A DNA stretch of 64,000 bases from Desulfuromonadales bacterium (lineage in GTDB: Bacteria > Desulfobacterota > Desulfuromonadia > Desulfuromonadales > Geopsychrobacteraceae). The DNA is taken from positions 1-64,000 of the forward strand of contig JAHYIY010000003.1 of the NCBI GenBank assembly GCA_019429255.1, given 5' to 3'. Under the pieces are notes generated by a model. That model was not told the DNA's origin and did no database searches. It saw only the letters and a list, made by a program, of their open reading frames with translations. This document shows, piece after piece, positions 1 to 64,000 of the stretch. The position numbers and the translations under genes are program-made. Each line of letters opens with the position of its first letter. The first letter of the stretch is position 1.

Positions 1-330
1 TATTGTTTTCTGATTCCCTCAGAGAACTACAGTGATGACGCTGCCAAGCGCCTTGAGGTAATGATCAAAACGGAGGACGGTTTTAAAATCGCCGAAGCTG
101 ACCTGCAGATTCGGGGACCTGGAGATTTCCTTGGAACCAGACAGGCCGGTTTGCCGGACTTTCGGGTCGCCAGTCTGACGCGAGACGTATCAATTCTTGA
201 GGCAGCAAGGCAGGCAGCATTTGATTATGTCGAGCAGACCGACCGCTTGACCACACCAGAAGCCCGACCGGTAAGAGAAGAACTGATCAAGCGCTGGGGG
301 AGTCGTCTTGAGCTTGCCAGTGTCGGCTAA
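1..330 (+). CDS. recG: ATP-dependent DNA helicase RecG, C-terminal end (partial)
   Basis: The frame is open from the first base and stops at 330, giving the last 109 residues of a protein that begins outside the window. The residues around 25-52 (DGFKIAEADLQIRGPGDFLGTRQAGLPDF, here split as DGFKIAEADL then RGPGDFLGTRQAGLPDF) match the conserved end of the RecG helicase core, where the TRG motif couples ATP hydrolysis to translocation. RecG remodels stalled replication forks and Holliday junctions in the cytoplasm. No neighbour on the same strand follows; the next gene is a tRNA on the opposite strand. Confidence 0.93.
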   Translation, partial: YCFLIPSENYSDDAAKRLEVMIKTEDGFKIAEADLQIRGPGDFLGTRQAGLPDFRVASLTRDVSILEAARQAAFDYVEQTDRLTTPEARPVREELIKRWGSRLELASVG

Positions 331-454
331 AATGACCCATTCACCAAACCGGCACATTAGTTTACATAATATATATTATGCGACACACTAACTATAATTG
401 TATATAAAAGTTCAACTCCCTACAGGTACGCCCTTTTTGGGGGTAAAATGATTC

Positions 455-492
455 ATAAAAAAAAGGACCACCTCTTTTGTGAAGTGATCCTT
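455..492 (-). terminator. Rho-independent terminator of tRNA-Pro
   Basis: Read on the minus strand, GGATCACTTC and GAGGTGGTCC pair over ten positions (two G-U pairs) around a short loop and are followed by eight T residues (complement of 457-464). It sits just past the encoded CCA of tRNA-Pro. The plus-strand fold has two mismatches, so the minus orientation is preferred, although it could also stop recG transcripts. Confidence 0.8.
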
Positions 493-499
493 TTTTTAT

Positions 500-576
500 T
501 GGTCGGGATGACTGGATTTGAACCAGCGGCCCCTTGACCCCCAGTCAAGTGCGCTACCAGACTGCGCCACATCCCG
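500..576 (-). tRNA. tRNA-Pro (anticodon GGG)
   Basis: The minus strand folds as a 77-nt tRNA with a CGGGATG/CATCCCG acceptor stem, a T arm with GGTTCAAATCC, an anticodon arm CTTGA-CTGGGGG-TCAAG whose loop gives anticodon GGG, discriminator A and an encoded CCA (complement of 500-502). It reads proline CCC/CCU codons. It has its own promoter and terminator, so it is a single-gene unit. Confidence 0.96.
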
Positions 577-594
577 TTATTGACAGCGAGGCGC

Positions 595-623
595 ATTATC
601 AGTGATTGACCTGCGCATGTCAA
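595..623 (-). promoter_or_regulatory. sigma70-type promoter of tRNA-Pro
   Basis: On the minus strand, TTGACA (complement of 618-623) is separated by exactly 17 bases from GATAAT (complement of 595-600), a perfect -35 and a 5/6 -10. The predicted start lies about 12 bases before the tRNA 5' end at 576. Confidence 0.8.
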
Positions 624-648
624 GAAATTTGACGGCTAAAGTCACCGG

Positions 649-1962
649 CTATTGCTTGCGTTTATCGATAACGCGGCTGGCTTTGCCTTCATGACGAACA
701 ATGGATGAAGGTTCGACCAGTTTGACCTTGGCACTGACACCGAGAACCGTTGCCAGTCGTTTTTCCGCTTCGGTTACGAATTGGCGCTGACGCTTCATTT
801 CATCAAAGAAGATGTGCTCATTCACTTCGACCTGCACTTCCAATTGATCTGAATTATTAACACGATCAACAATCAGTTGGTAATGCGGCTGGCACCCTTC
901 AATCTGCAGCAACACTTCCTCAATCTGGGTTGGAAATACGTTGACCCCCTTGATAATCAGCATATCATCGGTACGGCCGCAGGTTTTTTCCATTCGCGCC
1001 AGGGTGCGTCCACAATCGCAGTGATCGTAATGAATTCGGGTAATATCACGGGTGCGATAACGGATCATGGGAAAGGCCTGTTTGGTCAGACTAGTAATAA
1101 CCAATTCCCCTTTAGAGCCTTTTGGCAGGACCTGGCCCGTGTCAGGGTCGATGATTTCAAAGATAAAGTGATCTTCTGCCAGGTGCATTCCGCGCTTTAA
1201 CCTGCAGTCGCCAGCAACACCAGGCCCCATGATTTCCGACAACCCATAATTGTCGGTTGCGATAATTCCCAGGCGAGTTTCCAGTTCACAACGCATCTGC
1301 TCGCTCCAGGGTTCGGCTCCGAACAGCCCGACACGCAACGCCAGACTCGCCGGATCGATCCCCTTTTTCTCCAGTCGATCAGCAATTGTCAGGCCATAAG
1401 ATGGCGTACAAACCAGTGCGGAAGAACGATAATCCTGCATGATCATAATCTGTTTATCGGTGTTGCCGCCGGAGATCGGTATCACTGAGGCACCAATCGC
1501 CTCTGAGCCGTAATGCAGACCAAAAGCGCCGGTAAACAAACCATAACCAAAGGCGATATGGACAATGTCTTCGCGGGTGACCCCGGCGGCGGTCATAAAG
1601 CGCGCTACCAGCTCTGTCCAGGTACTGATATCCCGTTTGGTGTAGCCCACGACGGTCGGCTTGCCGGTGGTCCCGGATGATGAGTGGATACGCACAACAT
1701 CACGCATAGGAACAGCAAACATGCCATAAGGATAGTTCAGACGCAGATCTTCCTTGCTGGTGAATGGCAGATGCTGGATGTCATCCAGCGTTTTAAGGTC
1801 ACCAGGCTTGAAACCACAACCCTTGAATTTATGTTGATAACAGGGAACATTGTTACTGACCAGCTGCAGGGTTTGCAGCAGGCGCTCCAGCTGTAAGCGC
1901 TCAATTTGCTCGCGCGGCAGGCACTCCGCTTCGGTGTTCCAGATTAAATGGTGATCAGGCAT
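649..1962 (-). CDS. paaK: phenylacetate-CoA ligase family protein (copy 1)
   Basis: A 437-residue member of the AMP-forming acyl-CoA synthetase superfamily, of normal PaaK length. The P-loop-like signature [10 protein letters not shown] is at residues 94-103, YRTRDI lies near residue 305, and the C-terminal AMP-binding domain with [16 protein letters not shown] follows. Such enzymes activate phenylacetate or related aryl acids with ATP and CoA. It is the last gene of the iorA-iorB-paaK-ACT-paaK run (40-base gap to the ACT gene), so its likely job is interconversion of aryl-acetates and their CoA esters produced from aromatic amino acids. It is clearly paralogous to the copy at 2449-3759 but diverged by many substitutions, so a distinct substrate range is plausible. 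The exact substrate cannot be read from the sequence. Confidence 0.93.
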
Positions 1963-2002
1963 TGATGATAATTCACTTTCACTATACTTGCTTAACTAAA
2001 AG

Positions 2003-2434
2003 CTATATCGATATTATTTTTTTACCATCAAGGATATTGACACCGTTTTTAAGCAATACCGCAATGGCCTGGTCAACATTATCAAAGCGAAAGATAATCA
2101 CGGCATTGCTGCCCGAGCGCTCAACAAAGGCGTACATGTATTCGACGTTAATCTGGTTATTGTCGAGAATTTTTAAAATCGATGACAATCCCCCGGGCCT
2201 GTCGGGAACTTCCACCCCGATAACTTCGGTTTTATTAACGGTAAAATGCTTGTCACGCAGGACACTGAGGGCTTTTTCACTGTCATCGACAATCAGCCGC
2301 AGGATGCCGAAATCAGAGGTGTCTGCCAACGACAGTGCACGAATATTGACATTGGCATCACCCAGCACACCGGAAACTTCTGCCAGGCGACCCGATTTGT
2401 TCTCTATAAAAACCGAAATCTGCTCGACTTTCAT
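2003..2434 (-). CDS. tandem ACT-domain protein
   Basis: A 143-residue protein made of two ACT domains: the first starts at [20 protein letters not shown], the second at [20 protein letters not shown] near residue 72. ACT domains bind amino acids and act as allosteric sensors. The start was set at the inner ATG (complement of 2432-2434) because AAGGAG lies 6 bases before it; the longer frame starting at 2452 would put the ribosome-binding site inside the coding region. There is no catalytic domain. Position between two phenylacetate-CoA ligase genes and downstream of iorAB suggests it senses an aromatic amino acid or its breakdown product; that is inference. Similar ACT proteins commonly accompany paaK-iorAB in anaerobes. 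Confidence 0.88.
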
Positions 2435-2448
2435 GGCTTGCTCCTTGG

Positions 2449-3759
2449 TCATGATGTAATTTTAGTGCGGTTGTCGATAACACGCTGCGCCTTGCCTTCA
2501 CTGCGTGCCAGGGTTTTGGGTTCAACCAGCCGTACCTTGCAGGTAACACCGAGCAGATCCTTGATCTGTTTTTGAATCAGTCCTGATAGTTGCTGCAGCT
2601 TACGTACCTCATCGGAAAATGTCTGCTCGTCAACCTCAACCAATACTTCAAGGGTATCCAGGGTCCCTTCACGATCAACCAGCAACTGATAATGGGGTTC
2701 AATCCCCTTGATGGTGAACAGTACGGACTCGATCTGACTGGGGAAGACATTGACCCCACGAATAATCAGCATGTCATCACTGCGCCCGCTAAGTCGCTCG
2801 ATACGCGCATGGGTTCTGCCGCAGATACAGGGTTCACGGGTCAGACAGGTAATATCGCGGGTTCGGTAACGGATCAGAGGTATCCCCTCTTTGGTGATGG
2901 TGGTGATGACCAGTTCACCTTTTTCACCGTCCGGCAATACCTCCTGGGTTTCGGGATTAATAATTTCCAGTAGAAAGTGATCTTCCCAGACATGCAAACC
3001 ATTCTGAGCTTCGATGCACTCAATACCGACGCCAGGCCCAAGAATTTCAGATAATCCATAAATATCAATCGCTTTGATGTTGAGCTTACTCTCGATTTCC
3101 TGGCGCATCTTTTCACTCCAGGGTTCAGCACCGAGGATACCGACTTTTAGCTTGAGCTTGCGGATATCGATCCCCTCTTCTGCTGCGACTTCAGCAAGAA
3201 ACAGGCTATAAGACGGCGTGCAGGTCAGCACTGTGGAACCAAAATCCTGCATGATCATCAACTGCTTTTTGGTGTTGCCGCCCGACATGGGAATGACCGA
3301 GGCCCCGATGCGCTCAGCACCATAGTGGGCCCCCAGGCCTCCGGTGAACAAACCATAACCGTAGGCGTTATGAATGACATCACCTTTGTGAGCACCGGCA
3401 GCGTAAAATGAGCGCGCCATCAGTTCGGTCCAGGTTTCGATGTCGCGCTTGGTGTAGCCGACAACCGTGGGCTTGCCGGTCGTCCCCGAAGAGGCATGAA
3501 TACGGACGATCTGTTCCAATGGTACAGCAAAAAGCCCGTAAGGGTAGTTGTCACGCATATCCTTTTTTAAGGTAAAAGGCAGGCGCTGCAAATCTTCGAG
3601 CTTTTTGATATCTTTTGGTTTGACCCCGAGCTGATCAAATGCCTTACGATAAAAAGGGACGGTAGCGTAAACCCGTTCCAGCGTTTGTTGCAGGCGGCGC
3701 AACTGTAGCGATTCAATTGCTTCTCTGGGCAATGTTTCAAAATCATCGTTCCAAATCAT
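2449..3759 (-). CDS. paaK: phenylacetate-CoA ligase family protein (copy 2)
   Basis: A 436-residue AMP-forming aryl-CoA ligase, the second copy in this operon. The nucleotide-binding signature SSGTTGKPT lies at residues 90-98, the core motif GAEPWSEKM is present in the middle, and the C-terminal domain includes [18 protein letters not shown]. The stop codon is 14 bases before the ACT gene start and the start is 23 bases after iorB, consistent with one transcript. Together with indolepyruvate:ferredoxin oxidoreductase it would handle aryl-acetates and their CoA thioesters. Which of the two ligases prefers phenylacetate and which prefers indoleacetate or hydroxyphenylacetate is unknown. Confidence 0.93.
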
Positions 3760-3782
3760 CCGGATTCTCCCTGTCCACTTTT

Positions 3783-4361
3783 CTAGCTGTTGGTTCCGCG
3801 TCCTGCCGCAAACGCTTGAAGATTGATATCAACCAGTTTTTCCGGAACCATTTTTTTCAGAGCAATCAACCACATCTCATGGTCAAAATCGAGAATATTG
3901 GACAGCGCGCCCAGCAGTACTGTGTTGACGGTTTTAGCGTTGCCGGTTTCCAGCGCCAGGGTCAGGCCGTCAACCACGGTTGTTAAGGGAAATTGCTGCT
4001 CAATTGTAGCAATTAGATTCTCCGGATAAGATTGCTTACCCAGAGCAACAGAAGGTGGAGCGATCTTCCAGTCGTTTACCACAACGCGACCGTTCTTGCG
4101 CAGCAAAGGCAGATAGCGACAGGTCTCCATTAATTCAAAGCTGAAAATAATGTCAACCTCTCCTTCCGGGATAATCGACGAGTAAACTTTTTCGCCATAG
4201 CGCACATGGGAAACGACACTGCCACCACGCTGGGACATGCCGTGGATCTCATTTTTCTTAACGTCAAGTCCCGCCATCAGACAGACTTCAGACAGCACCT
4301 CGCTGGCAAGCAGGATGCCCTGACCACCCACCCCGGCAATAAGAATATTAGTTGTCTTCAT
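3783..4361 (-). CDS. iorB: indolepyruvate:ferredoxin oxidoreductase, beta subunit
   Basis: A 192-residue gamma-domain-type subunit of the 2-oxoacid:ferredoxin oxidoreductase family. [16 protein letters not shown] near the N-terminus and [16 protein letters not shown] around residue 40-55 are the family hallmarks. With IorA it oxidatively decarboxylates aryl pyruvates (from Trp, Phe, Tyr transamination) to aryl-acetyl-CoA and reduces ferredoxin. The start lies 4 bases after the iorA stop, with GAGG about nine bases upstream, which indicates translational coupling. Cytoplasmic. Confidence 0.95.
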
Positions 4362-4365
4362 CTTA

Positions 4366-6117
4366 TCAGGCCTCTATTTCCTTGAAAGCGTTAAAGCCGC
4401 AGGTCTGCTGGCAGACCTTGCAACCAACGCAGATGATCCTGTCGATATTAGATTTTTTACTGGTTTCGTCCCAGGCGATAGCAGGACATCCCAGGCGCAG
4501 GCAGGCTTTGCAGCCGGTACAGACGTCATGGTCGACATAGAGTGACGGACGCCGCTCAAGATTGTCTCTGGGCACCAAAACGCACGGTCTGGTGGTGATG
4601 ATGACGGAAACTTCCGGCCGGGCCATCTCCTCACGCAGGGTTCTGCGCGTCAGGGCAATGTTATAGGGATCGACAATCCGCACATGCTCCACGCCAACAG
4701 CGCGACAGAGTTGTTCCAAATCGACACGAAAAGCCGGATTGTTGTCGAGGGTGTAACCGGAAGCCGGATTTTCCTGGCGACCGGTCATGGCAGTGATGCG
4801 ATTGTCGAGAATAATCACAGTGGCCGTGGAATTATTGTAAACCATGTCCATCAAACCATTGATACCGGTATGCAGGAAGGTCGAATCGCCAATAACGGCA
4901 ACGACCTTGCGTTGTTCCTCTTCACTTAATACCTTGCTGATACCTGTGGCGTTACCGATACTTGCACCCATACAGACACAAGTATCCATGGCCGACAGGG
5001 GCGGCATAAAGCCCAGGGTATAACAGCCGATATCACCGGTAACATAAGCTTTGGCGCGATTCAACTCCATAAAAACCCCGCGATGCGGGCAACCCGGACA
5101 CATGTTAGGTGGCCGCGGGGGCAGATGTTGGGTTGAACTTTCATCCGGCAATGCGGTACCGAAAAGCCCTTTGGCCAGACGACCGGGGGTCAATTCACCA
5201 CAGATGGGAATTTTCGCTTTGCCGATAACAGGAATACCCATGGCCTGAACCTGTTCTTCAATGAAGGGGTCCAGTTCTTCAACCACATAGAGAGTTGTGT
5301 ACTTGGCAGCAAAGTCACGGATCAGTTGTTTGGGCAGAGGATAAACCATGCCAAGCTTGAGAACATCAGCATCGGGCAGCACCTCTTTGACGTACTGATA
5401 AGAAACTCCGGAGGTGATAACACCAACCTCCCCTTTGCCCTTTTCAACCCGGTTGAATGACTGACTGCAACCCCACTCTTCCAATTTAAGGATACGTTCC
5501 TCGACATCGTAGTGACGCTTACGGGCATTGCCGGGGAGCATTACCAGTTTGGCAGGATTGCGCTCAAGGCTTGGGGTCGGAATGTTTTGCGGGCGCTCAC
5601 CCAAAATAACGACCGACTTGGAGTGAGAAATCCGCGTCGTACTGCGTAAAAAAGCCGGTGTATCGAACTGTTCACTCACCTCAAAGGCCAGCTTGGTGAA
5701 ATCAAGGGCTTCCTGACTGTCAGCCGGTTCGAACATCGGCATCTTGGCAAATTTGGCAAAGTTACGGTTATCCTGTTCGTTCTGCGATGAATGCAGCTCC
5801 GGATCGTCAGCAGTAACCAGCACCAGACCGCCGCGCACACCGGTATAGGTGAGGGTAAACAGAGGGTCGGCAGCCACATTAACCCCAACGTGTTTCATCG
5901 ACACCAGGGCTCTGGCACCACCAAAACAGGCACCAATACCAACTTCGAGGGCAACCTTTTCGTTCGGTGCCCAGGATGATTTGACTTCCTTATAGCGCGT
6001 CATGTTTTCGAGGATTTCGGTACTGGGGGTACCGGGATAGGCACAAGCGACCAATGCGCCTGCCTCATACGTTCCCCGGGCAATCGCTTCGTTTCCAGAG
6101 AGCAGAACTTTATTCAT
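4366..6117 (-). CDS. iorA: indolepyruvate:ferredoxin oxidoreductase, alpha subunit
   Basis: A 583-residue fused pyruvate-oxidoreductase subunit. The N-terminal pyrimidine-binding domain (GNEAIARGTYEAG, AYPGTPSTEI) is followed by the thiamine-diphosphate domain (GDIGCYTLG, GDSTFLHTGINGL) and ends with two ferredoxin-type [4Fe-4S] motifs, CTGCKACLRLGCP and CVGCKVCQQTCG, in the last 57 residues. The start is placed at the ATG at 6117, 8 bases after AAGG, because the family begins with this MNKVLLSGNEA sequence; the frame is open further upstream to 6195 but those 26 residues do not look like the family. First gene of the aryl-acid operon. It supplies reduced ferredoxin as well as aryl-acetyl-CoA, which fits anaerobic amino-acid fermentation or oxidation. 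Confidence 0.95.
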   Translation of the reverse strand: MNKVLLSGNEAIARGTYEAGALVACAYPGTPSTEILENMTRYKEVKSSWAPNEKVALEVGIGACFGGARALVSMKHVGVNVAADPLFTLTYTGVRGGLVLVTADDPELHSSQNEQDNRNFAKFAKMPMFEPADSQEALDFTKLAFEVSEQFDTPAFLRSTTRISHSKSVVILGERPQNIPTPSLERNPAKLVMLPGNARKRHYDVEERILKLEEWGCSQSFNRVEKGKGEVGVITSGVSYQYVKEVLPDADVLKLGMVYPLPKQLIRDFAAKYTTLYVVEELDPFIEEQVQAMGIPVIGKAKIPICGELTPGRLAKGLFGTALPDESSTQHLPPRPPNMCPGCPHRGVFMELNRAKAYVTGDIGCYTLGFMPPLSAMDTCVCMGASIGNATGISKVLSEEEQRKVVAVIGDSTFLHTGINGLMDMVYNNSTATVIILDNRITAMTGRQENPASGYTLDNNPAFRVDLEQLCRAVGVEHVRIVDPYNIALTRRTLREEMARPEVSVIITTRPCVLVPRDNLERRPSLYVDHDVCTGCKACLRLGCPAIAWDETSKKSNIDRIICVGCKVCQQTCGFNAFKEIEA

Positions 6118-6198
6118 GATCAGCCTTGGTAATTTGAGTAATTGAGAGGTTGATGGAGAAAAATGGAATGGCGATAATAGGCAATGCTCGAACATCTG

Positions 6199-7098
6199 TC
6201 AATCACGACATGCAGCCAAAAAGACTCCTTCGAGCAGGCCGGCATCAGCAACTTTAAGGTGAGTGACACCAAGGGCTTCGGCAATCACTGTGGCTGTCCG
6301 CAAACCGGGAAGAATCAGATCCCCCCTGCCCTGCTCCATTCCCGCTAACTGCTCACGATCAATAGCCGACAAGGTTACAAGCTGATCATAGAGGGTGTGC
6401 ATCCAGGCCAGGGATAGTCGGTGGTTATTGATCGCGGTCGGGTCATAGTGGATCATACCAAGATCAATAGCCGCCAGGGTGGTCATTGTACCTGCTGTGC
6501 CGATCAATTCTATGGGCTGAGAAGATGAAAGTTGGTGTTGGAATAGGCTGCGAAAATCAGTCAGCATAGCAGCAATTGTCTGTTCTTGCTGGTGTGGGTC
6601 GTATTCTTCGGCAAGGCGTACCACTCCAAACGGATAGCTCTGCTGAACGCAGACACGTCCGTCAATGACAATAATAAGCTCGGTACTGCCACCGCCGATA
6701 TCAAAGATAACCGCATTCCCAGGGTGTGGGCTGATGGCTGACAGTACGCCGATGGCAGCTAGTTGCGCCTCTTCGACACCATCAATCACGTCGATGCTGA
6801 GCCCTGTATGCTGAAAAACCTGTTCGATGAACTGTTGGCGGTTTACAGCCCGACGCAGTGCGGCCGTGCCGACTGCTCGCAGGCACTGTGCCTGATGTTG
6901 TTCAAGAATAGTCGAAAATTCTTTCAGAGCGGCAAGGGTTCTCGCCATGGCGGTGGCAGACAGTCCCATTTCCACAGAAAAACCACCACCCAGTCGGGTG
7001 ATGCGGCGTTCATAAAGGCGTGGCTGCAAACGACCGGCGTCACAGCTACCAACAAGCATTCTGACGGTATTGCTGCCAATATCAACGGTAGCTTGCAT
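6199..7098 (-). CDS. Ppx/GppA-family phosphatase
   Basis: A 299-residue member of the exopolyphosphatase / pppGpp phosphohydrolase family, with the ASKHA nucleotide-binding motifs DIGSNTVRMLVG at the N-terminus and FDIGGGSTELI near residue 138, plus GTAGTMTTLAA. It is the short form, without the C-terminal HD domain found in the ~500-residue enterobacterial enzymes. It likely releases phosphate from polyphosphate or from pppGpp; the sequence does not separate these. Its start lies 2 bases after the Na/Pi cotransporter stop, so the two are one unit linked by phosphate metabolism. Confidence 0.9.
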   Translation of the reverse strand: MQATVDIGSNTVRMLVGSCDAGRLQPRLYERRITRLGGGFSVEMGLSATAMARTLAALKEFSTILEQHQAQCLRAVGTAALRRAVNRQQFIEQVFQHTGLSIDVIDGVEEAQLAAIGVLSAISPHPGNAVIFDIGGGSTELIIVIDGRVCVQQSYPFGVVRLAEEYDPHQQEQTIAAMLTDFRSLFQHQLSSSQPIELIGTAGTMTTLAAIDLGMIHYDPTAINNHRLSLAWMHTLYDQLVTLSAIDREQLAGMEQGRGDLILPGLRTATVIAEALGVTHLKVADAGLLEGVFLAACRD

Positions 7099-7100
7099 CG

Positions 7101-8786
7101 TTAGTCGCTTGTCAGGGTGTCAGAAATTTTGAAGGTATGATCGCCGATCTTTTCGTAACACTGAAGCATATCGATAAAGATCAGCCCCGGCTGAACGGCA
7201 CACTCACCAGTATTTAGGCGAGTAATATGGTTCATGCGCAAAGATTCTTCCAGGGCATCAATGCTATCTTCATAGTCAATAGACTGCTGAACGATTTCCC
7301 TTTTATCATGTTCCATCGCATCAATAATAAAACGTAAAAATTCGTAGGCGCGGTCAGCAATAGCAGCAACCTCATTGACACCAGTATGAGAAAACTTGAT
7401 TCTGTCGTTAATTTTACGAGTGTTCAATTCCCACAGAGTCTGACAGTGATCACCAATACGTTCTAAATGATCAACGATATTCATCAGCTTTTTGATCTGT
7501 ACAGAGGTGTCAGCAGAGATGGAGCGATGTGAGAGTTTGGCAAGAAAGTTCATTATCTCCTGTTGAAGGAGATCAAGGGTTGCCTCATTTTTCTCCAGTT
7601 CCGGAATACGTCGTACATCATTATCATCAAGAAAGTGATTAGTTTCCTCAAGCATGGTAAAAGCAAGTTGAGCCATGCGCCGGGTTTCGCGGCGTGCCTG
7701 ACCAATCGCAATGGGAGGAGTATTAAGAACCCGGTCATCAATAAACCTTACCTGAATAACCTCTTGCCGCCCTTCGCCACGGATAAAATAGGTCGAAATT
7801 TTAGCCAGCACCCCAATAAAGGGCAGAAAAATGAGGGTGTTGATCACATTGAACAAGGTATGAGCATTGGCGATGTAGCGCGCGATGTGGGGTTTGTCAC
7901 CCACAGGAGTAGCGTACAGCTCTGCCTGTGCCTGGGTCTGGACAACAAAGTCGGCTTCTCCCGGGGTTATCGCTGTGATCAACTTCAGATAAAGCTGGAA
8001 AAAAATCAGCATCAGAATCACGCCGATAACATTGAATAAAAAGTGAGCAAAAGCCGCCCGGCGCGCAGCAATATTGGTGCCGATAGCGGAGATATTGGCG
8101 GTGATGGTGGTGCCGATGTTTTCGCCCAGAATCAAGGCAACACTGGCGTCAAAGGTAATGAGACCCGATGTGGCCAGGGCCAGAGTAAGAGCAAGGGTGG
8201 CGGTACTACTCTGAACAATGATAGTCACGATAGCACCAATCAGTATGCCCAGAGATTTGTAGTCACCAATCAGCATAAAAATCTGCTGAAATCCTTCACT
8301 GGAACGTAACGGATCAAACCCCTGACGCATGATGGCCAGGCCGAAAAAAACCAGGCCGAAACCGAGCACCACCTCACCAAAATAACTGACCCGTCTTTTT
8401 TTGCTGAAGAGTCTTAACGCTGCGCCAAAACCAATAGCCGGCAAAGCATATTGAGTGACATTAAAGGCGATGATCTGGGCGGTGATGGTAGATCCAATAT
8501 TGACCCCCAGGATCACTCCGATGGCCTGCATCAGGGTGAGCAGACCGGCATTGACAAAGCCGACCACCATGACTGTGGTTGCGCTGGAAGATTGAATAAG
8601 AGCCGTAACCCCGACCCCAACCAGGGCCGCAACCAGCCGATGATTGGTCAAGACCGCTAAAATCTGCCGCATTTTTTCGCCGGCAATTTTTTGTAACCCT
8701 TCCGACATGATTTTCATGCCGAAAAGAAACAACCCAAGGCCGCCAATTAAACCGAACATCAACTGCTGGTTAAGCAAGACAGACAT
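7101..8786 (-). CDS. Na/Pi cotransporter family protein with PhoU-like C-terminus
   Basis: A 561-residue membrane protein of the NptA/YjbB type. Two inverted membrane repeats carry the diagnostic QSSSATTVMVVGF and QSSTATLALTLALA motifs; about eight hydrophobic segments occupy the first ~350 residues and a soluble helical PhoU-like domain fills the rest. It is expected to move phosphate with sodium across the inner membrane. The start is taken at the ATG at 8786, preceded 6 bases earlier by GGAG; the frame could extend to 8840, but those residues would overlap the terminator at 8844-8873 region and add no family sequence. Followed immediately by the Ppx/GppA gene. Confidence 0.92.
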   Translation of the reverse strand: MSVLLNQQLMFGLIGGLGLFLFGMKIMSEGLQKIAGEKMRQILAVLTNHRLVAALVGVGVTALIQSSSATTVMVVGFVNAGLLTLMQAIGVILGVNIGSTITAQIIAFNVTQYALPAIGFGAALRLFSKKRRVSYFGEVVLGFGLVFFGLAIMRQGFDPLRSSEGFQQIFMLIGDYKSLGILIGAIVTIIVQSSTATLALTLALATSGLITFDASVALILGENIGTTITANISAIGTNIAARRAAFAHFLFNVIGVILMLIFFQLYLKLITAITPGEADFVVQTQAQAELYATPVGDKPHIARYIANAHTLFNVINTLIFLPFIGVLAKISTYFIRGEGRQEVIQVRFIDDRVLNTPPIAIGQARRETRRMAQLAFTMLEETNHFLDDNDVRRIPELEKNEATLDLLQQEIMNFLAKLSHRSISADTSVQIKKLMNIVDHLERIGDHCQTLWELNTRKINDRIKFSHTGVNEVAAIADRAYEFLRFIIDAMEHDKREIVQQSIDYEDSIDALEESLRMNHITRLNTGECAVQPGLIFIDMLQCYEKIGDHTFKISDTLTSD

Positions 8787-8843
8787 TGTGTCTCCGTGGT
8801 TAAGCATCTGTGCGAAAAGGTTGAAAAAAGCCAGGGCCAAATC

Positions 8844-8873
8844 AAAAAAAAGGGAGCCACTAAAGGCGCCCTT
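8844..8873 (-). terminator. Rho-independent terminator after the cNMP-binding protein gene
   Basis: On the minus strand AAGGGCGCC and GGCTCCCTT pair with one mismatch around a six-base loop, followed by eight T residues. It separates the cyclic-nucleotide-binding gene from the Na/Pi cotransporter gene. Confidence 0.8.
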
Positions 8874-8899
8874 CCAGGTTTATCCTGCAGAACGGAAGA

Positions 8900-9379
8900 T
8901 CACTGTTTTTTTCTGTTGATGCTGGCAATCAACATATTACGATAATCCTGTTTAGAGCGCCGCAGGCGTTCACTGAAGGAGCGGAAGAGGTTCAACGTCA
9001 ACTGCATGCCCAGACGCGGATTGTTATTGCAGAGCTGATAATAGTCTTTGCGCAGCAGTGCAAAAAGACTGACATCTTCGACAACACGCGCCGTCGCTGC
9101 GCGCGGTCCACCATCAATAACCGCCAGTTCGCCAAAGGTGTCACCAGGGCCAAGGATTACCAGGGTCTGTTCATCACCTTCCGCCAGCATCTGTGAAATA
9201 CGAACCGCCCCCTTGCTGAGCAGATATAAAGACTCACCCGTCATGTTTTCGATATAGATGGTTTTGCCGGCGGAAATCTGCTGGGGCGTAAGAAATGTAC
9301 CAAATAATTCCATTTCTTTCGCAGCCAGGCCCTTAAAAAGGGGACTATCTTTAAGTCCGTCCAGATTCACATTATTCAC
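8900..9379 (-). CDS. cyclic nucleotide-binding domain protein without HTH
   Basis: A 159-residue stand-alone Crp-type sensor domain. The phosphate-binding cassette region GDTFGELAVIDGGPRAATARV (split GDTFGELAVIDGG / PRAATARV) near residues 80-100 matches the cNMP fold, and a helical C-terminus follows. No helix-turn-helix follows, so it is not a Crp-like DNA-binding regulator; it may act through protein contacts. Its start lies 28 bases after the gamma-carbonic anhydrase stop, so both are probably cotranscribed, ending at the hairpin at 8844-8873. Ligand unknown. Confidence 0.88.
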   Translation of the reverse strand: MNNVNLDGLKDSPLFKGLAAKEMELFGTFLTPQQISAGKTIYIENMTGESLYLLSKGAVRISQMLAEGDEQTLVILGPGDTFGELAVIDGGPRAATARVVEDVSLFALLRKDYYQLCNNNPRLGMQLTLNLFRSFSERLRRSKQDYRNMLIASINRKKQ

Positions 9380-9407
9380 AGGGCACCCGCCACGACAGAT
9401 AAGGGGT

Positions 9408-9914
9408 TTAGATTTCGTAGGTTTTCACATACTCGAGATAATTGTTAGCAGATTGCAGAAGAAAGGCAACTTCCTCCTCTGTCAACCTTCTTTTACAACG
9501 AGCCGGAGAACCCGCAAAAAGGGTGCCGGAAGGTACGTGAGTTCCTGGCGTAACCAGGGCGCCGGCAGCAATCATGACATCATCTTCTATCACAACGCCA
9601 TCCATGACAATGGCTCCCATGCCAATCAGGCAGCGATTGCCAATAGTGCAACCGTGCAAAGTAACATTGTGACCAATGGTCACATCGTTGCCAATAATCG
9701 TCGGATGGGTTTTGTTTGTCACGTGGACAACAGAACCGTCCTGAATGTTGGTACGATTACCAATGCGGATATGGTTAACATCGCCACGCAACACAACATG
9801 GTACCAGAGGCTGGAAAATTCACCTATTTCGACGTCACCAATGATCTCACTCGAACCAACACGAAAAACCGTATCATGCAGGCGCGGTGTTATGCCTTTG
9901 TAAAGATGCAGCAT
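9408..9914 (-). CDS. gamma-carbonic anhydrase family protein
   Basis: A 168-residue left-handed beta-helix protein built of hexapeptide repeats (for example IIGDVEIGEF, IRIGNRTNIQDG, CLIGMGAIVMDG). The three histidines that bind the metal in this family are visible in VVHVT, TIGHN and LHGC. It belongs to the YrdA/PaaY-like branch of gamma-class anhydrases and lacks the acidic loop of Cam, so catalytic activity is uncertain. The start is the ATG at 9914, 8 bases after GGAG; the ORF can be extended five codons but this loses the spacing. Confidence 0.92.
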   Translation of the reverse strand: MLHLYKGITPRLHDTVFRVGSSEIIGDVEIGEFSSLWYHVVLRGDVNHIRIGNRTNIQDGSVVHVTNKTHPTIIGNDVTIGHNVTLHGCTIGNRCLIGMGAIVMDGVVIEDDVMIAAGALVTPGTHVPSGTLFAGSPARCKRRLTEEEVAFLLQSANNYLEYVKTYEI

Positions 9915-10010
9915 GGTAAAAATCTCCATAAAAAAATGCGAGACAGATAAAAAACAACATACTTATCAAGTACCCACTTTGCATGTTAAGCCCTACCCCG
10001 TGCTGAACCG

Positions 10011-10051
10011 ATAAAAAACAATAAGGCCCGATCACAGCAGTGATTGGGCCC
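10011..10051 (-). terminator. Terminator after the IHF/HU gene
   Basis: Positions 10025-10050 form an 11-bp stem (one mismatch on the minus strand) around a TGCT loop, followed on the minus strand by a T-rich run (complement of 10011-10024). Lies 43 bases after the stop codon of the DNA-binding protein gene. Confidence 0.7.
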
Positions 10052-10093
10052 GATTGGGAAGCGGTCAGACACAGGATCATTGCGATGGGGCAA

Positions 10094-10369
10094 TCAGCTA
10101 TCTACCCGCTCACGCAATCCCTTGCCGGCCTTGAAAAAAGGGAGTTTTTTTTCCTCAACCTTGATAATTTCACCGGTTTTTGGATTGCGACCCATGTAGG
10201 ACTTATAGTCCTTGACCAAAAAACTGCCAAAACCCCTTATTTCGATACGGTTACGATCTACCAGGGATTGGGTCATCGAATCGAAAATGAGATTGACAAT
10301 CTGCTCAGCCTTTTTATAGGTGAGATTTTTTTTCTGCGATAAAGCCTCAACCAGTTCAGATTTATTCAT
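10094..10369 (-). CDS. IHF/HU family DNA-binding protein, IHF-beta-like
   Basis: A 91-residue histone-like protein, normal length. It has the family DNA-binding arm with the conserved RNPKTGE loop (IRGFGSFLVKDY then RNPKTGEIIKVEEK), and the N-terminal MNKSELVEAL typical of IHF-beta. It bends DNA as a dimer and organises promoters and recombination sites. The start is ATG 10369, 5 bases after a G-run that serves as ribosome-binding site; a GTG two codons upstream is less well placed. It has its own promoter and terminator. The partner subunit is not in this window. Confidence 0.93.
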   Translation of the reverse strand: MNKSELVEALSQKKNLTYKKAEQIVNLIFDSMTQSLVDRNRIEIRGFGSFLVKDYKSYMGRNPKTGEIIKVEEKKLPFFKAGKGLRERVDS

Positions 10370-10422
10370 TGACACCCCCCTTAAGGAATCATGGCATCTG
10401 TGGGATGGGCGGATTTCTTGAG

Positions 10423-10451
10423 ACTATACATCAAGTTGCGGCGATTCTCAA
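10423..10451 (-). promoter_or_regulatory. sigma70-type promoter of the IHF/HU gene
   Basis: On the minus strand TTGAGA (complement of 10446-10451) and TATAGT (complement of 10423-10428) are 17 bases apart, each matching consensus at 5/6. It gives a leader of about 45 bases before the start codon at 10369. Confidence 0.72.
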
Positions 10452-10458
10452 CCATCAA

Positions 10459-11025
10459 TCAAATTATTGTAAAGGGCGACAAGGTCCAAATAACTTTGGC
10501 ATCAGCATCGCCGCTGTTCTCCCAACGATGGGGCAAATGTGATTTAAAACACAGACTGTCACCGCTGTTGAGAATATATTCCTCATCAACGATAGTCATC
10601 CTAAGTTGCCCTTCAAGAACATAAATCAGTTCATCACCCGGATGGTACATATTTTTGTAACCACTCTGCCCGCCTTTTTGGACAGTACAGTAAAATGACA
10701 TGAATTGTGGATCGCGCAATCTCGACGTGAAAGATTCCGTATGCATATTGTATTCGTCGTCGTAAACGGTTTTGTCACGTTCACCGGGACGAGTAAAAAC
10801 AACTTCATGGGAAGTGCTGACATCTTCTACAAAAAAGTTGATGCTTTTGTCAAAAACCGACGCCAGTCGCATCAAAATTTCTACCGATGGTGTTGTCAAA
10901 CCACGTTCGATGCGCGAAATCATGTTGGAAGAAACCAGTGACCTTTCCGCTAAAACTTGAATAGTCATATCCTGTTTCAGGCGGATCTCTTTGAGTTTTT
11001 TACCGACGATTTTTTTTATCTGCAT
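10459..11025 (-). CDS. XRE-family regulator with C-terminal cupin domain (copy 1)
   Basis: A 188-residue protein: helix-turn-helix of the Xre/lambda-repressor type at residues 12-62 (SNMISRIERGLTTPSVEILM contains the recognition helix), and a small cupin barrel at residues 110-185 (YHPGDELIYVLEGQ, then HLPHRWEN). This architecture, shared with PuuR-like regulators, senses a small molecule through the cupin. It is 21 bases downstream of a second, closely related copy, so the pair probably arose by tandem duplication. Target genes are not evident; the aryl-acid operon is the nearest metabolic candidate. No ligand can be assigned. Confidence 0.9.
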   Translation of the reverse strand: MQIKKIVGKKLKEIRLKQDMTIQVLAERSLVSSNMISRIERGLTTPSVEILMRLASVFDKSINFFVEDVSTSHEVVFTRPGERDKTVYDDEYNMHTESFTSRLRDPQFMSFYCTVQKGGQSGYKNMYHPGDELIYVLEGQLRMTIVDEEYILNSGDSLCFKSHLPHRWENSGDADAKVIWTLSPFTII

Positions 11026-11046
11026 ACGCTTGTTCCATTTTTGAAA

Positions 11047-11607
11047 TCAAACATTCGGTGGTGGAGACACCACCCAGAGGACCTTTGTGCGGCCGGCACG
11101 GTTATTACTCCATCGATGAGGGATAGATGCTTTGAAGGCTATAGAATCGCCCTCGCCCAGCAGGTACATGTTGTCTTCAATATAAAATTCAAGGCCCCCT
11201 TCAAGAACCATGGCAAATTCCTCGCCGGAATGAATCATTCCTCCTTCGCCACTGTCACAAAAAGGTTCGAGGGTGTCGACAAATACAGAAAAACCAGGAT
11301 CGCGCAACCCCTTCATTAAACTGCTGATTCTATGTTTATCTTCAAAGAAAAAAACCGGCTCTCCACGGCCGGCCGGCGTAAAGACAACACTGCTTCCTTT
11401 TTCCGCCTCTTCAACAAAGTAGCTCAAGCTGACGCCAAGAGCGTCAGCAAGCTTCATCAAAATTTCGACAGAGGGCGTTGTCAAGCCACGCTCAATGCGT
11501 GAAATCATGTTTGATGATACCCGCGAAAGACCTGCAAGCTCCTGAATTGTTTTATCTCTTTTCAGACGTGAAGCTTTTAATTTACGACCAATTAATTTCT
11601 TTACCAT
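11047..11607 (-). CDS. XRE-family regulator with C-terminal cupin domain (copy 2)
   Basis: A 186-residue paralogue of the downstream regulator, with the same plan: HTH at residues 12-62, sharing the segment SNMISRIERGLTTPSVEILM with copy 1, and a cupin domain from about residue 110 (IHSGEEFAMVLEGGL, IPHRWSNN). The HTH is almost identical between copies while the cupin sensor is diverged, suggesting related DNA sites but different ligands. It lies first in the two-gene unit, behind a promoter whose -10 overlaps a palindrome (11629-11643). Confidence 0.9.
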   Translation of the reverse strand: MVKKLIGRKLKASRLKRDKTIQELAGLSRVSSNMISRIERGLTTPSVEILMKLADALGVSLSYFVEEAEKGSSVVFTPAGRGEPVFFFEDKHRISSLMKGLRDPGFSVFVDTLEPFCDSGEGGMIHSGEEFAMVLEGGLEFYIEDNMYLLGEGDSIAFKASIPHRWSNNRAGRTKVLWVVSPPPNV

Positions 11608-11628
11608 AGCAGATGACTCCAGTAAAAA

Positions 11629-11666
11629 TAGAATAGGGTTCTATCATTGCAGACAGAGCATGTCAA
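11629..11666 (-). promoter_or_regulatory. promoter of the XRE-cupin pair with overlapping palindrome
   Basis: On the minus strand a perfect TTGACA (complement of 11661-11666) is followed after 17 bases by TAGAAC (complement of 11638-11643). The -10 lies inside a 15-base palindrome TAGAA-N5-TTCTA at 11629-11643, a likely operator for the regulators it drives. Confidence 0.62.
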
Positions 11667-11819
11667 CCTCTATATGAGACAAGCTTTACCTCTTCTGGTA
11701 TAGGCCTTAAGAAGAGGCTTGAAGAAAAGTAGAAGAATTGCAAAACAAACATTTGCATCGACAAGGATGTTTATGATAGTTTTCTGCGGTTGCGTAGATG
11801 AAATGGAGGAAACATTTTC

Positions 11820-12134
11820 ATGATCACCGTTTTGATTGGTATACATATTCTGGTTTCTATTGCCCTGATCGTTATTGTATTGTTGCAGATGGGCAAAGGC
11901 GCACAGGCTGGTGCGTCTTTTGGAGCCGGCAGCAGTCAGACCATGTTCGGATCGACCGGAGGAAATGTTATGACAAAAATAACAGCCACCGTCGCTGTTA
12001 TTTTCATGCTGACCAGTCTTTCTCTAGCGTACTACTATGGTTCATCAGCATCTAAAACCATTATGCCGGGAACAGTAACTGCCCCCGCAACGAGTGCTCC
12101 CTCCTCGCCGGCAGGTGGTGCAACACCGCAGTAA
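11820..12134 (+). CDS. secG: preprotein translocase subunit SecG
   Basis: A 104-residue inner-membrane protein with two hydrophobic segments (about residues 3-23 and 51-72) joined by the conserved cytoplasmic loop QMGKGAQAGASFGAGSSQTMFGS (split QMGKGAQAGASFG / AGSSQTMFGS), then an Ala/Pro-rich tail. SecG stimulates SecYE translocation. The start has GGAGG ten bases upstream. tRNA-Leu lies 66 bases downstream, the common secG-tRNA-Leu arrangement in proteobacteria, but here the tRNA has its own promoter. Confidence 0.95.
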   Translation: MITVLIGIHILVSIALIVIVLLQMGKGAQAGASFGAGSSQTMFGSTGGNVMTKITATVAVIFMLTSLSLAYYYGSSASKTIMPGTVTAPATSAPSSPAGGATPQ

Positions 12135-12160
12135 CAGTATCGAGATGTAGTAGTTTTTAG

Positions 12161-12190
12161 TTGACAAGAAAAGAAACAATTCAGTATAAA
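12161..12190 (+). promoter_or_regulatory. sigma70-type promoter of tRNA-Leu
   Basis: A perfect TTGACA at 12161-12166, an 18-base spacer and TATAAA at 12185-12190. The expected start is about four bases before the tRNA. Confidence 0.8.
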
Positions 12191-12200
12191 ATCTGCGCTT

Positions 12201-12287
12201 GCCGAAGTGGTGGAACTGGTAGACACGCCATCTTGAGGGGGTGGTGACCAACTGGTCGTGCGAGTTCGAGTCTCGCCTTCGGCACCA
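12201..12287 (+). tRNA. tRNA-Leu (anticodon GAG)
   Basis: An 87-nt class II tRNA with acceptor stem GCCGAAG/CTTCGGC, anticodon arm CCATC-TTGAGGG-GGTGG (anticodon GAG), a long variable arm (TGGTGACCAACTGGTCG), a T arm with GTTCGAGTC and encoded CCA. Its 3' end (12265-12287) is the left attachment site of the island that follows; the gene remains intact after integration. Confidence 0.96.
12265..12287 (+). repeat. attL: tRNA-Leu 3' end
   Basis: The last 23 bases of tRNA-Leu including the T-arm half and CCA. Same sequence, minus one G, at 18599-18620. Tyrosine integrases of the P4 class typically recombine here. Confidence 0.88.
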
Positions 12288-12321
12288 TTTAAGGATTCAT
12301 AAAAGTCCCAAGAAGAACAGG

Positions 12322-12348
12322 AAGCCCGCTAATACAGCGGGTTTTTTT
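12322..12348 (+). terminator. island-borne terminator behind tRNA-Leu
   Basis: CCCGCT (12325-12330) and AGCGGG (12336-12341) pair around AATAC and are followed by seven T residues. It lies just inside the island and supplies a new terminator for the tRNA, whose original one was displaced to 18631-18660. Confidence 0.85.
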
Positions 12349-12370
12349 GTACCTATCGTCCTAATAAGAC

Positions 12371-12470
12371 CATCCGCAACCATTGACATCCGCAACATTC
12401 AGGGGTACTTTTTTATATAGCATACCCCCTAATCAAAGAAAAGTACCCCCGCTTTGATTTTGTACCCCTG
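12371..12470 (+). repeat. repeats upstream of the integrase (possible arm-type sites)
   Basis: CATCCGCAAC occurs at 12371-12380 and 12387-12396 (16-base period). CAGGGGTAC at 12400-12408 is the exact inverted match of GTACCCCTG at 12462-12470, and further TACCCCC copies lie at 12423-12429 and 12444-12450. Clusters like this between attL and int are typical of integrase arm-binding and int autoregulation sites; the role here is inference. Confidence 0.5.
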
Positions 12471-12487
12471 TCCACGGAGGTGGAACA

Positions 12488-13744
12488 ATGGCACTGTCAG
12501 ATATCAAAGTTAGGAACATCAAGCCCACAGACAAACAATCCAAGTTTTATGATTCTGACGGGCTGTACCTACTGGTTGCCCCCTCATCAAAAGGCAACCG
12601 AGGCAAGCGCTGGCGCTTCAAGTATCGCTTTGACGGCAAGGAAAAGCTACTGGCTCTTGGCACCTACCCTGAAGTATCTCTTGCTCTGGCTCGCAAACAC
12701 CGCGACGAAGCCCGGCAGCTTATCGCCAATGGTTCAGACCCTGCCCAGGTTAAACAAGAAATCAAAGCCCTGGAGCTGGAACAACGCGCCAACACCTTTG
12801 AGAAACTGGCTATTGAATGGCAGGATCGGCAGATTGACCACCTCGCAGAGCGCACCCGTTTAATGATCATGCGCCGAATGAAAAAGGACGTATTCCCCGC
12901 CATTGGCCATATACCCCTTGCTGATCTCAGCTCACGGATGATCCTTGATGCCGTCCTGCGTCCCATTGAAGACCGGGGCGCAATCGACCTTGCCCACCGG
13001 ATACGCGGGGCAATCTCCCAGATCCTCCGCTATGGTGTCGCCTGCGGTTTGTGTGATCGGGATTTTACGGCTGATTTACGCGGCGCACTCAAACCGATTC
13101 CGAGAAAACACCATGCCGCTTTTGATGCCGACGGCACAACCGACCCGGTGAAGGTCGGTGCTTTACTCCGCGCAATTGAAAATTATGACGGCAGCATTGT
13201 TGTTCGGTATGCCTTGCAGTTTCATCCACTGGTTGCCACCCGTCCGGGCGAATTGCGTCACGCTGAATGGACAGAGATTGATTTTGATGCCGCCCTGTGG
13301 GCGATCCCTGCCGGACGTATGAAGATGAAAAACCCGCACATGGTGCCCCTGTCACCGCAAGCGGTTGCGATCCTGAAAAAGCTTCACGCTATTACCGGCA
13401 ACGGCAAGTATCTGTTTCCGTCGATACGGTCAACAGCAAAGCCGATCAGTGACAACACCATGAATGCCGGCCTGCGGCGTTTGGGGTATTCCAAGGAAGA
13501 AATCGTCAGCCACGGCTGGCGGGCCATCTTCCGCACCCTGGCCGACGAGGTTCTGCAGGAGCGGATCGACATCATCGAGGCCCAACTGGCTCACCAGGTC
13601 AAAGACGCTCTCGGTCGGGCCTACAACCGCACCAACTTCCTCAAAGAGCGCCGGGACCTGATGAACCGCTGGGGAAGTTATCTCGACGGTCTGAAGAAGG
13701 AGAACAAGATGATCCCTCTGGTTAAACGAACCGGCTCCGACTGA
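12488..13744 (+). CDS. P4-type tyrosine integrase
   Basis: A 418-residue site-specific recombinase. Residues 1-85 form the arm-DNA-binding (DUF4102) domain with GLYLLVAPSSKG and LGTYPEVSLALARK; a core-binding helical domain spans roughly 100-200; the catalytic domain carries R252 (TRPGEL), H342-G-W-R345, H369 (LAHQ) and nucleophile Y379 (AYNRTNF), so it looks complete. The ATG is preceded by GGAGG with the usual spacing. It sits 200 bases inside attL and drives integration and, with a directionality factor (candidate: the AlpA-like protein at 14115), excision at tRNA-Leu. Confidence 0.95.
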   Translation: MALSDIKVRNIKPTDKQSKFYDSDGLYLLVAPSSKGNRGKRWRFKYRFDGKEKLLALGTYPEVSLALARKHRDEARQLIANGSDPAQVKQEIKALELEQRANTFEKLAIEWQDRQIDHLAERTRLMIMRRMKKDVFPAIGHIPLADLSSRMILDAVLRPIEDRGAIDLAHRIRGAISQILRYGVACGLCDRDFTADLRGALKPIPRKHHAAFDADGTTDPVKVGALLRAIENYDGSIVVRYALQFHPLVATRPGELRHAEWTEIDFDAALWAIPAGRMKMKNPHMVPLSPQAVAILKKLHAITGNGKYLFPSIRSTAKPISDNTMNAGLRRLGYSKEEIVSHGWRAIFRTLADEVLQERIDIIEAQLAHQVKDALGRAYNRTNFLKERRDLMNRWGSYLDGLKKENKMIPLVKRTGSD

Positions 13745-14114
13745 CAAACGCCGCCCGCATTCACTTTTTTTCTGCCTGTCGTAAAAACAACTGCATCTCT
13801 CTCCACATTACCTTTCCGGCCCCTTCCCGTCCGCATACTTGTCCGGGAAACCGGGCACCCCGTCTCAGGAAAACCGACAACTAATAAAGGTTGTTATTGT
13901 CTCCGGGAATTCCACCGGTCACTCTCTAGTGATATCGTACCCATCCCTGCCGCAGATCACCTGACTGTCTTCTTGTCCGTAGTGGACGAAAAAGGCTCCG
14001 TTTCCATTTTTTTGTCCACATTCGACCCGTTTCGACTTCCCCTCTTCCCTATTAGTTCAACAAGGACGCAGAACGTCCACTTTGTTCACTATAGACACGG
14101 AAAGGAGAAAGTTC
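13745..14114 (+). other. non-coding stretch with repeated GTCCAC boxes
   Basis: No convincing gene is seen in these 370 bases. The motif YGTCCAC, in two cases with a preceding T-run, occurs three times: complement of 13982-13987, 14014-14019 and 14075-14080, just before the AlpA-like gene. They could be binding sites for that protein; spacing is irregular. Confidence 0.4.
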
Positions 14115-14357
14115 ATGGCCAACAACCCCCTCCCGGAAACCGGGTTCCTGCGACTCAAGCAGATCATCGGTGATCCCAAGGCGAATCCACCTGTACCACC
14201 AATCATTCCAGTCTCACGCAGTCCCTGGTGGCAGGGTTGCAAAGACAAACGTTACCCGGCTCCGGTGCGTATCGGCACCCGCACCACAGTCTGGCGGGTC
14301 GAAGATATTCGCGCCCTGATCAACGGCACCTGGCATCCTGAGTTCAGCAATGACTAG
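14115..14357 (+). CDS. AlpA-family HTH regulator / excisionase-like protein
   Basis: An 80-residue protein beginning FLRLKQIIGD and containing the AlpA-type pattern IPVSRSPWWQGCKDKRYPAP followed by RTTVWRVEDIRALI. AlpA proteins are MerR-like winged-helix DNA-binding factors that control excision of P4-like islands. The start is fixed by AAAGGAG 8 bases before the ATG at 14115; the frame is open 33 bases upstream but without such a site. The next small gene starts inside its last codons (ATGACTAG), indicating coupling. Confidence 0.87.
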   Translation: MANNPLPETGFLRLKQIIGDPKANPPVPPIIPVSRSPWWQGCKDKRYPAPVRIGTRTTVWRVEDIRALINGTWHPEFSND

Positions 14358-14535
14358 CAGCCCCAACAACAATCCCGAGTCGAACCGACGCTTCTCTGCC
14401 TTTGAGATTTTTTTGCTTTTCAAGGATGCGCAAGCAATCGGCCTACCGCCGGTTCGACCTGCCTGGGAGCGAGGGTCTGCGGAGGGACATCAGCGGCAGC
14501 CAGGTTCGGTCTGGAGCGGTCAGGATGAAAACTGA
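14350..14535 (+). CDS. small island protein of unknown function
   Basis: A 61-residue frame that starts at an ATG overlapping the AlpA stop (ATG at 14350, TAG at 14355-14357) and overlaps the start of the DUF3987 frame at its end (ATG 14525, TGA 14533-14535). The overlaps at both ends are the main evidence that it is translated. No domain is recognised; composition is Pro/Arg/Ser rich. It could be a decayed gene. Confidence 0.45.
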   Translation: MTSSPNNNPESNRRFSAFEIFLLFKDAQAIGLPPVRPAWERGSAEGHQRQPGSVWSGQDEN

Positions 14536-15183
14536 ACCCTCTCCTGTTCAGCCGCAGCTCATCTTTACCGGGGATTCACCGTCCCTGCCCAGGCCCCTGC
14601 CCGAGGAACTGCCCCCGGTCATGCCCTTCTCTGAAGCCTTGCTGCCTGAGGGTTTAACTTCGTGGGTAATGGATACCTGGGAGCGCATGCAGTGCCCGCC
14701 CGATTATCCGGCGGTCGCCGCCATGGTCGCTCTGGCCGGCGTAGTCGGACAACAGATCGCTGTCGGGCCGCAGGCCGAGACCGACTGGCTGGTAATTCCG
14801 AACCTGTGGGGGCTGCTGGTCGGTCGGGGCTGCTGAAATCACCCGCCATGGACGCGATGCTGACACCACTCAAGCGACTGGCGCAGGTGGCGGCGGAGTC
14901 TTTTGTTGCCACCCAGGCTGAGCATGAAGCCGTCTTGCTGAAGCACAAGCTGCGCCGCGACGCAATGGAAAAGTGCGCACGACAAAAACTGGCCAAAGAT
15001 CCTACAGCCAACATCAGCAAAGAGCTTCTGCTACCACCACCGGAACCACTGCACCTGAAGCGCTACATCAGCAGTGACAGCAGCGTCGAAGCCCTGGGTG
15101 AGCTCTTGCGCCAGAACCCGGACGGGCTGCTGGTCCACCGGGATGAAATCATGCTCATGAGACAGGCGGCAGAGAGACCGTTC
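14525..15183 (+). pseudogene. DUF3987 (primase/helicase-like) gene, frameshifted and truncated
   Basis: The frame starting at ATG 14525 (GGAG 8 bases upstream) encodes the DUF3987 N-terminus, with PFSEALLPEGLTSWVMDTWERM and LWGLLVG, and stops at 14836. The family pattern continues in another frame from about 14826: GLLKSPAMDAMLTPLKRL, RRYI-like LKRYISSDSSVEALGELL and LLVHRDEI. The switch lies in the Walker-A-like loop (VGR|GLLKSP), where five bases seem to be missing. Homology ends near 15183, where the IS remnant starts; the C-terminal half is absent. DUF3987 proteins are the replication or helicase component of many integrative elements, so the island has lost this function. Confidence 0.8.
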
Positions 15184-15655
15184 GGTAGGGTGGTGGGTCG
15201 ATGCCGGAAGTGTCACAATAAAAGGAACGGCTGACAGGGATGAAACCACGAGCAGATAAGGTCGCAAAGGCACTGACGGCAGGAACAGACAACCCCAGAA
15301 CCACCTGCGACATGTGCTGCAAACGCCGCCACCATTGACGTTGGCGCGGGCGAGGTTGATCGTGGAGCCAGCGCCCGGAGTTCTGCCGATGAGTGACAGC
15401 CTGGTCAATGTCCGTTGCGGGAGAACGAAACCGGCGCCAATAACCGACAGGTTTCAACCGATGAATAGCGCGGCAGCAGGGACAGCGTAAGCGGCGCAGA
15501 TAAACGGCGCCAAGCAGGCAGGAAAAATAGGCGAGGACGAAACCATGCCACCACAATGGCTGCTCACAGCGTGGGCAACCGGACGGCTTAATCCAGGGAA
15601 AATCTTTCCCCAGATGCGCAATCTCATTGACGTCGACTGCAACTGATATTACCAA
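15155..15655 (-). CDS. DUF6431-like zinc-ribbon protein of an IS remnant
   Basis: A 166-residue frame with a zinc-ribbon pattern CPRCEQPLWWHG...RCPCCRAIHRL near residues 28-66, resembling the small accessory protein carried by some insertion sequences in this bacterial group. The start is TTG at 15655 with AAGGAG 8 bases upstream. The last residues (PPPYRT and beyond) are encoded by the terminal inverted repeat and by flanking DUF3987 sequence. No transposase follows, so the protein may be an orphan. The family name is from memory and moderately sure. Confidence 0.5.
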   Translation of the reverse strand: MVISVAVDVNEIAHLGKDFPWIKPSGCPRCEQPLWWHGFVLAYFSCLLGAVYLRRLRCPCCRAIHRLKPVGYWRRFRSPATDIDQAVTHRQNSGRWLHDQPRPRQRQWWRRLQHMSQVVLGLSVPAVSAFATLSARGFIPVSRSFYCDTSGIDPPPYRTVSLPPVS

Positions 15656-15733
15656 TGTAGTAACTCCTTACTGGGACGGCTATCCCTGCAGGGAGGGGGC
15701 GGTGAGGCTCTGCTAAAGCCACACCGCCCTACC
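15184..15733 (-). mobile_element. internally deleted insertion sequence inside the DUF3987 gene
   Basis: GGTAGGGTGGTGGG at 15184-15197 is matched inverted at 15719-15733 (GGTAGGGCGGTGTGG on the minus strand). The ~550 bp between hold only a zinc-ribbon frame on the minus strand and no transposase. It interrupts DUF3987 homology exactly at its left end. No clear target duplication was found. Confidence 0.6.
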
Positions 15734-15808
15734 TCTAAACAATGACGATGATCAGGTTTAATTTAATCTGAGATTCTCACTCTCCTGTCTAACACATTGT
15801 GAAAATAA

Positions 15809-16225
15809 CCTGCCAGTTTTTATCAACTCAATGTGGGAACTAACAACGCCCCGCTCCTCTCCCTGACCGATGCCGCTTTTCTGGTCGAAATGGAACAGTG
15901 GGACGCTGCCGAAAACTACCTGCAGGCCCGCGCGGTACAACTGGATGGCGATCACTATCAGTTTCTTCTGCCGCTGGCGGAAACCTTTGAATCTTTGGCC
16001 CGCCCGTTGACCGCCAGCCTGCTCTATCGCGCCCTGCTCGATTCCGTCCTGCGCCGCGCCCGGACTACGACCTACGGCCATGGTGCACGCTACCTGCGCA
16101 AACTCGACCTGCTGGCGAAAACAGTCAGCGACTGGGGCGATATTGAGTCACACACGGTCTATGTCGAACAGCTGCGGCACAATCACGGCCGCAAAACCAG
16201 CTTCTGGAGCCATTATGAACACTGA
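15809..16225 (+). pseudogene. DUF6880 family protein, C-terminal remnant
   Basis: The open stretch encodes a sequence such as HYQFLLPLAETFESLARPL, SLLYRALLDSVL, HGARYLRKLDLL and HGRKTSFWSHYE, which resembles the C-terminal ~130 residues of DUF6880 proteins (usually several hundred residues). The upstream part is missing: an in-frame stop lies at 15806 and the IS remnant ends 75 bases before. A GTG at 15833 could start translation but has no good ribosome-binding site. Function unknown; probably a fragment left by deletion. Confidence 0.6.
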
Positions 16226-16266
16226 AAACCATGAATGCTGGACCTTATTCCGATATATCACACATA

Positions 16267-16346
16267 TACGGAAATCATCCGTACCACTTGACATCTCGCG
16301 GGAAGACATCTATATTTTCACCTAAGAGTACGGTAAAAATCCGTAC
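16267..16346 (+). promoter_or_regulatory. promoter and twin operators of the toxin-antitoxin pair
   Basis: TTGACA (16288-16293), a 17-base spacer and TATATT (16311-16316) form a strong promoter. It is bracketed by two 17-base palindromes of the same design, TACGGA-N5-TCCGTA at 16267-16283 and TACGGT-N5-TCCGTA at 16329-16345. Their centres are 62 bases apart, about six helical turns, so both lie on one face of the DNA. This suits autorepression by the antitoxin-toxin complex. Confidence 0.78.
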
Positions 16347-16366
16347 AAGAAAAATGGAGAACTCAC

Positions 16367-16636
16367 ATGGCGACCGCACGTCTTGACATGAGACTTGATT
16401 TGGAAATCAAGGAAAAAGCAGAGAAAGCTTCTGCCCTGCTGGGAATGCGCAGTCTCACAGAATATGTCGTGCACCTCATGGATGAAGATGCCTCTAGAGT
16501 CATTGCACAACATGAAAGTATCACGGTAAGCGACGACGTCTTTGATCGCTTCATGCACGCCTGCGAGAGCGCGGAACAGCCCAACAAGGCCCTGCGCAAG
16601 GCCCTCACCTTCACCCGCAAGCAAGGCATCAAGTGA
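16367..16636 (+). CDS. DUF1778 (TacA-like) antitoxin
   Basis: An 89-residue protein with an N-terminal ribbon-helix-helix (MATARLDMRLDLEIKEKAEK, then ALLGMRSLTEYVVHLM) and a C-terminal tail that in this family neutralises the toxin. GGAG lies 8 bases before the ATG. It overlaps the acetyltransferase gene by four bases (GTGA), the usual TacA-TacT arrangement. With its partner it is expected to bind the two palindromes upstream and repress the operon. Confidence 0.92.
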   Translation: MATARLDMRLDLEIKEKAEKASALLGMRSLTEYVVHLMDEDASRVIAQHESITVSDDVFDRFMHACESAEQPNKALRKALTFTRKQGIK

Positions 16637-17208
16637 TTTGGGCAAAAGAGTTCGTTGAGCTTGATAAAAAAATCCATGACCGCAGTTCATTTGACAGCGG
16701 CGAGGACGAGCTGAACGATTTCATCAAAACCAAAGCAGCAAAGCATATGGCGGCTGGAATCAGCAGAACAATGGTGCTGCCAGCCGCCTCTCCTTTGCCT
16801 GATGGCAAATACCCCATTCGCAGCTTTTATTCGATTGCCCCGAGCCATATTGAAAGACGAACACTCCCGGCAGCACTTGTCAAAAAACTTCCGCACTACC
16901 CGATTCCGGTCTTCCTGGTCGCCCAACTTGCTGTGCATGCAGAAATCAAGGGGCAAGGTCTGGGCAAGATCACCCTGATTAAAGCACTGGAGCATCTCTG
17001 GAGTGTCCATGCCCACATGCGATCTTATGCGGTGGTTGTCGATTGCCTCAACCAGGCGGCCCAGGATTTTTACACAAAATTCGGGTTTGAGATCCTGTGC
17101 GACAACAACGGCAGGACCAGAATGTTTATGCCAATGAGTACGGTGGGCCAGCTCTTTGAGGAAGAGAGAGAAAAGTATCGTGTCCGAAGAACAAAACAAC
17201 GTACCTGA
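16633..17208 (+). CDS. GNAT-family acetyltransferase toxin (TacT-like)
   Basis: A 191-residue GNAT protein. The acetyl-CoA pyrophosphate loop KGQGLG is at residues 106-111, and the conserved FYTKFGF with Y147 lies in the last core strand. TacT-type toxins acetylate the amino group of charged tRNAs and block translation. Start is GTG 16633 inside the antitoxin stop. It is about 20 residues longer at the C-terminus than typical TacT proteins; this tail (EEEREKYRVRRTKQRT) overlaps the next gene and may be a read-through extension. Present as island cargo, probably as a stabilising module. Confidence 0.9.
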   Translation: MIWAKEFVELDKKIHDRSSFDSGEDELNDFIKTKAAKHMAAGISRTMVLPAASPLPDGKYPIRSFYSIAPSHIERRTLPAALVKKLPHYPIPVFLVAQLAVHAEIKGQGLGKITLIKALEHLWSVHAHMRSYAVVVDCLNQAAQDFYTKFGFEILCDNNGRTRMFMPMSTVGQLFEEEREKYRVRRTKQRT

Positions 17209-18520
17209 AGAAACCACCACCGACTCCACCCCTCCAAGACCTCTCGACCGGGAAACACTCTACAAGCTTGTCTGGTCAGAACCGATGCTCAAGGTAGCAG
17301 CGAGATACGATGTCTCATCGAGCTACCTGGCGAGAATCTGCACCCGAATGAATGTGCCCAGACCTGAACGCGGCTACTGGGCTAAGCTCGCGGTAGGCAG
17401 GGCACCGAAGCAACCACCCCTGCCGGAACCAGAGCCGGGAGACGAACTCGCATGGACACGTGAAGGTGAAGTGGCTCCGGTAAAAAAACTTACCCCTCGC
17501 CCACCGACAAGAAAACGCAAAAACAAAGCAAAGCCCAAACTGATACGCTCAGGCCTCCATCCTCATATTGTCGGCGCAAAGGACCTTTTTGCGGCAGGCC
17601 GAACATCCTATAGTAGTGAATACCTGAAACCATCTAAGCGACTCTTGGTTGACCTGGCTGTCACCAAGTCTGGGCTCAACAGAGCTCTCGACTTTGCCAA
17701 CCAGCTCTTCTGGGCCCTTGAAGAATCAAGGTTCAATGTAGTCTTCGCACCAACTCATGAACACTTCTGCCGAACAGAAGTCGACATTCACGAGAAGCCG
17801 AAAAAAAAGACAGGCTACGAGCACAGCAATCTCTGGGGACCGAACCGTTGTACGGTCGTTTATGTAGGGACGGTCGCGATTGGGTTGACGATCATCGAGA
17901 TGTGCGAAGAAGCTGAGGCACGATATGTCAATGGCGAATTCGTGCGAGAGAAAGACGACATCCCCAAGAGGTCCAGATATTCATACGACTATAGCTGGTC
18001 TTCAACGCGAGACTTTCCTACAGGAAGACTTCGCTTGCAGGCCTTCTCGCCTTATCACAGAGCCCAATGGGTCAAACAATGGCAGGAGACCGAGAAACGG
18101 GATCTGGTCAGCCAGATCAAGAAGATCGTCAGGGAACTCAAAGCTGCTGCCTCTGAGATAGCCAAGCTTGTTGAAGAAGCAGAGCGTCAGGCGGAGATTG
18201 AGCATCAGCGCTGGCTGGTTAAACGCGAAAAAATGCGTCTTGAGGAAATTGAAGAGAAAAAAGCGGAATCACGAAAAGAAAGCCTGGAGGATTTAGTCCA
18301 AGTCATCTCCGACTGGGCTGAGGTGAATCGTATTGAGCAATTCTTCTCAGATGCCGAAAAGCGCGCCCATGAATTGAATGATGATGAAAAGCATGCGATG
18401 CTGGAACGTCTCATGTTGGCTCGTGAGCTGATTGGGAGTACGGATGCCCTGGACCATTTTCTTGACTGGAAATCACCAGATGAAAAGTTTAAAAATAAGC
18501 GATTGTATTACTCCGACTAA
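17180..18520 (+). CDS. conserved island protein of unknown function
   Basis: A 446-residue soluble protein. Residues ~22-67 contain the pattern LYKLVWSEPMLKVAARYDVS followed by RGYWAKLAVG, an HTH-like motif that I recognise from many uncharacterised accessory-region proteins; a basic Pro/Lys linker follows (PPTRKRKNKAKPK), a mixed middle domain, and a long charged helix rich in Glu/Lys near residues 310-385 that may be a coiled coil. No catalytic motif is evident. The start is uncertain: GTG 17180 is chosen, TTG 17156 is also in frame; either way it overlaps the toxin gene, so it may be cotranscribed with the TA pair. It is the last gene before attR. A DNA-binding or defence-related role is possible but unproven. 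Confidence 0.7.
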   Translation: MSEEQNNVPEETTTDSTPPRPLDRETLYKLVWSEPMLKVAARYDVSSSYLARICTRMNVPRPERGYWAKLAVGRAPKQPPLPEPEPGDELAWTREGEVAPVKKLTPRPPTRKRKNKAKPKLIRSGLHPHIVGAKDLFAAGRTSYSSEYLKPSKRLLVDLAVTKSGLNRALDFANQLFWALEESRFNVVFAPTHEHFCRTEVDIHEKPKKKTGYEHSNLWGPNRCTVVYVGTVAIGLTIIEMCEEAEARYVNGEFVREKDDIPKRSRYSYDYSWSSTRDFPTGRLRLQAFSPYHRAQWVKQWQETEKRDLVSQIKKIVRELKAAASEIAKLVEEAERQAEIEHQRWLVKREKMRLEEIEEKKAESRKESLEDLVQVISDWAEVNRIEQFFSDAEKRAHELNDDEKHAMLERLMLARELIGSTDALDHFLDWKSPDEKFKNKRLYYSD

Positions 18521-18598
18521 AGTTTCGGGGTAAATTTTGGGGTATTCTCGTCAATAGCAGCCAATTTTCCCATTGATATCGTGTAGATGGCTTATTTT

Positions 18599-18620
18599 TT
18601 CGAGTCTCGCCTTCGCACCA
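18599..18620 (+). repeat. attR: displaced tRNA-Leu 3' end
   Basis: Copy of the tRNA-Leu end at 12265-12287 with one G lost (CCTTCGCACCA instead of CCTTCGGCACCA). Not a functional tRNA: no 5' part is present. It marks the right end of the island. Confidence 0.88.
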
Positions 18621-18630
18621 AAAAGAAATA

Positions 18631-18660
18631 ACCCGATCACACCTGTGGTCGGGTTTTTTT
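18631..18660. terminator. bidirectional terminator, originally of tRNA-Leu
   Basis: ACCCGATCACA and TGTGGTCGGGT pair over eleven positions (one G-U) with a CC loop, followed on plus by seven T residues and on minus by TTATTTCTTTTT. It lies 10 bases after attR and 25 bases after the Sua5 stop, so it now ends the Sua5 operon and the island. Confidence 0.85.
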
Positions 18661-18685
18661 CTTTCCTGATAGTTTCTTATAAAGT

Positions 18686-19294
18686 CTATTCAATCCAGGA
18701 GGTATCACCACATCCCTGACGCAGAACCTCAATCTTGTCGTCAAGCAGGCTGATCACCGTTGAAGCTTCATCCATCAGGACTCCTCCATCAACGACAATA
18801 TCGACCAATCGCCCCATACTGTTGTTGATTTCGTAGGGATCGGCTGGTGTTGTTTCTCCGGCAATATTGGCGCTGGTTGTCACCAGTGGGTGCCCCAGTT
18901 CATTAACAATGGCATGACAGATAGCGTTATCGGGAATTCTTACGCCGACGGTTTTCTGCTTGGTACTCAATGAATCAGGAACAATCTTGGAGGCTTCAAG
19001 CACAAAGGTATAGGGACCGGGAAGATGGCGCTTCATGATTTTAAATGCAAAATTGCTGACCTGGGCATAGTTGGAAATTTCCGCCAGATCCTTACAGATA
19101 AAGGAAAAAGGCTTGCGGCTGTCACGCTGTTTTATCTGAAAAATCTTTTTTACCGCCCGGCGATTAAAAATATCACAGCCGATACCATAGGTGGTATCGG
19201 TTGGATACACAATAACTCCCCCCTGCTGCAGACATTCAACGACCTGGACAATCAGTCTAGGCTGCGGATTATCCGGATTAATAGACAGATACAT
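18686..19294 (-). CDS. L-threonylcarbamoyladenylate synthase (Sua5/YciO/YrdC family)
   Basis: A 202-residue YrdC-fold protein with the N-terminal GGVIVYPTDTTYGIGCD and KPFSFICKDL signatures, HLPGPYTFVLEAS and TTSANIAGE. This family forms threonylcarbamoyl-AMP for the t6A modification of ANN-decoding tRNAs; the length and sequence are closest to the YciO branch, whose activity is less certain. Last gene of the long translation operon, 16 bases after the DUF493 gene. Confidence 0.88.
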   Translation of the reverse strand: MYLSINPDNPQPRLIVQVVECLQQGGVIVYPTDTTYGIGCDIFNRRAVKKIFQIKQRDSRKPFSFICKDLAEISNYAQVSNFAFKIMKRHLPGPYTFVLEASKIVPDSLSTKQKTVGVRIPDNAICHAIVNELGHPLVTTSANIAGETTPADPYEINNSMGRLVDIVVDGGVLMDEASTVISLLDDKIEVLRQGCGDTSWIE

Positions 19295-19310
19295 AGCCTG
19301 CTCCTTTGGC

Positions 19311-19583
19311 TTATAACAACATTTTCAGTCCGGGAACTTTTTTCAGCTCCGCATAAATATCCGTTAGCTGTGTGGTATTGTAAATAATCAACATTACCGA
19401 AATCGATTGGTATGTGCCATGACGACTTACTTGACTGCGCACAGAATCCATCGGCACCGGCGCATGAAGTTCTATCGCTTCGATCACTTCGCGACGAAAC
19501 TTATCTCCACCCTGACCAATGGCCTTGAACTGATAATGGCAAGGGAAATCTATCAGGTCTTCAGGTTTTGACTGCTCACTCAT
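19311..19583 (-). CDS. DUF493 (YbeD-like) protein
   Basis: A 90-residue ferredoxin-like-fold protein, normal length for the family, with [18 protein letters not shown] and the conserved [15 protein letters not shown]. Role unknown; regulatory or ligand-binding functions have been suggested for the fold. Its start overlaps the dUTPase stop by four bases, so the two are translationally coupled. Confidence 0.88.
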
Positions 19584-20038
19584 CCGTTTGTCCGCTCTGT
19601 GCCCGTATGTCCGAAGCCCCCAGATCCACGCTCGGTGGAATCCAGAGTTGACACTTCGATCAGTTGAGCCTGAACCACTGGGGCCACAACCATTTGGGCG
19701 ATACGATCCCCGGGTTTAATTTCAAAGACATCCCTGCCATGATTGATTACAATAATCTTAATTTCACCACGATAATCAGCATCAATGGTACCTGGTGTAT
19801 TAACCAAAGTTACTCCATGATTAATGGCCAGACCCGAACGGGGACGCACCTGAATTTCAAACCCTGGCGGTATTGCTACAGCAATACCCGTTGGGATCAG
19901 GCAGCGTTCACCCGGTGCCAGTAAAATGGGCTCATCAGGTTCAGCACTGATATCCATACCGGCAGACAGGCTCGTCATATAGCGTGGCAACTGGGCGGAA
20001 GGGTTTATTCTTTTAATTTCTATCGCCGGACTTTTCAC
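19580..20038 (-). CDS. dut: deoxyuridine 5'-triphosphate nucleotidohydrolase
   Basis: A 152-residue trimeric dUTPase, which hydrolyses dUTP to dUMP and keeps uracil out of DNA. All five motifs are visible: [33 protein letters not shown] and the C-terminal [10 protein letters not shown]. The start is GTG (complement of 20036-20038), 9 bases after AGGGG; the frame is open up to 20110 but that part falls in the stem-loop between pnp and dut and has no family sequence. Confidence 0.93.
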
Positions 20039-20059
20039 AGATAGTCCCCTGAATAAACA

Positions 20060-20094
20060 ATGGCCGCATAAAGAGAGATATCTTCTGCGGCCAT
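20060..20094 (-). other. intercistronic stem-loop between pnp and dut
   Basis: ATGGCCGCA (20060-20068) and TGCGGCCAT (20086-20094) form a perfect 9-bp stem with a 17-base loop. No T-run follows on the minus strand, so it is more likely an mRNA-processing or stability element than a terminator. Confidence 0.6.
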
Positions 20095-20134
20095 CGTAGC
20101 TGATGAACATCGTTACTGCTGTAGACGCAGATTA

Positions 20135-22234
20135 TTAACCTTCTTCGGACATTTCTGATCCGAGGGCCGCCTTGCGGGACAGCTTGATTTTGCCCTGGCG
20201 ATCGACACCGATACACTTAACCAGAACCTGGTCTCCTTCTTTGATCACGTCGGTTACATTGCGTACCCGTTCGTTGGCAAGCTCCGACACATGAATCAAG
20301 CCATCAGTCCCGGGGAAGATTTCAACAAAGGCTCCAAATTCCATGATTTTCTTGACGGTACCCATATAGAGCTTGTCAACTTCGGCTTCCTGGGTCAGAT
20401 CGCGGATCATCTTGATTGCCATTTTGGCAGCAGCACCGTCGGCTGAAGCGATGTGGATGGTGCCGTCGTCCTGAATATCAATGGAACAACCAGTCACTTC
20501 AATGATGCCACGAATATTCTTGCCGCCGGAACCGATAACAGTACGCACCTGATCCTGCTTGACGCGGATGCTGGTGATTTGTGGCGCATACTTGGACAAT
20601 TCTGTGCGCGGCACGGAAATGGCTTTGGCCATTTCCGCCAAAATATGAATACGACCGGCCTTGGCTTGCTCGAGGGCTTGTTGCATAACCTCCTTGGTCA
20701 CGCCGGAAATCTTGATATCCATTTGCAATGCGGTAATGCCGCGTGCCGAGCCGGTGACTTTGAAGTCCATATCGCCCAGGTGATCTTCATCGCCCAGAAT
20801 ATCCGACAGGACCGCAATGTCATCACCTTCCTTGATCAGCCCCATGGCAATGCCGGCGATTGGTTCGGAAACCGGAACCCCGGCATCCATCAGCGCCATG
20901 GAGGCACCACAGACAGACGCCATGGAAGATGAACCATTCGACTCAAGCACCTCGGAAACAATCCGCATGGTGTAGGGAAATTTTTCATGCTCCGGTAAAA
21001 TCTGGGCGGCACTGCGCTCAGCGAGCATACCGTGACCGATTTCGCGCCGACCGGGGAAAAGGCGCATGCTGGTTTCACCGACACAGAATGGCGGGAAATT
21101 GTAGTGCAGCATGAATTTCTTGAATTCCATCCCCTGGACATTATCCATGCGCTGTTCATCGGAAGAGGTACCCAGGGTAGCGGAAACCAGAGCCTGGGTT
21201 TCGCCGCGGGTAAACAGGGCACTACCATGAGCGCGTGGCAATATCCCGACCTCGCAGCTGATCGGACGAATATCTGCCATACCACGACCATCGATACGAA
21301 TGCGATCTTGGGTAACACTACGACGCACGACAGTTTTTTCGAGAGAACCAAGAGCAGCAGAAATCTCTTCAGAACGACCTTCAAATTCTGTAGCCAGTTG
21401 CTCTTTAACATCATTACGGATAACGCCAAGGGCAGCATAGCGTTCCTGTTTGCTGCGAATAGCAACCGCTTCAACAATGCGCGGTTCCGCCAGATTTTTC
21501 ACCTTGTCCACCAGCACCGGGTCTTTTTCAGCTACAACAAATTCACGTTTTTGCTGACCAACCAGTTTGGCAAGTTCCAGTTGCAGATCAATCAACGGTT
21601 GCAGTGCATTGTGACCAAAGAAGATAGCGTCGAGTACTTCCTGCTCGGAAAGAAATTTCGATTCTCCTTCCACCATCATCACGGCATCGCGGGAACCGGC
21701 AACAATCAGTTCCACATCGCTGACCTTCATCTGCTCCAGAGTGGGATTGGCGACAAATTCCCCATCAACACGCCCGACCCGAACTGCTGCAATCGGCCCC
21801 TCGAAGGGGATATCAGACACCTCAACCGCTGCCGATGCGGCAACCATAGCGAGGGTATCCGGATCATTAATCAGGTCGGCAGATATAACCGTTGGCATGA
21901 TCTGGGTTTCGTACATGTACCCTTTGGGGAACAGGGGGCGCATAGGACGATCAATCAGACGACAGATCAAGGTTTCACGCTCACTCGATCCACGTTCACG
22001 ACGGAAGAAAGAACCGGGAATGCGTCCGCTGGCGTAAAACTTTTCGGAATAGTTGACGGTCAGCGGGAAAAAATCCTGACCGGGGCGGATACTGTGGCCG
22101 GACACCACGGTACATAAAACCTTGGTCTCGCCATAGGTGACAATGACTGCGCCATGTGCCTGACGAGCCATTTTTCCGGTTTCAATGGTCAGGGGTTGAC
22201 CATTGAAGTTTACTTCTACTTTATGATAAGCCAT
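20135..22234 (-). CDS. pnp: polyribonucleotide nucleotidyltransferase (PNPase)
   Basis: A 699-residue 3'-5' exoribonuclease that uses phosphate. Two RNase PH domains with a helical linker are followed by a KH domain (about residues 550-610, [14 protein letters not shown]) and an S1 domain (about 620-690, [24 protein letters not shown]). Length is normal. It follows rpsO with a GC-rich hairpin between, the classic rpsO-pnp arrangement where such structures take part in RNase III and PNPase autoregulation. Confidence 0.97.
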
Positions 22235-22359
22235 AAAAACTCCTTGTTGGCACCGTCCGGCAACAGCCTGACAGTACTATTATGTGGTTATACCAAAAGG
22301 AGGATGGCCTGAGACAACAACCGAGAAAAGATCGGATACTCTCTCCGGACAACCTCCAC

Positions 22360-22411
22360 GACAAAAACAAACAGTGTGAAGCGGCCCGCCCTACATCAGG
22401 CGGGCCGCTTC
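22360..22411 (-). terminator. GC-rich hairpin behind rpsO
   Basis: AAGCGGCCCGCC (22379-22390) and GGCGGGCCGCTT (22399-22410) form a perfect 12-bp stem with an 8-base loop, six bases after the rpsO stop. On the minus strand a moderately T-rich run (TGTTTGTTTTTG) follows. It probably terminates part of the transcripts before pnp. Confidence 0.78.
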
Positions 22412-22415
22412 TGTT

Positions 22416-22682
22416 CTAGCGACGCAAGCCGAGGGACTTGATCAAGGTACGATAGCGCTCAACATCCTGAGCGACCAGGTAACTGAGCAGACGGCGGCGT
22501 TGACCAACCATCTTGAGCAGACCACGACGGGAGTGGTGATCCTTTTTATGGGTCTTAAAGTGGTCAGTCAGGTAGGTGATCCGCTCTGTCAGAAGAGCTA
22601 CCTGGACTTCAGGTGAACCGGTGTCACCCTCGTGGCGTTTATACTGATTGATAATTTCTTGTTTACGTTCTGTGCCGAGCAC
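22416..22682 (-). CDS. rpsO: 30S ribosomal protein S15
   Basis: An 88-residue protein with the family sequence [20 protein letters not shown] and the conserved [21 protein letters not shown]. It binds 16S rRNA early in small-subunit assembly. The start is GTG 22682, 6 bases after AAGGAG, giving the normal length; an ATG nine codons upstream is in frame but would place the ribosome-binding site inside the gene. Confidence 0.97.
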
Positions 22683-22786
22683 TGCTATCTCCTTTTTATT
22701 GTTATTCAATTAAGCCAGTGGCGTGGCTGTTAAAAACATCCTTAAGACCTTGAAGATCTACCATAGTTGAGTCGCCGATGTAAAGA

Positions 22787-23707
22787 TTAATCTCCGACGA
22801 ACTGGTCCTGAAAGACCCGTATCAAACGGAAATCACCGCGTTTTTCCGAGTGCCGAAACGGCTGGTAATCTGCCACAGCAACTAACCGATCTTTTTGATC
22901 AATCAGGCGTACCCGCTCCCCATCGGTGAGGGGCTGTTGCAGGCGACACTGCACTTCCTGCGGGGGAATGCCGAAGGTCAGAGCCTTAAGCGCAGGCTCA
23001 TCCAGTTCGACAGCAGGAAAATCTGCCAGTGCTTCGCTGTAGCTTAACAAAGCGTCAGCCGGGCTATCCAATTGTTTGAGATCATCGAGGCGGTGGCACT
23101 GATCGATGGTAAAGCGTCCGCTTCGCAAACGGCACAATTCAGTAAGATGAGCGCCACAACCAATGGATATTCCCAGGTCATGTACCAATGAGCGAATATA
23201 GGTCCCTTTTGAACAGTCGACTTCGATGGTGACAAAAGGGGAATAGACAGCAATTACAGCGAGTCGTGTAATGGTGACTGAACGACTTTCCCGCTCAACT
23301 TCAAGCCCCTGTCGAGCCAATTTGTAGAGGGGGACTCCATCACGCTTAAGCGCAGAATACATCGGGGGCTGCTGTTCAATTGTGCCGCGAAAAGCAGAGC
23401 AGAAGCGATCGATAGAATCAATATCAAGGGGTGGAACCGGTTTTTTTATCAGTTCCCGCCCCAGGGCATCAAAGGTGTCGGTTGTTTCTCCAAGTTTCAG
23501 GGTGGCACGGTAACCTTTATCGTCAACCAACAGGAACTGCAATATTTTTGTGGCATCCCCTAGCGCAACAATCAGGACTCCGGTTGCCAATGGATCAAGG
23601 GTGCCGGCATGACCGACCTTGCGGACTGAGAATATGCGTTTTACCTGGCGAACTACATCGTAAGAAGTCAGCCCTTTGGGTTTGTCGATTAGAAGGATTC
23701 CGTGCAC
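22787..23707 (-). CDS. truB: tRNA pseudouridine-55 synthase
   Basis: A 306-residue TruB. The catalytic aspartate is D38 in GHAGTLDPLATGVL; other hallmarks are GLTSYDVVRQVKRIF, YSALKRDGVPLYKLAR and SKGTYIRSLVHDLG. It makes the universal pseudouridine in the T loop of tRNAs. It starts 8 bases after nrnA within the translation operon and ends 104 bases before rpsO. Confidence 0.96.
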   Translation of the reverse strand: MHGILLIDKPKGLTSYDVVRQVKRIFSVRKVGHAGTLDPLATGVLIVALGDATKILQFLLVDDKGYRATLKLGETTDTFDALGRELIKKPVPPLDIDSIDRFCSAFRGTIEQQPPMYSALKRDGVPLYKLARQGLEVERESRSVTITRLAVIAVYSPFVTIEVDCSKGTYIRSLVHDLGISIGCGAHLTELCRLRSGRFTIDQCHRLDDLKQLDSPADALLSYSEALADFPAVELDEPALKALTFGIPPQEVQCRLQQPLTDGERVRLIDQKDRLVAVADYQPFRHSEKRGDFRLIRVFQDQFVGD

Positions 23708-23714
23708 AAATAAA

Positions 23715-24668
23715 TCAGTTCAGCAATAGATCAAGATGACGATAAAGTTCGGTGCGGGCAGCGTCAAGAGATTGGGCAGGGATACGCGCGCCGGCGGCAT
23801 TATGATGGCCGCCGCCACCTAGCCGGCGCGCTAGGGTACCGACATCAAGATTTCCCCGTGAGCGAAAGCTGATCTGATAGATTCCATCAGCCTGCTCTTT
23901 GATAAACAAGGCGATCTCAACGCCTTTAACAGCCCGGGCGTAATTCACAAAACCATCGGATTCCTCAGAGGTTGCTCCTGAAAGAACGAGAAATTCCTGT
24001 TTTAAAGAGACCGACGCATAACGACCACAAGGTGAAATATCGAGGGTATTCAACACCAGTCCCAGCAGGCGCATGCGGGTAAATGGAAAACTTTCATAGA
24101 GGCTACTGGCAATTTGCCACGGATCAACACCGCACTCAACCAGGATACCGGCCAGTTCAAACGCTTCACGGTTAGCACTTGAATAACGGAAGGAACCGGT
24201 ATCATCAAGCACACCTACATACAGCGCTTTAGCAACATCAACATCAAGGGGAAAATTACCGGCACCAAGGAGACGATAAATCAATACCGCCGTGGCACTG
24301 GCTCCTGTGTCAAGATAGCAAATATCGCCAAAATCAGAGTAGGGGTGGTGGTCGATATTAATCAGCAGATTGCAGTGTTGTTGCATGGGTATGCCGGCAC
24401 GTTTCAGCTCACCGGCGTCAAGCAGAAAACCAACATCGAAGGTCTCATCAGCGGCCAGGCTGGTGGCAACAGATTGGGTTCCGGGAAGAAAAGACAGATT
24501 GGCAGGAACGCCATCAACATTAAAAGCAACAACTTCCTTCCCCATTTTTCTCAGGGCCAGGGTCAGGGCCAGGGTCGAACCGATGGCATCGCCATCCGGG
24601 CTTTCATGGGAAGCAATCAGAAAACGCTGTGATGTCCGTATGTTGTGAATAATATTATTCAGTATCAT
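23715..24668 (-). CDS. nrnA: bifunctional oligoribonuclease / PAP phosphatase NrnA (DHH family)
   Basis: A 317-residue DHH-DHHA1 phosphoesterase: SHESPDGDAIGSTLAL, the DHH motif in NIDHHPYSDFG, and the C-terminal GGGGHHNAAGARI. It degrades short oligonucleotides and 3'-phosphoadenosine 5'-phosphate. The start ATG 24668 lies inside the end of rbfA, 8 bases after AGGG; a GTG three codons upstream is possible. Position between rbfA and truB is the common one in this operon. Confidence 0.93.
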   Translation of the reverse strand: MILNNIIHNIRTSQRFLIASHESPDGDAIGSTLALTLALRKMGKEVVAFNVDGVPANLSFLPGTQSVATSLAADETFDVGFLLDAGELKRAGIPMQQHCNLLINIDHHPYSDFGDICYLDTGASATAVLIYRLLGAGNFPLDVDVAKALYVGVLDDTGSFRYSSANREAFELAGILVECGVDPWQIASSLYESFPFTRMRLLGLVLNTLDISPCGRYASVSLKQEFLVLSGATSEESDGFVNYARAVKGVEIALFIKEQADGIYQISFRSRGNLDVGTLARRLGGGGHHNAAGARIPAQSLDAARTELYRHLDLLLN

Positions 24669-25011
24669 GCAAATCACCCTGTACCTGGCGCAGGAGATCG
24701 TCTATTCGCTGCCCTTTACTGACGGATTCATCAAATTGAAATCTGATGTCCGGCATGAAGCGCAACCGCATGATCTGGCTCAGTTCGCGGCGGATGAAAG
24801 AAGCGGCGCTTTTCAGTCCAGTTTCTGCCGCTTTACGAGCGTCAGAATCAGACAGAGTGAAATAGATTCTGGCGAGACTTAAATCACGGGAGACCTTGAC
24901 CCCGGTCAGGGTCACTGTGGCCACGCGCGGATCCTTAATGCGCTCCATGAGCAACATACTTGTTTCTTTAAGGATTTGTTCGCCTACGCGCTCAGGGCGA
25001 AAACTGCTCAA
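24655..25011 (-). CDS. rbfA: ribosome-binding factor A
   Basis: A 118-residue KH-like protein with RPERVGEQILKETSMLL, DPRVATVTLTGVKVSRDLSLA and MRLRFMPDIRFQFDES. It takes part in late maturation of the 30S subunit and cold adaptation. It overlaps the DUF503 stop by four bases and the nrnA start by 14. Confidence 0.96.
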   Translation of the reverse strand: MSSFRPERVGEQILKETSMLLMERIKDPRVATVTLTGVKVSRDLSLARIYFTLSDSDARKAAETGLKSAASFIRRELSQIMRLRFMPDIRFQFDESVSKGQRIDDLLRQVQGDLHDTE

Positions 25012-25310
25012 TGTAATTTTTCTCCGTAATGGATATGTTCTGTTTCTGAATCAATCATTTCAATCGATCCGCAAACATCAATTTTTGCTTCAAGTTGGCG
25101 AAATACCGAATCGATCAGCGCTTCACTGGTTGAGACGATGCAGGCTCCTATAATCGCTCGCTGTAACAGATCAGCATGACCGACCTCAGCGACTGAAACC
25201 GGACAAGATGAGCGCAACTGATTTAGCAGTCGGCGGATGACCGAACGTTTCTGTTTTAGCGATTGCACACCATGCAAGCGCAAATCAAAGCGTGCAGTAC
25301 CAACAATCAT
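25008..25310 (-). CDS. DUF503 (YlxP-like) protein
   Basis: A 100-residue protein with HGVQSLKQKRSVIRRLLNQLR and VAEVGHADLLQRAIIGACIVS, the hallmarks of the YlxP family that is regularly found between infB and rbfA. Function not established; a link to ribosome assembly is inferred from context. It begins 15 bases after the infB stop and overlaps rbfA. Confidence 0.9.
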   Translation of the reverse strand: MIVGTARFDLRLHGVQSLKQKRSVIRRLLNQLRSSCPVSVAEVGHADLLQRAIIGACIVSTSEALIDSVFRQLEAKIDVCGSIEMIDSETEHIHYGEKLH

Positions 25311-25325
25311 AATCGGCCTGTTTTG

Positions 25326-28174
<2,849 letters not shown>

Positions 28175-28175
<1 letters not shown>

Positions 28176-28762
28176 CAATTCTCCCTTACCAGTTCATACC
28201 TATGCAATTCACTGTTGAGCAATGTAGCCAGTGCACCACCCTGGATGGCAACAACACTGCGCTCTTCCTTACCTAACAACTGCCCGAGTGATACCTTGTC
28301 AAACAACTGTGTGCAAACGATCTGTTGTCGCTTTGCCGTACTGTCAATTTTCTGTTTCATATTGTCGGCTATATCTGTAGCCATAACAACCGCAACCGGA
28401 GGCGCAGGTCTTTTCAATGCATCAAGCACCATAGTGCTACCGGCGATCAACTGTCCCGCCTTGCGCGCCATCAAAATCAATCCTTTGATGCGCTGAATAA
28501 GGGCCTGCTGCAATTGCCCGTTTAGCTTAACCAGTTCGACAGGTTGTGTCGTTGCGCCAAAAACCCGGCGAAAACTGTTTTTTTTAACTGCCAGCACCAG
28601 ACATTGCTGGTTAAAGCAGGTATAAAGACCGCGACCAGGGAGCTGTTGCCGATAATCCACCACAACCTGTCCATCCGGAGCAAGGACAAATCGCAAAAGC
28701 TGATGTTTTTCGGTTACCGTACGGCAGGCAACACAACTGCGCTGTGGCTGGGTAACGGCCAT
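28175..28762 (-). CDS. YlxR (DUF448) - L7Ae fusion protein
   Basis: A 195-residue two-domain protein. Residues 1-85 are YlxR ([27 protein letters not shown] with paired Cys), residues ~92-185 an L7Ae/YlxQ-type RNA-binding domain ([19 protein letters not shown]). In many bacteria these are two adjacent genes; here they are one chain. It lies 9 bases after nusA and overlaps infB by one base. Probably an RNA-binding factor of the transcription-translation machinery; YlxR has been linked to RNase P and to transcription control in other species. Confidence 0.9.
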
Positions 28763-28771
28763 TGCTGCTGA

Positions 28772-29956
28772 TTACACCTCGTCCGTGTTGGAATCAGCCG
28801 CAGGCAATTCCGGCTCAGCATCTGCTGCTTCGATATCAGCTGAAGTTTCTTTGCTGCTGGGGGCAAACAGGTCCTCGGCGGCCTGGCGTTCTGAGGAGAC
28901 AGGTTCTTCGTCCTGATCTTCCTCCTGGGCGCGTGATTCACTCTTGATATCAATTTTCCAACCGATCAGCTTGGCTGCCAATCTGACATTCTGCCCTTTT
29001 TTGCCGATTGCCAAAGACAGTTGATCGTCAGGAACGATAATTTCCATTGCCTGATCTTCATCGTCAACGTAAACGCGAGAGACTTCGGCTGGTGCCAGAG
29101 CAGCACAGGCAAAGCGAGCCGGATCGTGGGTCCAGGGGATAATATCGATCCGTTCACCACGCAATTCAGTCACGACATTCTGTACCCGAGAGCCACGCAT
29201 ACCAACACAGGCACCCACAGGGTCAACATCAACATCGTGGGACAACACTGCCATCTTGGCACGACTGCCAGGCTCGCGTACGGCCGCCTTGATTTCCACA
29301 ATACCTTCGGCAATTTCCGGAACTTCAGCAGTGAACAGGGAAATCAACAGTCCCGGATGGGTACGCGACAGAATAATCTGTGGTCCCTTGGCCGACAACT
29401 TGACTTCGGAAATATAAGCGCGAACACGGTCGGACTGACGGTAGTTTTCCCTTGGCACCTGTTCGCGACTGGGCAACAAGGCCTCAGCGCGCCCCAGATC
29501 AACAATCAGATCACCACGTTCATAGCGACGGACAATGCCGTTAACCACTTCGCCGACGCGATTGCTGAATTCGTTGTAAATTCCTTCACGTTCAGCCTCA
29601 CGAACCTTCTGAATAATAACCTGCTTTGCCATCTGAGCAGCAATACGACTGAAGGAGCCGGCCTCCATCATCATGCCAAGGGAGTCACCAATTTCAACAT
29701 CAGGATCGACTTCCCGCGCTTCGTTGATATCGATTTCTTTATATGAGTCGGTGACCTCGTCAACAACTGTAACAAATTCAAACACTTCGACTTCGCCAAT
29801 CTCTGGGTTGAAGTGTGCTTCAAGATCACGGGTGTTTCTGAACTTCTTGTTGGCAGCAGACAAGACTGCAGACTCCAGTGCATCGATCAAAACATCGCGA
29901 TCGATACCTTTGTCTTTAACAACCTGATCGATGATGTGATTAAGGTTACCCACCAT
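28772..29956 (-). CDS. nusA: transcription termination/antitermination protein NusA
   Basis: A 394-residue NusA: N-terminal RNA-polymerase-binding domain, S1 domain near residues 133-200 ([18 protein letters not shown]), two KH domains ([18 protein letters not shown] and [16 protein letters not shown]) and a short acidic tail rich in Glu/Asp/Ser. The two C-terminal acidic repeats of the E. coli protein are absent, as in many bacteria. Located between rimP and ylxR in the usual order. Confidence 0.96.
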
Positions 29957-30007
29957 CTTGCAATACCCCTTTAAGTTTGATGCAGGTGCACATGCACCGG
30001 CAAACGT

Positions 30008-30484
30008 TTAAAATTCAGGCACCAGATGTGCCGTATCAATATTGGAAAGCGCAATACGAACCTCAGCCTGACGGTCCTGCAGCGCCAAAACAAGCTCATC
30101 CTGCGATAGCCCAATGATCCTGCCACTGATGGTTTTTCGGCGCTTGCCTGAACCATCGATATCCATTGCATCAACTGTTTTAATTTTCACCAGATGATCA
30201 GTAAAGCGCTCAAAGTCAGCCCGCTTTTTCAACGGACGCTCCAGGCCGGGCGAGGACACCTCGAGGTTGTACGCCGTGGGGATAATGTCTTCAACATCCA
30301 GCAGCGAACTGAGCTGGCGACTGGCTGCCGCGCAATCATCAAGGGTGATGCCCCCTTCTTTATCCAGAAAGAAACGCAACACCCAACCATGAGGTTCACG
30401 CCGATATTCTATATCAACCAGCTCAAGACCCAGTTCTTCTAACAGCGGCAACACCAGGTTTTCAATTTTTCCAGTCAGGTCCAT
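30008..30484 (-). CDS. rimP: ribosome maturation factor RimP
   Basis: A 159-residue protein with LGLELVDIEYRREPHGWVLRFFLDKEGGIT (split LGLELVDIEYRREPHG / WVLRFFLDKEGG) and LEVSSPGLERPLKK, typical of RimP, which assists 30S assembly. The ATG at 30484 is chosen because AAAGG lies six bases upstream; an adjacent ATG one codon earlier is less well spaced. First gene of the nusA-infB operon and immediately behind a terminator-like hairpin (30503-30532). Confidence 0.94.
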   Translation of the reverse strand: MDLTGKIENLVLPLLEELGLELVDIEYRREPHGWVLRFFLDKEGGITLDDCAAASRQLSSLLDVEDIIPTAYNLEVSSPGLERPLKKRADFERFTDHLVKIKTVDAMDIDGSGKRRKTISGRIIGLSQDELVLALQDRQAEVRIALSNIDTAHLVPEF

Positions 30485-30502
30485 CATGCACCTTTTTGAC
30501 AT

Positions 30503-30532
30503 AAAAAAAAGCGAGCTGCGAAGCTCACTTTA
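30503..30532 (-). terminator. terminator or attenuator directly before rimP
   Basis: On the minus strand AAAGTGAGCT and AGCTCGCTTT pair (one T-G) around TCGC and are followed by a run of eight T residues ending only ~19 bases before the rimP start codon. It could end trmJ transcripts, or attenuate rimP-nusA transcription from a promoter upstream. Confidence 0.72.
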
Positions 30533-30655
30533 CAAAAACACCGTAAAACTTGCCCCTTTTACCATGCTAAAAGTACAAAGGCAAGAAAAAAACAGTTAAA
30601 ATCATAATACAGAAGACAGGAGTCAGGAGGGATATAACTTCTATCTTCTGTATTC

Positions 30656-30811
30656 GTAACTGTTCAGTACTGTCCTTGCGCAGGGCCTTTGGTTCCTGTG
30701 GCAAGGGTGTTTGTCGCCATAGATGGCGACAACAAGCGGTCAGGGATGACCCAACGGGAAACAATCGCGTCCCTTGACATAGGATCCGAAGATCCGGTGC
30801 TGAACAGATGC
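30656..30811. mobile_element. miniature element, family A, copy 1
   Basis: A 156-bp element with 17-base imperfect terminal inverted repeats (GTAACTGTTCAGTACTG left; GCATCTGTTCAGCACCG on the minus strand at the right end) flanked by the perfect 8-bp direct repeat CTGTATTC (30648-30655 and 30812-30819). The right repeat includes two bases of the trmJ stop codon. Internal palindromes include TTGTCGCC-ATAGAT-GGCGACAA and GGATC-CGAA-GATCC. It has no credible gene. Near-identical sequence occurs at 56142-56295 and 52713-52855. Confidence 0.8.
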
Positions 30812-30817
30812 CTGTAT

Positions 30818-31582
30818 TCAAGCTTTTACTCCCTGCCTTTGCGTCTTTTTACCACAGGCGATATCGATCTGATTGAACATGCCACGCAGGATTCTGACCT
30901 CGCGTTCATTGAGTCCGGCGCGGCCAAAAATACGGCGATAGGTACGCATGATATGATCGGGGTTTTGGGGGTTGAGATAGTCGATATGCAGGAGTGTTTC
31001 TGTCATGTGCCGGTAGAGGGATTCGAGTTGCTGGTTGTCTGCCAGTTTTTTTCGTCCGTGCTGTTGTCCCGCGATCTCCCCCGCCCTTTTGTAGATTTCA
31101 TATAGACAAACAACGACAGCTTGCGCCAGATTCATCGATGGCAGTCGGGCGTCGGTCGGAATCGTAACAAAGTGCTGACACAGATCCAGCTCGGAGGTGA
31201 ATAGCCCTTTATCCTCACGGCCAAAAACCAGGGCGCAGACACCAGCAGAATCGATAGTGAGAATCAGATTGGCGGCCTCGTCAGGATGCAGCATCCCCTC
31301 ACGATAGCGTCCGAAACGGCGCGTTGTGCCGACACTTAATGAGCAGTCAGCCAGGGCTTCCGGCAAAGACGAGTAGATTGTCGCCCGCTCGAGCAGGTCA
31401 GCGGCCTTGACCGCCATATTGCGAGCTTCGCGCCCAAGATGATCGACCTGCGGATTGACCAGGCGTAGATCGTGCGCTCCATAATTGTACATGGCACGAC
31501 AGACGGAGCCGATATTGCCGGCCCCTTGTGGTTCTACCAATACGATGGCCGGGCAATTTTTGTACTTATTCTGGTCTGTCAT
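30818..31582 (-). CDS. tRNA/rRNA methyltransferase, TrmJ-like SPOUT family
   Basis: A 254-residue SPOUT methyltransferase with VLVEPQGAGNIGSVCRAMYN, LVFGREDKGLF and the knot segment SMNLAQAVVVCLYEIY. The family makes 2'-O-methyl groups, TrmJ at position 32 of tRNAs. The C-terminal helical extension is typical of TrmJ. Its start overlaps the HolC-like gene by 17 bases. The stop codon abuts the miniature element at 30656-30811. Confidence 0.9.
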   Translation of the reverse strand: MTDQNKYKNCPAIVLVEPQGAGNIGSVCRAMYNYGAHDLRLVNPQVDHLGREARNMAVKAADLLERATIYSSLPEALADCSLSVGTTRRFGRYREGMLHPDEAANLILTIDSAGVCALVFGREDKGLFTSELDLCQHFVTIPTDARLPSMNLAQAVVVCLYEIYKRAGEIAGQQHGRKKLADNQQLESLYRHMTETLLHIDYLNPQNPDHIMRTYRRIFGRAGLNEREVRILRGMFNQIDIACGKKTQRQGVKA

Positions 31583-32036
31583 CAGTGTTTATTTCTGATC
31601 GGCTATTGGTTGCAGAAGGTTCCATCTGTGGATCGAATCCATGTTGACGATAGAGGCGAAACCGCTCCCGCGCCGTATCTGCCAACTGCGAATCGTAGGT
31701 TTCGGCGAAGTCGTAAATAAACTGGAAATCTTTAAAAAAAGAGGGTGGGCAGGGTGAAACACAGATCAGCACATCCGCCTTATTAGTGTTGCACACCACA
31801 GTTGAAACCACGATCGCTTCGGTACAATGTTCATTGCTATTATGTATCACGTGGGGCAAAAAGGATTCTTTCTTAAAGGCCCACAAATAACGATCAAGGG
31901 ATGTAGCCATTTCTTCATTGGCCACGACAATTAAAATACGGTGACCACGATTAAAATATATTTCTGCCAGGCGACCGACATGTAGAGCTTTGTTCCGTCC
32001 CTCGAGCCGAACAAAATAAATAGCAGGCAAACTCAT
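31566..32036 (-). CDS. holC: DNA polymerase III chi subunit (HolC)-like
   Basis: A 156-residue protein with the HolC pattern: an N-terminal strand, GRLAEIYFNRGHRILIVVAN, LDRYLWAFKKESFLPHVI, and the terminal ARERFRLYRQHGFDP. Chi links the clamp loader to SSB. Sequence similarity is recognisable but not strong, so the assignment is by overall pattern. It is two bases downstream of apgM. Confidence 0.78.
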   Translation of the reverse strand: MSLPAIYFVRLEGRNKALHVGRLAEIYFNRGHRILIVVANEEMATSLDRYLWAFKKESFLPHVIHNSNEHCTEAIVVSTVVCNTNKADVLICVSPCPPSFFKDFQFIYDFAETYDSQLADTARERFRLYRQHGFDPQMEPSATNSRSEINTDDRPE

Positions 32037-32038
32037 CG

Positions 32039-33238
32039 CTAGCGACGTTCAATCAGCAGGTTCAGCAATTCGTGCCCCTTTACTCTGTAGCCGGTTTTGA
32101 GCGCCTCTTTTTCTGAATAGGCACGTGCCGAAGAAGCAAAATCGCAGCGCGAGTCAAAGAGCACAAAAGGGACAGGATCACACGTGTGGGTGCGCTTGAC
32201 GACAGGCGTCGGATGGTCGGGAGTCACCAGGATACGACAGTCACCGATTTGGTCAAGATGATTAATAATGGTGCCGACCACTTCGCGGTCGAAGTTTTCT
32301 ATCGCTTCGATTTTTTCTTTTAATAAACCGCCATGGGCAGCCTCATCCGGGGCTTCCACGTGCAGGTAAACAAAATCGCGGCTTTTCAGCGCGCCAATGG
32401 CATATTCGGCTTTGCCACGATAGTTGGTGTCGATGTAGCCGGTGGCACCCGGTACATGGATGATATCGAGACCGGCATTAACGCCGATACCACGGATCAG
32501 ATCGACTGCGGAAATGACGGCACCGGTCAAGCCATAACGCTGTTGATAGGTCTCCATCGCGGGCCGGCGACCATGTCCCCACAGCCAGATAGAATTTGCC
32601 GGCAGTTGCCCTTGGGCTACCCGGCGATTGTTGACCGGATGATCAAGCAGCAGCATCTGGGCTGAATTCATCAGGTCATGAAGAATCGCTGCACCATCAC
32701 CCTGAGGCAGATGATCTTCGATGCTCTGACTGGAAATATCGTGTGGCGGAGTAAATTTGAGCTGGTCTTTGCCATTCTTCCAAACCAGCAGATGGCGGTA
32801 GGAAACTCCGGGATAGAAGTGAAACTCATCACCACCGAGTTCGCCATTGAGGCACTGGATCAACTCCGTGGCATCTTCGGTGCTGATGTGACCGGCAGAA
32901 AAATCGCCCATATAGATTTTGCCGAAATGAGCTTCAAGCCAGACAAAGTTAAGCCGGAATGCCACGTCATCGGCCGCCAGCTCTACCCCCATGCTGGCGG
33001 CCTCAAGGGGTGAGCGACCGCTATAACAATCACCAGGATTATAGCCGAACACCGACAGGTTGGCGACATCACTGCCGGGTGGGTAGCCATCAGGAACGGT
33101 CGCCGCCAGGCCAACCTGCCCCTTGCGACAGAGTTCGTCCATGTTAGGGGTGTCGGCAGCCTCGAGGGGTGTTTTACCGCCGAGTTCTTTCAGGGGTTCA
33201 TCGGACATACCGTCGCCGAGAAGAATGATATATTTCAT
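32039..33238 (-). CDS. apgM: cofactor-independent phosphoglycerate mutase, archaeal type
   Basis: A 399-residue alkaline-phosphatase-superfamily enzyme with LLGDGMSDEPL, the nucleophile region PPGSDVANLSVFGY, HVEAPDEAAHGG and VTPDHPTPV, which contain the metal ligands. It interconverts 2- and 3-phosphoglycerate. Some members of this branch have been proposed to be homoserine kinases; with thrC 13 kb away there is no local support for that. It starts 19 bases after xerD ends. Confidence 0.88.
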   Translation of the reverse strand: MKYIILLGDGMSDEPLKELGGKTPLEAADTPNMDELCRKGQVGLAATVPDGYPPGSDVANLSVFGYNPGDCYSGRSPLEAASMGVELAADDVAFRLNFVWLEAHFGKIYMGDFSAGHISTEDATELIQCLNGELGGDEFHFYPGVSYRHLLVWKNGKDQLKFTPPHDISSQSIEDHLPQGDGAAILHDLMNSAQMLLLDHPVNNRRVAQGQLPANSIWLWGHGRRPAMETYQQRYGLTGAVISAVDLIRGIGVNAGLDIIHVPGATGYIDTNYRGKAEYAIGALKSRDFVYLHVEAPDEAAHGGLLKEKIEAIENFDREVVGTIINHLDQIGDCRILVTPDHPTPVVKRTHTCDPVPFVLFDSRCDFASSARAYSEKEALKTGYRVKGHELLNLLIERR

Positions 33239-33257
33239 GTTTTATCCTGTCGCTTGG

Positions 33258-34148
33258 TCATCCGCGCGGGTGATACTGCTGATGCACCTGTTTAAGGCGC
33301 TCCTGGATGACATGAGTATAAATCTGGGTTGTTGACACATCCGCATGTCCGAGCATTGCCTGGACTGCGCGCAGATCTGCTCCATTTTCGAGAAGATGGG
33401 TAGCAAAAGAGTGGCGCAACAGGTGTGGATAAACGGTTTTGTTGATTCCCGCAACAAGGGCGTAACCTTTAAGCTTTTTCCAGAAGCCCTGGCGGCTCAA
33501 CTTACCACCACGAGTGTTTAAAAAAACCTCCTGGCGTATCCTGCCCTTGGTCATAAGCGGCCTGACATTCTGCAAATAATCGCTGAGAAATTCAAGGGCA
33601 ACTTCCCCTAACGGGATTAATCGCTGTTTTGACCCTTTTCCCATGACGTTTAAACAGCCGATATCGAGCTTGATATCAGCATGCTGCAGACCAATTAACT
33701 CACTGACACGCATGCCGGTAGCATAAAGCACTTCGAGCATCGCACGATCGCGGCGCGCAACATGGGTGTCAGCGCGCGGGGCCTCCAACAGGGCCTCGAC
33801 CTCAACGGTGCTGAGCAGATGCGGTAATCTGGCTCGGGTTCGCGGCGCATCGATGCGGGTGGTCGGATCTGCTGTCGTGTGACCTTCACGCACTAAAAAA
33901 CGGTGAAAATGGCGCATGGTGCTTAACGCGCGCGCGCGACTGCGGGGAGCCAACCCCCGATCACGCAAGTGAGTAAGAAAACGCACTATCATCAAAGAGT
34001 CAATATGTTCAGGCCCTTCTATGTTTTCTGACTGTTTGAGATAATTGCTATAAATGGCTAGATCACAAGCGTAAGCAGCAACAGTGTTCGCGGCCAAGCC
34101 TTTTTCGACACTGATAAAATTGAGAAAATGATCAACACTTGAATCCAT
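33258..34148 (-). CDS. xerD: tyrosine recombinase XerD
   Basis: A 296-residue recombinase with core-binding domain (residues 5-90) and catalytic residues R147 (GMRVSEL), H242 and R245 (HLLRHSFATHLL), H268 (GHADVS) and Y277 (IYTHV). With XerC it resolves chromosome dimers at dif. The sequence is closer to XerD than to XerC, and the chromosomal context (glnD, apgM) shows it is a housekeeping copy rather than a mobile integrase. Confidence 0.92.
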   Translation of the reverse strand: MDSSVDHFLNFISVEKGLAANTVAAYACDLAIYSNYLKQSENIEGPEHIDSLMIVRFLTHLRDRGLAPRSRARALSTMRHFHRFLVREGHTTADPTTRIDAPRTRARLPHLLSTVEVEALLEAPRADTHVARRDRAMLEVLYATGMRVSELIGLQHADIKLDIGCLNVMGKGSKQRLIPLGEVALEFLSDYLQNVRPLMTKGRIRQEVFLNTRGGKLSRQGFWKKLKGYALVAGINKTVYPHLLRHSFATHLLENGADLRAVQAMLGHADVSTTQIYTHVIQERLKQVHQQYHPRG

Positions 34149-34163
34149 TGTCGCGCTGCCGCC

Positions 34164-36857
34164 TTATTCCAGACGGTTCAGCAGTGTCTGGCGGATGGTG
34201 TCAATCCTGGCAGGATCGACAATTTTTTGGCCGAAAATATCATGGACATAAAACACATCAGCAGCCTGGTCAACTTTGGTGGCAATTTTTGAAACCGCAA
34301 TATATAGCCCCAGCTCTTTCAATGTTCTGGTGATCTGGTATAACAGCCCAACCTTGTCAGTGGCAAAAATATCAATAACCGTGTAATTGTCGGAGATATC
34401 ATTGTCGAATTCCACTCGATTCGGTCGCGGCAGCTGTCTGAGTTTTTTTGTATAAAAACTCGGGGTCGATAGTTTGGCGACCAGATCCTCAACCAGAACG
34501 CGTCCCTCAAACACCGCAATCAGGTCTTCCTCAACTTTGTGCCATTTTTGCGGTTTGCTGACAATCTCTCCATGGGCGCTGTTTACCTGCAGGACATCGA
34601 GAACGTCACCATTTTTACGGGTGTAGATCTGCGCCCCGAGAATATTGATCGAGTGAGCAGCCATGACCCCGGCAATCTGTGAAAAAAGCCCGGGAGAATC
34701 GATGGTTGCGATCGTTACTTCAGTAAACTTGGCATCCACCATATGCTCAATTTGTATGGCCAGCGCCTTGCGACCACGATTCAGCGCCAAACGTAAATGC
34801 GGAATAATCTCGGCAGAGCGATAACTGAGCAAATATCTGTTATTCAGGCCGTTAAGGGCTTTAACCAGGCGTTTTTCAGAAAACTCACCGTGCAGTGCCT
34901 GGCGGATCTTACGTTTGCGATTACGTATTTTCTCCGATCGTTGTTCCTGAAAAAAGTCTTTTTTCTCCAGAACATCGTAGGTTTTTTCGTACAGCTCCTG
35001 GAGCAGCGTTCCCTTCCACTCCGACCAGACATCCGGCCCAACCGCCTTGATATCAGCAAAGGTCAAGAGGTAAAGCATGCGCAGATTTTCACTCATCTGC
35101 AGCAACTCAGCAAACTGGGCAATCATCTTCATGTCCTGAAGGTCACGACGCTGCGAAATGTGTGCCATCTTCAGGTGCTGAGCAACCAGGAACTCCAGGC
35201 GCTGACTGTCTTCACGATTGAGCCTGAGTCTTCTGGCAATGCGCGGGATCATTTCCGCACCACGCACACTGTGGTCTTTACCGCTGCCCTTGCCGATATC
35301 ATGAAACAAAATAGCCAGGAGAAGCAGTTCAGGCTTTTCAATCTGATGAATCATCCGGCTGAGTAACGGCTGCGAATTCTGATAATCGCCGCGGAAGAGT
35401 TTTTCTACCTCTTCAGCGGCAAAGATGGTGTGAACATCGACGGTATATATATGGTAGAGATCAAACTGAACCTTACAGTAGATATGCTTGAACTCTGGGA
35501 TAAAGGCATTAAGAAACTGCAGGTGATGCATCTTGTGAAGCGTTTTGCCGACCCCTTTGATATGACGCAAAATCGCTATGAAGGAGCCGTTGATGCGTTT
35601 TGAGCGGCGCACTTTGTCGGTGATCAGATGCAGGTTGTCGCGTATCAACTGTTTTAATTCCAGGCACAGATCGGCCTGATGTTTCTGCGCCAGTTCAAAA
35701 GCGACCATCATCAATTCCGGATGTTGTAACAAGGTCAGATTTTTTGCTGCCCGCAACTCGCCACGTAACAGATAAAATCCATCCTCGAGGTTACGCCGAA
35801 CGAGAAAATTAAAAACTCCCATGGGCGCACTCCGGGAAACGGTCGCGTCAACGATCAACTTGGAGGCCAGATATTCATTCTGATTGGCGAAAGCGTAATA
35901 ATCCTGCATGAACTGTTCAACAGCAGAGCCGGTTGTCTTATTGGAGTAACCCAGAAAGGAAGCAATCTGCTGCTGAATGTCAAAGGTGAGCTGCTCCGAT
36001 TTTCTTTGAGTGGAAAAATGCAAAAAGTTCCTGATCGTCCACAAATAATCCTGGGCACGAACATACGACTCAACTGTCTGCTCGCTTACGATGCCGCGGG
36101 TCAGCAATGCGTGGAGGCTGTCAGCCTTGTATTTTATCCGCGCAATCCACAGGGCATCCTGCAACTCGCGCAGACCACCCTCACCCTCCTTGATATTGGG
36201 CTCAAGCAGATAGACGGAAGAACCGTACTTTTTTTTCCGTTCCTCACGTTCATCCAGTTTTTCTTTGATAAACCCCAGGGGATTCTGATGTTGCAGAACC
36301 ATGGCGACATCACTGACAAAATCGCGATAGACACGAGCCTCTCCGGCAATCAGACGAACATCCAAAAGTGCGGTTCTGACCGTCGTGTCACGGGCCTGTT
36401 CAAGACAATCAGATGATGAACGAATACTGTAGCCAACGTCGAGATTCAGATCCCAGAGCAGGTACAGTACGCGGTCGGCAATAACGCGGATGCGGTCTTC
36501 CCCTTCGGGTAGATAGTAAAACATCAGATCAAGATCTGAACGCGGATTCATCTCTTCGCGCCCATAACCGCCAACGGCCAACAAAGCACAATCGGCCACT
36601 GCGGCGTGGTCAAGTCCGGTTGCGGCAATACGAAAGAGGTGGCGATGAAGTTGATCAAAGAGGAACGTAAACTGTTTGACAATCAAGCGACTTGCTGCCC
36701 CTTCCAGACATTTCTTATTCAGTATGGCGAAGTTTTCATCGATAAAGGTTCGCGCAGCAGCAAGAACCTGGGGCCGAACGGCTTCAAAGTCTTTGTTAAC
36801 AGCAGGTGGGGTAAACAAAAACAGATCGTAGCTGCTGTGGGTAATCGGGAAATTCAT
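34164..36857 (-). CDS. glnD: PII uridylyltransferase / uridylyl-removing enzyme
   Basis: An 897-residue nitrogen-sensing enzyme. Domains: nucleotidyltransferase with GGYGREEMNPRSDLDLMF near residue 100, HD domain with LFHDIGKGSGKDHS near residue 520, and two C-terminal ACT domains (TIDSPGLFSQIAGVM and ATDKVGLLYQITRTL) that bind glutamine. It uridylylates the PII protein made at 52891-53229. The ATG at 36857 overlaps the amiC stop (ATGA), so translation is coupled; a GTG two codons upstream is possible. Confidence 0.96.
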   Translation of the reverse strand: MNFPITHSSYDLFLFTPPAVNKDFEAVRPQVLAAARTFIDENFAILNKKCLEGAASRLIVKQFTFLFDQLHRHLFRIAATGLDHAAVADCALLAVGGYGREEMNPRSDLDLMFYYLPEGEDRIRVIADRVLYLLWDLNLDVGYSIRSSSDCLEQARDTTVRTALLDVRLIAGEARVYRDFVSDVAMVLQHQNPLGFIKEKLDEREERKKKYGSSVYLLEPNIKEGEGGLRELQDALWIARIKYKADSLHALLTRGIVSEQTVESYVRAQDYLWTIRNFLHFSTQRKSEQLTFDIQQQIASFLGYSNKTTGSAVEQFMQDYYAFANQNEYLASKLIVDATVSRSAPMGVFNFLVRRNLEDGFYLLRGELRAAKNLTLLQHPELMMVAFELAQKHQADLCLELKQLIRDNLHLITDKVRRSKRINGSFIAILRHIKGVGKTLHKMHHLQFLNAFIPEFKHIYCKVQFDLYHIYTVDVHTIFAAEEVEKLFRGDYQNSQPLLSRMIHQIEKPELLLLAILFHDIGKGSGKDHSVRGAEMIPRIARRLRLNREDSQRLEFLVAQHLKMAHISQRRDLQDMKMIAQFAELLQMSENLRMLYLLTFADIKAVGPDVWSEWKGTLLQELYEKTYDVLEKKDFFQEQRSEKIRNRKRKIRQALHGEFSEKRLVKALNGLNNRYLLSYRSAEIIPHLRLALNRGRKALAIQIEHMVDAKFTEVTIATIDSPGLFSQIAGVMAAHSINILGAQIYTRKNGDVLDVLQVNSAHGEIVSKPQKWHKVEEDLIAVFEGRVLVEDLVAKLSTPSFYTKKLRQLPRPNRVEFDNDISDNYTVIDIFATDKVGLLYQITRTLKELGLYIAVSKIATKVDQAADVFYVHDIFGQKIVDPARIDTIRQTLLNRLE

Positions 36858-38560
36858 TTCCACGCTACCTGCCCCATGGCCGCAGCATAATTTTTGATGC
36901 CTTTGACAATGCTGTTAGCAACATGGCGTTGATAATCAGCAGAATTCAAGCGTTTTTCTTCGCGCGGATTGGTGATAAATGCCGACTCAACCAGGGCCGA
37001 TGGCATGGCGGCCCCGAGAAGCACATGGAAAGGGCCCTGTTTGACCCCGAGATCGCGGATATTATTGAAACGTGGAGATAATCCAGCAACCAGCGATTGC
37101 TGAATTTCTGCCGCCAGACGACTGGACTCGTTAATTTTAGCATTAGCCATCAGATCGAACAAAATCGCCTCTAAATTGCTGATATCCTGCAAGGTCATAC
37201 CATTTTCACGCGCCGCAACTTCGGCAGCTTCATCGGTTTTGGACAGATTAAGGAAATAGGTTTCAACACCATAAGCGCGGTTACCGGTAGTAGCATTGGC
37301 ATGTAACGAAATAAACAGATCGGCACCAACCCGGTTGGCGTATTCAGTGCGTTCGCGCAGGCCCAGATAACGATCATCCTCGCGGGTCAGCAGGACTTTG
37401 ACCCCCAGTTGTTGCCGCAGCGCCGTAGCTGTGATTTTAGCCAGTGCCAGGTTGACATCTTTCTCCCTGATGCCGGATGGTCCAATCGCGCCGGGATCCC
37501 GACCACCATGACCTGGGTCAATGACAATCAGCCGTATTCCACCACCGTTCGATTGTTGTCTGATGCGCATGGCTGGTTGCTGATCGCTAGCAGAGCCAAG
37601 AATACCGGCAATGGAATCGTCGGCAATAGGAGCAGAACTTGGCGGGCGGGAAATCTGTACCTGTGGCGCACGACTTGGAGCGCCCATAATATCAACAACC
37701 AGACGGTGGGGATTGTCCAGGGTCGTTATTCGATATTCCAGTTCTCGCTCCAGATCAATAACGACACGGGAGCGTTGAGTATCGAAACGACTTGCGCGAA
37801 CACGTTGGACAAGGCCGTTGTTGATGATGACTTCATCAGGGAGCTGTGCTGACAGGTCGGTGTAAACCAGGTCAAAATAGAGGCGTGGAGATGCCCCTTT
37901 GAGGAAATTGGGATTGGCCACCACCGGCGCTGACAGATCAAGAACAATGCGCGTGTACTCGGGTCCGCTCCAATAGCGGATTGATTCAAGGAACGGTGAT
38001 TGGCCAATCGCCTGGTACGGGTGCTGCGGTACAGCTACCGCAACCGGCTCAGGCTGTAATGGAACCGATAAGGCAACCAGTCGCTGACGCGCTTCGGGCA
38101 CCATATCCCCGGTCGGCGTATCATTGATGGCGCGGCGATAAAAGTCGATTGCACGACTCTGATCATTCAAGCGTTGTTGTGCTACTTCACCGGCGTGGAG
38201 CAGAGCATCATCAGCAAAACGGCTGTGGGGGAAACGACTTGCCAAATCGAGGTAAAGGCGGACGGCCTCCTCGGCATCAGCGCGGCGCCCTGATGCTTGT
38301 GCCAGCCCGTCCCAGGTCCGCGCGCGCAGAAAATAAGCATTTTCAATGGATGCATCGCGTGGCCGCGCACGAATAAAGTTATCAAAACCTGAAATCAAGC
38401 GCTCCCAGTTGATACGCTGGCGTTGCAATTGGGCAGAGGTAATCAAATGCTGATAATCCTGCCGCAATGCTGCGTAGGATTTAGTCTGTGCCTGCACGGA
38501 GTCAATAGCAGGGGAAAAAAGCAGCAGATGAAATAAACAAAGAAACAGAATAGTTTTCAT
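36854..38560 (-). CDS. amiC: N-acetylmuramoyl-L-alanine amidase with AMIN domain
   Basis: A 568-residue periplasmic cell-wall hydrolase: signal peptide (MKTILFLCLFHLLLFSPAI), TPR-like helical region (to ~170), AMIN domain (~185-290) for septal or peptidoglycan targeting, and zinc amidase domain with VIDPGHGGRDPGA, DLFISLHANA and the late glutamate in ALVESAFITN. It cleaves the bond between MurNAc and L-Ala during daughter-cell separation. The ATG at 38560 overlaps the mutS stop (ATGA); the longer frame to 38647 lies inside mutS and lacks the signal peptide at its start. Confidence 0.93.
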   Translation of the reverse strand: MKTILFLCLFHLLLFSPAIDSVQAQTKSYAALRQDYQHLITSAQLQRQRINWERLISGFDNFIRARPRDASIENAYFLRARTWDGLAQASGRRADAEEAVRLYLDLASRFPHSRFADDALLHAGEVAQQRLNDQSRAIDFYRRAINDTPTGDMVPEARQRLVALSVPLQPEPVAVAVPQHPYQAIGQSPFLESIRYWSGPEYTRIVLDLSAPVVANPNFLKGASPRLYFDLVYTDLSAQLPDEVIINNGLVQRVRASRFDTQRSRVVIDLERELEYRITTLDNPHRLVVDIMGAPSRAPQVQISRPPSSAPIADDSIAGILGSASDQQPAMRIRQQSNGGGIRLIVIDPGHGGRDPGAIGPSGIREKDVNLALAKITATALRQQLGVKVLLTREDDRYLGLRERTEYANRVGADLFISLHANATTGNRAYGVETYFLNLSKTDEAAEVAARENGMTLQDISNLEAILFDLMANAKINESSRLAAEIQQSLVAGLSPRFNNIRDLGVKQGPFHVLLGAAMPSALVESAFITNPREEKRLNSADYQRHVANSIVKGIKNYAAAMGQVAWK

Positions 38561-41166
38561 TCGATCAACTTTTTCATCTCGGCCAGCAGGTTCAATGCTG
38601 CCAGAGGTGTTAAATGACTGATATCGACTGCGGCCAGACGTTCGCACAGTTGCTGTTGCACGTCTCGCTCAAACAGCGAGAGTTGGTAACTTGCCTGCAC
38701 TTCACCGGTTTGCCTGGAGCCTTGGGTGCCACGATGATCACGCTCGCCGCTTTCCAGATCTTTCAGAATATGTTTTGCACGTTGAATAACCGGTTCCGGT
38801 AGCCCGGCCAGGCGTCCGACTTGGATTCCATAAGAACGGCTGGCGCTGCCGGTGACAATCTTGCGCAAAAAGATGATCTGGTCGTTCCATTCTTTAACCG
38901 CAACGTTAAAGTTTTTCACCCGGGCACACCCTGAAGCCAGATCCGTCAGCTCATGGTAATGAGTGGCAAACAGGGTTTTTGCTGCAACGGCAGGGTTGTC
39001 GTGTAAATATTCGGCAACCGCCCAGGCGATACTGACACCATCATAGGTAGAGGTTCCGCGGCCGATTTCATCCAGAATAATCAGACTGTTCGGCGTTGCG
39101 TGACGCAGAATATTCGCTGTTTCATTCATCTCAACCATGAAGGTCGACTCACCTTTAGCCAGATTATCACTTGCCCCAACCCGAGTAAAGATCCGGTCAA
39201 CCACGCCGATCTGCGCCGTATCTGCCGGCACATGGCTGCCGATCTGCGCCATCAGGGTAATAAGCGCAACCTGGCGCATAAAGGTCGATTTTCCCGCCAT
39301 GTTGGGGCCGGTGATAATCAGCAGCTGGTTTTGCTCATTATCCAGCAACACATCATTGGGCACAAAGGCTTCTTTCAGGGGCATTCCTTCAATCACCGGA
39401 TGGCGTCCCCCTTCAATACGGATCATGCCGGAATAATCCATCTGCGGACAAACATAGCGCCGTTCATGGGAGAGGTCAGCCAGGGCGACCAGGACATCAA
39501 CTACGGCCAGAGCTTCTGCGCTGCGCTGGATACGCTCAGACTGGGCAGCGGCATGGCGGCGAATATCCTGAAAGAGGCTATATTCAAGATCAGCCATGCG
39601 CTCCTCGGCACCAAGGACTTTGGTCTCAATGTCCTTCAGCTCAGCGGTAATATAACGCTCAGCATTGACCAGGGTCTGTTTTCGCTGGTAATCGTCGGGA
39701 ATCCGCTCGAGGTGACGGTGAGTTACCTCGATAAAATAACCAAAGACGCGATTGTACTTGATCTTTAACGATGAAATACCGGTGCGCGCACGCTCCTTGA
39801 CCTCCATGGCGGCGATCCACCCCTTGCCTTCGCGACTGATAACCCGCAGTTCATCGAGATCCTCGTTATATTTATCCTTGATAATCCCCCCATCACGCAG
39901 GACAAAGGGGGGATCATCAATAATCGCTTTGATCAGCAGATCATTCAGATCAGGCAGGGCGTCGAGCCGGGATCGTAACTCGGTCAGATAGGGGTCAGTA
40001 CAAGAATCTAGAAGATCAGCAACCACCGGTATTCGTGCCAGGGAGTCGCGCAGGGCTACCAGATCCCGCGGGTTGGCACCGGCCATGGAGATCTTGCCGT
40101 TTAGTCGTTCGAGATCATAAACGCCATCCAGGGCTTCGCGTAGATCCATACGCCACAGGCTGTTTTCGACCAGTTCACTGATCGCCGCCTGACGTTTGTT
40201 GATCTGTTCAAGTTCGAGCAAGGGATAATGGATCCAATGGCGCAGGGTTCGCCCCCCCATCGCCGTTACTGTGCGATCAAGGACACCGAGCAGTGATCCC
40301 TTTTTCTTACCTTCCTGCAGGGTCGCTGTCAGTTCGAGATTGCGCCGGGTAGCATCATCGAGCACCATGGAGTCGCGCACGTGGTAAGTAGCAAGCGGCT
40401 GCAGGTGGTTGAGCTGCTCTTTCTGCGTCTGCTGCAAGTAATACAGGATAGCTGCAGCCGCCTGACAGGCCGTCGGCAGATCAGCGCAACCGAAAGAGGA
40501 TAAACTCGACACGGCATAGAAGGAACAGATCTGCTCGCGGGCGTAGTCATCAGTAAAAATCCATTCCGGTAAACGGTTGCACATCAGCGGTTCAACCAGA
40601 TGCACAAACTGTTGCTGTAAATCTTGCCCCCCCTCACCTTCACAGATCAGAATCTCGCGTGGGCGGATGGAGCTGATTTCACTCTCTACCTGTGCAACGG
40701 TTTCAACCTGGGTAACGCGGAAAAGTCCGGTGGTAATATCGACGCAGGCAACACCAAAGCAGTTACCAGTATGGGCTAACGCCAGCAGGTAATTGTTTTC
40801 CTTCGGTTCCAGGGTGTCGGTATCGGTGATCAGTCCCGGCGTTACGACCTTGACAACCTCACGCTTGACAATACCTTTGGCGGTTTTCGGGTCTTCCACC
40901 TGGTCACATATGGCGACCTTGTAACCAGCCGCCACCAGCTTGGCGATATACCCCTGGCTGCTATGATAGGGCACGCCGCACAGGGGGATAGCATCCGCAT
41001 CCCCTTTATTGCGCGACGTCAGGGTGATACCAAGGATTTTGGCCGCGACGACCGCATCATCCATAAACATTTCGTAAAAATCACCAAGGCGAAAAAACAG
41101 GATAGCATCCTGATAGTCGGCTTTTATTTCAAGAAATTGGCGCATCAAAGGGGTGGTGGTTGACAT
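38557..41166 (-). CDS. mutS: DNA mismatch repair protein MutS
   Basis: An 869-residue MutS: mismatch-recognition domain with GDFYEMF (Phe-X-Glu), connector, lever and clamp, then the ABC-type ATPase with GPNMAGKSTFMRQ, DEIGRGTSTYDG and TLFATHYHEL. It detects mispairs and small loops. mutL is not in the window. Start ATG 41166. The following gene amiC overlaps its stop. Confidence 0.97.
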   Translation of the reverse strand: MSTTTPLMRQFLEIKADYQDAILFFRLGDFYEMFMDDAVVAAKILGITLTSRNKGDADAIPLCGVPYHSSQGYIAKLVAAGYKVAICDQVEDPKTAKGIVKREVVKVVTPGLITDTDTLEPKENNYLLALAHTGNCFGVACVDITTGLFRVTQVETVAQVESEISSIRPREILICEGEGGQDLQQQFVHLVEPLMCNRLPEWIFTDDYAREQICSFYAVSSLSSFGCADLPTACQAAAAILYYLQQTQKEQLNHLQPLATYHVRDSMVLDDATRRNLELTATLQEGKKKGSLLGVLDRTVTAMGGRTLRHWIHYPLLELEQINKRQAAISELVENSLWRMDLREALDGVYDLERLNGKISMAGANPRDLVALRDSLARIPVVADLLDSCTDPYLTELRSRLDALPDLNDLLIKAIIDDPPFVLRDGGIIKDKYNEDLDELRVISREGKGWIAAMEVKERARTGISSLKIKYNRVFGYFIEVTHRHLERIPDDYQRKQTLVNAERYITAELKDIETKVLGAEERMADLEYSLFQDIRRHAAAQSERIQRSAEALAVVDVLVALADLSHERRYVCPQMDYSGMIRIEGGRHPVIEGMPLKEAFVPNDVLLDNEQNQLLIITGPNMAGKSTFMRQVALITLMAQIGSHVPADTAQIGVVDRIFTRVGASDNLAKGESTFMVEMNETANILRHATPNSLIILDEIGRGTSTYDGVSIAWAVAEYLHDNPAVAAKTLFATHYHELTDLASGCARVKNFNVAVKEWNDQIIFLRKIVTGSASRSYGIQVGRLAGLPEPVIQRAKHILKDLESGERDHRGTQGSRQTGEVQASYQLSLFERDVQQQLCERLAAVDISHLTPLAALNLLAEMKKLIE

Positions 41167-41357
41167 TCAATTGACCAATGACAAGTGTTTGTGAAAAAAG
41201 ATGACTGCATCGATAAGGCGCAGAGTCTAGCAAAGGACGCTGATGCTGTAAATCATGGATTAACGGTAGCGTGCTGCGAAGCCTTGACCGCCAACATCAG
41301 GCGAGGTAAAAGGTCTCAGCGCATATTTAACCATAACCAAGAGGATTTATTTTTGTG

Positions 41358-41864
41358 ATGAATACAGCACCACCACCTGTTGAACAAACTATTCGCTCCG
41401 ACGATTTTTTTATCAGTGACCTCAATGATGAAATGCGCGTTGATCAACAATGTCAGGCGCTATTGAAAAACTACCATCAACATCTTCTCAAGTGTGGTGA
41501 TTATACCCCCCTTGAAGCCGGAGCTATGGCCGGGGCCGGCGATTATTTCCTGCGCGATTTTGTCATCGACACCTTGCGTGCCAACATTTTTCACCTCGCC
41601 GCGTCGCAGGTGCGTGGCTTCGCCGGCAACTGGTACATCCACCGCACCCTGGAGCCGAACATGAAAGAACTTAAGGTCATATTGAAGGGTGTGGCAGCTT
41701 TTTACCACTATTGTGCCGCTAACAAGTGGGTAAAAAAGGGTACTAGTGATGAAATTGCTGCGGTCTGTGCCGACCTTGACTACTTTCGCGGGCGTATCGA
41801 CAGTTTTCACGCGTTAAAGGGCGATGATTATCCAAAGTGGTGTGAGGAATGTCCACTGACCTGA
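41358..41864 (+). CDS. hypothetical protein
   Basis: A 168-residue soluble protein read from ATG 41358 with GAGG upstream; a GTG one codon earlier is also possible. The central part (ASQVRGFAGNWYIHRTLEPN, then KVILKGVAAFYHYCAAN) is helical and recalls the SAM-like core-binding domain of tyrosine recombinases, but no catalytic domain is present. I do not recognise the family with certainty. It is a single plus-strand gene, convergent with exbD one base downstream. Confidence 0.7.
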   Translation: MNTAPPPVEQTIRSDDFFISDLNDEMRVDQQCQALLKNYHQHLLKCGDYTPLEAGAMAGAGDYFLRDFVIDTLRANIFHLAASQVRGFAGNWYIHRTLEPNMKELKVILKGVAAFYHYCAANKWVKKGTSDEIAAVCADLDYFRGRIDSFHALKGDDYPKWCEECPLT

Positions 41865-42305
41865 TTATCGCTCTTCCAAATCTCTGATCGTCGTTTCATC
41901 TATGGTTCTGTCAGTAGCAATGGCTAGGCGGACAAAACCGTTGCGACGGGCGATTTCCATTACCTCGATGACCCACCCGTGACGCGCGGACTTATCGGCC
42001 ATCAGCAGGAAGGTCATCTCTTTTGTGGCTTCCGTCCCCAGACTGAACAGATGGCTATGCAACGCCGAGAGGGTAATGGCTTCGCGGTGCAGATAGAGGT
42101 CCCCATCTTCAGTCAGATAAACCTCTACTTCCCGCTTTTCTGTCACAACCTGCTGGGCTCCCCCTTCCGGCAAGTCGATCGTCACTCCCGGACGTTCGAT
42201 AAAGGTTGTTGAGATCATGAAAAAAATTAACAACAGAAAAACAACATCGATCATCGGTGTCAGTTCAATCCGTGGTGATTCGCTGACCTTGCGCCGGAAT
42301 GCCAT
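41865..42305 (-). CDS. exbD: ExbD/TolR family protein
   Basis: A 146-residue inner-membrane protein with one N-terminal membrane segment carrying the proton-path aspartate (ELTPMIDVVFLLLIFFMI) and a periplasmic domain. Together with the ExbB/TolQ protein encoded just upstream it forms a proton-driven motor for TonB- or Tol-type systems. No tonB or tolA is adjacent. One base separates the two genes. Confidence 0.93.
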   Translation of the reverse strand: MAFRRKVSESPRIELTPMIDVVFLLLIFFMISTTFIERPGVTIDLPEGGAQQVVTEKREVEVYLTEDGDLYLHREAITLSALHSHLFSLGTEATKEMTFLLMADKSARHGWVIEVMEIARRNGFVRLAIATDRTIDETTIRDLEER

Positions 42306-42306
42306 G

Positions 42307-42906
42307 CTACCCCTCGACCTGATCGACGATCTTCATGGAAGCTTCCTCCAGTTCAAGGGTCAGACGATCGGAGCGGGCTGACAGATAACGATGAACCAGC
42401 AGCATCGGTACCGCTACGCTGAGGCCGGCGGCGGTGGTGATCAGCGCTTCGGAAATACCGCCACCCAGGGTTGCCGGTGTACCGATCCCTTCAGCCGCAA
42501 TCACATTAAAGGCGTTGATCATTCCCAGAACTGTCCCGAGCAGACCGAGCAAGGGAGAAACATTGGCAATGGTTGCGAGCAAGCCGAGGTAGCGCTGCAG
42601 AAAAACCGCTTCACGCTCACCCACTTCTTCCGCCAGAGATTTAAGATGGGCACGTGAGGCGCCGCGGTTTTTAAGAATAACTACCAGAATTCGGGCTAAC
42701 GGTGAGCGACCCTGCAGACAGAGTTCCAGCGCGTCTTCAGGGCGATTGGTGCTTAACAGATCGGACACCTTGGCTCGCAGGCGAAACAGCTCGCGGCGGA
42801 TCTGGACATAGGCAAAAAAACGTTCCATAAAGATTGCCCAGCCAATGATCGAACAAAAAAGAATCGGATACATCAACGGGCCACCGCGCATAAAAATATC
42901 GAGCAT
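42307..42906 (-). CDS. exbB: MotA/TolQ/ExbB proton channel family protein
   Basis: A 199-residue protein with three membrane segments (about residues 10-30, 105-130, 150-175) and the conserved LGLLGTVLGMINAF in the second. It is the pentameric partner of the ExbD/TolR protein. Whether it serves TonB or Tol cannot be told from two genes. Confidence 0.93.
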   Translation of the reverse strand: MLDIFMRGGPLMYPILFCSIIGWAIFMERFFAYVQIRRELFRLRAKVSDLLSTNRPEDALELCLQGRSPLARILVVILKNRGASRAHLKSLAEEVGEREAVFLQRYLGLLATIANVSPLLGLLGTVLGMINAFNVIAAEGIGTPATLGGGISEALITTAAGLSVAVPMLLVHRYLSARSDRLTLELEEASMKIVDQVEG

Positions 42907-42977
42907 AACTAATCCATTCCCATAGGTTTAACTATTTTACCGTCAAAACAGGCAAGCCAACACAGCGCAAAAGCGGC

Positions 42978-43469
42978 TTAAATTAAATCAATAATCCTGC
43001 CTGATATCTTATCATTGAGCGTCAGTATGCCGACAGTCGGTGCCGACGCTGAACGCGGATCTGTTGGACTGCCGGGATTGAACAACAGGGTTGATCCAAA
43101 CCAGCGGCATTCCGGCTGATGGCTGTGGCCAAAAATCAGCACATCGGGCATATCATCTGCAAAACAGGTCAATACGTTTTTAACAATATCCCTGCCCTGC
43201 CCCCAGCCATGAACCATACCGATACGCTTGCCATTAAAGATCAGAATTCTTTTGACTGGGACATCAACCAACGATCGATCGAGATTGCCGCGCACGGCAT
43301 ACCAGTCAACCGGGGCGAAACAGAGACCAAGATCCTGATATACATGATCACCGGCGTGGAGGATGATATCGACATCAGCAAAAACACCGGACATTAATTG
43401 CATTGCAAGTTGCTGTCCGTCCAGAGTGGAGTTGATGTGGGTATCAGAGAGTACACCAATTTTCATCAC
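42978..43469 (-). CDS. metallophosphoesterase, YfcE/MJ0936 family
   Basis: A 163-residue single-domain phosphodiesterase with the dimetal motifs in order: SDTHIN, HAGDHV, VRGNLD, GMVHGW and FGHSHQPE. Members hydrolyse phosphodiesters such as bis-p-nitrophenyl phosphate in vitro; the natural substrate is unclear. It stands alone, 71 bases upstream of exbB. Confidence 0.9.
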   Translation of the reverse strand: MMKIGVLSDTHINSTLDGQQLAMQLMSGVFADVDIILHAGDHVYQDLGLCFAPVDWYAVRGNLDRSLVDVPVKRILIFNGKRIGMVHGWGQGRDIVKNVLTCFADDMPDVLIFGHSHQPECRWFGSTLLFNPGSPTDPRSASAPTVGILTLNDKISGRIIDLI

Positions 43470-43676
43470 TGAACCCCCGGTGAAGCATTCAATTTGTGGC
43501 GAATAAAAGCCTTAATCTATGGAAATAGGCATAAAATTAAACATATTAATTACCACATAACGCACAAAAAAGGACAAATACTTGATATGTTTATATTTTA
43601 TCTTTGAAAAAAAACCGGCATCAGCATTGCTTATCAGCACAAATAGTTTATATTCTGGGAGATGAACCCTTTCAGC
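43470..43676. other. AT-rich intergenic stretch
   Basis: Between the divergent phosphoesterase and maeB genes. Strongly A/T-rich, no gene or structured repeat was seen apart from the maeB promoter that follows. Confidence 0.5.
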
Positions 43677-43703
43677 TTGACAGAATTTTAGCAAAACTAT
43701 AAT
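43677..43703 (+). promoter_or_regulatory. candidate promoter of maeB
   Basis: Perfect TTGACA (43677-43682) and TATAAT (43698-43703) with a short 15-base spacer, giving a ~90-base leader. The spacing is below the optimum, so confidence is moderate; the leader ends with AGGAGG before the ATG. Confidence 0.55.
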
Positions 43704-43801
43704 TTTTTTATTCTTAGTAATTTAGAGTACAATAAATCAAATGCGTTGATTTATCGTCACACCCGTTAACCTCACATTCTCTTACAGGAGGAGATACTTC
43801 C

Positions 43802-46063
43802 ATGTCAATGCGCCAAGATGCTCTTGATTATCACAGTAGCGGTCGAAAAGGAAAAATCGAAGTCATTACCACCAAGCCCTGCGCTACCAGTCGGGACTTG
43901 TCTCTAGCTTATAGTCCGGGTGTTGCAGAACCCTGCCTGGAAATAGAAAAAAATCCCGCCGAGGCCTACAAATATACAGCCAAGGGGAACCTGGTCGCTG
44001 TTGTCTCTAACGGCACTGCGGTGCTTGGTCTTGGTGACATCGGTGCGTTAGCTGGTAAACCGGTCATGGAAGGCAAGGGTGTTCTGTTTAAGAGTTTTGC
44101 CGATGTTGATGTTTTTGACATTGAACTTAACACCAAAGATTCTGACGAAATTATTCGTACGGTGAAACTTCTGGAACCGACCTTTGGTGGCATCAATCTT
44201 GAGGATATCAAAGGGCCTGAGTGTTTCTACATTGAAGAAAAGCTCAAGGAAATCATGGATATCCCGGTATTCCATGATGACCAGCATGGCACGGCGATTA
44301 TTTCCGCAGCCGGCATGATCAACGCTCTGGAAATTGTCGGTAAAGACGTCCACAACGTTAAAATGGTTGTTAATGGTGCCGGAGCGGCAGGTATTGCGTG
44401 CGCCAACCTGGCTGTCACGATGGGAATTGACAAGAATAACGTCATCCTTTGTGATACCAAGGGTGTCATCTACAAGGGCAGAACCGAGGGAATGAATGAA
44501 TACAAAGAACGCCTGGCAGCCGACACCGAGGCTCGAACCCTTGCTGACGCAATAGTTGGAGCAGACATTTTCTTCGGCGTATCGGCAAAGGGCGCCCTAA
44601 CTGCAGAAATGCTGAAAACAATGGCAAAAGATCCCATTGTATTTGCCATGGCTAACCCTGATCCTGAGATCACCCCCCCCGAAGCCAGGGCAGTTCGTGA
44701 TGATGTCATCATCGGTACCGGTCGTTCCGACTATGTGAATCAGGTCAATAATGTTCTGTGTTTCCCGTTTTTGTTTCGCGGAGCACTGGATGTTCACGCC
44801 AGTGCTATCAATGACGAAATGAAACTTGCGGCAGTTAAAGCTCTTGCCGATCTGGCTAAGGAGGATGTGCCGGACTCTGTCCGCAGAGCCTACGCAGGTG
44901 AAGATATCCAGTTCGGGCGCAACTATATTATCCCCAAGCCGTTTGACCCACGCGTTCTGTTGCACGTTGCCCCAGCAGTTGCCCAGGCAGCGATGGATAC
45001 CGGCGTTGCCCGCCTTCCGATCAAGGATATGCAAAAGTATCGTGAATCTCTTGAAGCGATGCAGGGCCGATCCAAGGAAGTCATGCGCACCCTGATCAAT
45101 AAAGCAAAGGCGGTGCCAAAACGCATTGTCTTCCCTGAAGGCGAAGAAGATAAAATCCTGCGTGCCGCCCAGATCCTGGTGAGTGAAAACATTGCCAAGC
45201 CGATTCTTCTCGGCAATGCTGATGCTATCGCCGAAAAAGCGAAAACGTTGCACATTGATCTCAGCAGCATCAGTATTATTGATCCAACTACCAGCAATAA
45301 GCGCGATGAGTACGTCAATAAAATGTTTGAACTGCGCCAGCGCAAGGGTGTTACCCACAGTGGCGCCCTGGGCCAACTCAAAGGCAACTATAACTATTTT
45401 GGCGCCTTGATGGTACAACAGGGCGATGCTGACACCATGCTCTCCGGGATCAACCATCATTATCCGGAAACCATCAAACCCTCGCTGGAAATCATCGGCA
45501 AACAAAACAACCTGTCCAAGGTTCACGGCATGTACATGATGGTTTTCAAGAAGCAGGTGGTCTTTATTGCTGATGCTACTGTCGCCATTGATCCTACCCC
45601 GGAAGAACTGGCCGAAACGGCTATTCTGGTAGCAGAAAAGGTTCGTCAATTTGATATCGTGCCGAAAGTAGCCATGTTGTCTTTCTCAAACTTCGGTAGC
45701 AGCACCGAACCGCAGGCCCTTAAGGTGAAAAAAGCTACAGCACTGGTCAAGCAACTTGACCCTGATTTGATTGTTGATGGTGAGGTACAGGCCAATGTCG
45801 CTCTTGATCCGGAATTGACCGAAAAACAGTTCCCCTTCTCGATGATCAAGGGCGATGCCAACGTGTTTATCTTCCCCGATCTGCAGTCCGGCAATATCAG
45901 CTACAAACTGCTGAACAAGCTTGGTGGCGCTGAGGCCATTGGGCCGATCCTGATGGGGATGAAAAAACCGGTTCACGTGCTGCAGCGTGGTGACGATGTT
46001 GCCGACATCGTCAATATGGCCGCGGTTGCTGTTGTCGACGCGCAGGACGCGGAACAAAACTAA
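43802..46063 (+). CDS. maeB: malic enzyme (MaeB type) with phosphotransacetylase-like domain
   Basis: A 753-residue protein. Residues 1-~425 form the malic enzyme ([41 protein letters not shown]), residues ~430-750 a phosphotransacetylase-like domain that is regulatory rather than catalytic in known MaeB. It oxidatively decarboxylates malate to pyruvate. AGGAGG lies 9 bases before the ATG. It is monocistronic, ending at a strong terminator (46088-46124). Confidence 0.95.
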
Positions 46064-46087
46064 ACTAAGTATTGCAGACAGACACCA

Positions 46088-46124
46088 GGCGTAAGGTCCT
46101 TTTCAGGGTCTTACGCCTTTTTTT
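46088..46124 (+). terminator. terminator of maeB
   Basis: GGCGTAAG and CTTACGCC pair within a longer stem around TTTTCA, followed by seven T residues, 25 bases after the maeB stop. Confidence 0.88.
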
Positions 46125-46263
46125 ATGCTGATGACTTTTAATCTCCTGTAATAATCAGTACTATGCTGTGACTGATCAATACCCTTGAAATGATTTAAGG
46201 TCGATTGCCATCCCAGTATAAATACTAAACTAGAATATACTTTAAGAAAGAGGTTTTAAGGTT

Positions 46264-47655
46264 ATGAAATATTGCAGTACACGTGGCCAGGTTCGTGATT
46301 TGTCTTTTAGCGATGCGGTGCTGATGGGGCTGGCGTCAGATGGTGGATTACTGTTGCCTGAACAGATTCCTCAGCTTACACAACGGCAACTGGAAGCTTT
46401 CAGCCACCTCAGCTATACGGATCTGGCTTTCGAGATTATCTCGCTGTACGCAACCGATGTGCCTGCTGCCGATCTGCGCCGTCTGGTCGACGCATCTTAT
46501 GCGTCATTTAATCATCCAGAGATTACACCGGTGGTGAAACAGGGTGATATCTACATTCTTGAACTTTTCCATGGCCCGACCCTGGCCTTCAAGGATGTTG
46601 CCCTGCAGTTTCTTGGTAATCTGTTCGAATACTATCTGATCAGGGACAACAAAAAGCTCAACATCATCGGCGCCACCAGTGGCGACACCGGTAGTGCTGC
46701 CATCGCCGGCGTGCGTGGCAAGAAGAATATCAATATATTCATTCTATTTCCCTACGGGCGGGTTTCTTCTGTCCAGGAAATGCAGATGACGACGGTTACT
46801 GATAATAATGTCTTCAATATCGCGATTGATGGTACCTTTGATGACGCCCAGGCGATTGTTAAAGAAATTTTCAATGATCAGCAATTCAAACAGACCCACG
46901 CTTTAGGATCGATCAATTCAATCAACTGGGTTCGAGTGCTGGCACAGATCGTCTATTACTTTTATGCGTATTTCCGCGTTCGCGAACAAACTGCCTGTGA
47001 ACAGGTCCAGTTCAGTGTACCTACGGGCAATTTCGGTGATATTTTCGCCGGATATCTTGCCGGAAAAATGGGTTTACCAACCCGTCGCTTCATTCTGGCC
47101 ACCAATGCAAACAACATTCTCAGTCGCTTTGTCAATGACGGAGACTATTCCCTAGCCGATGTCCACCATTCCCTGTCTCCATCGATGGATATTCAGGTTG
47201 CCAGCAATTTTGAACGCTACCTCTATTATCTGTATGACGGCGATACTGCGGCAGTTGTTACGGCCATGGATCATTTTAAAAAAACCGGAAAAATCATTTT
47301 TTCTGCAGCGTTGCAGGCTAAAATTCAGCAGGATTTCGTCGCTGCCAGTGTCGATGACGAGCAAATCCTCGAGCAGATTTCATCCTTTTACCATCACACT
47401 GGATATATCCTTGACCCCCATACGGCGGTCGGGGTTAAAGCCGCTGGTGATGTCGGTGATGATGTCCCCCTGGTCTGCCTGGCAACAGCTCATCCGGCCA
47501 AGTTTCCGGAAGCCATCAACAAAGCGATTAAGGACAAGCTGCCTCCCATTAAGGTCATTGAGCAATTGCGTGGCTTACCCCGACGTTGTGAGCGGATGGC
47601 AGCTGATGTCACTTTAATTAAAAAGATGGTTGCGCAAAAATCACAAAAAATTTAA
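46264..47655 (+). CDS. thrC: threonine synthase
   Basis: A 463-residue PLP enzyme that converts O-phosphohomoserine to threonine. The PLP lysine is in HGPTLAFKDVALQF near residue 108; the phosphate-binding loop ATSGDTGSAA follows near 139, and GSINSINWVRVLAQIVYY is present. It belongs to the longer, fungal/proteobacterial-type group. The stop codon lies inside the 14-base direct repeat flanking the miniature element at 47659-47858. Confidence 0.95.
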   Translation: MKYCSTRGQVRDLSFSDAVLMGLASDGGLLLPEQIPQLTQRQLEAFSHLSYTDLAFEIISLYATDVPAADLRRLVDASYASFNHPEITPVVKQGDIYILELFHGPTLAFKDVALQFLGNLFEYYLIRDNKKLNIIGATSGDTGSAAIAGVRGKKNINIFILFPYGRVSSVQEMQMTTVTDNNVFNIAIDGTFDDAQAIVKEIFNDQQFKQTHALGSINSINWVRVLAQIVYYFYAYFRVREQTACEQVQFSVPTGNFGDIFAGYLAGKMGLPTRRFILATNANNILSRFVNDGDYSLADVHHSLSPSMDIQVASNFERYLYYLYDGDTAAVVTAMDHFKKTGKIIFSAALQAKIQQDFVAASVDDEQILEQISSFYHHTGYILDPHTAVGVKAAGDVGDDVPLVCLATAHPAKFPEAINKAIKDKLPPIKVIEQLRGLPRRCERMAADVTLIKKMVAQKSQKI

Positions 47656-47872
47656 TTTGGTTATCTACTTCGCTCCAGCTATAACAGTTAGAAGATCGCG
47701 ACCGATGCGACTTGCTAATAATCTGGATCCTGCGACTTCGCGCAGGATGACACAGAAGGACGTTGATGGAAAAAAACGGGCGTCATTATGCGTGGAGCGA
47801 GGCGTAGTCGCAGAATCCATATCCTGTTTTCTGATTTACTGGAGTCAAATAGATAACCAAAAAATTTAATTT
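47645..47872. mobile_element. miniature element, family B, with 14-bp flanking direct repeat
   Basis: A 200-bp element (47659-47858) with 20-base terminal inverted repeats matching at 17 of 20 positions (GGTTATCTACTTCGCTCCAG left; GGTTATCTATTTGACTCCAG on the minus strand at the right). It is flanked by AAAAAATTTAATTT at 47645-47658 and 47859-47872; the left copy contains the thrC stop codon. A nested inverted repeat, TGGATCCTGCGAC (47724-47736) with GTCGCAGAATCCA (47807-47819), lies inside. No gene. Confidence 0.78.
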
Positions 47873-47888
47873 ATTCTGATTAGTACTG

Positions 47889-48013
47889 ATCTTCCGCTGT
47901 GTTTAACGACAATGCACGTCATACCCGCGAAGGCGGGTATCCAGGGGGGTTGCTCAGATTCCTGGACTCCCGCTTTTGAAAGAGTGACGACTTTTCAGAG
48001 TAGAGCGGAAGAT
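47889..48013. repeat. palindromic intergenic repeat
   Basis: ATCTTCCGCT (47889-47898) and AGCGGAAGAT (48004-48013) bracket a known-style dispersed repeat: GTCATACCCGCGAAGGCGGG then ATCCAGG, and its decayed mirror CCTGGACTCCCGCTTTTGAA ending in GTGACGAC. Such hairpins are common between genes in many proteobacteria. Confidence 0.65.
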
Positions 48014-48058
48014 TGGTGCTTCTGAGTAACTTAACCGTAAATGGTTGAATTTGCTTGT

Positions 48059-49402
48059 TCATAATGCTTGTTGTTCTTGCTCTACTGATACCAGTTGATA
48101 CCCCAGTTCTTGTGCTTTACGTTTCAGGTTTTGTAACACCCGTGATCGGTAGCGTTCTTCATATTGTTCTTGGCCGACATCGACGAAGTCGGTTCCGTTT
48201 TTGAGCATGTTGTAGATCAACCTAGCCAGTTTGTGGGCAGTTGCGGTGATCGCTTTGGGCGCGCCCAATCTCGAACGTTGGCGTCTTAAATAGGCGCCCA
48301 TGGCACTTTTTGAATTGAACAGCGTCATGGCTGCCATGCGTAAGGCGGCTGCCGCTCGATTAGCAACCGGCTTGGTCGCACTGCTGAGAACTTTGCCCCC
48401 GCTGATCTTTGAGCCAGGGCACAAACCGAGCCATGAAGCAAAATGCTTGGCCGACTTCCAGCGGCTCATGTCAATGCCAATTTCGGCAATGATCTTCAGG
48501 GCCGTGTTAGTACTGATGCCGTTGATGCTGGACAGATCAACGCCGGACATGCGCTGTAGTGCTTCCTCCATACTGCGCGGCGGACTGTTATTAAGATCGT
48601 TATCGTCGGATGCATCACATGCATTGAGTTGATCGAGGATCTGCTGATCACAATCAGCGATCTTTTGTTGGTAGAACTCATAGAGTTCCACTGCCTGTTG
48701 TAGGCTGAACAAATGTTCAGATCGATAGTTTCCGTGTAAAGAGCGAGCAATCGTCTCTTGGTTGTTCTTGCAGCGTTTGTCCCGCATGGCAGCCAATGTC
48801 TTCGGATTGCGCTCGCCGGCAAGGATGGCACTAATGATCTTCATGCCGGTGACCCCTGTGATGTCGGTGACGACATTGTGCAATTGGAGGTTCATCTGCG
48901 ACAGGGCTTTTTGCATGCGCTGAATATACGATGAAGCATTGCGCACCAGCGTTGCGCGCTGACGAACATAGGCGCGGAGTGTACACACCTGATCAACGGG
49001 CCGAAACGCGCCGCGCAGCAATCCGTAAGTATGCAGCTGCTGCAACCATTGACAATCAAGGACGTCGCTTTTTCTGCCGGGGACATTCTTGACATGGCGG
49101 GCATTGACCAATCTGACGTCAAGTCCGTAGAGCTCAAGAATTTCAAAGACCGGGATCCAGTAAATGCCGGTTGATTCCATGGCAACGGTCGTAACATTGC
49201 AGGAGATCAGCCACTGTGCCAGGCGTTCGAGATCATCGGTAAAGGTCGAAAATTCCCTGACTGGCTGATCATCGGCTCCTTCTGGAACAGCCACAAAGTG
49301 GCTGCGGGAGCCGACGTCAATCCCTGCTGCGTGATGGTTCAGCTGTTGCAAATGTTTTGGAAACTTGGCCGTTCTTTTGCGAGATGGTTTCTTTTGCTTC
49401 AT
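48059..49402 (-). CDS. IS110-family transposase
   Basis: A 447-residue DEDD recombinase: the N-terminal RuvC-like domain has GIDVGSRSHFVAV, AMESTGIYW and DVLDCQWLQQL with the acidic residues, and the C-terminal transposase_20 domain has SINGISTNTALKIIAEIG and FASWLGLCPGSKISGG with the serine-containing region. GGAGG lies eight bases before ATG 49402. The frame is intact, so the element may be active. IS110 transposases act with a structured bridge RNA made from the element's non-coding end. Confidence 0.93.
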   Translation of the reverse strand: MKQKKPSRKRTAKFPKHLQQLNHHAAGIDVGSRSHFVAVPEGADDQPVREFSTFTDDLERLAQWLISCNVTTVAMESTGIYWIPVFEILELYGLDVRLVNARHVKNVPGRKSDVLDCQWLQQLHTYGLLRGAFRPVDQVCTLRAYVRQRATLVRNASSYIQRMQKALSQMNLQLHNVVTDITGVTGMKIISAILAGERNPKTLAAMRDKRCKNNQETIARSLHGNYRSEHLFSLQQAVELYEFYQQKIADCDQQILDQLNACDASDDNDLNNSPPRSMEEALQRMSGVDLSSINGISTNTALKIIAEIGIDMSRWKSAKHFASWLGLCPGSKISGGKVLSSATKPVANRAAAALRMAAMTLFNSKSAMGAYLRRQRSRLGAPKAITATAHKLARLIYNMLKNGTDFVDVGQEQYEERYRSRVLQNLKRKAQELGYQLVSVEQEQQAL

Positions 49403-49640
49403 GCGTCTGACCTCCGAAATGAGAATTTGGTCAGGCCGGGAAGAGGAGCTGTCAAAATAGGCTCTCTTCTGAACGGGATAGCAAATGCTTCACCAATGAA
49501 AAAACGCCAGCTCCCGAACCACGCTAATCAACGGGCACAATGCACCAATGGCGATACGGCCTCATCATCCCGGCTGCCACAGTGACGGTAGCCAAGGACG
49601 ACGTGAAACTCAAGTTACTTTATGAAAATTCGCCCCGCGG
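49403..49640 (-). other. non-coding 5' end of the IS110 element, candidate bridge RNA region
   Basis: About 240 bases upstream of the transposase (minus strand) without a gene. It has several potential stems, for example GGCTGCC (49588-49594) with GGTAGCC (near 49603-49609) and the GC palindrome CGCCCCGCGGGGCG near 49631-49644. In the IS110 subgroup the bridge RNA is encoded here. The RNA itself is not proven from sequence alone. Confidence 0.4.
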
Positions 49641-49788
49641 GGCGTGAGTCGCTAATCAGGTAATTTATTGTCACATAAATAATTTTTTATCACTGATGGA
49701 CAGCGAAAAAAAGGGAGGCGTCCGGTTTCTTTTTTTTGGGGCATCAGGATCTGCGGTTATTAATCTTACCAATTAAAAGGAGTTGTCT

Positions 49789-50205
49789 ATGTTAAAAGAA
49801 TTCAAAGAATTTGCAATGCGTGGCAATGTGATGGATATGGCAGTCGGTATCATTATTGGTGCCGCATTCGGTAAAATAGTCAGCTCATTTGTCAATGATG
49901 TCATCATGCCGCCCATTGGTTATTTGCTCGGCAATGTTGATTTCTCCGACTTGGTTATTACCATGAAGGCTGCCACGTCTGAAACTGAAGCCGTGGTGAT
50001 CAAATACGGAGCTTTTATCAATACGGTTATCGATTTTATTATTGTTGCATTAGCCATTTTTATGGTGATCAAACAAATGAATCGATTGAAAAAAGCCGAA
50101 CCTGCCCCAGCACCTGCTGAACCAACAACAAAAGACTGCCCGAAATGTTTTTCTGATATCCCTATCAAAGCGACACGATGCCCGCAATGTACCTCTGAAA
50201 TCTGA
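49789..50205 (+). CDS. mscL: large-conductance mechanosensitive channel with zinc-ribbon tail
   Basis: A 138-residue MscL: the N-terminal helix ([20 protein letters not shown]), two membrane segments (about 16-40 and 70-95) and a C-terminal extension that contains [18 protein letters not shown], a four-cysteine zinc ribbon, in place of the plain helical bundle. It releases solutes on hypo-osmotic shock. The start is ATG 49789, six bases after AAAAGGAG; a TTG two codons earlier is unlikely. Confidence 0.93.
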
Positions 50206-50229
50206 CACTAACTTTTCTGTTATCATATG

Positions 50230-50263
50230 GGTCGTTGATTATATTGACGACCTTATTTTTTTT
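50230..50263 (+). terminator. terminator after mscL
   Basis: GGTCGT (50230-50235) and ACGACC (50247-50252) pair around an 11-base loop, followed by TTATTTTTTTT. It separates mscL from mscS. Confidence 0.65.
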
Positions 50264-50302
50264 AAACTTGCCCAAAATCAACTTTAATCTTAAGGAGATT
50301 TT

Positions 50303-51133
50303 ATGAACGACTTTTCACCTGACATGTTTTACGGCTTGATTCAGACCTACGGCCTGCCACTGCTATGGGCAGTGGTCATTTTTATTTTGGGGCGGATTGT
50401 GGCAAGAACCATATCAAATACGGTTGCTAAAGCCATGATCAAGGCCAAAGTAGAAGAAACCCTCGTCAAATTTACCAAAAATATGCTCTTCGTGGCTATG
50501 ATGGTTTTTGTTGTTATCGCCGCTATCAGTAAAATGGGCGTAGAAACAACCTCATTCGCCGCAGTAATTGCCGCCGCCGGCCTGGCTGTCGGCTTATCAT
50601 TGCAGGGAACCTTGAGTAATTTTGCTGCCGGAGTGCTGCTGATCATCTTTCGTCCCTTCAAAGTTGGTGATTTTATTGATGCCGGCGGTGTTGCCGGAAT
50701 CGTTGAAGAGATCCAGATTTTCAGCACCCAGATGCGTTCAGGCGACAACAAGCAGATCATTGTTCCCAACGGTCAGATTATGGGCTCAACCATTACTAAC
50801 TTTTCCGCCAAGCCAACCCGCCGAGTTGATCTGGTAATTGGTGTCAGCTATGGCGATGATCTGCAGAAAGTGCGCTCAGTGTTAGAGAATATTCTTTCCA
50901 AAGACGAACGTATTCTGCCTGAACCGGCACCAACCATCGGGGTACTGGCACTCGGTGAAAGCAGTGTCGATTTTGCTGTCCGTCCCTGGGTCAACAGCAG
51001 TGACTACTGGCCGGTATTTTTTGATCTGCAGGAAACCATCAAGGTGCGTTTTGACTCGGAAGGAATCAGCATCCCCTTCCCTCAACGTGATCTGCATATT
51101 GTCAGTAACCCGGACAATGCTGCTGCAGCATAG
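50303..51133 (+). CDS. mscS: small-conductance mechanosensitive channel MscS
   Basis: A 276-residue MscS of standard size: three N-terminal membrane segments, the third being the pore helix with AAVIAAAGLAVGLSLQGTLS, and the cytoplasmic beta domain with FRPFKVGDFIDAGG and FIVPNG-like IIVPNGQIMGSTITN. AAGGAG precedes the ATG. Second osmotic-shock valve next to mscL, each with its own terminator. Confidence 0.95.
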   Translation: MNDFSPDMFYGLIQTYGLPLLWAVVIFILGRIVARTISNTVAKAMIKAKVEETLVKFTKNMLFVAMMVFVVIAAISKMGVETTSFAAVIAAAGLAVGLSLQGTLSNFAAGVLLIIFRPFKVGDFIDAGGVAGIVEEIQIFSTQMRSGDNKQIIVPNGQIMGSTITNFSAKPTRRVDLVIGVSYGDDLQKVRSVLENILSKDERILPEPAPTIGVLALGESSVDFAVRPWVNSSDYWPVFFDLQETIKVRFDSEGISIPFPQRDLHIVSNPDNAAAA

Positions 51134-51155
51134 ATAACAACTTTAATGGCGTCGC

Positions 51156-51190
51156 AAAAAAGCCCCCGGTATTTTATCGGAGGCTTTTTT
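51156..51190. terminator. bidirectional terminator between mscS and glnA
   Basis: AAAAAAGCCCCCGGT and ATCGGAGGCTTTTTT form a stem with minor mismatches around ATTTT; T-runs follow on both strands. Suits the two convergent genes. Confidence 0.8.
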
Positions 51191-51217
51191 GGCGATTCGT
51201 CATAACTTTTCTAAAAA

Positions 51218-52627
51218 TCAGCAGTCAAAGTAGAGAGCGAATTCTTCAGGTACCGGACGCATACGGACCGGATCGACTTCAGCGCTACGCTTGTAGCTGA
51301 TCCACATATCGATAACATCCTCGGTAAACACATCACCTTTAAGCAGGAAGGAATGGTCTTGTTCCAGGTTATTAAGGGCATCCTCTAATGAGGTTGCAAC
51401 GTTGGGGATATCCTTCAATTCTTCCGGTGACAAACCATAGATATCCTTGTCCAACGGCTGACCCGGATCGATCTTGTTTTCAATGCCATCGAGACCGGCC
51501 ATCAACATGGCGGCGAAAGCCAGATAACCGTTAGCTGACGCGTCAGGAGTGCGGTATTCAATTCGCTTTGATTTTTCATTATCAGTTACCGGAATCCGCA
51601 GTGATGCCGAGCGGTTGCGGTTGGAGTAAGCCAGATTTACCGGGGCCTCATAACCGGGCACCAGACGCTTGTAAGAGTTGGTCGTCGGGTTGGTAAAGGC
51701 ACACAGCGCCTTGGCGTGCTTCATGATGCCTCCGATATAGTACATGGCCATTTTAGAGAGACCACCGTAGCCATCGCCGGCAAACAGGTTTTTACCGTCT
51801 TTCCATAAGGATTGATGGCAGTGCATACCGGAGCCGTTGTCAGCGTAAATCGGTTTTGGCATAAAAGTGACGGTTTTACCGTTACGGAAAGCAACGTTTT
51901 TAAGAACATACTTGAACCACTGCAGATTGTCGCCCATAGCCAGCAGCGAATCAAAACGCATGTCAATTTCGCACTGACCACCAGTAGCAACTTCATGATG
52001 ACCACACTCAACAACCATCCCAACTTCCTGCAGCACCATCATCATTTCGTTACGCAGGTCAACCATACTGTCGGTTGGCGCTACGGGGAAATACCCCCCC
52101 TTGTGCTTCGGTTTATACCCCAGGTTGGGAAATTCTTCACGGCCGGTGTTCCAGACCCCTTCAACGGAATCGATGGCATAAAAGGATTCATTGGCACTCG
52201 AGGCATAACGCACATCATCAAAGATAAAGCACTCAGGCTCCGGGCCGAAGTAAGCGGTGTCAGCAATGCCGGTTGATTTGAGGTACGCTTCTGCCTTCTG
52301 AGCAATGAAGCGTGGATCGCGAGTGTAACCTTCGCGTGTGATCGGATCAACGATATTACAGATAAGGCTCAAAGTGGTCATTTCGATGAAAGGGTCAATT
52401 TTGGCGGTGGTGGGATCAGGAACCAGCAGCATGTCGGAATTGTGAATCGGCTGCCAACCGCGAATCGAAGAGCCATCGAAACCCAAACCTTCTTCGAAAA
52501 CATCTTCGCCGAATTCACTAAGCGGGGTGGCAAAATGCTGCCAGATACCAACAAAATCGAGAAATTTAAAATCTACGAATTTAGCATCATTTTCTTTGGC
52601 AAACTTAACGACTTCATTTGGTGTCAT
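51218..52627 (-). CDS. glnA: glutamine synthetase, type I
   Basis: A 469-residue GSI-beta-type enzyme: [10 protein letters not shown] near residue 50, [12 protein letters not shown] with the catalytic histidines near 265, and [14 protein letters not shown] near 398 with the tyrosine that is adenylylated in this class. It makes glutamine from glutamate, ammonia and ATP. AAGGAG and GGA lie just before ATG 52627. It follows glnB on the same strand; a miniature element sits in the 263-base gap. Confidence 0.97.
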
Positions 52628-52712
52628 TGTTTCCTTCTCCTTTGAATGGTATGGGACTGTTGGAATGCTTCACATCCCTAACAAGCTGAAAATATGATGA
52701 CGATATAAATAA

Positions 52713-52855
52713 GTAGCTATGCAGCTCTATCCTTGCGCAGGGTCGGGAGTCCTTTGGCAAGGGTTTTTGTCGCCATGGACGGCGACAAAAAGCGGTCATG
52801 AATGACGAAAAGCGTCCCTTGACATAGGATTCCGGACCCGGTGCTGAACAGAATT
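52713..52855. mobile_element. miniature element, family A, copy 2 (decayed), between glnB and glnA
   Basis: A 143-bp relative of the elements at 30656 and 56142: shares TATCCTTGCGCAGGGTCG, TTTGTCGCC-ATGGAC-GGCGACAAA, and CGTCCCTTGACATAGGAT with CCGGTGCTGAACAG at the right end. It has small internal deletions, and its left terminal repeat is degraded (GTAGCTATGCAG); no target duplication is visible. It is transcribed as part of the glnB-glnA leader region if the two genes are cotranscribed. Confidence 0.75.
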
Positions 52856-52890
52856 ACTCTGATGGATCCTGTGGGTAGATAGATCAATAA

Positions 52891-53244
<354 letters not shown>

Positions 53245-53301
53245 TCACCAGATATGTATTTCGACCGGGCATTGATCCCAACCGCCAACGCCCACCTAAA
53301 A

Positions 53302-53317
53302 AGCAAAGACCTTGCCA
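53302..53317 (-). promoter_or_regulatory. sigma54 (RpoN) promoter of glnB-glnA
   Basis: The minus strand reads TGGCAAGGTCTTTGCT, which matches TGGCACRNNNNTTGCW at all fixed positions but one (A for C). The GG and GC dinucleotides are spaced correctly for -24/-12. The predicted start gives a ~60-base leader to glnB. An enhancer site for an NtrC-type activator was not identified. Confidence 0.75.
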
Positions 53318-53478
53318 TAACGAAAAGAAACCTTTAAAAATTTATTTATCCTTTAATATCAGCATGATGAGCAACAAAACGAAGTTACTAAGGAAAAGAA
53401 GCAACCTACATGAAAGGCGAATGCATAAAAAATAATCACCTGAAGTTACGGTTGCACAGAAAACAAACAGGATAAAAA

Positions 53479-54801
53479 TCAGCTGAGTTTCTGTAAAAAA
53501 GTGACGCTTTCGCAGTGATATGTCTGCGGAAACATATCAAGTGGCTGAGAGGAAACGATTTGGTAGCCGCCGTGAATCAATGGCCGCAGATCCCGAGCCA
53601 GGGTTTGCGGATCACAAGATACATAGAGCATATTCGGAATACCTGCTGCAGCCAGAGATTTTACCACAGAATAAGCACCAGTGCGGGGGGGGTCGAGGAC
53701 TACGACATCAAAATGATGATGATCTATGTTGGATTTAACCACTTCTTCGGCTGCGGCAGCAGAGAATGTGAGGTTGGTAATGGCACATTGATGACTGTTG
53801 CTTTGTGCCATGCGGATCGACTGAACAGATTCTTCAATACCAACCAGATGCTTTACCCGCCGGGCCAGGGGAAACGACAGGTTGCCCATGCCGCAATAGA
53901 GTTCCAACACCTGCTGATCTCTATTCCAGGGAAAAATGCTGGTAAGGATATTGATCAGTACCTTGTTCTGCTGGAGATTGATCTGAGCGAACGATCCAGC
54001 GCTGTAGTTTAGAGTCAGGAGGGGCGTATCAACGTGAATCTCGAGCCTGCCGTCACCACAAATCGCCTGTAAACTTTTTTTTGAGCCAAACTGAACCAGC
54101 AGATCGGCATCCAGCCCGGAATGACGTAAAGATTCCTTCAGTGCGACGCGCTGTGCCCCCAGATAGTGAATAATCGCCGCACATTTGCCGGCATCATCAA
54201 CCGCCAGATCGATCTGAGGGATATGGTCGGCGAAAACAGAACCGTTGAATAGGGCTCTAAGATCAGCCACCAAGTGGTTGAGGCGTTGATCCATGATCGG
54301 ACACTGAGTAACGGCTACTACGTAGCGACTGCGCGGGCGATAAAAGCCGGTTATGAAGCCATCGTCACGGTTAAAGCATTTGATCTGAACACGGCTGCGA
54401 TAGTGCCATTGATGGACAGAAGGGATGATCGGCTTGATGGCGGTTGTTGCAACCCCACATTGATAGCTCAAGGTTTCAATGAACAACTGCTGCTTCCATT
54501 GAAGCTGATCAGCGTAAGAGAGATGCTGCCACTGACAGCCGCCACACTCCCCGGCAACCGGGCAGTCAGGCACCTGACGACCGGGGCCGGGTTGCAGCAC
54601 TTCAAGTAGTTCTGTTTCAAGATAATTTTTTTTTGAACGAACTACCTTGGCGCGGACCAAATCACCAACGCAGCTGTGTGGGATAAAAACGACTCGTCCT
54701 TCAAAGCGTGCCAATCCTGAGCCGCCATTAACCAGGGTTTCCACGGTCAATGGCGGCAGGATTTGATGTTCCAGACGGGACAGGTGTGGTTCCAACGACA
54801 A
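53479..54801 (-). CDS. rlmD: 23S rRNA (uracil-5-)-methyltransferase RlmD/RumA-like
   Basis: A 440-residue protein: TRAM domain at the N-terminus, four-cysteine [4Fe-4S] region with CPVAGECGGCQWQHL, then a Rossmann methyltransferase with LELYCGMGNLSFPLA, VVLDPPRTG and YVSCDPQTLARDL, the last holding the catalytic cysteine. It makes m5U in rRNA; RlmC, RlmD and TrmA branches cannot be fully separated here. The start at TTG 54801 is two bases after the lysA-like stop and lacks a clear ribosome-binding site, so it is uncertain. Confidence 0.88.
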   Translation of the reverse strand: MSLEPHLSRLEHQILPPLTVETLVNGGSGLARFEGRVVFIPHSCVGDLVRAKVVRSKKNYLETELLEVLQPGPGRQVPDCPVAGECGGCQWQHLSYADQLQWKQQLFIETLSYQCGVATTAIKPIIPSVHQWHYRSRVQIKCFNRDDGFITGFYRPRSRYVVAVTQCPIMDQRLNHLVADLRALFNGSVFADHIPQIDLAVDDAGKCAAIIHYLGAQRVALKESLRHSGLDADLLVQFGSKKSLQAICGDGRLEIHVDTPLLTLNYSAGSFAQINLQQNKVLINILTSIFPWNRDQQVLELYCGMGNLSFPLARRVKHLVGIEESVQSIRMAQSNSHQCAITNLTFSAAAAEEVVKSNIDHHHFDVVVLDPPRTGAYSVVKSLAAAGIPNMLYVSCDPQTLARDLRPLIHGGYQIVSSQPLDMFPQTYHCESVTFLQKLS

Positions 54802-54803
54802 AA

Positions 54804-56072
54804 CTATGCCCGATTTGGCGAAAATGAATTAGCGGTGAAGGTCAAAGTAGCAAGGTAATCATCTATCGTTTCGGCGCGGCGAATCAGCTCGACGGATCCA
54901 TCTGCTTTGAGCAGCAGCTCCTGTGGGCGCAATCTGGCGTTGTACTGAAAACCCATGGCATGACCATGGGCGCCGGTATCGTGAATAGCAAGGATATCAC
55001 CCTCTTCAATCCGCGGGAATTGACGTTGAATGGCAAACTTATCGTTGTTTTCACACAAGGATCCAACGATATCGTAAACCTGATCGGCCGGTTCGCTTTC
55101 TTTACCGATGACCTCGATATGATGATAGGCATCGTACATAGCCGGTCGCATCAGGGATGACATGCAGGCGTCAACACCAATGTAGTTGCGATAGATATAT
55201 TTATGATTAATGGCAGTGGTTAACAGGCAACCATGGGGACCGGTCATGAAGCGGCCACTCTCCATGTACATTTTCGGGGCATAACCATGTTTGGCCTTAA
55301 AGGTGGCAAAAATATCGCCAATGTCCCTGGACATGGCAGCAAGGTCAAGGGCCTTTTGCTCCGGACGATAAGGAATGCCGAAACCACCACCGATATTGAC
55401 AAATTCAAACCTGATATTGAGTTCATTGCTGACCATTTCAACAACATCGAGAACCATACGCGCGGTTTCCACCATGTAGGTGTAATCCAGTTCGTTGGAA
55501 GCAACCATGGTATGCAGACCAAAACGGCCGGCACCACGCTTCTTGGCCTGGCGATAGGCCTCAACAATCTGCTCATAGCTGACACCGTATTTCGCTTCGA
55601 CCGGATTGCCGATAATGACGTTACCCGACCTTCTTGGGCCAGGGTTGTAGCGGAAGCAGACCTGCTCGGGGAAGTCCTTTACCTTGTCGATCAGCGAGAT
55701 ATCATCCAGGTTTAATATACTGCCACCGTCAGCCAGAGCGGTTTCGAACTCTAGCTGATTGGTGTTGTTCGAGGTAAACATGATGTCTTCACCACGAGCA
55801 CCAACCTGACGACTGAGCAATACTTCGGCAATCGAGCTGCAATCAAAACCGAACCCCATGTCGGCCATCATTTCAAGGATGCGTGGATTGGGCAATGCTT
55901 TGACGGCATAATATTCACGAAAACCATCGAGGTGGGAAAATGCCTGTTTGAGCTCCTCCCCTGTCTGGCGGATACCAATCTCATCATAAATATGAAAGGG
56001 CGTACCGTAATGCTGAACCAGTTGACCGGCAATGGGATACAAACGTGATTTAAAATCTGCAGATATGGGCAT
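54804..56072 (-). CDS. lysA: diaminopimelate decarboxylase-like PLP enzyme
   Basis: A 422-residue fold-type III decarboxylase: PLP lysine in YYAVKALPNPRIL near residue 48, FVNIGGGFGIPY phosphate-binding loop, and GSLCENNDKFA with the conserved cysteine from the neighbouring subunit. It most likely converts meso-diaminopimelate to lysine; the related carboxynorspermidine or ornithine decarboxylases cannot be fully ruled out. Start is ATG 56072 with GGAG five bases upstream; the frame runs to 56102. Confidence 0.82.
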   Translation of the reverse strand: MPISADFKSRLYPIAGQLVQHYGTPFHIYDEIGIRQTGEELKQAFSHLDGFREYYAVKALPNPRILEMMADMGFGFDCSSIAEVLLSRQVGARGEDIMFTSNNTNQLEFETALADGGSILNLDDISLIDKVKDFPEQVCFRYNPGPRRSGNVIIGNPVEAKYGVSYEQIVEAYRQAKKRGAGRFGLHTMVASNELDYTYMVETARMVLDVVEMVSNELNIRFEFVNIGGGFGIPYRPEQKALDLAAMSRDIGDIFATFKAKHGYAPKMYMESGRFMTGPHGCLLTTAINHKYIYRNYIGVDACMSSLMRPAMYDAYHHIEVIGKESEPADQVYDIVGSLCENNDKFAIQRQFPRIEEGDILAIHDTGAHGHAMGFQYNARLRPQELLLKADGSVELIRRAETIDDYLATLTFTANSFSPNRA

Positions 56073-56141
56073 TATGACTCCTTCATTGTCAGTATGTTGC
56101 AACCAAGATTTTAGAGGGTTTTTAAAATGGGATTAGTAATG

Positions 56142-56295
56142 TAACTATTCACCACTATCCTTGCGCAGGGTCGCTGCTCCTGTGGCAAGGGTGTTTGTCG
56201 CCATGGACAGCGACACCAAGCGGTCATGGATGACCCAACGGGAAACAATCGCGTCCCTTGACATAGGATCCGAAGAGCCGGTGCTGAACAGATAC
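56142..56295. mobile_element. miniature element, family A, copy 3
   Basis: A 154-bp element with the same ends as copy 1 (left GTAACTATTCACCACTA; right CCGGTGCTGAACAGATAC). It is flanked by TTAGTAAT (56134-56141) and ATAGTAAT (56296-56303), an 8-base direct repeat matching at seven positions. Internal palindromes TGTCGCC-ATGGAC-AGCGACA and GGTCATGGATGACC are kept. Located between the lysA-like gene and the antiporter gene. Confidence 0.8.
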
Positions 56296-56355
56296 ATAGT
56301 AATTTATTAAAATCAGTCATATTCAATGATGTGTCAAGGGGGACTGTCTGGTTTT

Positions 56356-57324
56356 TCACAGGTAACCGAGAATTTGTGCGCCCAACAGACCAAGATAAGT
56401 AACATAACCCACTAACAGAACCGCGCCAAAAAGACGCGACAGACAATAGCGCTTACGCCAGGTGGGCCAAAAAAGCAAGAGAGTCAAAACGCTCATAATC
56501 AGACAGTCGCGATAAAGAACTTCCCTGCCAACGTCGAGAGGATGAATAACCCCGGCGATCCCGACGACCGCAAGAGTATTAAAAATATTGGAGCCGATAA
56601 TATTACCCAGCACCAGATCGTGTGCTCGTTTGCGTGCTGCCGCAACTGCGGCAGCCAATTCCGGCAAAGATGTGCCGATGGCGACAATGGTCAGGCCTAT
56701 CATCAAATCGCTGACACCCAAAGCCGTAGCTATTTCAACAGCACCCCAAACCAGCATGCGGGAGCTGACAACCAACAGAATAAACCCGACAATCAGCCAG
56801 AAAATTGCTGCTTTTAACGGCAAAAAAACATCTTCGCTATGCTCTGAAGCTGCCAGCAACTTATCGGTATTTTTATGGCGCAAGCCGATGACAACCCACC
56901 AGACAATGACCGCAGCAAAAGCCAGCAACAATAAGGTTGCATCAAGGCGACTGATGGATAAGTTCCACAGCAACATAACTGTAAACAGTGTAATTGCTGC
57001 CAGCACAGGCAATTCAGAACGGAAAATCTTGGCAGGGACTGGAATGGGGCTGATTAACGCAGCAACACCAAGTATCAGAGCAATATTGGAAATATTCGAG
57101 CCATAGGCATTGCCCAGCGCCAGGCCAGGGTTGCCTTGACTGGAAGAAATAGCTGAAATCAGCATCTCTGGCGCTGAAGTGCCGAAGCCAATAACGACCA
57201 TACCGACCAGCAACAGCGGCATACCAGCATGCCGTGCTGTCGCCGCAGCACCGTCAACAAAACGATCTGCGCTCCAAACCAACAAGGTCAAACCGCATAC
57301 CAGGGCAATTACAGGCAGGATCAA
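56356..57324 (-). CDS. calcium/sodium antiporter (CaCA family, YrbG-like)
   Basis: A 322-residue inner-membrane exchanger with about ten hydrophobic segments and the two inverted alpha repeats, GFGTSAPEMLISAISS (near 48-63) and AIGTSLPELAAAVAA (near 208-222), whose acidic residues bind the cation. It exchanges Na+ or H+ for Ca2+; ion preference cannot be read. Confidence 0.92.
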   Translation of the reverse strand: MILPVIALVCGLTLLVWSADRFVDGAAATARHAGMPLLLVGMVVIGFGTSAPEMLISAISSSQGNPGLALGNAYGSNISNIALILGVAALISPIPVPAKIFRSELPVLAAITLFTVMLLWNLSISRLDATLLLLAFAAVIVWWVVIGLRHKNTDKLLAASEHSEDVFLPLKAAIFWLIVGFILLVVSSRMLVWGAVEIATALGVSDLMIGLTIVAIGTSLPELAAAVAAARKRAHDLVLGNIIGSNIFNTLAVVGIAGVIHPLDVGREVLYRDCLIMSVLTLLLFWPTWRKRYCLSRLFGAVLLVGYVTYLGLLGAQILGYL

Positions 57325-57396
57325 ATTGATTTAACTCCAGGACCGATGCCTCAGTGGCAAAAAGTAAATATTAGTAGAAACTTTTTTATTGAATGA

Positions 57397-57579
57397 TTAA
57401 TGGTACCCTTTTTTGGCATTCGGCCCCAATGGCAGCATAGCTACAATCAAAATAGCAAAGGGGCCAATCATCAATCCAATGGCAAACCAGAGACGACAAT
57501 TGCGCCCCCGGCTCTTGGCTACGGCATAAGCACCACAGGCCGTGACAATCCATAAAACAAACAGGGGCAAACTATTCAC
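57397..57579 (-). CDS. small membrane protein
   Basis: A 60-residue protein with two hydrophobic segments (about 5-19 and 31-50), a basic loop (AKSRGRNCRLW) between them and a polar tail. The pattern, a phenylalanine/glycine-rich hairpin with GRNCRLWFAIGLMIGPFA, recurs in small uncharacterised bacterial proteins. No function can be assigned. It is 72 bases upstream of the antiporter gene on the same strand. Confidence 0.7.
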   Translation of the reverse strand: MNSLPLFVLWIVTACGAYAVAKSRGRNCRLWFAIGLMIGPFAILIVAMLPLGPNAKKGYH

Positions 57580-57707
57580 AGTAAGAACCTTTCATCTGCA
57601 ATCTGTTGTAGATTGATTTTTTTCGCTCAATCAATTCATCAAGCTACCGAAGGTACCGCAAATATAAAAGCCGGTAAAGATAATCCTTTTTTTTCACGCC
57701 CCCCCTT

Positions 57708-57734
57708 TGATTTAATTCTGATCTTCGCTATAAT
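57708..57734 (+). promoter_or_regulatory. promoter of a short transcript beside tamB
   Basis: TTTGAT and a perfect TATAAT (57729-57734) are separated by 17 bases. Transcription would start near 57742 and run to the hairpin at 57873-57901. Confidence 0.65.
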
Positions 57735-57741
57735 GAAGACA

Positions 57742-57908
57742 AATCAGAAAGGAGGAATGCCTATCGAAGACGACTCACAGCAGTTGAGAAGGTTTTCCAC
57801 CCATCCGGTGTTATCAGACACCGGCAATTCCCGTGACAGGGTTGATTCTGAAACTAAATCTCAGTAATCGTTGAAGGCCCGCTTTTCACAGCGGGCCTTT
57901 CACTTTTT
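57742..57908 (+). ncRNA. short transcript: candidate sRNA or mRNA for a 36-residue peptide
   Basis: A ~165-base unit from promoter (57708-57734) to terminator (57873-57908). It contains AAAGGAGG at 57748-57755 and an ATG one base later (57757) opening a 36-codon frame ending TAA at 57865-57867, with very polar composition (MPIEDDSQQLRRF...). The spacing of one base is too short for efficient initiation, so a regulatory RNA is an equal possibility. No similarity recognised. Confidence 0.45.
57873..57908 (+). terminator. terminator of the short transcript, overlapping the tamB stop
   Basis: GAAGGCCCGCT and AGCGGGCCTTTC pair around TTTCAC and are followed by a T-rich tail (CACTTTTT) on the plus strand. 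The right arm covers the last codons of tamB on the other strand. Confidence 0.75.
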
Positions 57909-60900
57909 AAACAGTCTGTCCCTTTCCAGACGGTAAAAAAGATCAACGCCTGACTCCTGCCCAAAGCTTGATTCCAGTTCCAATCTGGATGAAAGCCGAT
58001 AACGCATTCTGATCTCGTTGGTATTGTTGAAAAGTGAGTAGCCAAGACTCACATATAGATCGGGAGTAATATATTTACCGGTCGTGATAAGCGAGCCGTT
58101 GGTATCACCATCGCCGGCGGAAAATTCAAGCACATCAAGACCAAAACGACCTTTAAGACGTTCCTGCAAAATGATGGACTCCCCTTGTGACAATAACGCC
58201 CCGGTAGCCAACATCAACAGATCTGTGTCACCACCACCGCTACTGTCGAGGGGACGCCCGAAAACCACATACGACAATATATCAGCATCCGGCATAACTG
58301 GATCAGAATAAAGACTGACCTGTGGTTCTTGCGGCGTGCCGGTTACTCGCACCCCGGCACGAACCTCGCCGGCGCGGCGTATTGCCAATATATCCAAGGT
58401 TGGATAACGCAAGGGAACGCCGGCAAAATACAGATCGCCGCGTTCTATATCAAGGGAAACACCGTAGGACGAAAAGCGCCCACGTTCCACGAACAATCGC
58501 CCCTGCGCGGCAATATCCTGCTGTGCATCGGTGTACAACCGCAATGAACCGGCAACCCGTGCTTGTAGTCCGGCAAAGTTCAGCATCACCTGTTCACCCA
58601 GAATCAGATTTATATCAATATCGTGACGAATTTCGATTGTTTTTCGTCCCGGCGCCTGACGATCCATAATTACCAGATCAGGGCTGTTCTGAACAGCCCG
58701 GGAGCTGGTCTGATCTTTGATCATCACCTGGGGGAATTGTAGGCTGCCGCGCACGCGCACCTTTTCCAGACTGCCGTCAATAACCAGATCAGGACTGACT
58801 TGAAGGGCCAGATCAGTCAAATTAATTAACTGAAAATTATCGCCACCGATGGAAAAACGATAATTGTCGGGTACCCAGCCGCGCCACTCCACCCTCCCCC
58901 GGCCGTTGATGGAGCCCTGACCGGAAGATAGCTGCAGGGTCGACACATCGAGTTGCTGCCCTTCCAGTTGTGCTGCAACCATAATATCAGCGATACGAAT
59001 TCCGGCCGCCGGCACATACAGTTGCGCATCTTTTAAGCTGAAACTCCCGGCAAATAAAGGCTCGCCGAAGCTACCGTTGATGGTTGCAGTTAGTTCAATT
59101 TCCCCCTTGCTGTCATAAACGTAGCTGGGGAAAAAAACTGATAACAGACCGCTTTCGCGCAACTGAAAATCGACATCTGCAACCATGGTCGTGGCAGTGG
59201 TAAGGCTGAATGGCAACCGGGCCGGAAGCGCAATGTCCAGCGAACCGTTGATATGACCAAAATCATGGACAATTGCTGTCCGGGCTCGCAAAGCATCCCC
59301 TTCCCAACTCCAATCTGCAGTGACCTTATCAAGGGCAAGGTCCATGGCTTGTTCATCGTCATGCCAATAGAAGGAGCCCGCGCTGATGTCAGCGTTGCCA
59401 TGGAGAGCAAATTGGTTCTCTGCTGACCACCAACCTTGCATGTCGCAGGCAAAAACCCCCTGGGCGATCATTTCTGCGGGCAACCAGGACTGAATCAACT
59501 GCAGGGGTATCTGCCGACAGGTTAACGACATGGTGGTTAGCTCAGGCAAAACCATGTCAGCCGGATCAGGGGAATGAAATTCAAGCAGCAGATGGGCCGG
59601 CGAGCCAATATCAAAAAGCAAATCACCTGCCAGGCCGTCCGCCCCCCAATTTACGGTTAGCCTGGTGCTGATATCTTGCAAATGTATCTGTTGATAATGA
59701 AGGTCGGCATTGACGTGAGCCACAAGATGAATCTCGGTGTTGTCCGGTTGCTGAAGCACAGACAATGTCCCACCGGTATCCCCCTGCAGCAAAGCAGGAT
59801 CAAGCCAGGGGCCCAAAAGATTCAGTGACAGTTCCGACCAATCGAGGTCTATTGAGAGGGACTCTTCCACCGGCAAATATTCTCCCTGGAGACGTACGGA
59901 CTGCTGTGCCCCATCACCAAGATGCAGGTTGGAAACCCTGACAATCTGTGATCCAATCACAATAGCGGCAGGATCACTAAGACGCCAATGACTGCCTAAT
60001 GTATTAACCTCCAGATGTTGCAGCAGCGCCGTCCACAAGGATTCAGACCAGCTTGCCTGCAAGCTGGTTTTCATCGTCGTTTCTTGCGCCCGGGCGCTGA
60101 TGCCGATCTGATGTTTGAGTGGTGTACCGGCAACCAGCAAAGTCATCTCATCAACCAGCAGTTGTTGGGTCGTGGAACCCAGCTGATGAAATTGGGCAAC
60201 GGCAGTGAACTGCTGATCCGTATCAAGGCTGAAGTGGGAGTCAAAAGAAGATAACTGCCACTCATCATACAAAAGTTCTGAGCCGGCAAGGCGAACATCT
60301 GCGGTGCGGCCATCCGCGCCGTGATTCAACCATCCCTGCGCCGTCAAGACACCAGCAGCCGGCGGATAAAAATCTGCAAGTTGGTGCAGTGTCAGAGTAA
60401 ATTCGATATTGCTGTGTAAATCACCCTGCGCCCGCAGTTGCGCGCTATGACTCAGCAGATTTAATTGATGAAGAATCAGATTATCATTCTTATAGTCTGC
60501 TGCGATAACACCGGAAAGGGGGTATTCGTAGAGAGTTGAATCGTACAGTTCGATATTGATATGAGCCTGTGGGGACTGCTCATCATGGCGGTAACTGGCC
60601 GCCAGGTTGGCATTGAGCAGACCGTTACTGTCAGGGAGAAAGGGTTCCAGGGAGAGATGTTCGATCTGCAACTGCGCGGCCAATTTCAGGGTTTCCAACC
60701 AATCCAGGTCGATATTGCCGCTGATCTGCGCTGCCAGCCAGGAGGCATTGATCTGTTGCAGTCGCAGGTGCTGGTGATCACCGGAAAAATCAGTCGTCAG
60801 CGCAGCCGCGACCAATTCATCACCCCGGGTGGTCAGATCAAGTTCGCCCTGATACTGCATCTGGGCATAGCTCAAAGCGATTTCTCCGTTCACAACTAAC

Positions 60901-61823
60901 GCAAGACCTGCTTCCTGACTTAAATCAAGATCCTGAGGAAAAATGTTGGCGGACAGTGCTGGTCCATCATCACCAAACCGCAGCTGTCCTGCTGCTGCAA
61001 CGGAACCCGACCGCTTGGCCTGGTGGAATAAAAGCTCTGTAAAGGTCAATCTATTTACCCCTAACGTGATATCCGCTTGCAGGGAAAAAGGCTGATGATC
61101 AACCAGATAGAGCTGCAGATTGATTTTCCCTGCGCTGCTGTCAGCAGCGACAACGGCCAGCGAACTCTCAACAACAATCTTGCGCCAGAGCTGGTCGCCG
61201 TCGCTGTTCTCGACCGTTGCCGTCAGATCCCCTGTCGCATCAGCCATATCCAGAGTCAGGGCAGCAGCAACGGACAGATCATCAATACGTAAGTTAAAAT
61301 CGCTGATGGATAATCGCCTCTGGTGAAAATCGATAGCCGCATTCAGTTCTTCTACCACCCTGATGTCATCGCCCTGAACAATTGAAATATTGTTCAAATC
61401 AAGCTGTGCGATATCAACCTGTAACAGATCGAGGGTTGCCGGCAACTGCGGAATCTGCAGATGGAGACCGGGTTGTTGTCGGCTCGATTCAGTTTGAGGC
61501 AGCACCAGGGTAGCATCTGCCAGGGCAAGGGTAGAGAGGGTTAAATGGAACGGATAAAGAGAGGAAACTGCCATGTCCAGTTGAATGCTGCGAGCTTGCA
61601 GGCTGACCTCTGCCTGTTCGATTGCCAGATCCGTGATACTGAGCCCGCGTGCCAAAGAACCGCTAAGCTGGGATAGGGTGATCTGGGTATCAAGCTGTTG
61701 CGCTAAGCGCCGCAAGGCGAAATCTGCACCAGCTGTCGTGTAGAGTAACCAGATCGCCGCCCCGAAAACCAGACCGGCTAACAGACAAAAAACCATAAAT
61801 GTGGTTGTTAACCCTCTTACCAT
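57900..61823 (-). CDS. tamB: translocation and assembly module protein TamB
   Basis: A 1307-residue protein: one N-terminal membrane anchor (about residues 5-28), a very long beta-rich periplasmic part and the conserved C-terminal TamB domain (DUF490), ending near SRLELESSFGQESGVDLFYRLERD. It forms a bridge between inner and outer membranes for outer-membrane protein insertion and lipid transport. It overlaps tamA by seven bases. Length is typical. The stop lies within a hairpin of the opposite-strand transcript. Confidence 0.93.
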   Translation of the reverse strand: MVRGLTTTFMVFCLLAGLVFGAAIWLLYTTAGADFALRRLAQQLDTQITLSQLSGSLARGLSITDLAIEQAEVSLQARSIQLDMAVSSLYPFHLTLSTLALADATLVLPQTESSRQQPGLHLQIPQLPATLDLLQVDIAQLDLNNISIVQGDDIRVVEELNAAIDFHQRRLSISDFNLRIDDLSVAAALTLDMADATGDLTATVENSDGDQLWRKIVVESSLAVVAADSSAGKINLQLYLVDHQPFSLQADITLGVNRLTFTELLFHQAKRSGSVAAAGQLRFGDDGPALSANIFPQDLDLSQEAGLALVVNGEIALSYAQMQYQGELDLTTRGDELVAAALTTDFSGDHQHLRLQQINASWLAAQISGNIDLDWLETLKLAAQLQIEHLSLEPFLPDSNGLLNANLAASYRHDEQSPQAHINIELYDSTLYEYPLSGVIAADYKNDNLILHQLNLLSHSAQLRAQGDLHSNIEFTLTLHQLADFYPPAAGVLTAQGWLNHGADGRTADVRLAGSELLYDEWQLSSFDSHFSLDTDQQFTAVAQFHQLGSTTQQLLVDEMTLLVAGTPLKHQIGISARAQETTMKTSLQASWSESLWTALLQHLEVNTLGSHWRLSDPAAIVIGSQIVRVSNLHLGDGAQQSVRLQGEYLPVEESLSIDLDWSELSLNLLGPWLDPALLQGDTGGTLSVLQQPDNTEIHLVAHVNADLHYQQIHLQDISTRLTVNWGADGLAGDLLFDIGSPAHLLLEFHSPDPADMVLPELTTMSLTCRQIPLQLIQSWLPAEMIAQGVFACDMQGWWSAENQFALHGNADISAGSFYWHDDEQAMDLALDKVTADWSWEGDALRARTAIVHDFGHINGSLDIALPARLPFSLTTATTMVADVDFQLRESGLLSVFFPSYVYDSKGEIELTATINGSFGEPLFAGSFSLKDAQLYVPAAGIRIADIMVAAQLEGQQLDVSTLQLSSGQGSINGRGRVEWRGWVPDNYRFSIGGDNFQLINLTDLALQVSPDLVIDGSLEKVRVRGSLQFPQVMIKDQTSSRAVQNSPDLVIMDRQAPGRKTIEIRHDIDINLILGEQVMLNFAGLQARVAGSLRLYTDAQQDIAAQGRLFVERGRFSSYGVSLDIERGDLYFAGVPLRYPTLDILAIRRAGEVRAGVRVTGTPQEPQVSLYSDPVMPDADILSYVVFGRPLDSSGGGDTDLLMLATGALLSQGESIILQERLKGRFGLDVLEFSAGDGDTNGSLITTGKYITPDLYVSLGYSLFNNTNEIRMRYRLSSRLELESSFGQESGVDLFYRLERDRLFKK

Positions 61824-63562
61824 GCCAAACCCAAGCTGAAATGCAAGCGATAGCGGTTGTCTTTTTCCCCTAATTGTCTGGCCAGATCAAGACGTATAGC
61901 ACCAATCTGGGTGAAGTAGCGCAACCCGACCCCGGTCCCCTGCTTGAGTCGGTAACCTGTAAACGAGTCAAAGGCATTACCGGCATCATAAAAGATGGCA
62001 GTACCCCACCGTTGCAAAAATCTTCTTTCCAATTCAACACTACCGACCAGGAGATGTTTACCGCCAATCACATCGCCTTCATCATTGACTGTCCCGAGGG
62101 AATGATATTTAAAACCCCTGACACTACGATCCCCACCGGCAAAATAGCGCATAGAAACCGGCAGGGTATTGAATTCATGACGGTGCCAGGTCGTCCCCCC
62201 ACGCAAACGGATGAAAACAGAAAAGCGCTGTGGCAAGGGAACCAGAGTCGCGGCATCAATAGAGAGTTGCAGCAACGAGGTATCAGAAAACCAGTTTTCA
62301 TCAGCTCCCTGCACTTCTAGCTGGACCTTACTACCGCGCACAGGAGTCAACGGATGATCCATCTGCTGCCAACCCAAACGAGCTCCCAGCAACAACAATT
62401 GCGTCCGTTTATCATCATCAGCAATGCGCGAGCGCTCTGTTGTCGTGCGGACAAACAATGATCCTTTGTAACCTCGGCCAAATGACCGCCGATATTCGGC
62501 TTCGCCGAATACTTCACGGCGGTAATAGGTGTCAACATCTTCCCGTTCTGTCCCGATGGTCAACAAGGTCAAACTATCAAGGCGGCGACGATCGGGAATA
62601 ATGTAGCTAGTCTCAAGCTGTTGGCGCCATTGGGCCAGGAGCGCCTTACCTACCAGTTCGTGAGCAGACCCCCAGAGGTTCAGATGGCGATAATCAAGAG
62701 AAATCCTGCCGCCGGTATCGGTACCATAGCCGATTCCCGGTCGCAAGCGATGGCGCGGTAACGGCAACAATTCGACTTCCACCGGCACCTGAAAGTTTTC
62801 CTCATATTGCGGCATGGCGCGGACTGAAACAGAACGGAACAAATCAGCATCAATAAGATTCACCTGGGTTTTGCCGAGTTGACTGTATGAAAAAACGTCC
62901 CCTTGTTTGAAACTGACAAACCGTTTAAGAAAGTGCTCGGGGTAACCACCACGATCGACATAACTGATTGTCCCGAAATGATACTGTCCGCCGGTTAAAA
63001 AGCGCAGATCGATATCGGCGCGCCGTTCTTGCAGATGAACCTCAATGCGATGAACACTAAAGGTCGCATCCAGGTAGCCAAGGGCAGCAGCTTCCTGACG
63101 CAAAGCCCCTTTGCCTTGTTCGTAGAGATCCTGCCGCAGGACATCATTTTCTTTCAAAGGGAATTCTTGTAATAACCGTAACAGATTGGGATGATCTGAC
63201 CCGGCTCCTGATATGTCTTTGTAGAAACTGGTGATTAACAGTGGTGCCCCGGTATCCACATCAATAATGATGCGGAAGTGGGCTGCAGCAGGCTGGTCCA
63301 GTCGGGTTGTGACCGTACTGTAGAAAAAACCATAGGGTTCGATGATCTCTTTAACTAACCTTGGCAGCCGGCGTTGATAGGATCCCAGACGCTGTCGGTT
63401 AAGACGATCATCTTCAGCAGACAACATGGGCGCAGCTAAAGCCTCCCTGATGATCTGTTGCAGGAAGGGTTCGCTACTGCGCACATCGACATCCAGACGC
63501 GCAGCATAAGCTGTTGAAGAGAAAATGATGAATAAAAGCAGGAAAAGAATAGCAAGACGCAT
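61817..63562 (-). CDS. tamA: translocation and assembly module protein TamA (Omp85 family)
   Basis: A 581-residue outer-membrane protein: signal peptide (MRLAILFLLLFIIFSSTAYA), POTRA domains in the first ~240 residues, and a 16-strand barrel with RGFKYHSLG near residue 460 and the aromatic-ended last strand (YRLHFSLGLAW). It works with TamB. Start taken at ATG 63562, where the signal peptide begins; the frame is open to 63631, and the ribosome-binding site is weak, so the start is not certain. Confidence 0.93.
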   Translation of the reverse strand: MRLAILFLLLFIIFSSTAYAARLDVDVRSSEPFLQQIIREALAAPMLSAEDDRLNRQRLGSYQRRLPRLVKEIIEPYGFFYSTVTTRLDQPAAAHFRIIIDVDTGAPLLITSFYKDISGAGSDHPNLLRLLQEFPLKENDVLRQDLYEQGKGALRQEAAALGYLDATFSVHRIEVHLQERRADIDLRFLTGGQYHFGTISYVDRGGYPEHFLKRFVSFKQGDVFSYSQLGKTQVNLIDADLFRSVSVRAMPQYEENFQVPVEVELLPLPRHRLRPGIGYGTDTGGRISLDYRHLNLWGSAHELVGKALLAQWRQQLETSYIIPDRRRLDSLTLLTIGTEREDVDTYYRREVFGEAEYRRSFGRGYKGSLFVRTTTERSRIADDDKRTQLLLLGARLGWQQMDHPLTPVRGSKVQLEVQGADENWFSDTSLLQLSIDAATLVPLPQRFSVFIRLRGGTTWHRHEFNTLPVSMRYFAGGDRSVRGFKYHSLGTVNDEGDVIGGKHLLVGSVELERRFLQRWGTAIFYDAGNAFDSFTGYRLKQGTGVGLRYFTQIGAIRLDLARQLGEKDNRYRLHFSLGLAW

Positions 63563-63699
63563 CTGGTAACGGTATCTCAGGACCGGATCGATAATGATGT
63601 CATGAAAAACAGAATAAAGAACTAACACCACTGGATTATAACATTATTTGCCAGGTCTGTCGTGTTCCCATACAACCGCACGTGAAAAGGACAATCGTG

Positions 63700-64000
63700 C
63701 TATGCTCTGATCTTAGGAAAAAGAAGAGCCAGGACAAAGACAACCAACGACAAGCCCAGACCAAAAAACAATGGGGGTACGCCGGTTAGCGGGAAAAACC
63801 CCAGCAACACAACGGCGGTTGGCGCCAACATGATCGAAATAAACCCGGCTTTTCGCCAGTTGGTTTTGGGCAGGAAAACAGCAAACAGTAAAGGAAAGCA
63901 GAGGGTGGCACCGCGTAAACCCATGGACAAAAAACTCCAGTCCATAATCGCAGAACCTAAGTTACTGAGCAAAAGAAGAAACGCTGCAATTAAAACGATC
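63700..64000 (-). CDS. sodium/solute symporter (SSF family), C-terminal end (partial)
   Basis: The minus-strand frame is open to the window end, so the gene begins outside. The visible ~100 residues contain three hydrophobic segments and the pattern SAIMDWSFLSMGLRGATLCFP, which resembles the last helices of Na+/solute symporters. Substrate unknown. Confidence 0.7.
   Translation of the reverse strand, partial: IVLIAAFLLLLSNLGSAIMDWSFLSMGLRGATLCFPLLFAVFLPKTNWRKAGFISIMLAPTAVVLLGFFPLTGVPPLFFGLGLSLVVFVLALLFPKIRA

Follow-up and report, generated by a model that had tools for sequence, protein, structure and literature searches.

The window, a 64,000-nucleotide stretch of a draft genome of the Desulfuromonadales (G000), carries three copies of a non-autonomous MITE: the element has terminal inverted repeats (TIRs) and target duplications, occurs in high copy number, is mobile and is too short to encode a transposase. 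Its ends are those of single-ORF insertion sequences of the ISBst12 group of IS66, and relatives of the host possess empty sites. Its interior forms a three-way junction whose pairing covaries across genera, with a wobble asymmetry between the strands and with hairpins and loop GGA conserved at the level of lineages. We consider it probable that the MITE is mobilised by IS66 and carries a CsrA-binding RNA as its cargo, a reading for which we infer the transposase, transcription, binding of CsrA and a benefit to the element. What this analysis adds is the assignment of the ends to the IS66/ISBst12 type, an RNA with a three-way junction and wobble on one strand, the resemblance of this RNA to TwoAYGGAY, and the observation that individual copies are under no clear constraint; no description of an IS66 MITE with such an RNA was recognised in the accessible parts of the open-licence PMC literature.

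Copies in the window and in the genome

A preliminary description of the window had proposed a mobile repeat with a perfect 8-bp target duplication at the trmJ stop codon. For copy 1 this is correct in all parts: the duplicated bases are identical in 8 of 8 positions on both sides, and the right duplication reaches into the stop codon (Table 1). The TIRs described for this copy were recovered as well, but the four internal hairpins are better described as a long outer stem that encloses a pair of hairpins. The two further copies are real, with revised ends, and the imperfect duplication reported for copy 3 is found as stated. Copy 2 is damaged at its distal end; its orthologue in the same-genus genome G003 retains TTATTTGT/TTATTTAT, its duplication still matching in 7/8 positions. 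In copy 1, the GGA in the loop of hairpin P2 is lost (AGA instead), and the distal half of the 3' arm of the outer stem P1 pairs only partly, as judged by eye. The TrmJ protein encoded next to copy 1 is 84-88% identical to its counterparts in Pelovirga terrestris and in the MAG records M55B183 and CSSed162cmB_563, which would place the genome in the Pelovirga group of the Desulfuromonadales.

Table 1 Element copies, their parts and the abutting gene in the window.
Feature	Position	Strand	Remark
Left 8-bp target duplication, copy 1	30648..30655	.	CTGTATTC, 8/8
Element copy 1, 156-bp subtype	30656..30811	+	156 bp; + is the strand with the GGA loops
Left TIR, copy 1	30656..30667	+	GTAACTGTTCAG, IS66/ISBst12-type end
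P1 outer stem 5' arm, copy 1	30683..30707	+	By homology with alignment A3; letters checked
Hairpin P2, copy 1	30711..30732	+	TTGTCGCC-ATAGAT-GGCGACAA; family consensus
Hairpin P3, copy 1	30738..30751	+	GGTC-AGGGAT-GACC; ANGGAY loop intact; family consensus
P1 outer stem 3' arm, copy 1	30771..30795	+	By homology with alignment A3; letters checked
Right TIR, copy 1	30800..30811	+	CTGAACAGATGC
Right 8-bp target duplication, copy 1	30812..30819	.	CTGTATTC; two bases belong to the trmJ stop codon
trmJ, abuts insertion of copy 1	30818..31582	-	SpoU methylase family (Pfam); name trmJ from the preliminary description
Element copy 2, 144-bp subtype	52713..52857	+	Flanked by glnA and the P-II gene; damaged at the distal end
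Left target duplication, copy 3	56133..56140	.	TTAGTAAT
Element copy 3, 156-bp subtype, itself 155 bp	56141..56295	+	
Right target duplication, copy 3	56296..56303	.	ATAGTAAT, 7/8 versus left

The suggestion of a MITE-like family was borne out by a genome-wide search, by the flanking 8-mers and by empty sites in relatives. The covariance-model search of the 2.74-Mb genome returned at least 150 places, of which at least 147 remained after removal of three that overlap. In a DNA search, the best 40 of 167 candidates scored as matches, and an exact two-block pattern yielded 36 matches (18 forward, 18 reverse), with none in either direction for the reversed control. There are two full-length subtypes of approximately 156 and 144 bp, and full copies range from 143 to 156 bp. 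Contigs C8, C19, C35, C43, C44 and C55 all start or stop within a copy; because the repeat breaks the assembly in this way, the number of copies given here is a minimum.

Both ends are recognisable in 106 of the 150 places listed, the three overlapping ones included. Exact 8-bp target duplications flank 53 of these two-ended copies, with 0.08 expected when left flanks are matched with the right flanks of other copies, and 72 are duplicated in at least 7 of 8 positions (0.46 expected by the same procedure). The length of the exact duplication is 8 bp in 53 copies, 7 in two, 9 in two and 5 in one, and the duplications of the 72 copies consist of A+T to 74%, compared with 52% in the flanks. REP/RAYT elements are hairpin repeats without target duplication and have a linked Y1 (RAYT) transposase gene; the element described here departs from that type in having target duplications. 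An empty site corresponding to copy 1 is present in the three closest named records, where the trmJ-rimP gap runs through without interruption. G003 also carries copy 2, whereas G001 and G002, two genomes of the same genus, lack it and provide its empty sites.

Further arrangements were noted in the same genome. A tandem array (L147, G000:C13:2773-3248) consists of three elements of both subtypes, each following an identical 8-mer, AAATAATG, which is absent after the last element. It looks as if later copies had entered the duplication of the first copy or as if tandem circles had been inserted. Four loci, L138 (G000:C37:21341), L143 (G000:C44:14721), L144 (G000:C45:101325) and L133 (G000:C14:66569), have the left end GTAACTRTTCA and a right end agreeing in 10-11 of 12 positions, with 8, 6, 7 and 6 of 8 duplicated bases, respectively; their interiors are quite different and found no match in Rfam. 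The same transposase would appear to have mobilised a series of short, mutually unrelated cargos. Finally, L135 (G000:C23:26138) and L137 (G000:C37:1173) are remnants of 57 and 58 bp with both ends and an interior that is nearly gone; L135 retains the exact 8-bp duplication AGATCAAC, while L137 has none.

Distribution, ends and candidate transposases

With the full model, the element was detected in 16 of 41 genomes. Copies number at least 73 in each of G002 and G003, 61 in G022, 55 in G006, 45 in G037, which belongs to another family, 22 in G008, 21 in G019, nine in G001 and one to four in eight others. Two copies each were read in G006, G008, G019 and G022, all with IS66-type ends and 7 or 8 of 8 bases duplicated, and one copy each in G001 and G037 has a 7/8 duplication. 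In G013, G018 and G023 the ends are recognisable and the duplication does not match, the copies in G017 and G024 are worn, and IS66-type ends are absent from the core elements of G011, G015 and (by eye) G304. The core model matched three of 297 genomes of the phylum when the best 13 candidates per genome were scored, a setting in which a missing match counts for little. In 25 TrmJ loci (233 kb), no match to the full model was obtained, and blastn gave no match to the element in phages and plasmids. Exact patterns returned 0, 1 and 0 matches among viral contigs. The single match, in the viral contig IMGVR_UViG_3300035491_000319 (L295:1019-1083), is a TwoAYGGAY-like double hairpin that reaches 39.2 bits with RF01731 (cut-off 43).

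Geobacter uraniireducens is kin to the host of the element. Its Chunjie MITE is likewise present in multiple copies with TIRs and direct repeats but differs in its length of 235 bp, as given in the accessible part of the report (PMC10969869). Related repeats could also be contained in the supplements on multicopy sequences of Geobacter metallireducens and Pelobacter carbinolicus, to judge from the accessible parts of these papers (PMC2700814, PMC3543383).

The ends of the MITE, GTAACTRTTCAG, together with the 8-bp duplication match single-ORF IS66 insertion sequences of the ISBst12 group. This assignment is made because the ends and duplications of an insertion sequence in G008, of plasmid-borne relatives and of ISDge4 agree. 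A search for the IS66 DDE domain (PF03050) gave matches in nine of the 41 genomes and none in the draft of G000. The same-family genome G008 contains an intact element of 1723 bp, whose ends, GTAACTATTCAG, are identical in 12 of 12 positions and whose target bases are duplicated in 6 of 8. It encodes one transposase of 472 amino acids (NF033517, 287.7 bits; PF03050). A transposase with the same ends, as the preliminary description had envisaged, therefore exists within the family, but none was found within the genus: the G008 protein is missing from the drafts of G000 to G003, and no IS66 transposase with MITE-type ends was encountered in the drafts of the genus, that of the window included. 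G001 and G003 carry other IS66 genes; the ends in G001 differ (GTAAGCGTTCC), and no ends were found for the gene in G003.

Relatives of the G008 transposase on plasmids were represented by seven of 181 matching records and include proteins annotated as ISGka4 and ISGst1. Five of the seven (Paraburkholderia, ISGka4, ISGst1, Chlorohelix and Planococcus) have GTAAC-type ends and an 8/8 target duplication. The Oceanisphaera relative has the same type of ends with 2 of 8 target bases duplicated, so that ends of this type occur in six of the seven relatives as well as in G008; no ends were found for the Halomonas relative, which matches over 402 of 472 residues only. The name ISGka4 is used here as in the plasmid record (pHTA426). 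According to the accessible part of PMC8024623, this plasmid has one IS66 element of the ISBst12 group and ISGka4 there designates another element, belonging to ISLre2. The Geobacillus plasmid elements ISGka4 and ISGst1 share the ends GTAACTATTCAG(C) and the 8-bp target duplication with the MITE. ISDge4 of Deinococcus geothermalis, also of the ISBst12 group, has similar ends (GTGACTACTCAGCA / GTAACTGCTCAGCA), an 8-bp repeat and a single gene for a transposase of 449 amino acids, as described in the accessible part of PMC12898284. The MITE differs from these insertion sequences in its length of 144-156 bp, in the absence of a transposase gene and in that the bases in common are confined to the approximately 12-13 terminal ones. 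A single-ORF transposase of the ISBst12 group would thus move the MITE in trans into AT-rich targets, creating the 8-bp duplication; the genus may no longer possess this helper, or the helper may act from an unsampled source.

Predicted RNA fold and its likeness to TwoAYGGAY RNA

The interior of the element is a three-way junction made up of a 22-pair outer stem (P1) and two hairpins of eight (P2) and three (P3) pairs. Alignment A3, on which this fold is based, contains 24 cores from the own and foreign genomes; of 21 distant elements, L081 and L093 were excluded from A3, and L081 was excluded from alignment A4. Across the 24 sequences, 92.7% of the pairing cells are occupied by pairs, as compared with 78.2% after shuffling and at most 49.4% after sliding, and 20 of 33 pairs show double-sided changes. 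The covariation score of 0.457 is far above the values for shuffled (0.174, sd 0.012) and slid alignments (at most 0.104). The arms of P1 differ in sequence between genera and their complementarity is kept: for the distant elements, the mean duplex energy of an element's own arms is -36.1 kcal/mol versus -22.5 kcal/mol for swapped arms, own arms being better in 20 of 21 cases with L081 as the sole exception. Within G000, the 147 copies were reduced to 126 full ones by dropping the 21 that have at least 25 gaps, and the motif filter for the arm test removed 71 of these. For the 55 copies kept, own arms gave -19.6 versus -17.8 for swapped ones (sd 0.65), and four of 2000 permutations reached the own value.

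G-U pairs outnumber A-C mismatches by 43 to 8 in the 23-sequence core alignment, with 18 sequences leaning to G-U, one to A-C, two tied and two showing neither. Because G-U exceeds A-C on this strand and the relation is reversed on the other, selection probably acted on the fold as RNA of the plus strand, i.e., the strand with the GGA loops. Note that p-values for the wobble asymmetry as well as for the association with csrA given below are too small because the sequences share ancestry. Minimum free energy folds of L077, L080, L081 and L088 lack a simple junction by eye. A different fold, in which CTTGCGCAGG pairs with CCTGTGGCAAG, was returned by RNAalifold for the G000 copies alone. This fold and the one with the long outer stem are mutually exclusive; it was rejected, as none of its 41 pairs shows a double change and the cross-genus alignment favours the outer stem. 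In the window (30672-30707), an alternative fold is possible in which CCTTGCGCAGG, located 5' of P1, takes the place of the 3' arm and pairs with the P1 5' arm; judged by eye, CCTTGCGCAGG is missing from the other-genus elements that were read.

The consensus loops of the own family are ATGGAC and ATGGAT, and the hairpins thus carry ANGGAY loops. Both loops retain GGA in 110 of the 126 full G000 copies, and the two GGAs are spaced by 20 nt in 96 of 105 measured copies. The distant elements have GGA in 21 of 21 P2 loops and 20 of 21 P3 loops, as read by eye. Within the loops, GGA is less variable than N and Y. In elements of the G008/G019/G022 type, the P2 loop consists of five bases without a leading A and departs from the canonical ANGGAN hexaloop.

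Two hairpins with AYGGAY-type loops, an outer stem poorly conserved in sequence and a CAAG linker are features that the element has in common with TwoAYGGAY RNA (RF01731), the P2 loop of the G008/G019/G022 type being the deviation already mentioned. The element differs in that the RNA lies inside a transposon, P3 is shorter and scores stay below 43 bits. The best RF01731 score in G000 is 42.2 bits, the gathering score of 43 bits being reached in none of the 41 genomes. At E ≤ 0.01, matches were obtained in five of the 41 genomes, all with the element, and in none of 14 control genomes. Copies from G037, G001 and G011 scored 37.5, 36.2 and 35.9 bits, and those from G006, G008, G019 and G022 found no match. 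For the G037 copy (L087), MIR1883 attains a better E-value (0.0021) than TwoAYGGAY (0.0057) and is also far below its own cut-off. Since this unrelated miRNA model obtains the better E-value, part of the RF01731-type score is due to the long stem alone. We therefore describe the element RNA as resembling TwoAYGGAY RNA and do not assign it to RF01731. The accessible part of the original report places TwoAYGGAY RNA in human gut samples, gamma-Proteobacteria and Clostridiales (PMC2864571).

TwoAYGGAY RNA has been proposed to bind CsrA since both of its loops match the CsrA site (PMC4333381, accessible part). CsrA sites are ANGGAN hexaloops, and sites 10-63 nt apart can be bridged (accessible part of PMC7652899); loops and spacing in G000 agree with this description, and P2 of the G008/G019/G022 type does not. 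The CsrA-titrating sRNAs CsrB, RsmY and RsmZ, as far as accessible sources describe them, likewise have GGA in hairpin loops and at least two sites at bridging distance. Unlike them, the element offers two sites only per RNA, exists in many mobile copies and is known from its sequence alone. A csrA gene is present in G000. It was found in 12 of 16 element-bearing and 8 of 25 other genomes (p = 0.011, uncorrected for kinship), the corresponding numbers within the family being 11 of 15 and 4 of 10 (p = 0.12). In four of the 16 element-bearing genomes, all drafts and two of them of the same genus, csrA was not detected. By analogy, binding of CsrA would be the most likely mechanism: the cargo would be a short plus-strand RNA in which P1 closes the junction with P2 and P3 and presents ANGGAY-type loops, and the two GGAs approximately 20 nt apart would bind one CsrA dimer across both loops, as proposed for TwoAYGGAY.

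Selection on the element and its possible role

Divergence between copies amounts to 2-4% in the hairpin stems and GGA (8% for stems in the most distant pairs) and to at most 12% in the linker, and reaches up to 21-40% in the arms, the TIRs and the N and Y positions of the loops. Differences between nearest neighbours are also lower in the hairpins (stems 45/2318, GGA 17/606, P1 231/4827), a caveat to an inference of neutral decay that we read as lineage-level change in the arms. In five of six cuts, by comparison, the core or hairpins showed no significant depletion of rare changes relative to the arms. Among the at least 147 copies, singletons were more frequent in the core (36/5637 versus 35/8961 in the arms, p = 0.04) and bases found in up to three copies gave p = 0.61. 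For 87 TIR-ascertained copies, the respective results were 35/3331 versus 44/5385 (p = 0.30) and p = 0.18, and for 56 copies with target duplications they were p = 0.50 and, as the only cut with a significantly lower core, 28/2173 versus 75/3499 (p = 0.019). Singletons are undercounted in variable columns, a bias that favours the arms and hence the result of neutral decay.

The element could be a common IS66-type MITE with passive inner hairpins, either carried over from the source or aiding replication or transposition as a foldback, with an RNA that is read by no protein. The single copies without clear selection, the lack of any preferred strand or position with respect to predicted genes and the occurrence of the same ends with other interiors in G000 are all in keeping with such an element. 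A passive palindrome is, however, not expected to show the strand-asymmetric wobble between lineages, nor to conserve GGA while the N and Y of the loops vary, and we regard this explanation as rather unlikely.

Another explanation sees in the element a portable cis-regulatory part, i.e., a terminator, an mRNA stabiliser or a CsrA site for adjoining genes. It would fit the strong predicted folds and the location of the copies, 135 of the 147 listed overlapping predicted genes by no more than 60 bp, if at all, with a median distance of 37 bp to the nearest gene end. The G-U excess in the outer stem of the G000 copies (23 versus 8 A-C in the five junction-adjacent pairs) would suit it as well. 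Over all 24 P1 pairs the ratio is 274 to 76, where two G-U pairs stand already in the consensus and changes shared by subfamilies are included; the excess is attributed to these shared changes. In the hairpin stems of the G000 copies, G-U (9 in P2, 4 in P3) is not in excess of A-C (13 and 8; 13 versus 21 in total). Orientation speaks against a regulatory part: according to a simple in-house gene predictor, 35 of the 147 listed copies lie in sense, 42 in antisense, 29 between divergent and 19 between convergent genes, with 22 unassigned, and there is no strand bias (35 versus 42, p = 0.49). The common orientation of the three window copies, correctly described before, is therefore not a genome-wide rule. 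The cores also lack clear purifying selection after insertion, and this is the main limit on any regulation of neighbouring genes copy by copy. Taken together, we hold a cis-regulatory part to be improbable. Least probable is a DNA cruciform or single-stranded hairpin read during transposition, for which REP/RAYT and attC are the models and in which covariation would stem from repair of the DNA palindrome: it has in its favour that the arms are long, nearly perfect palindromes with a different sequence in different genomes and that the cores of G011, G015 and G304 are without IS66 ends, yet 8-bp duplications and IS66 ends indicate a DDE transposase, and cruciforms and palindrome repair are strand-symmetric in the face of a G-U to A-C ratio of 43:8, an argument that does not reach one-strand DNA processes.

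This leaves the IS66-mobilised MITE with a CsrA-binding RNA cargo as the preferred reading. Since the hairpins are conserved, changes confined to a few copies show no clear constraint and no orientation is preferred, the RNA would matter for the spreading lineages and not for the landing sites. We lean to the view that the fold is kept in source lineages and not at insertion sites, as the pattern of sequence change seems to suggest. The earlier idea of an RNA structure can accordingly be upheld at the level of source lineages, but its action in transcripts finds no support at the insertion sites, where neither a strand bias nor a clear constraint on the hairpins is seen. Source copies would titrate CsrA, and most dispersed copies would be decaying passengers. 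We tentatively propose, as one possibility among several, that a transposon family spreads a CsrA-titrating RNA and thereby binding sites for a global regulator, and that this RNA is kept functional by selection in those copies which go on to spread, but not in the rest.

The element connects a structured RNA similar to an orphan motif with one particular type of mobile DNA. More than 100 copies together with cross-genus relatives form a natural alignment in which the predicted fold, its strand and both loops can be tested. The conservation in lineages, set against a weak or absent constraint on single copies, shows how the needs of the mobile element can be told apart from retention by the host. 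If CsrA binds, a transposon would reach into a global post-transcriptional network. If the proposal is true, the TwoAYGGAY-like RNA of the Desulfuromonadales would be the RNA of a mobile element, and other TwoAYGGAY RNAs may be so, too.
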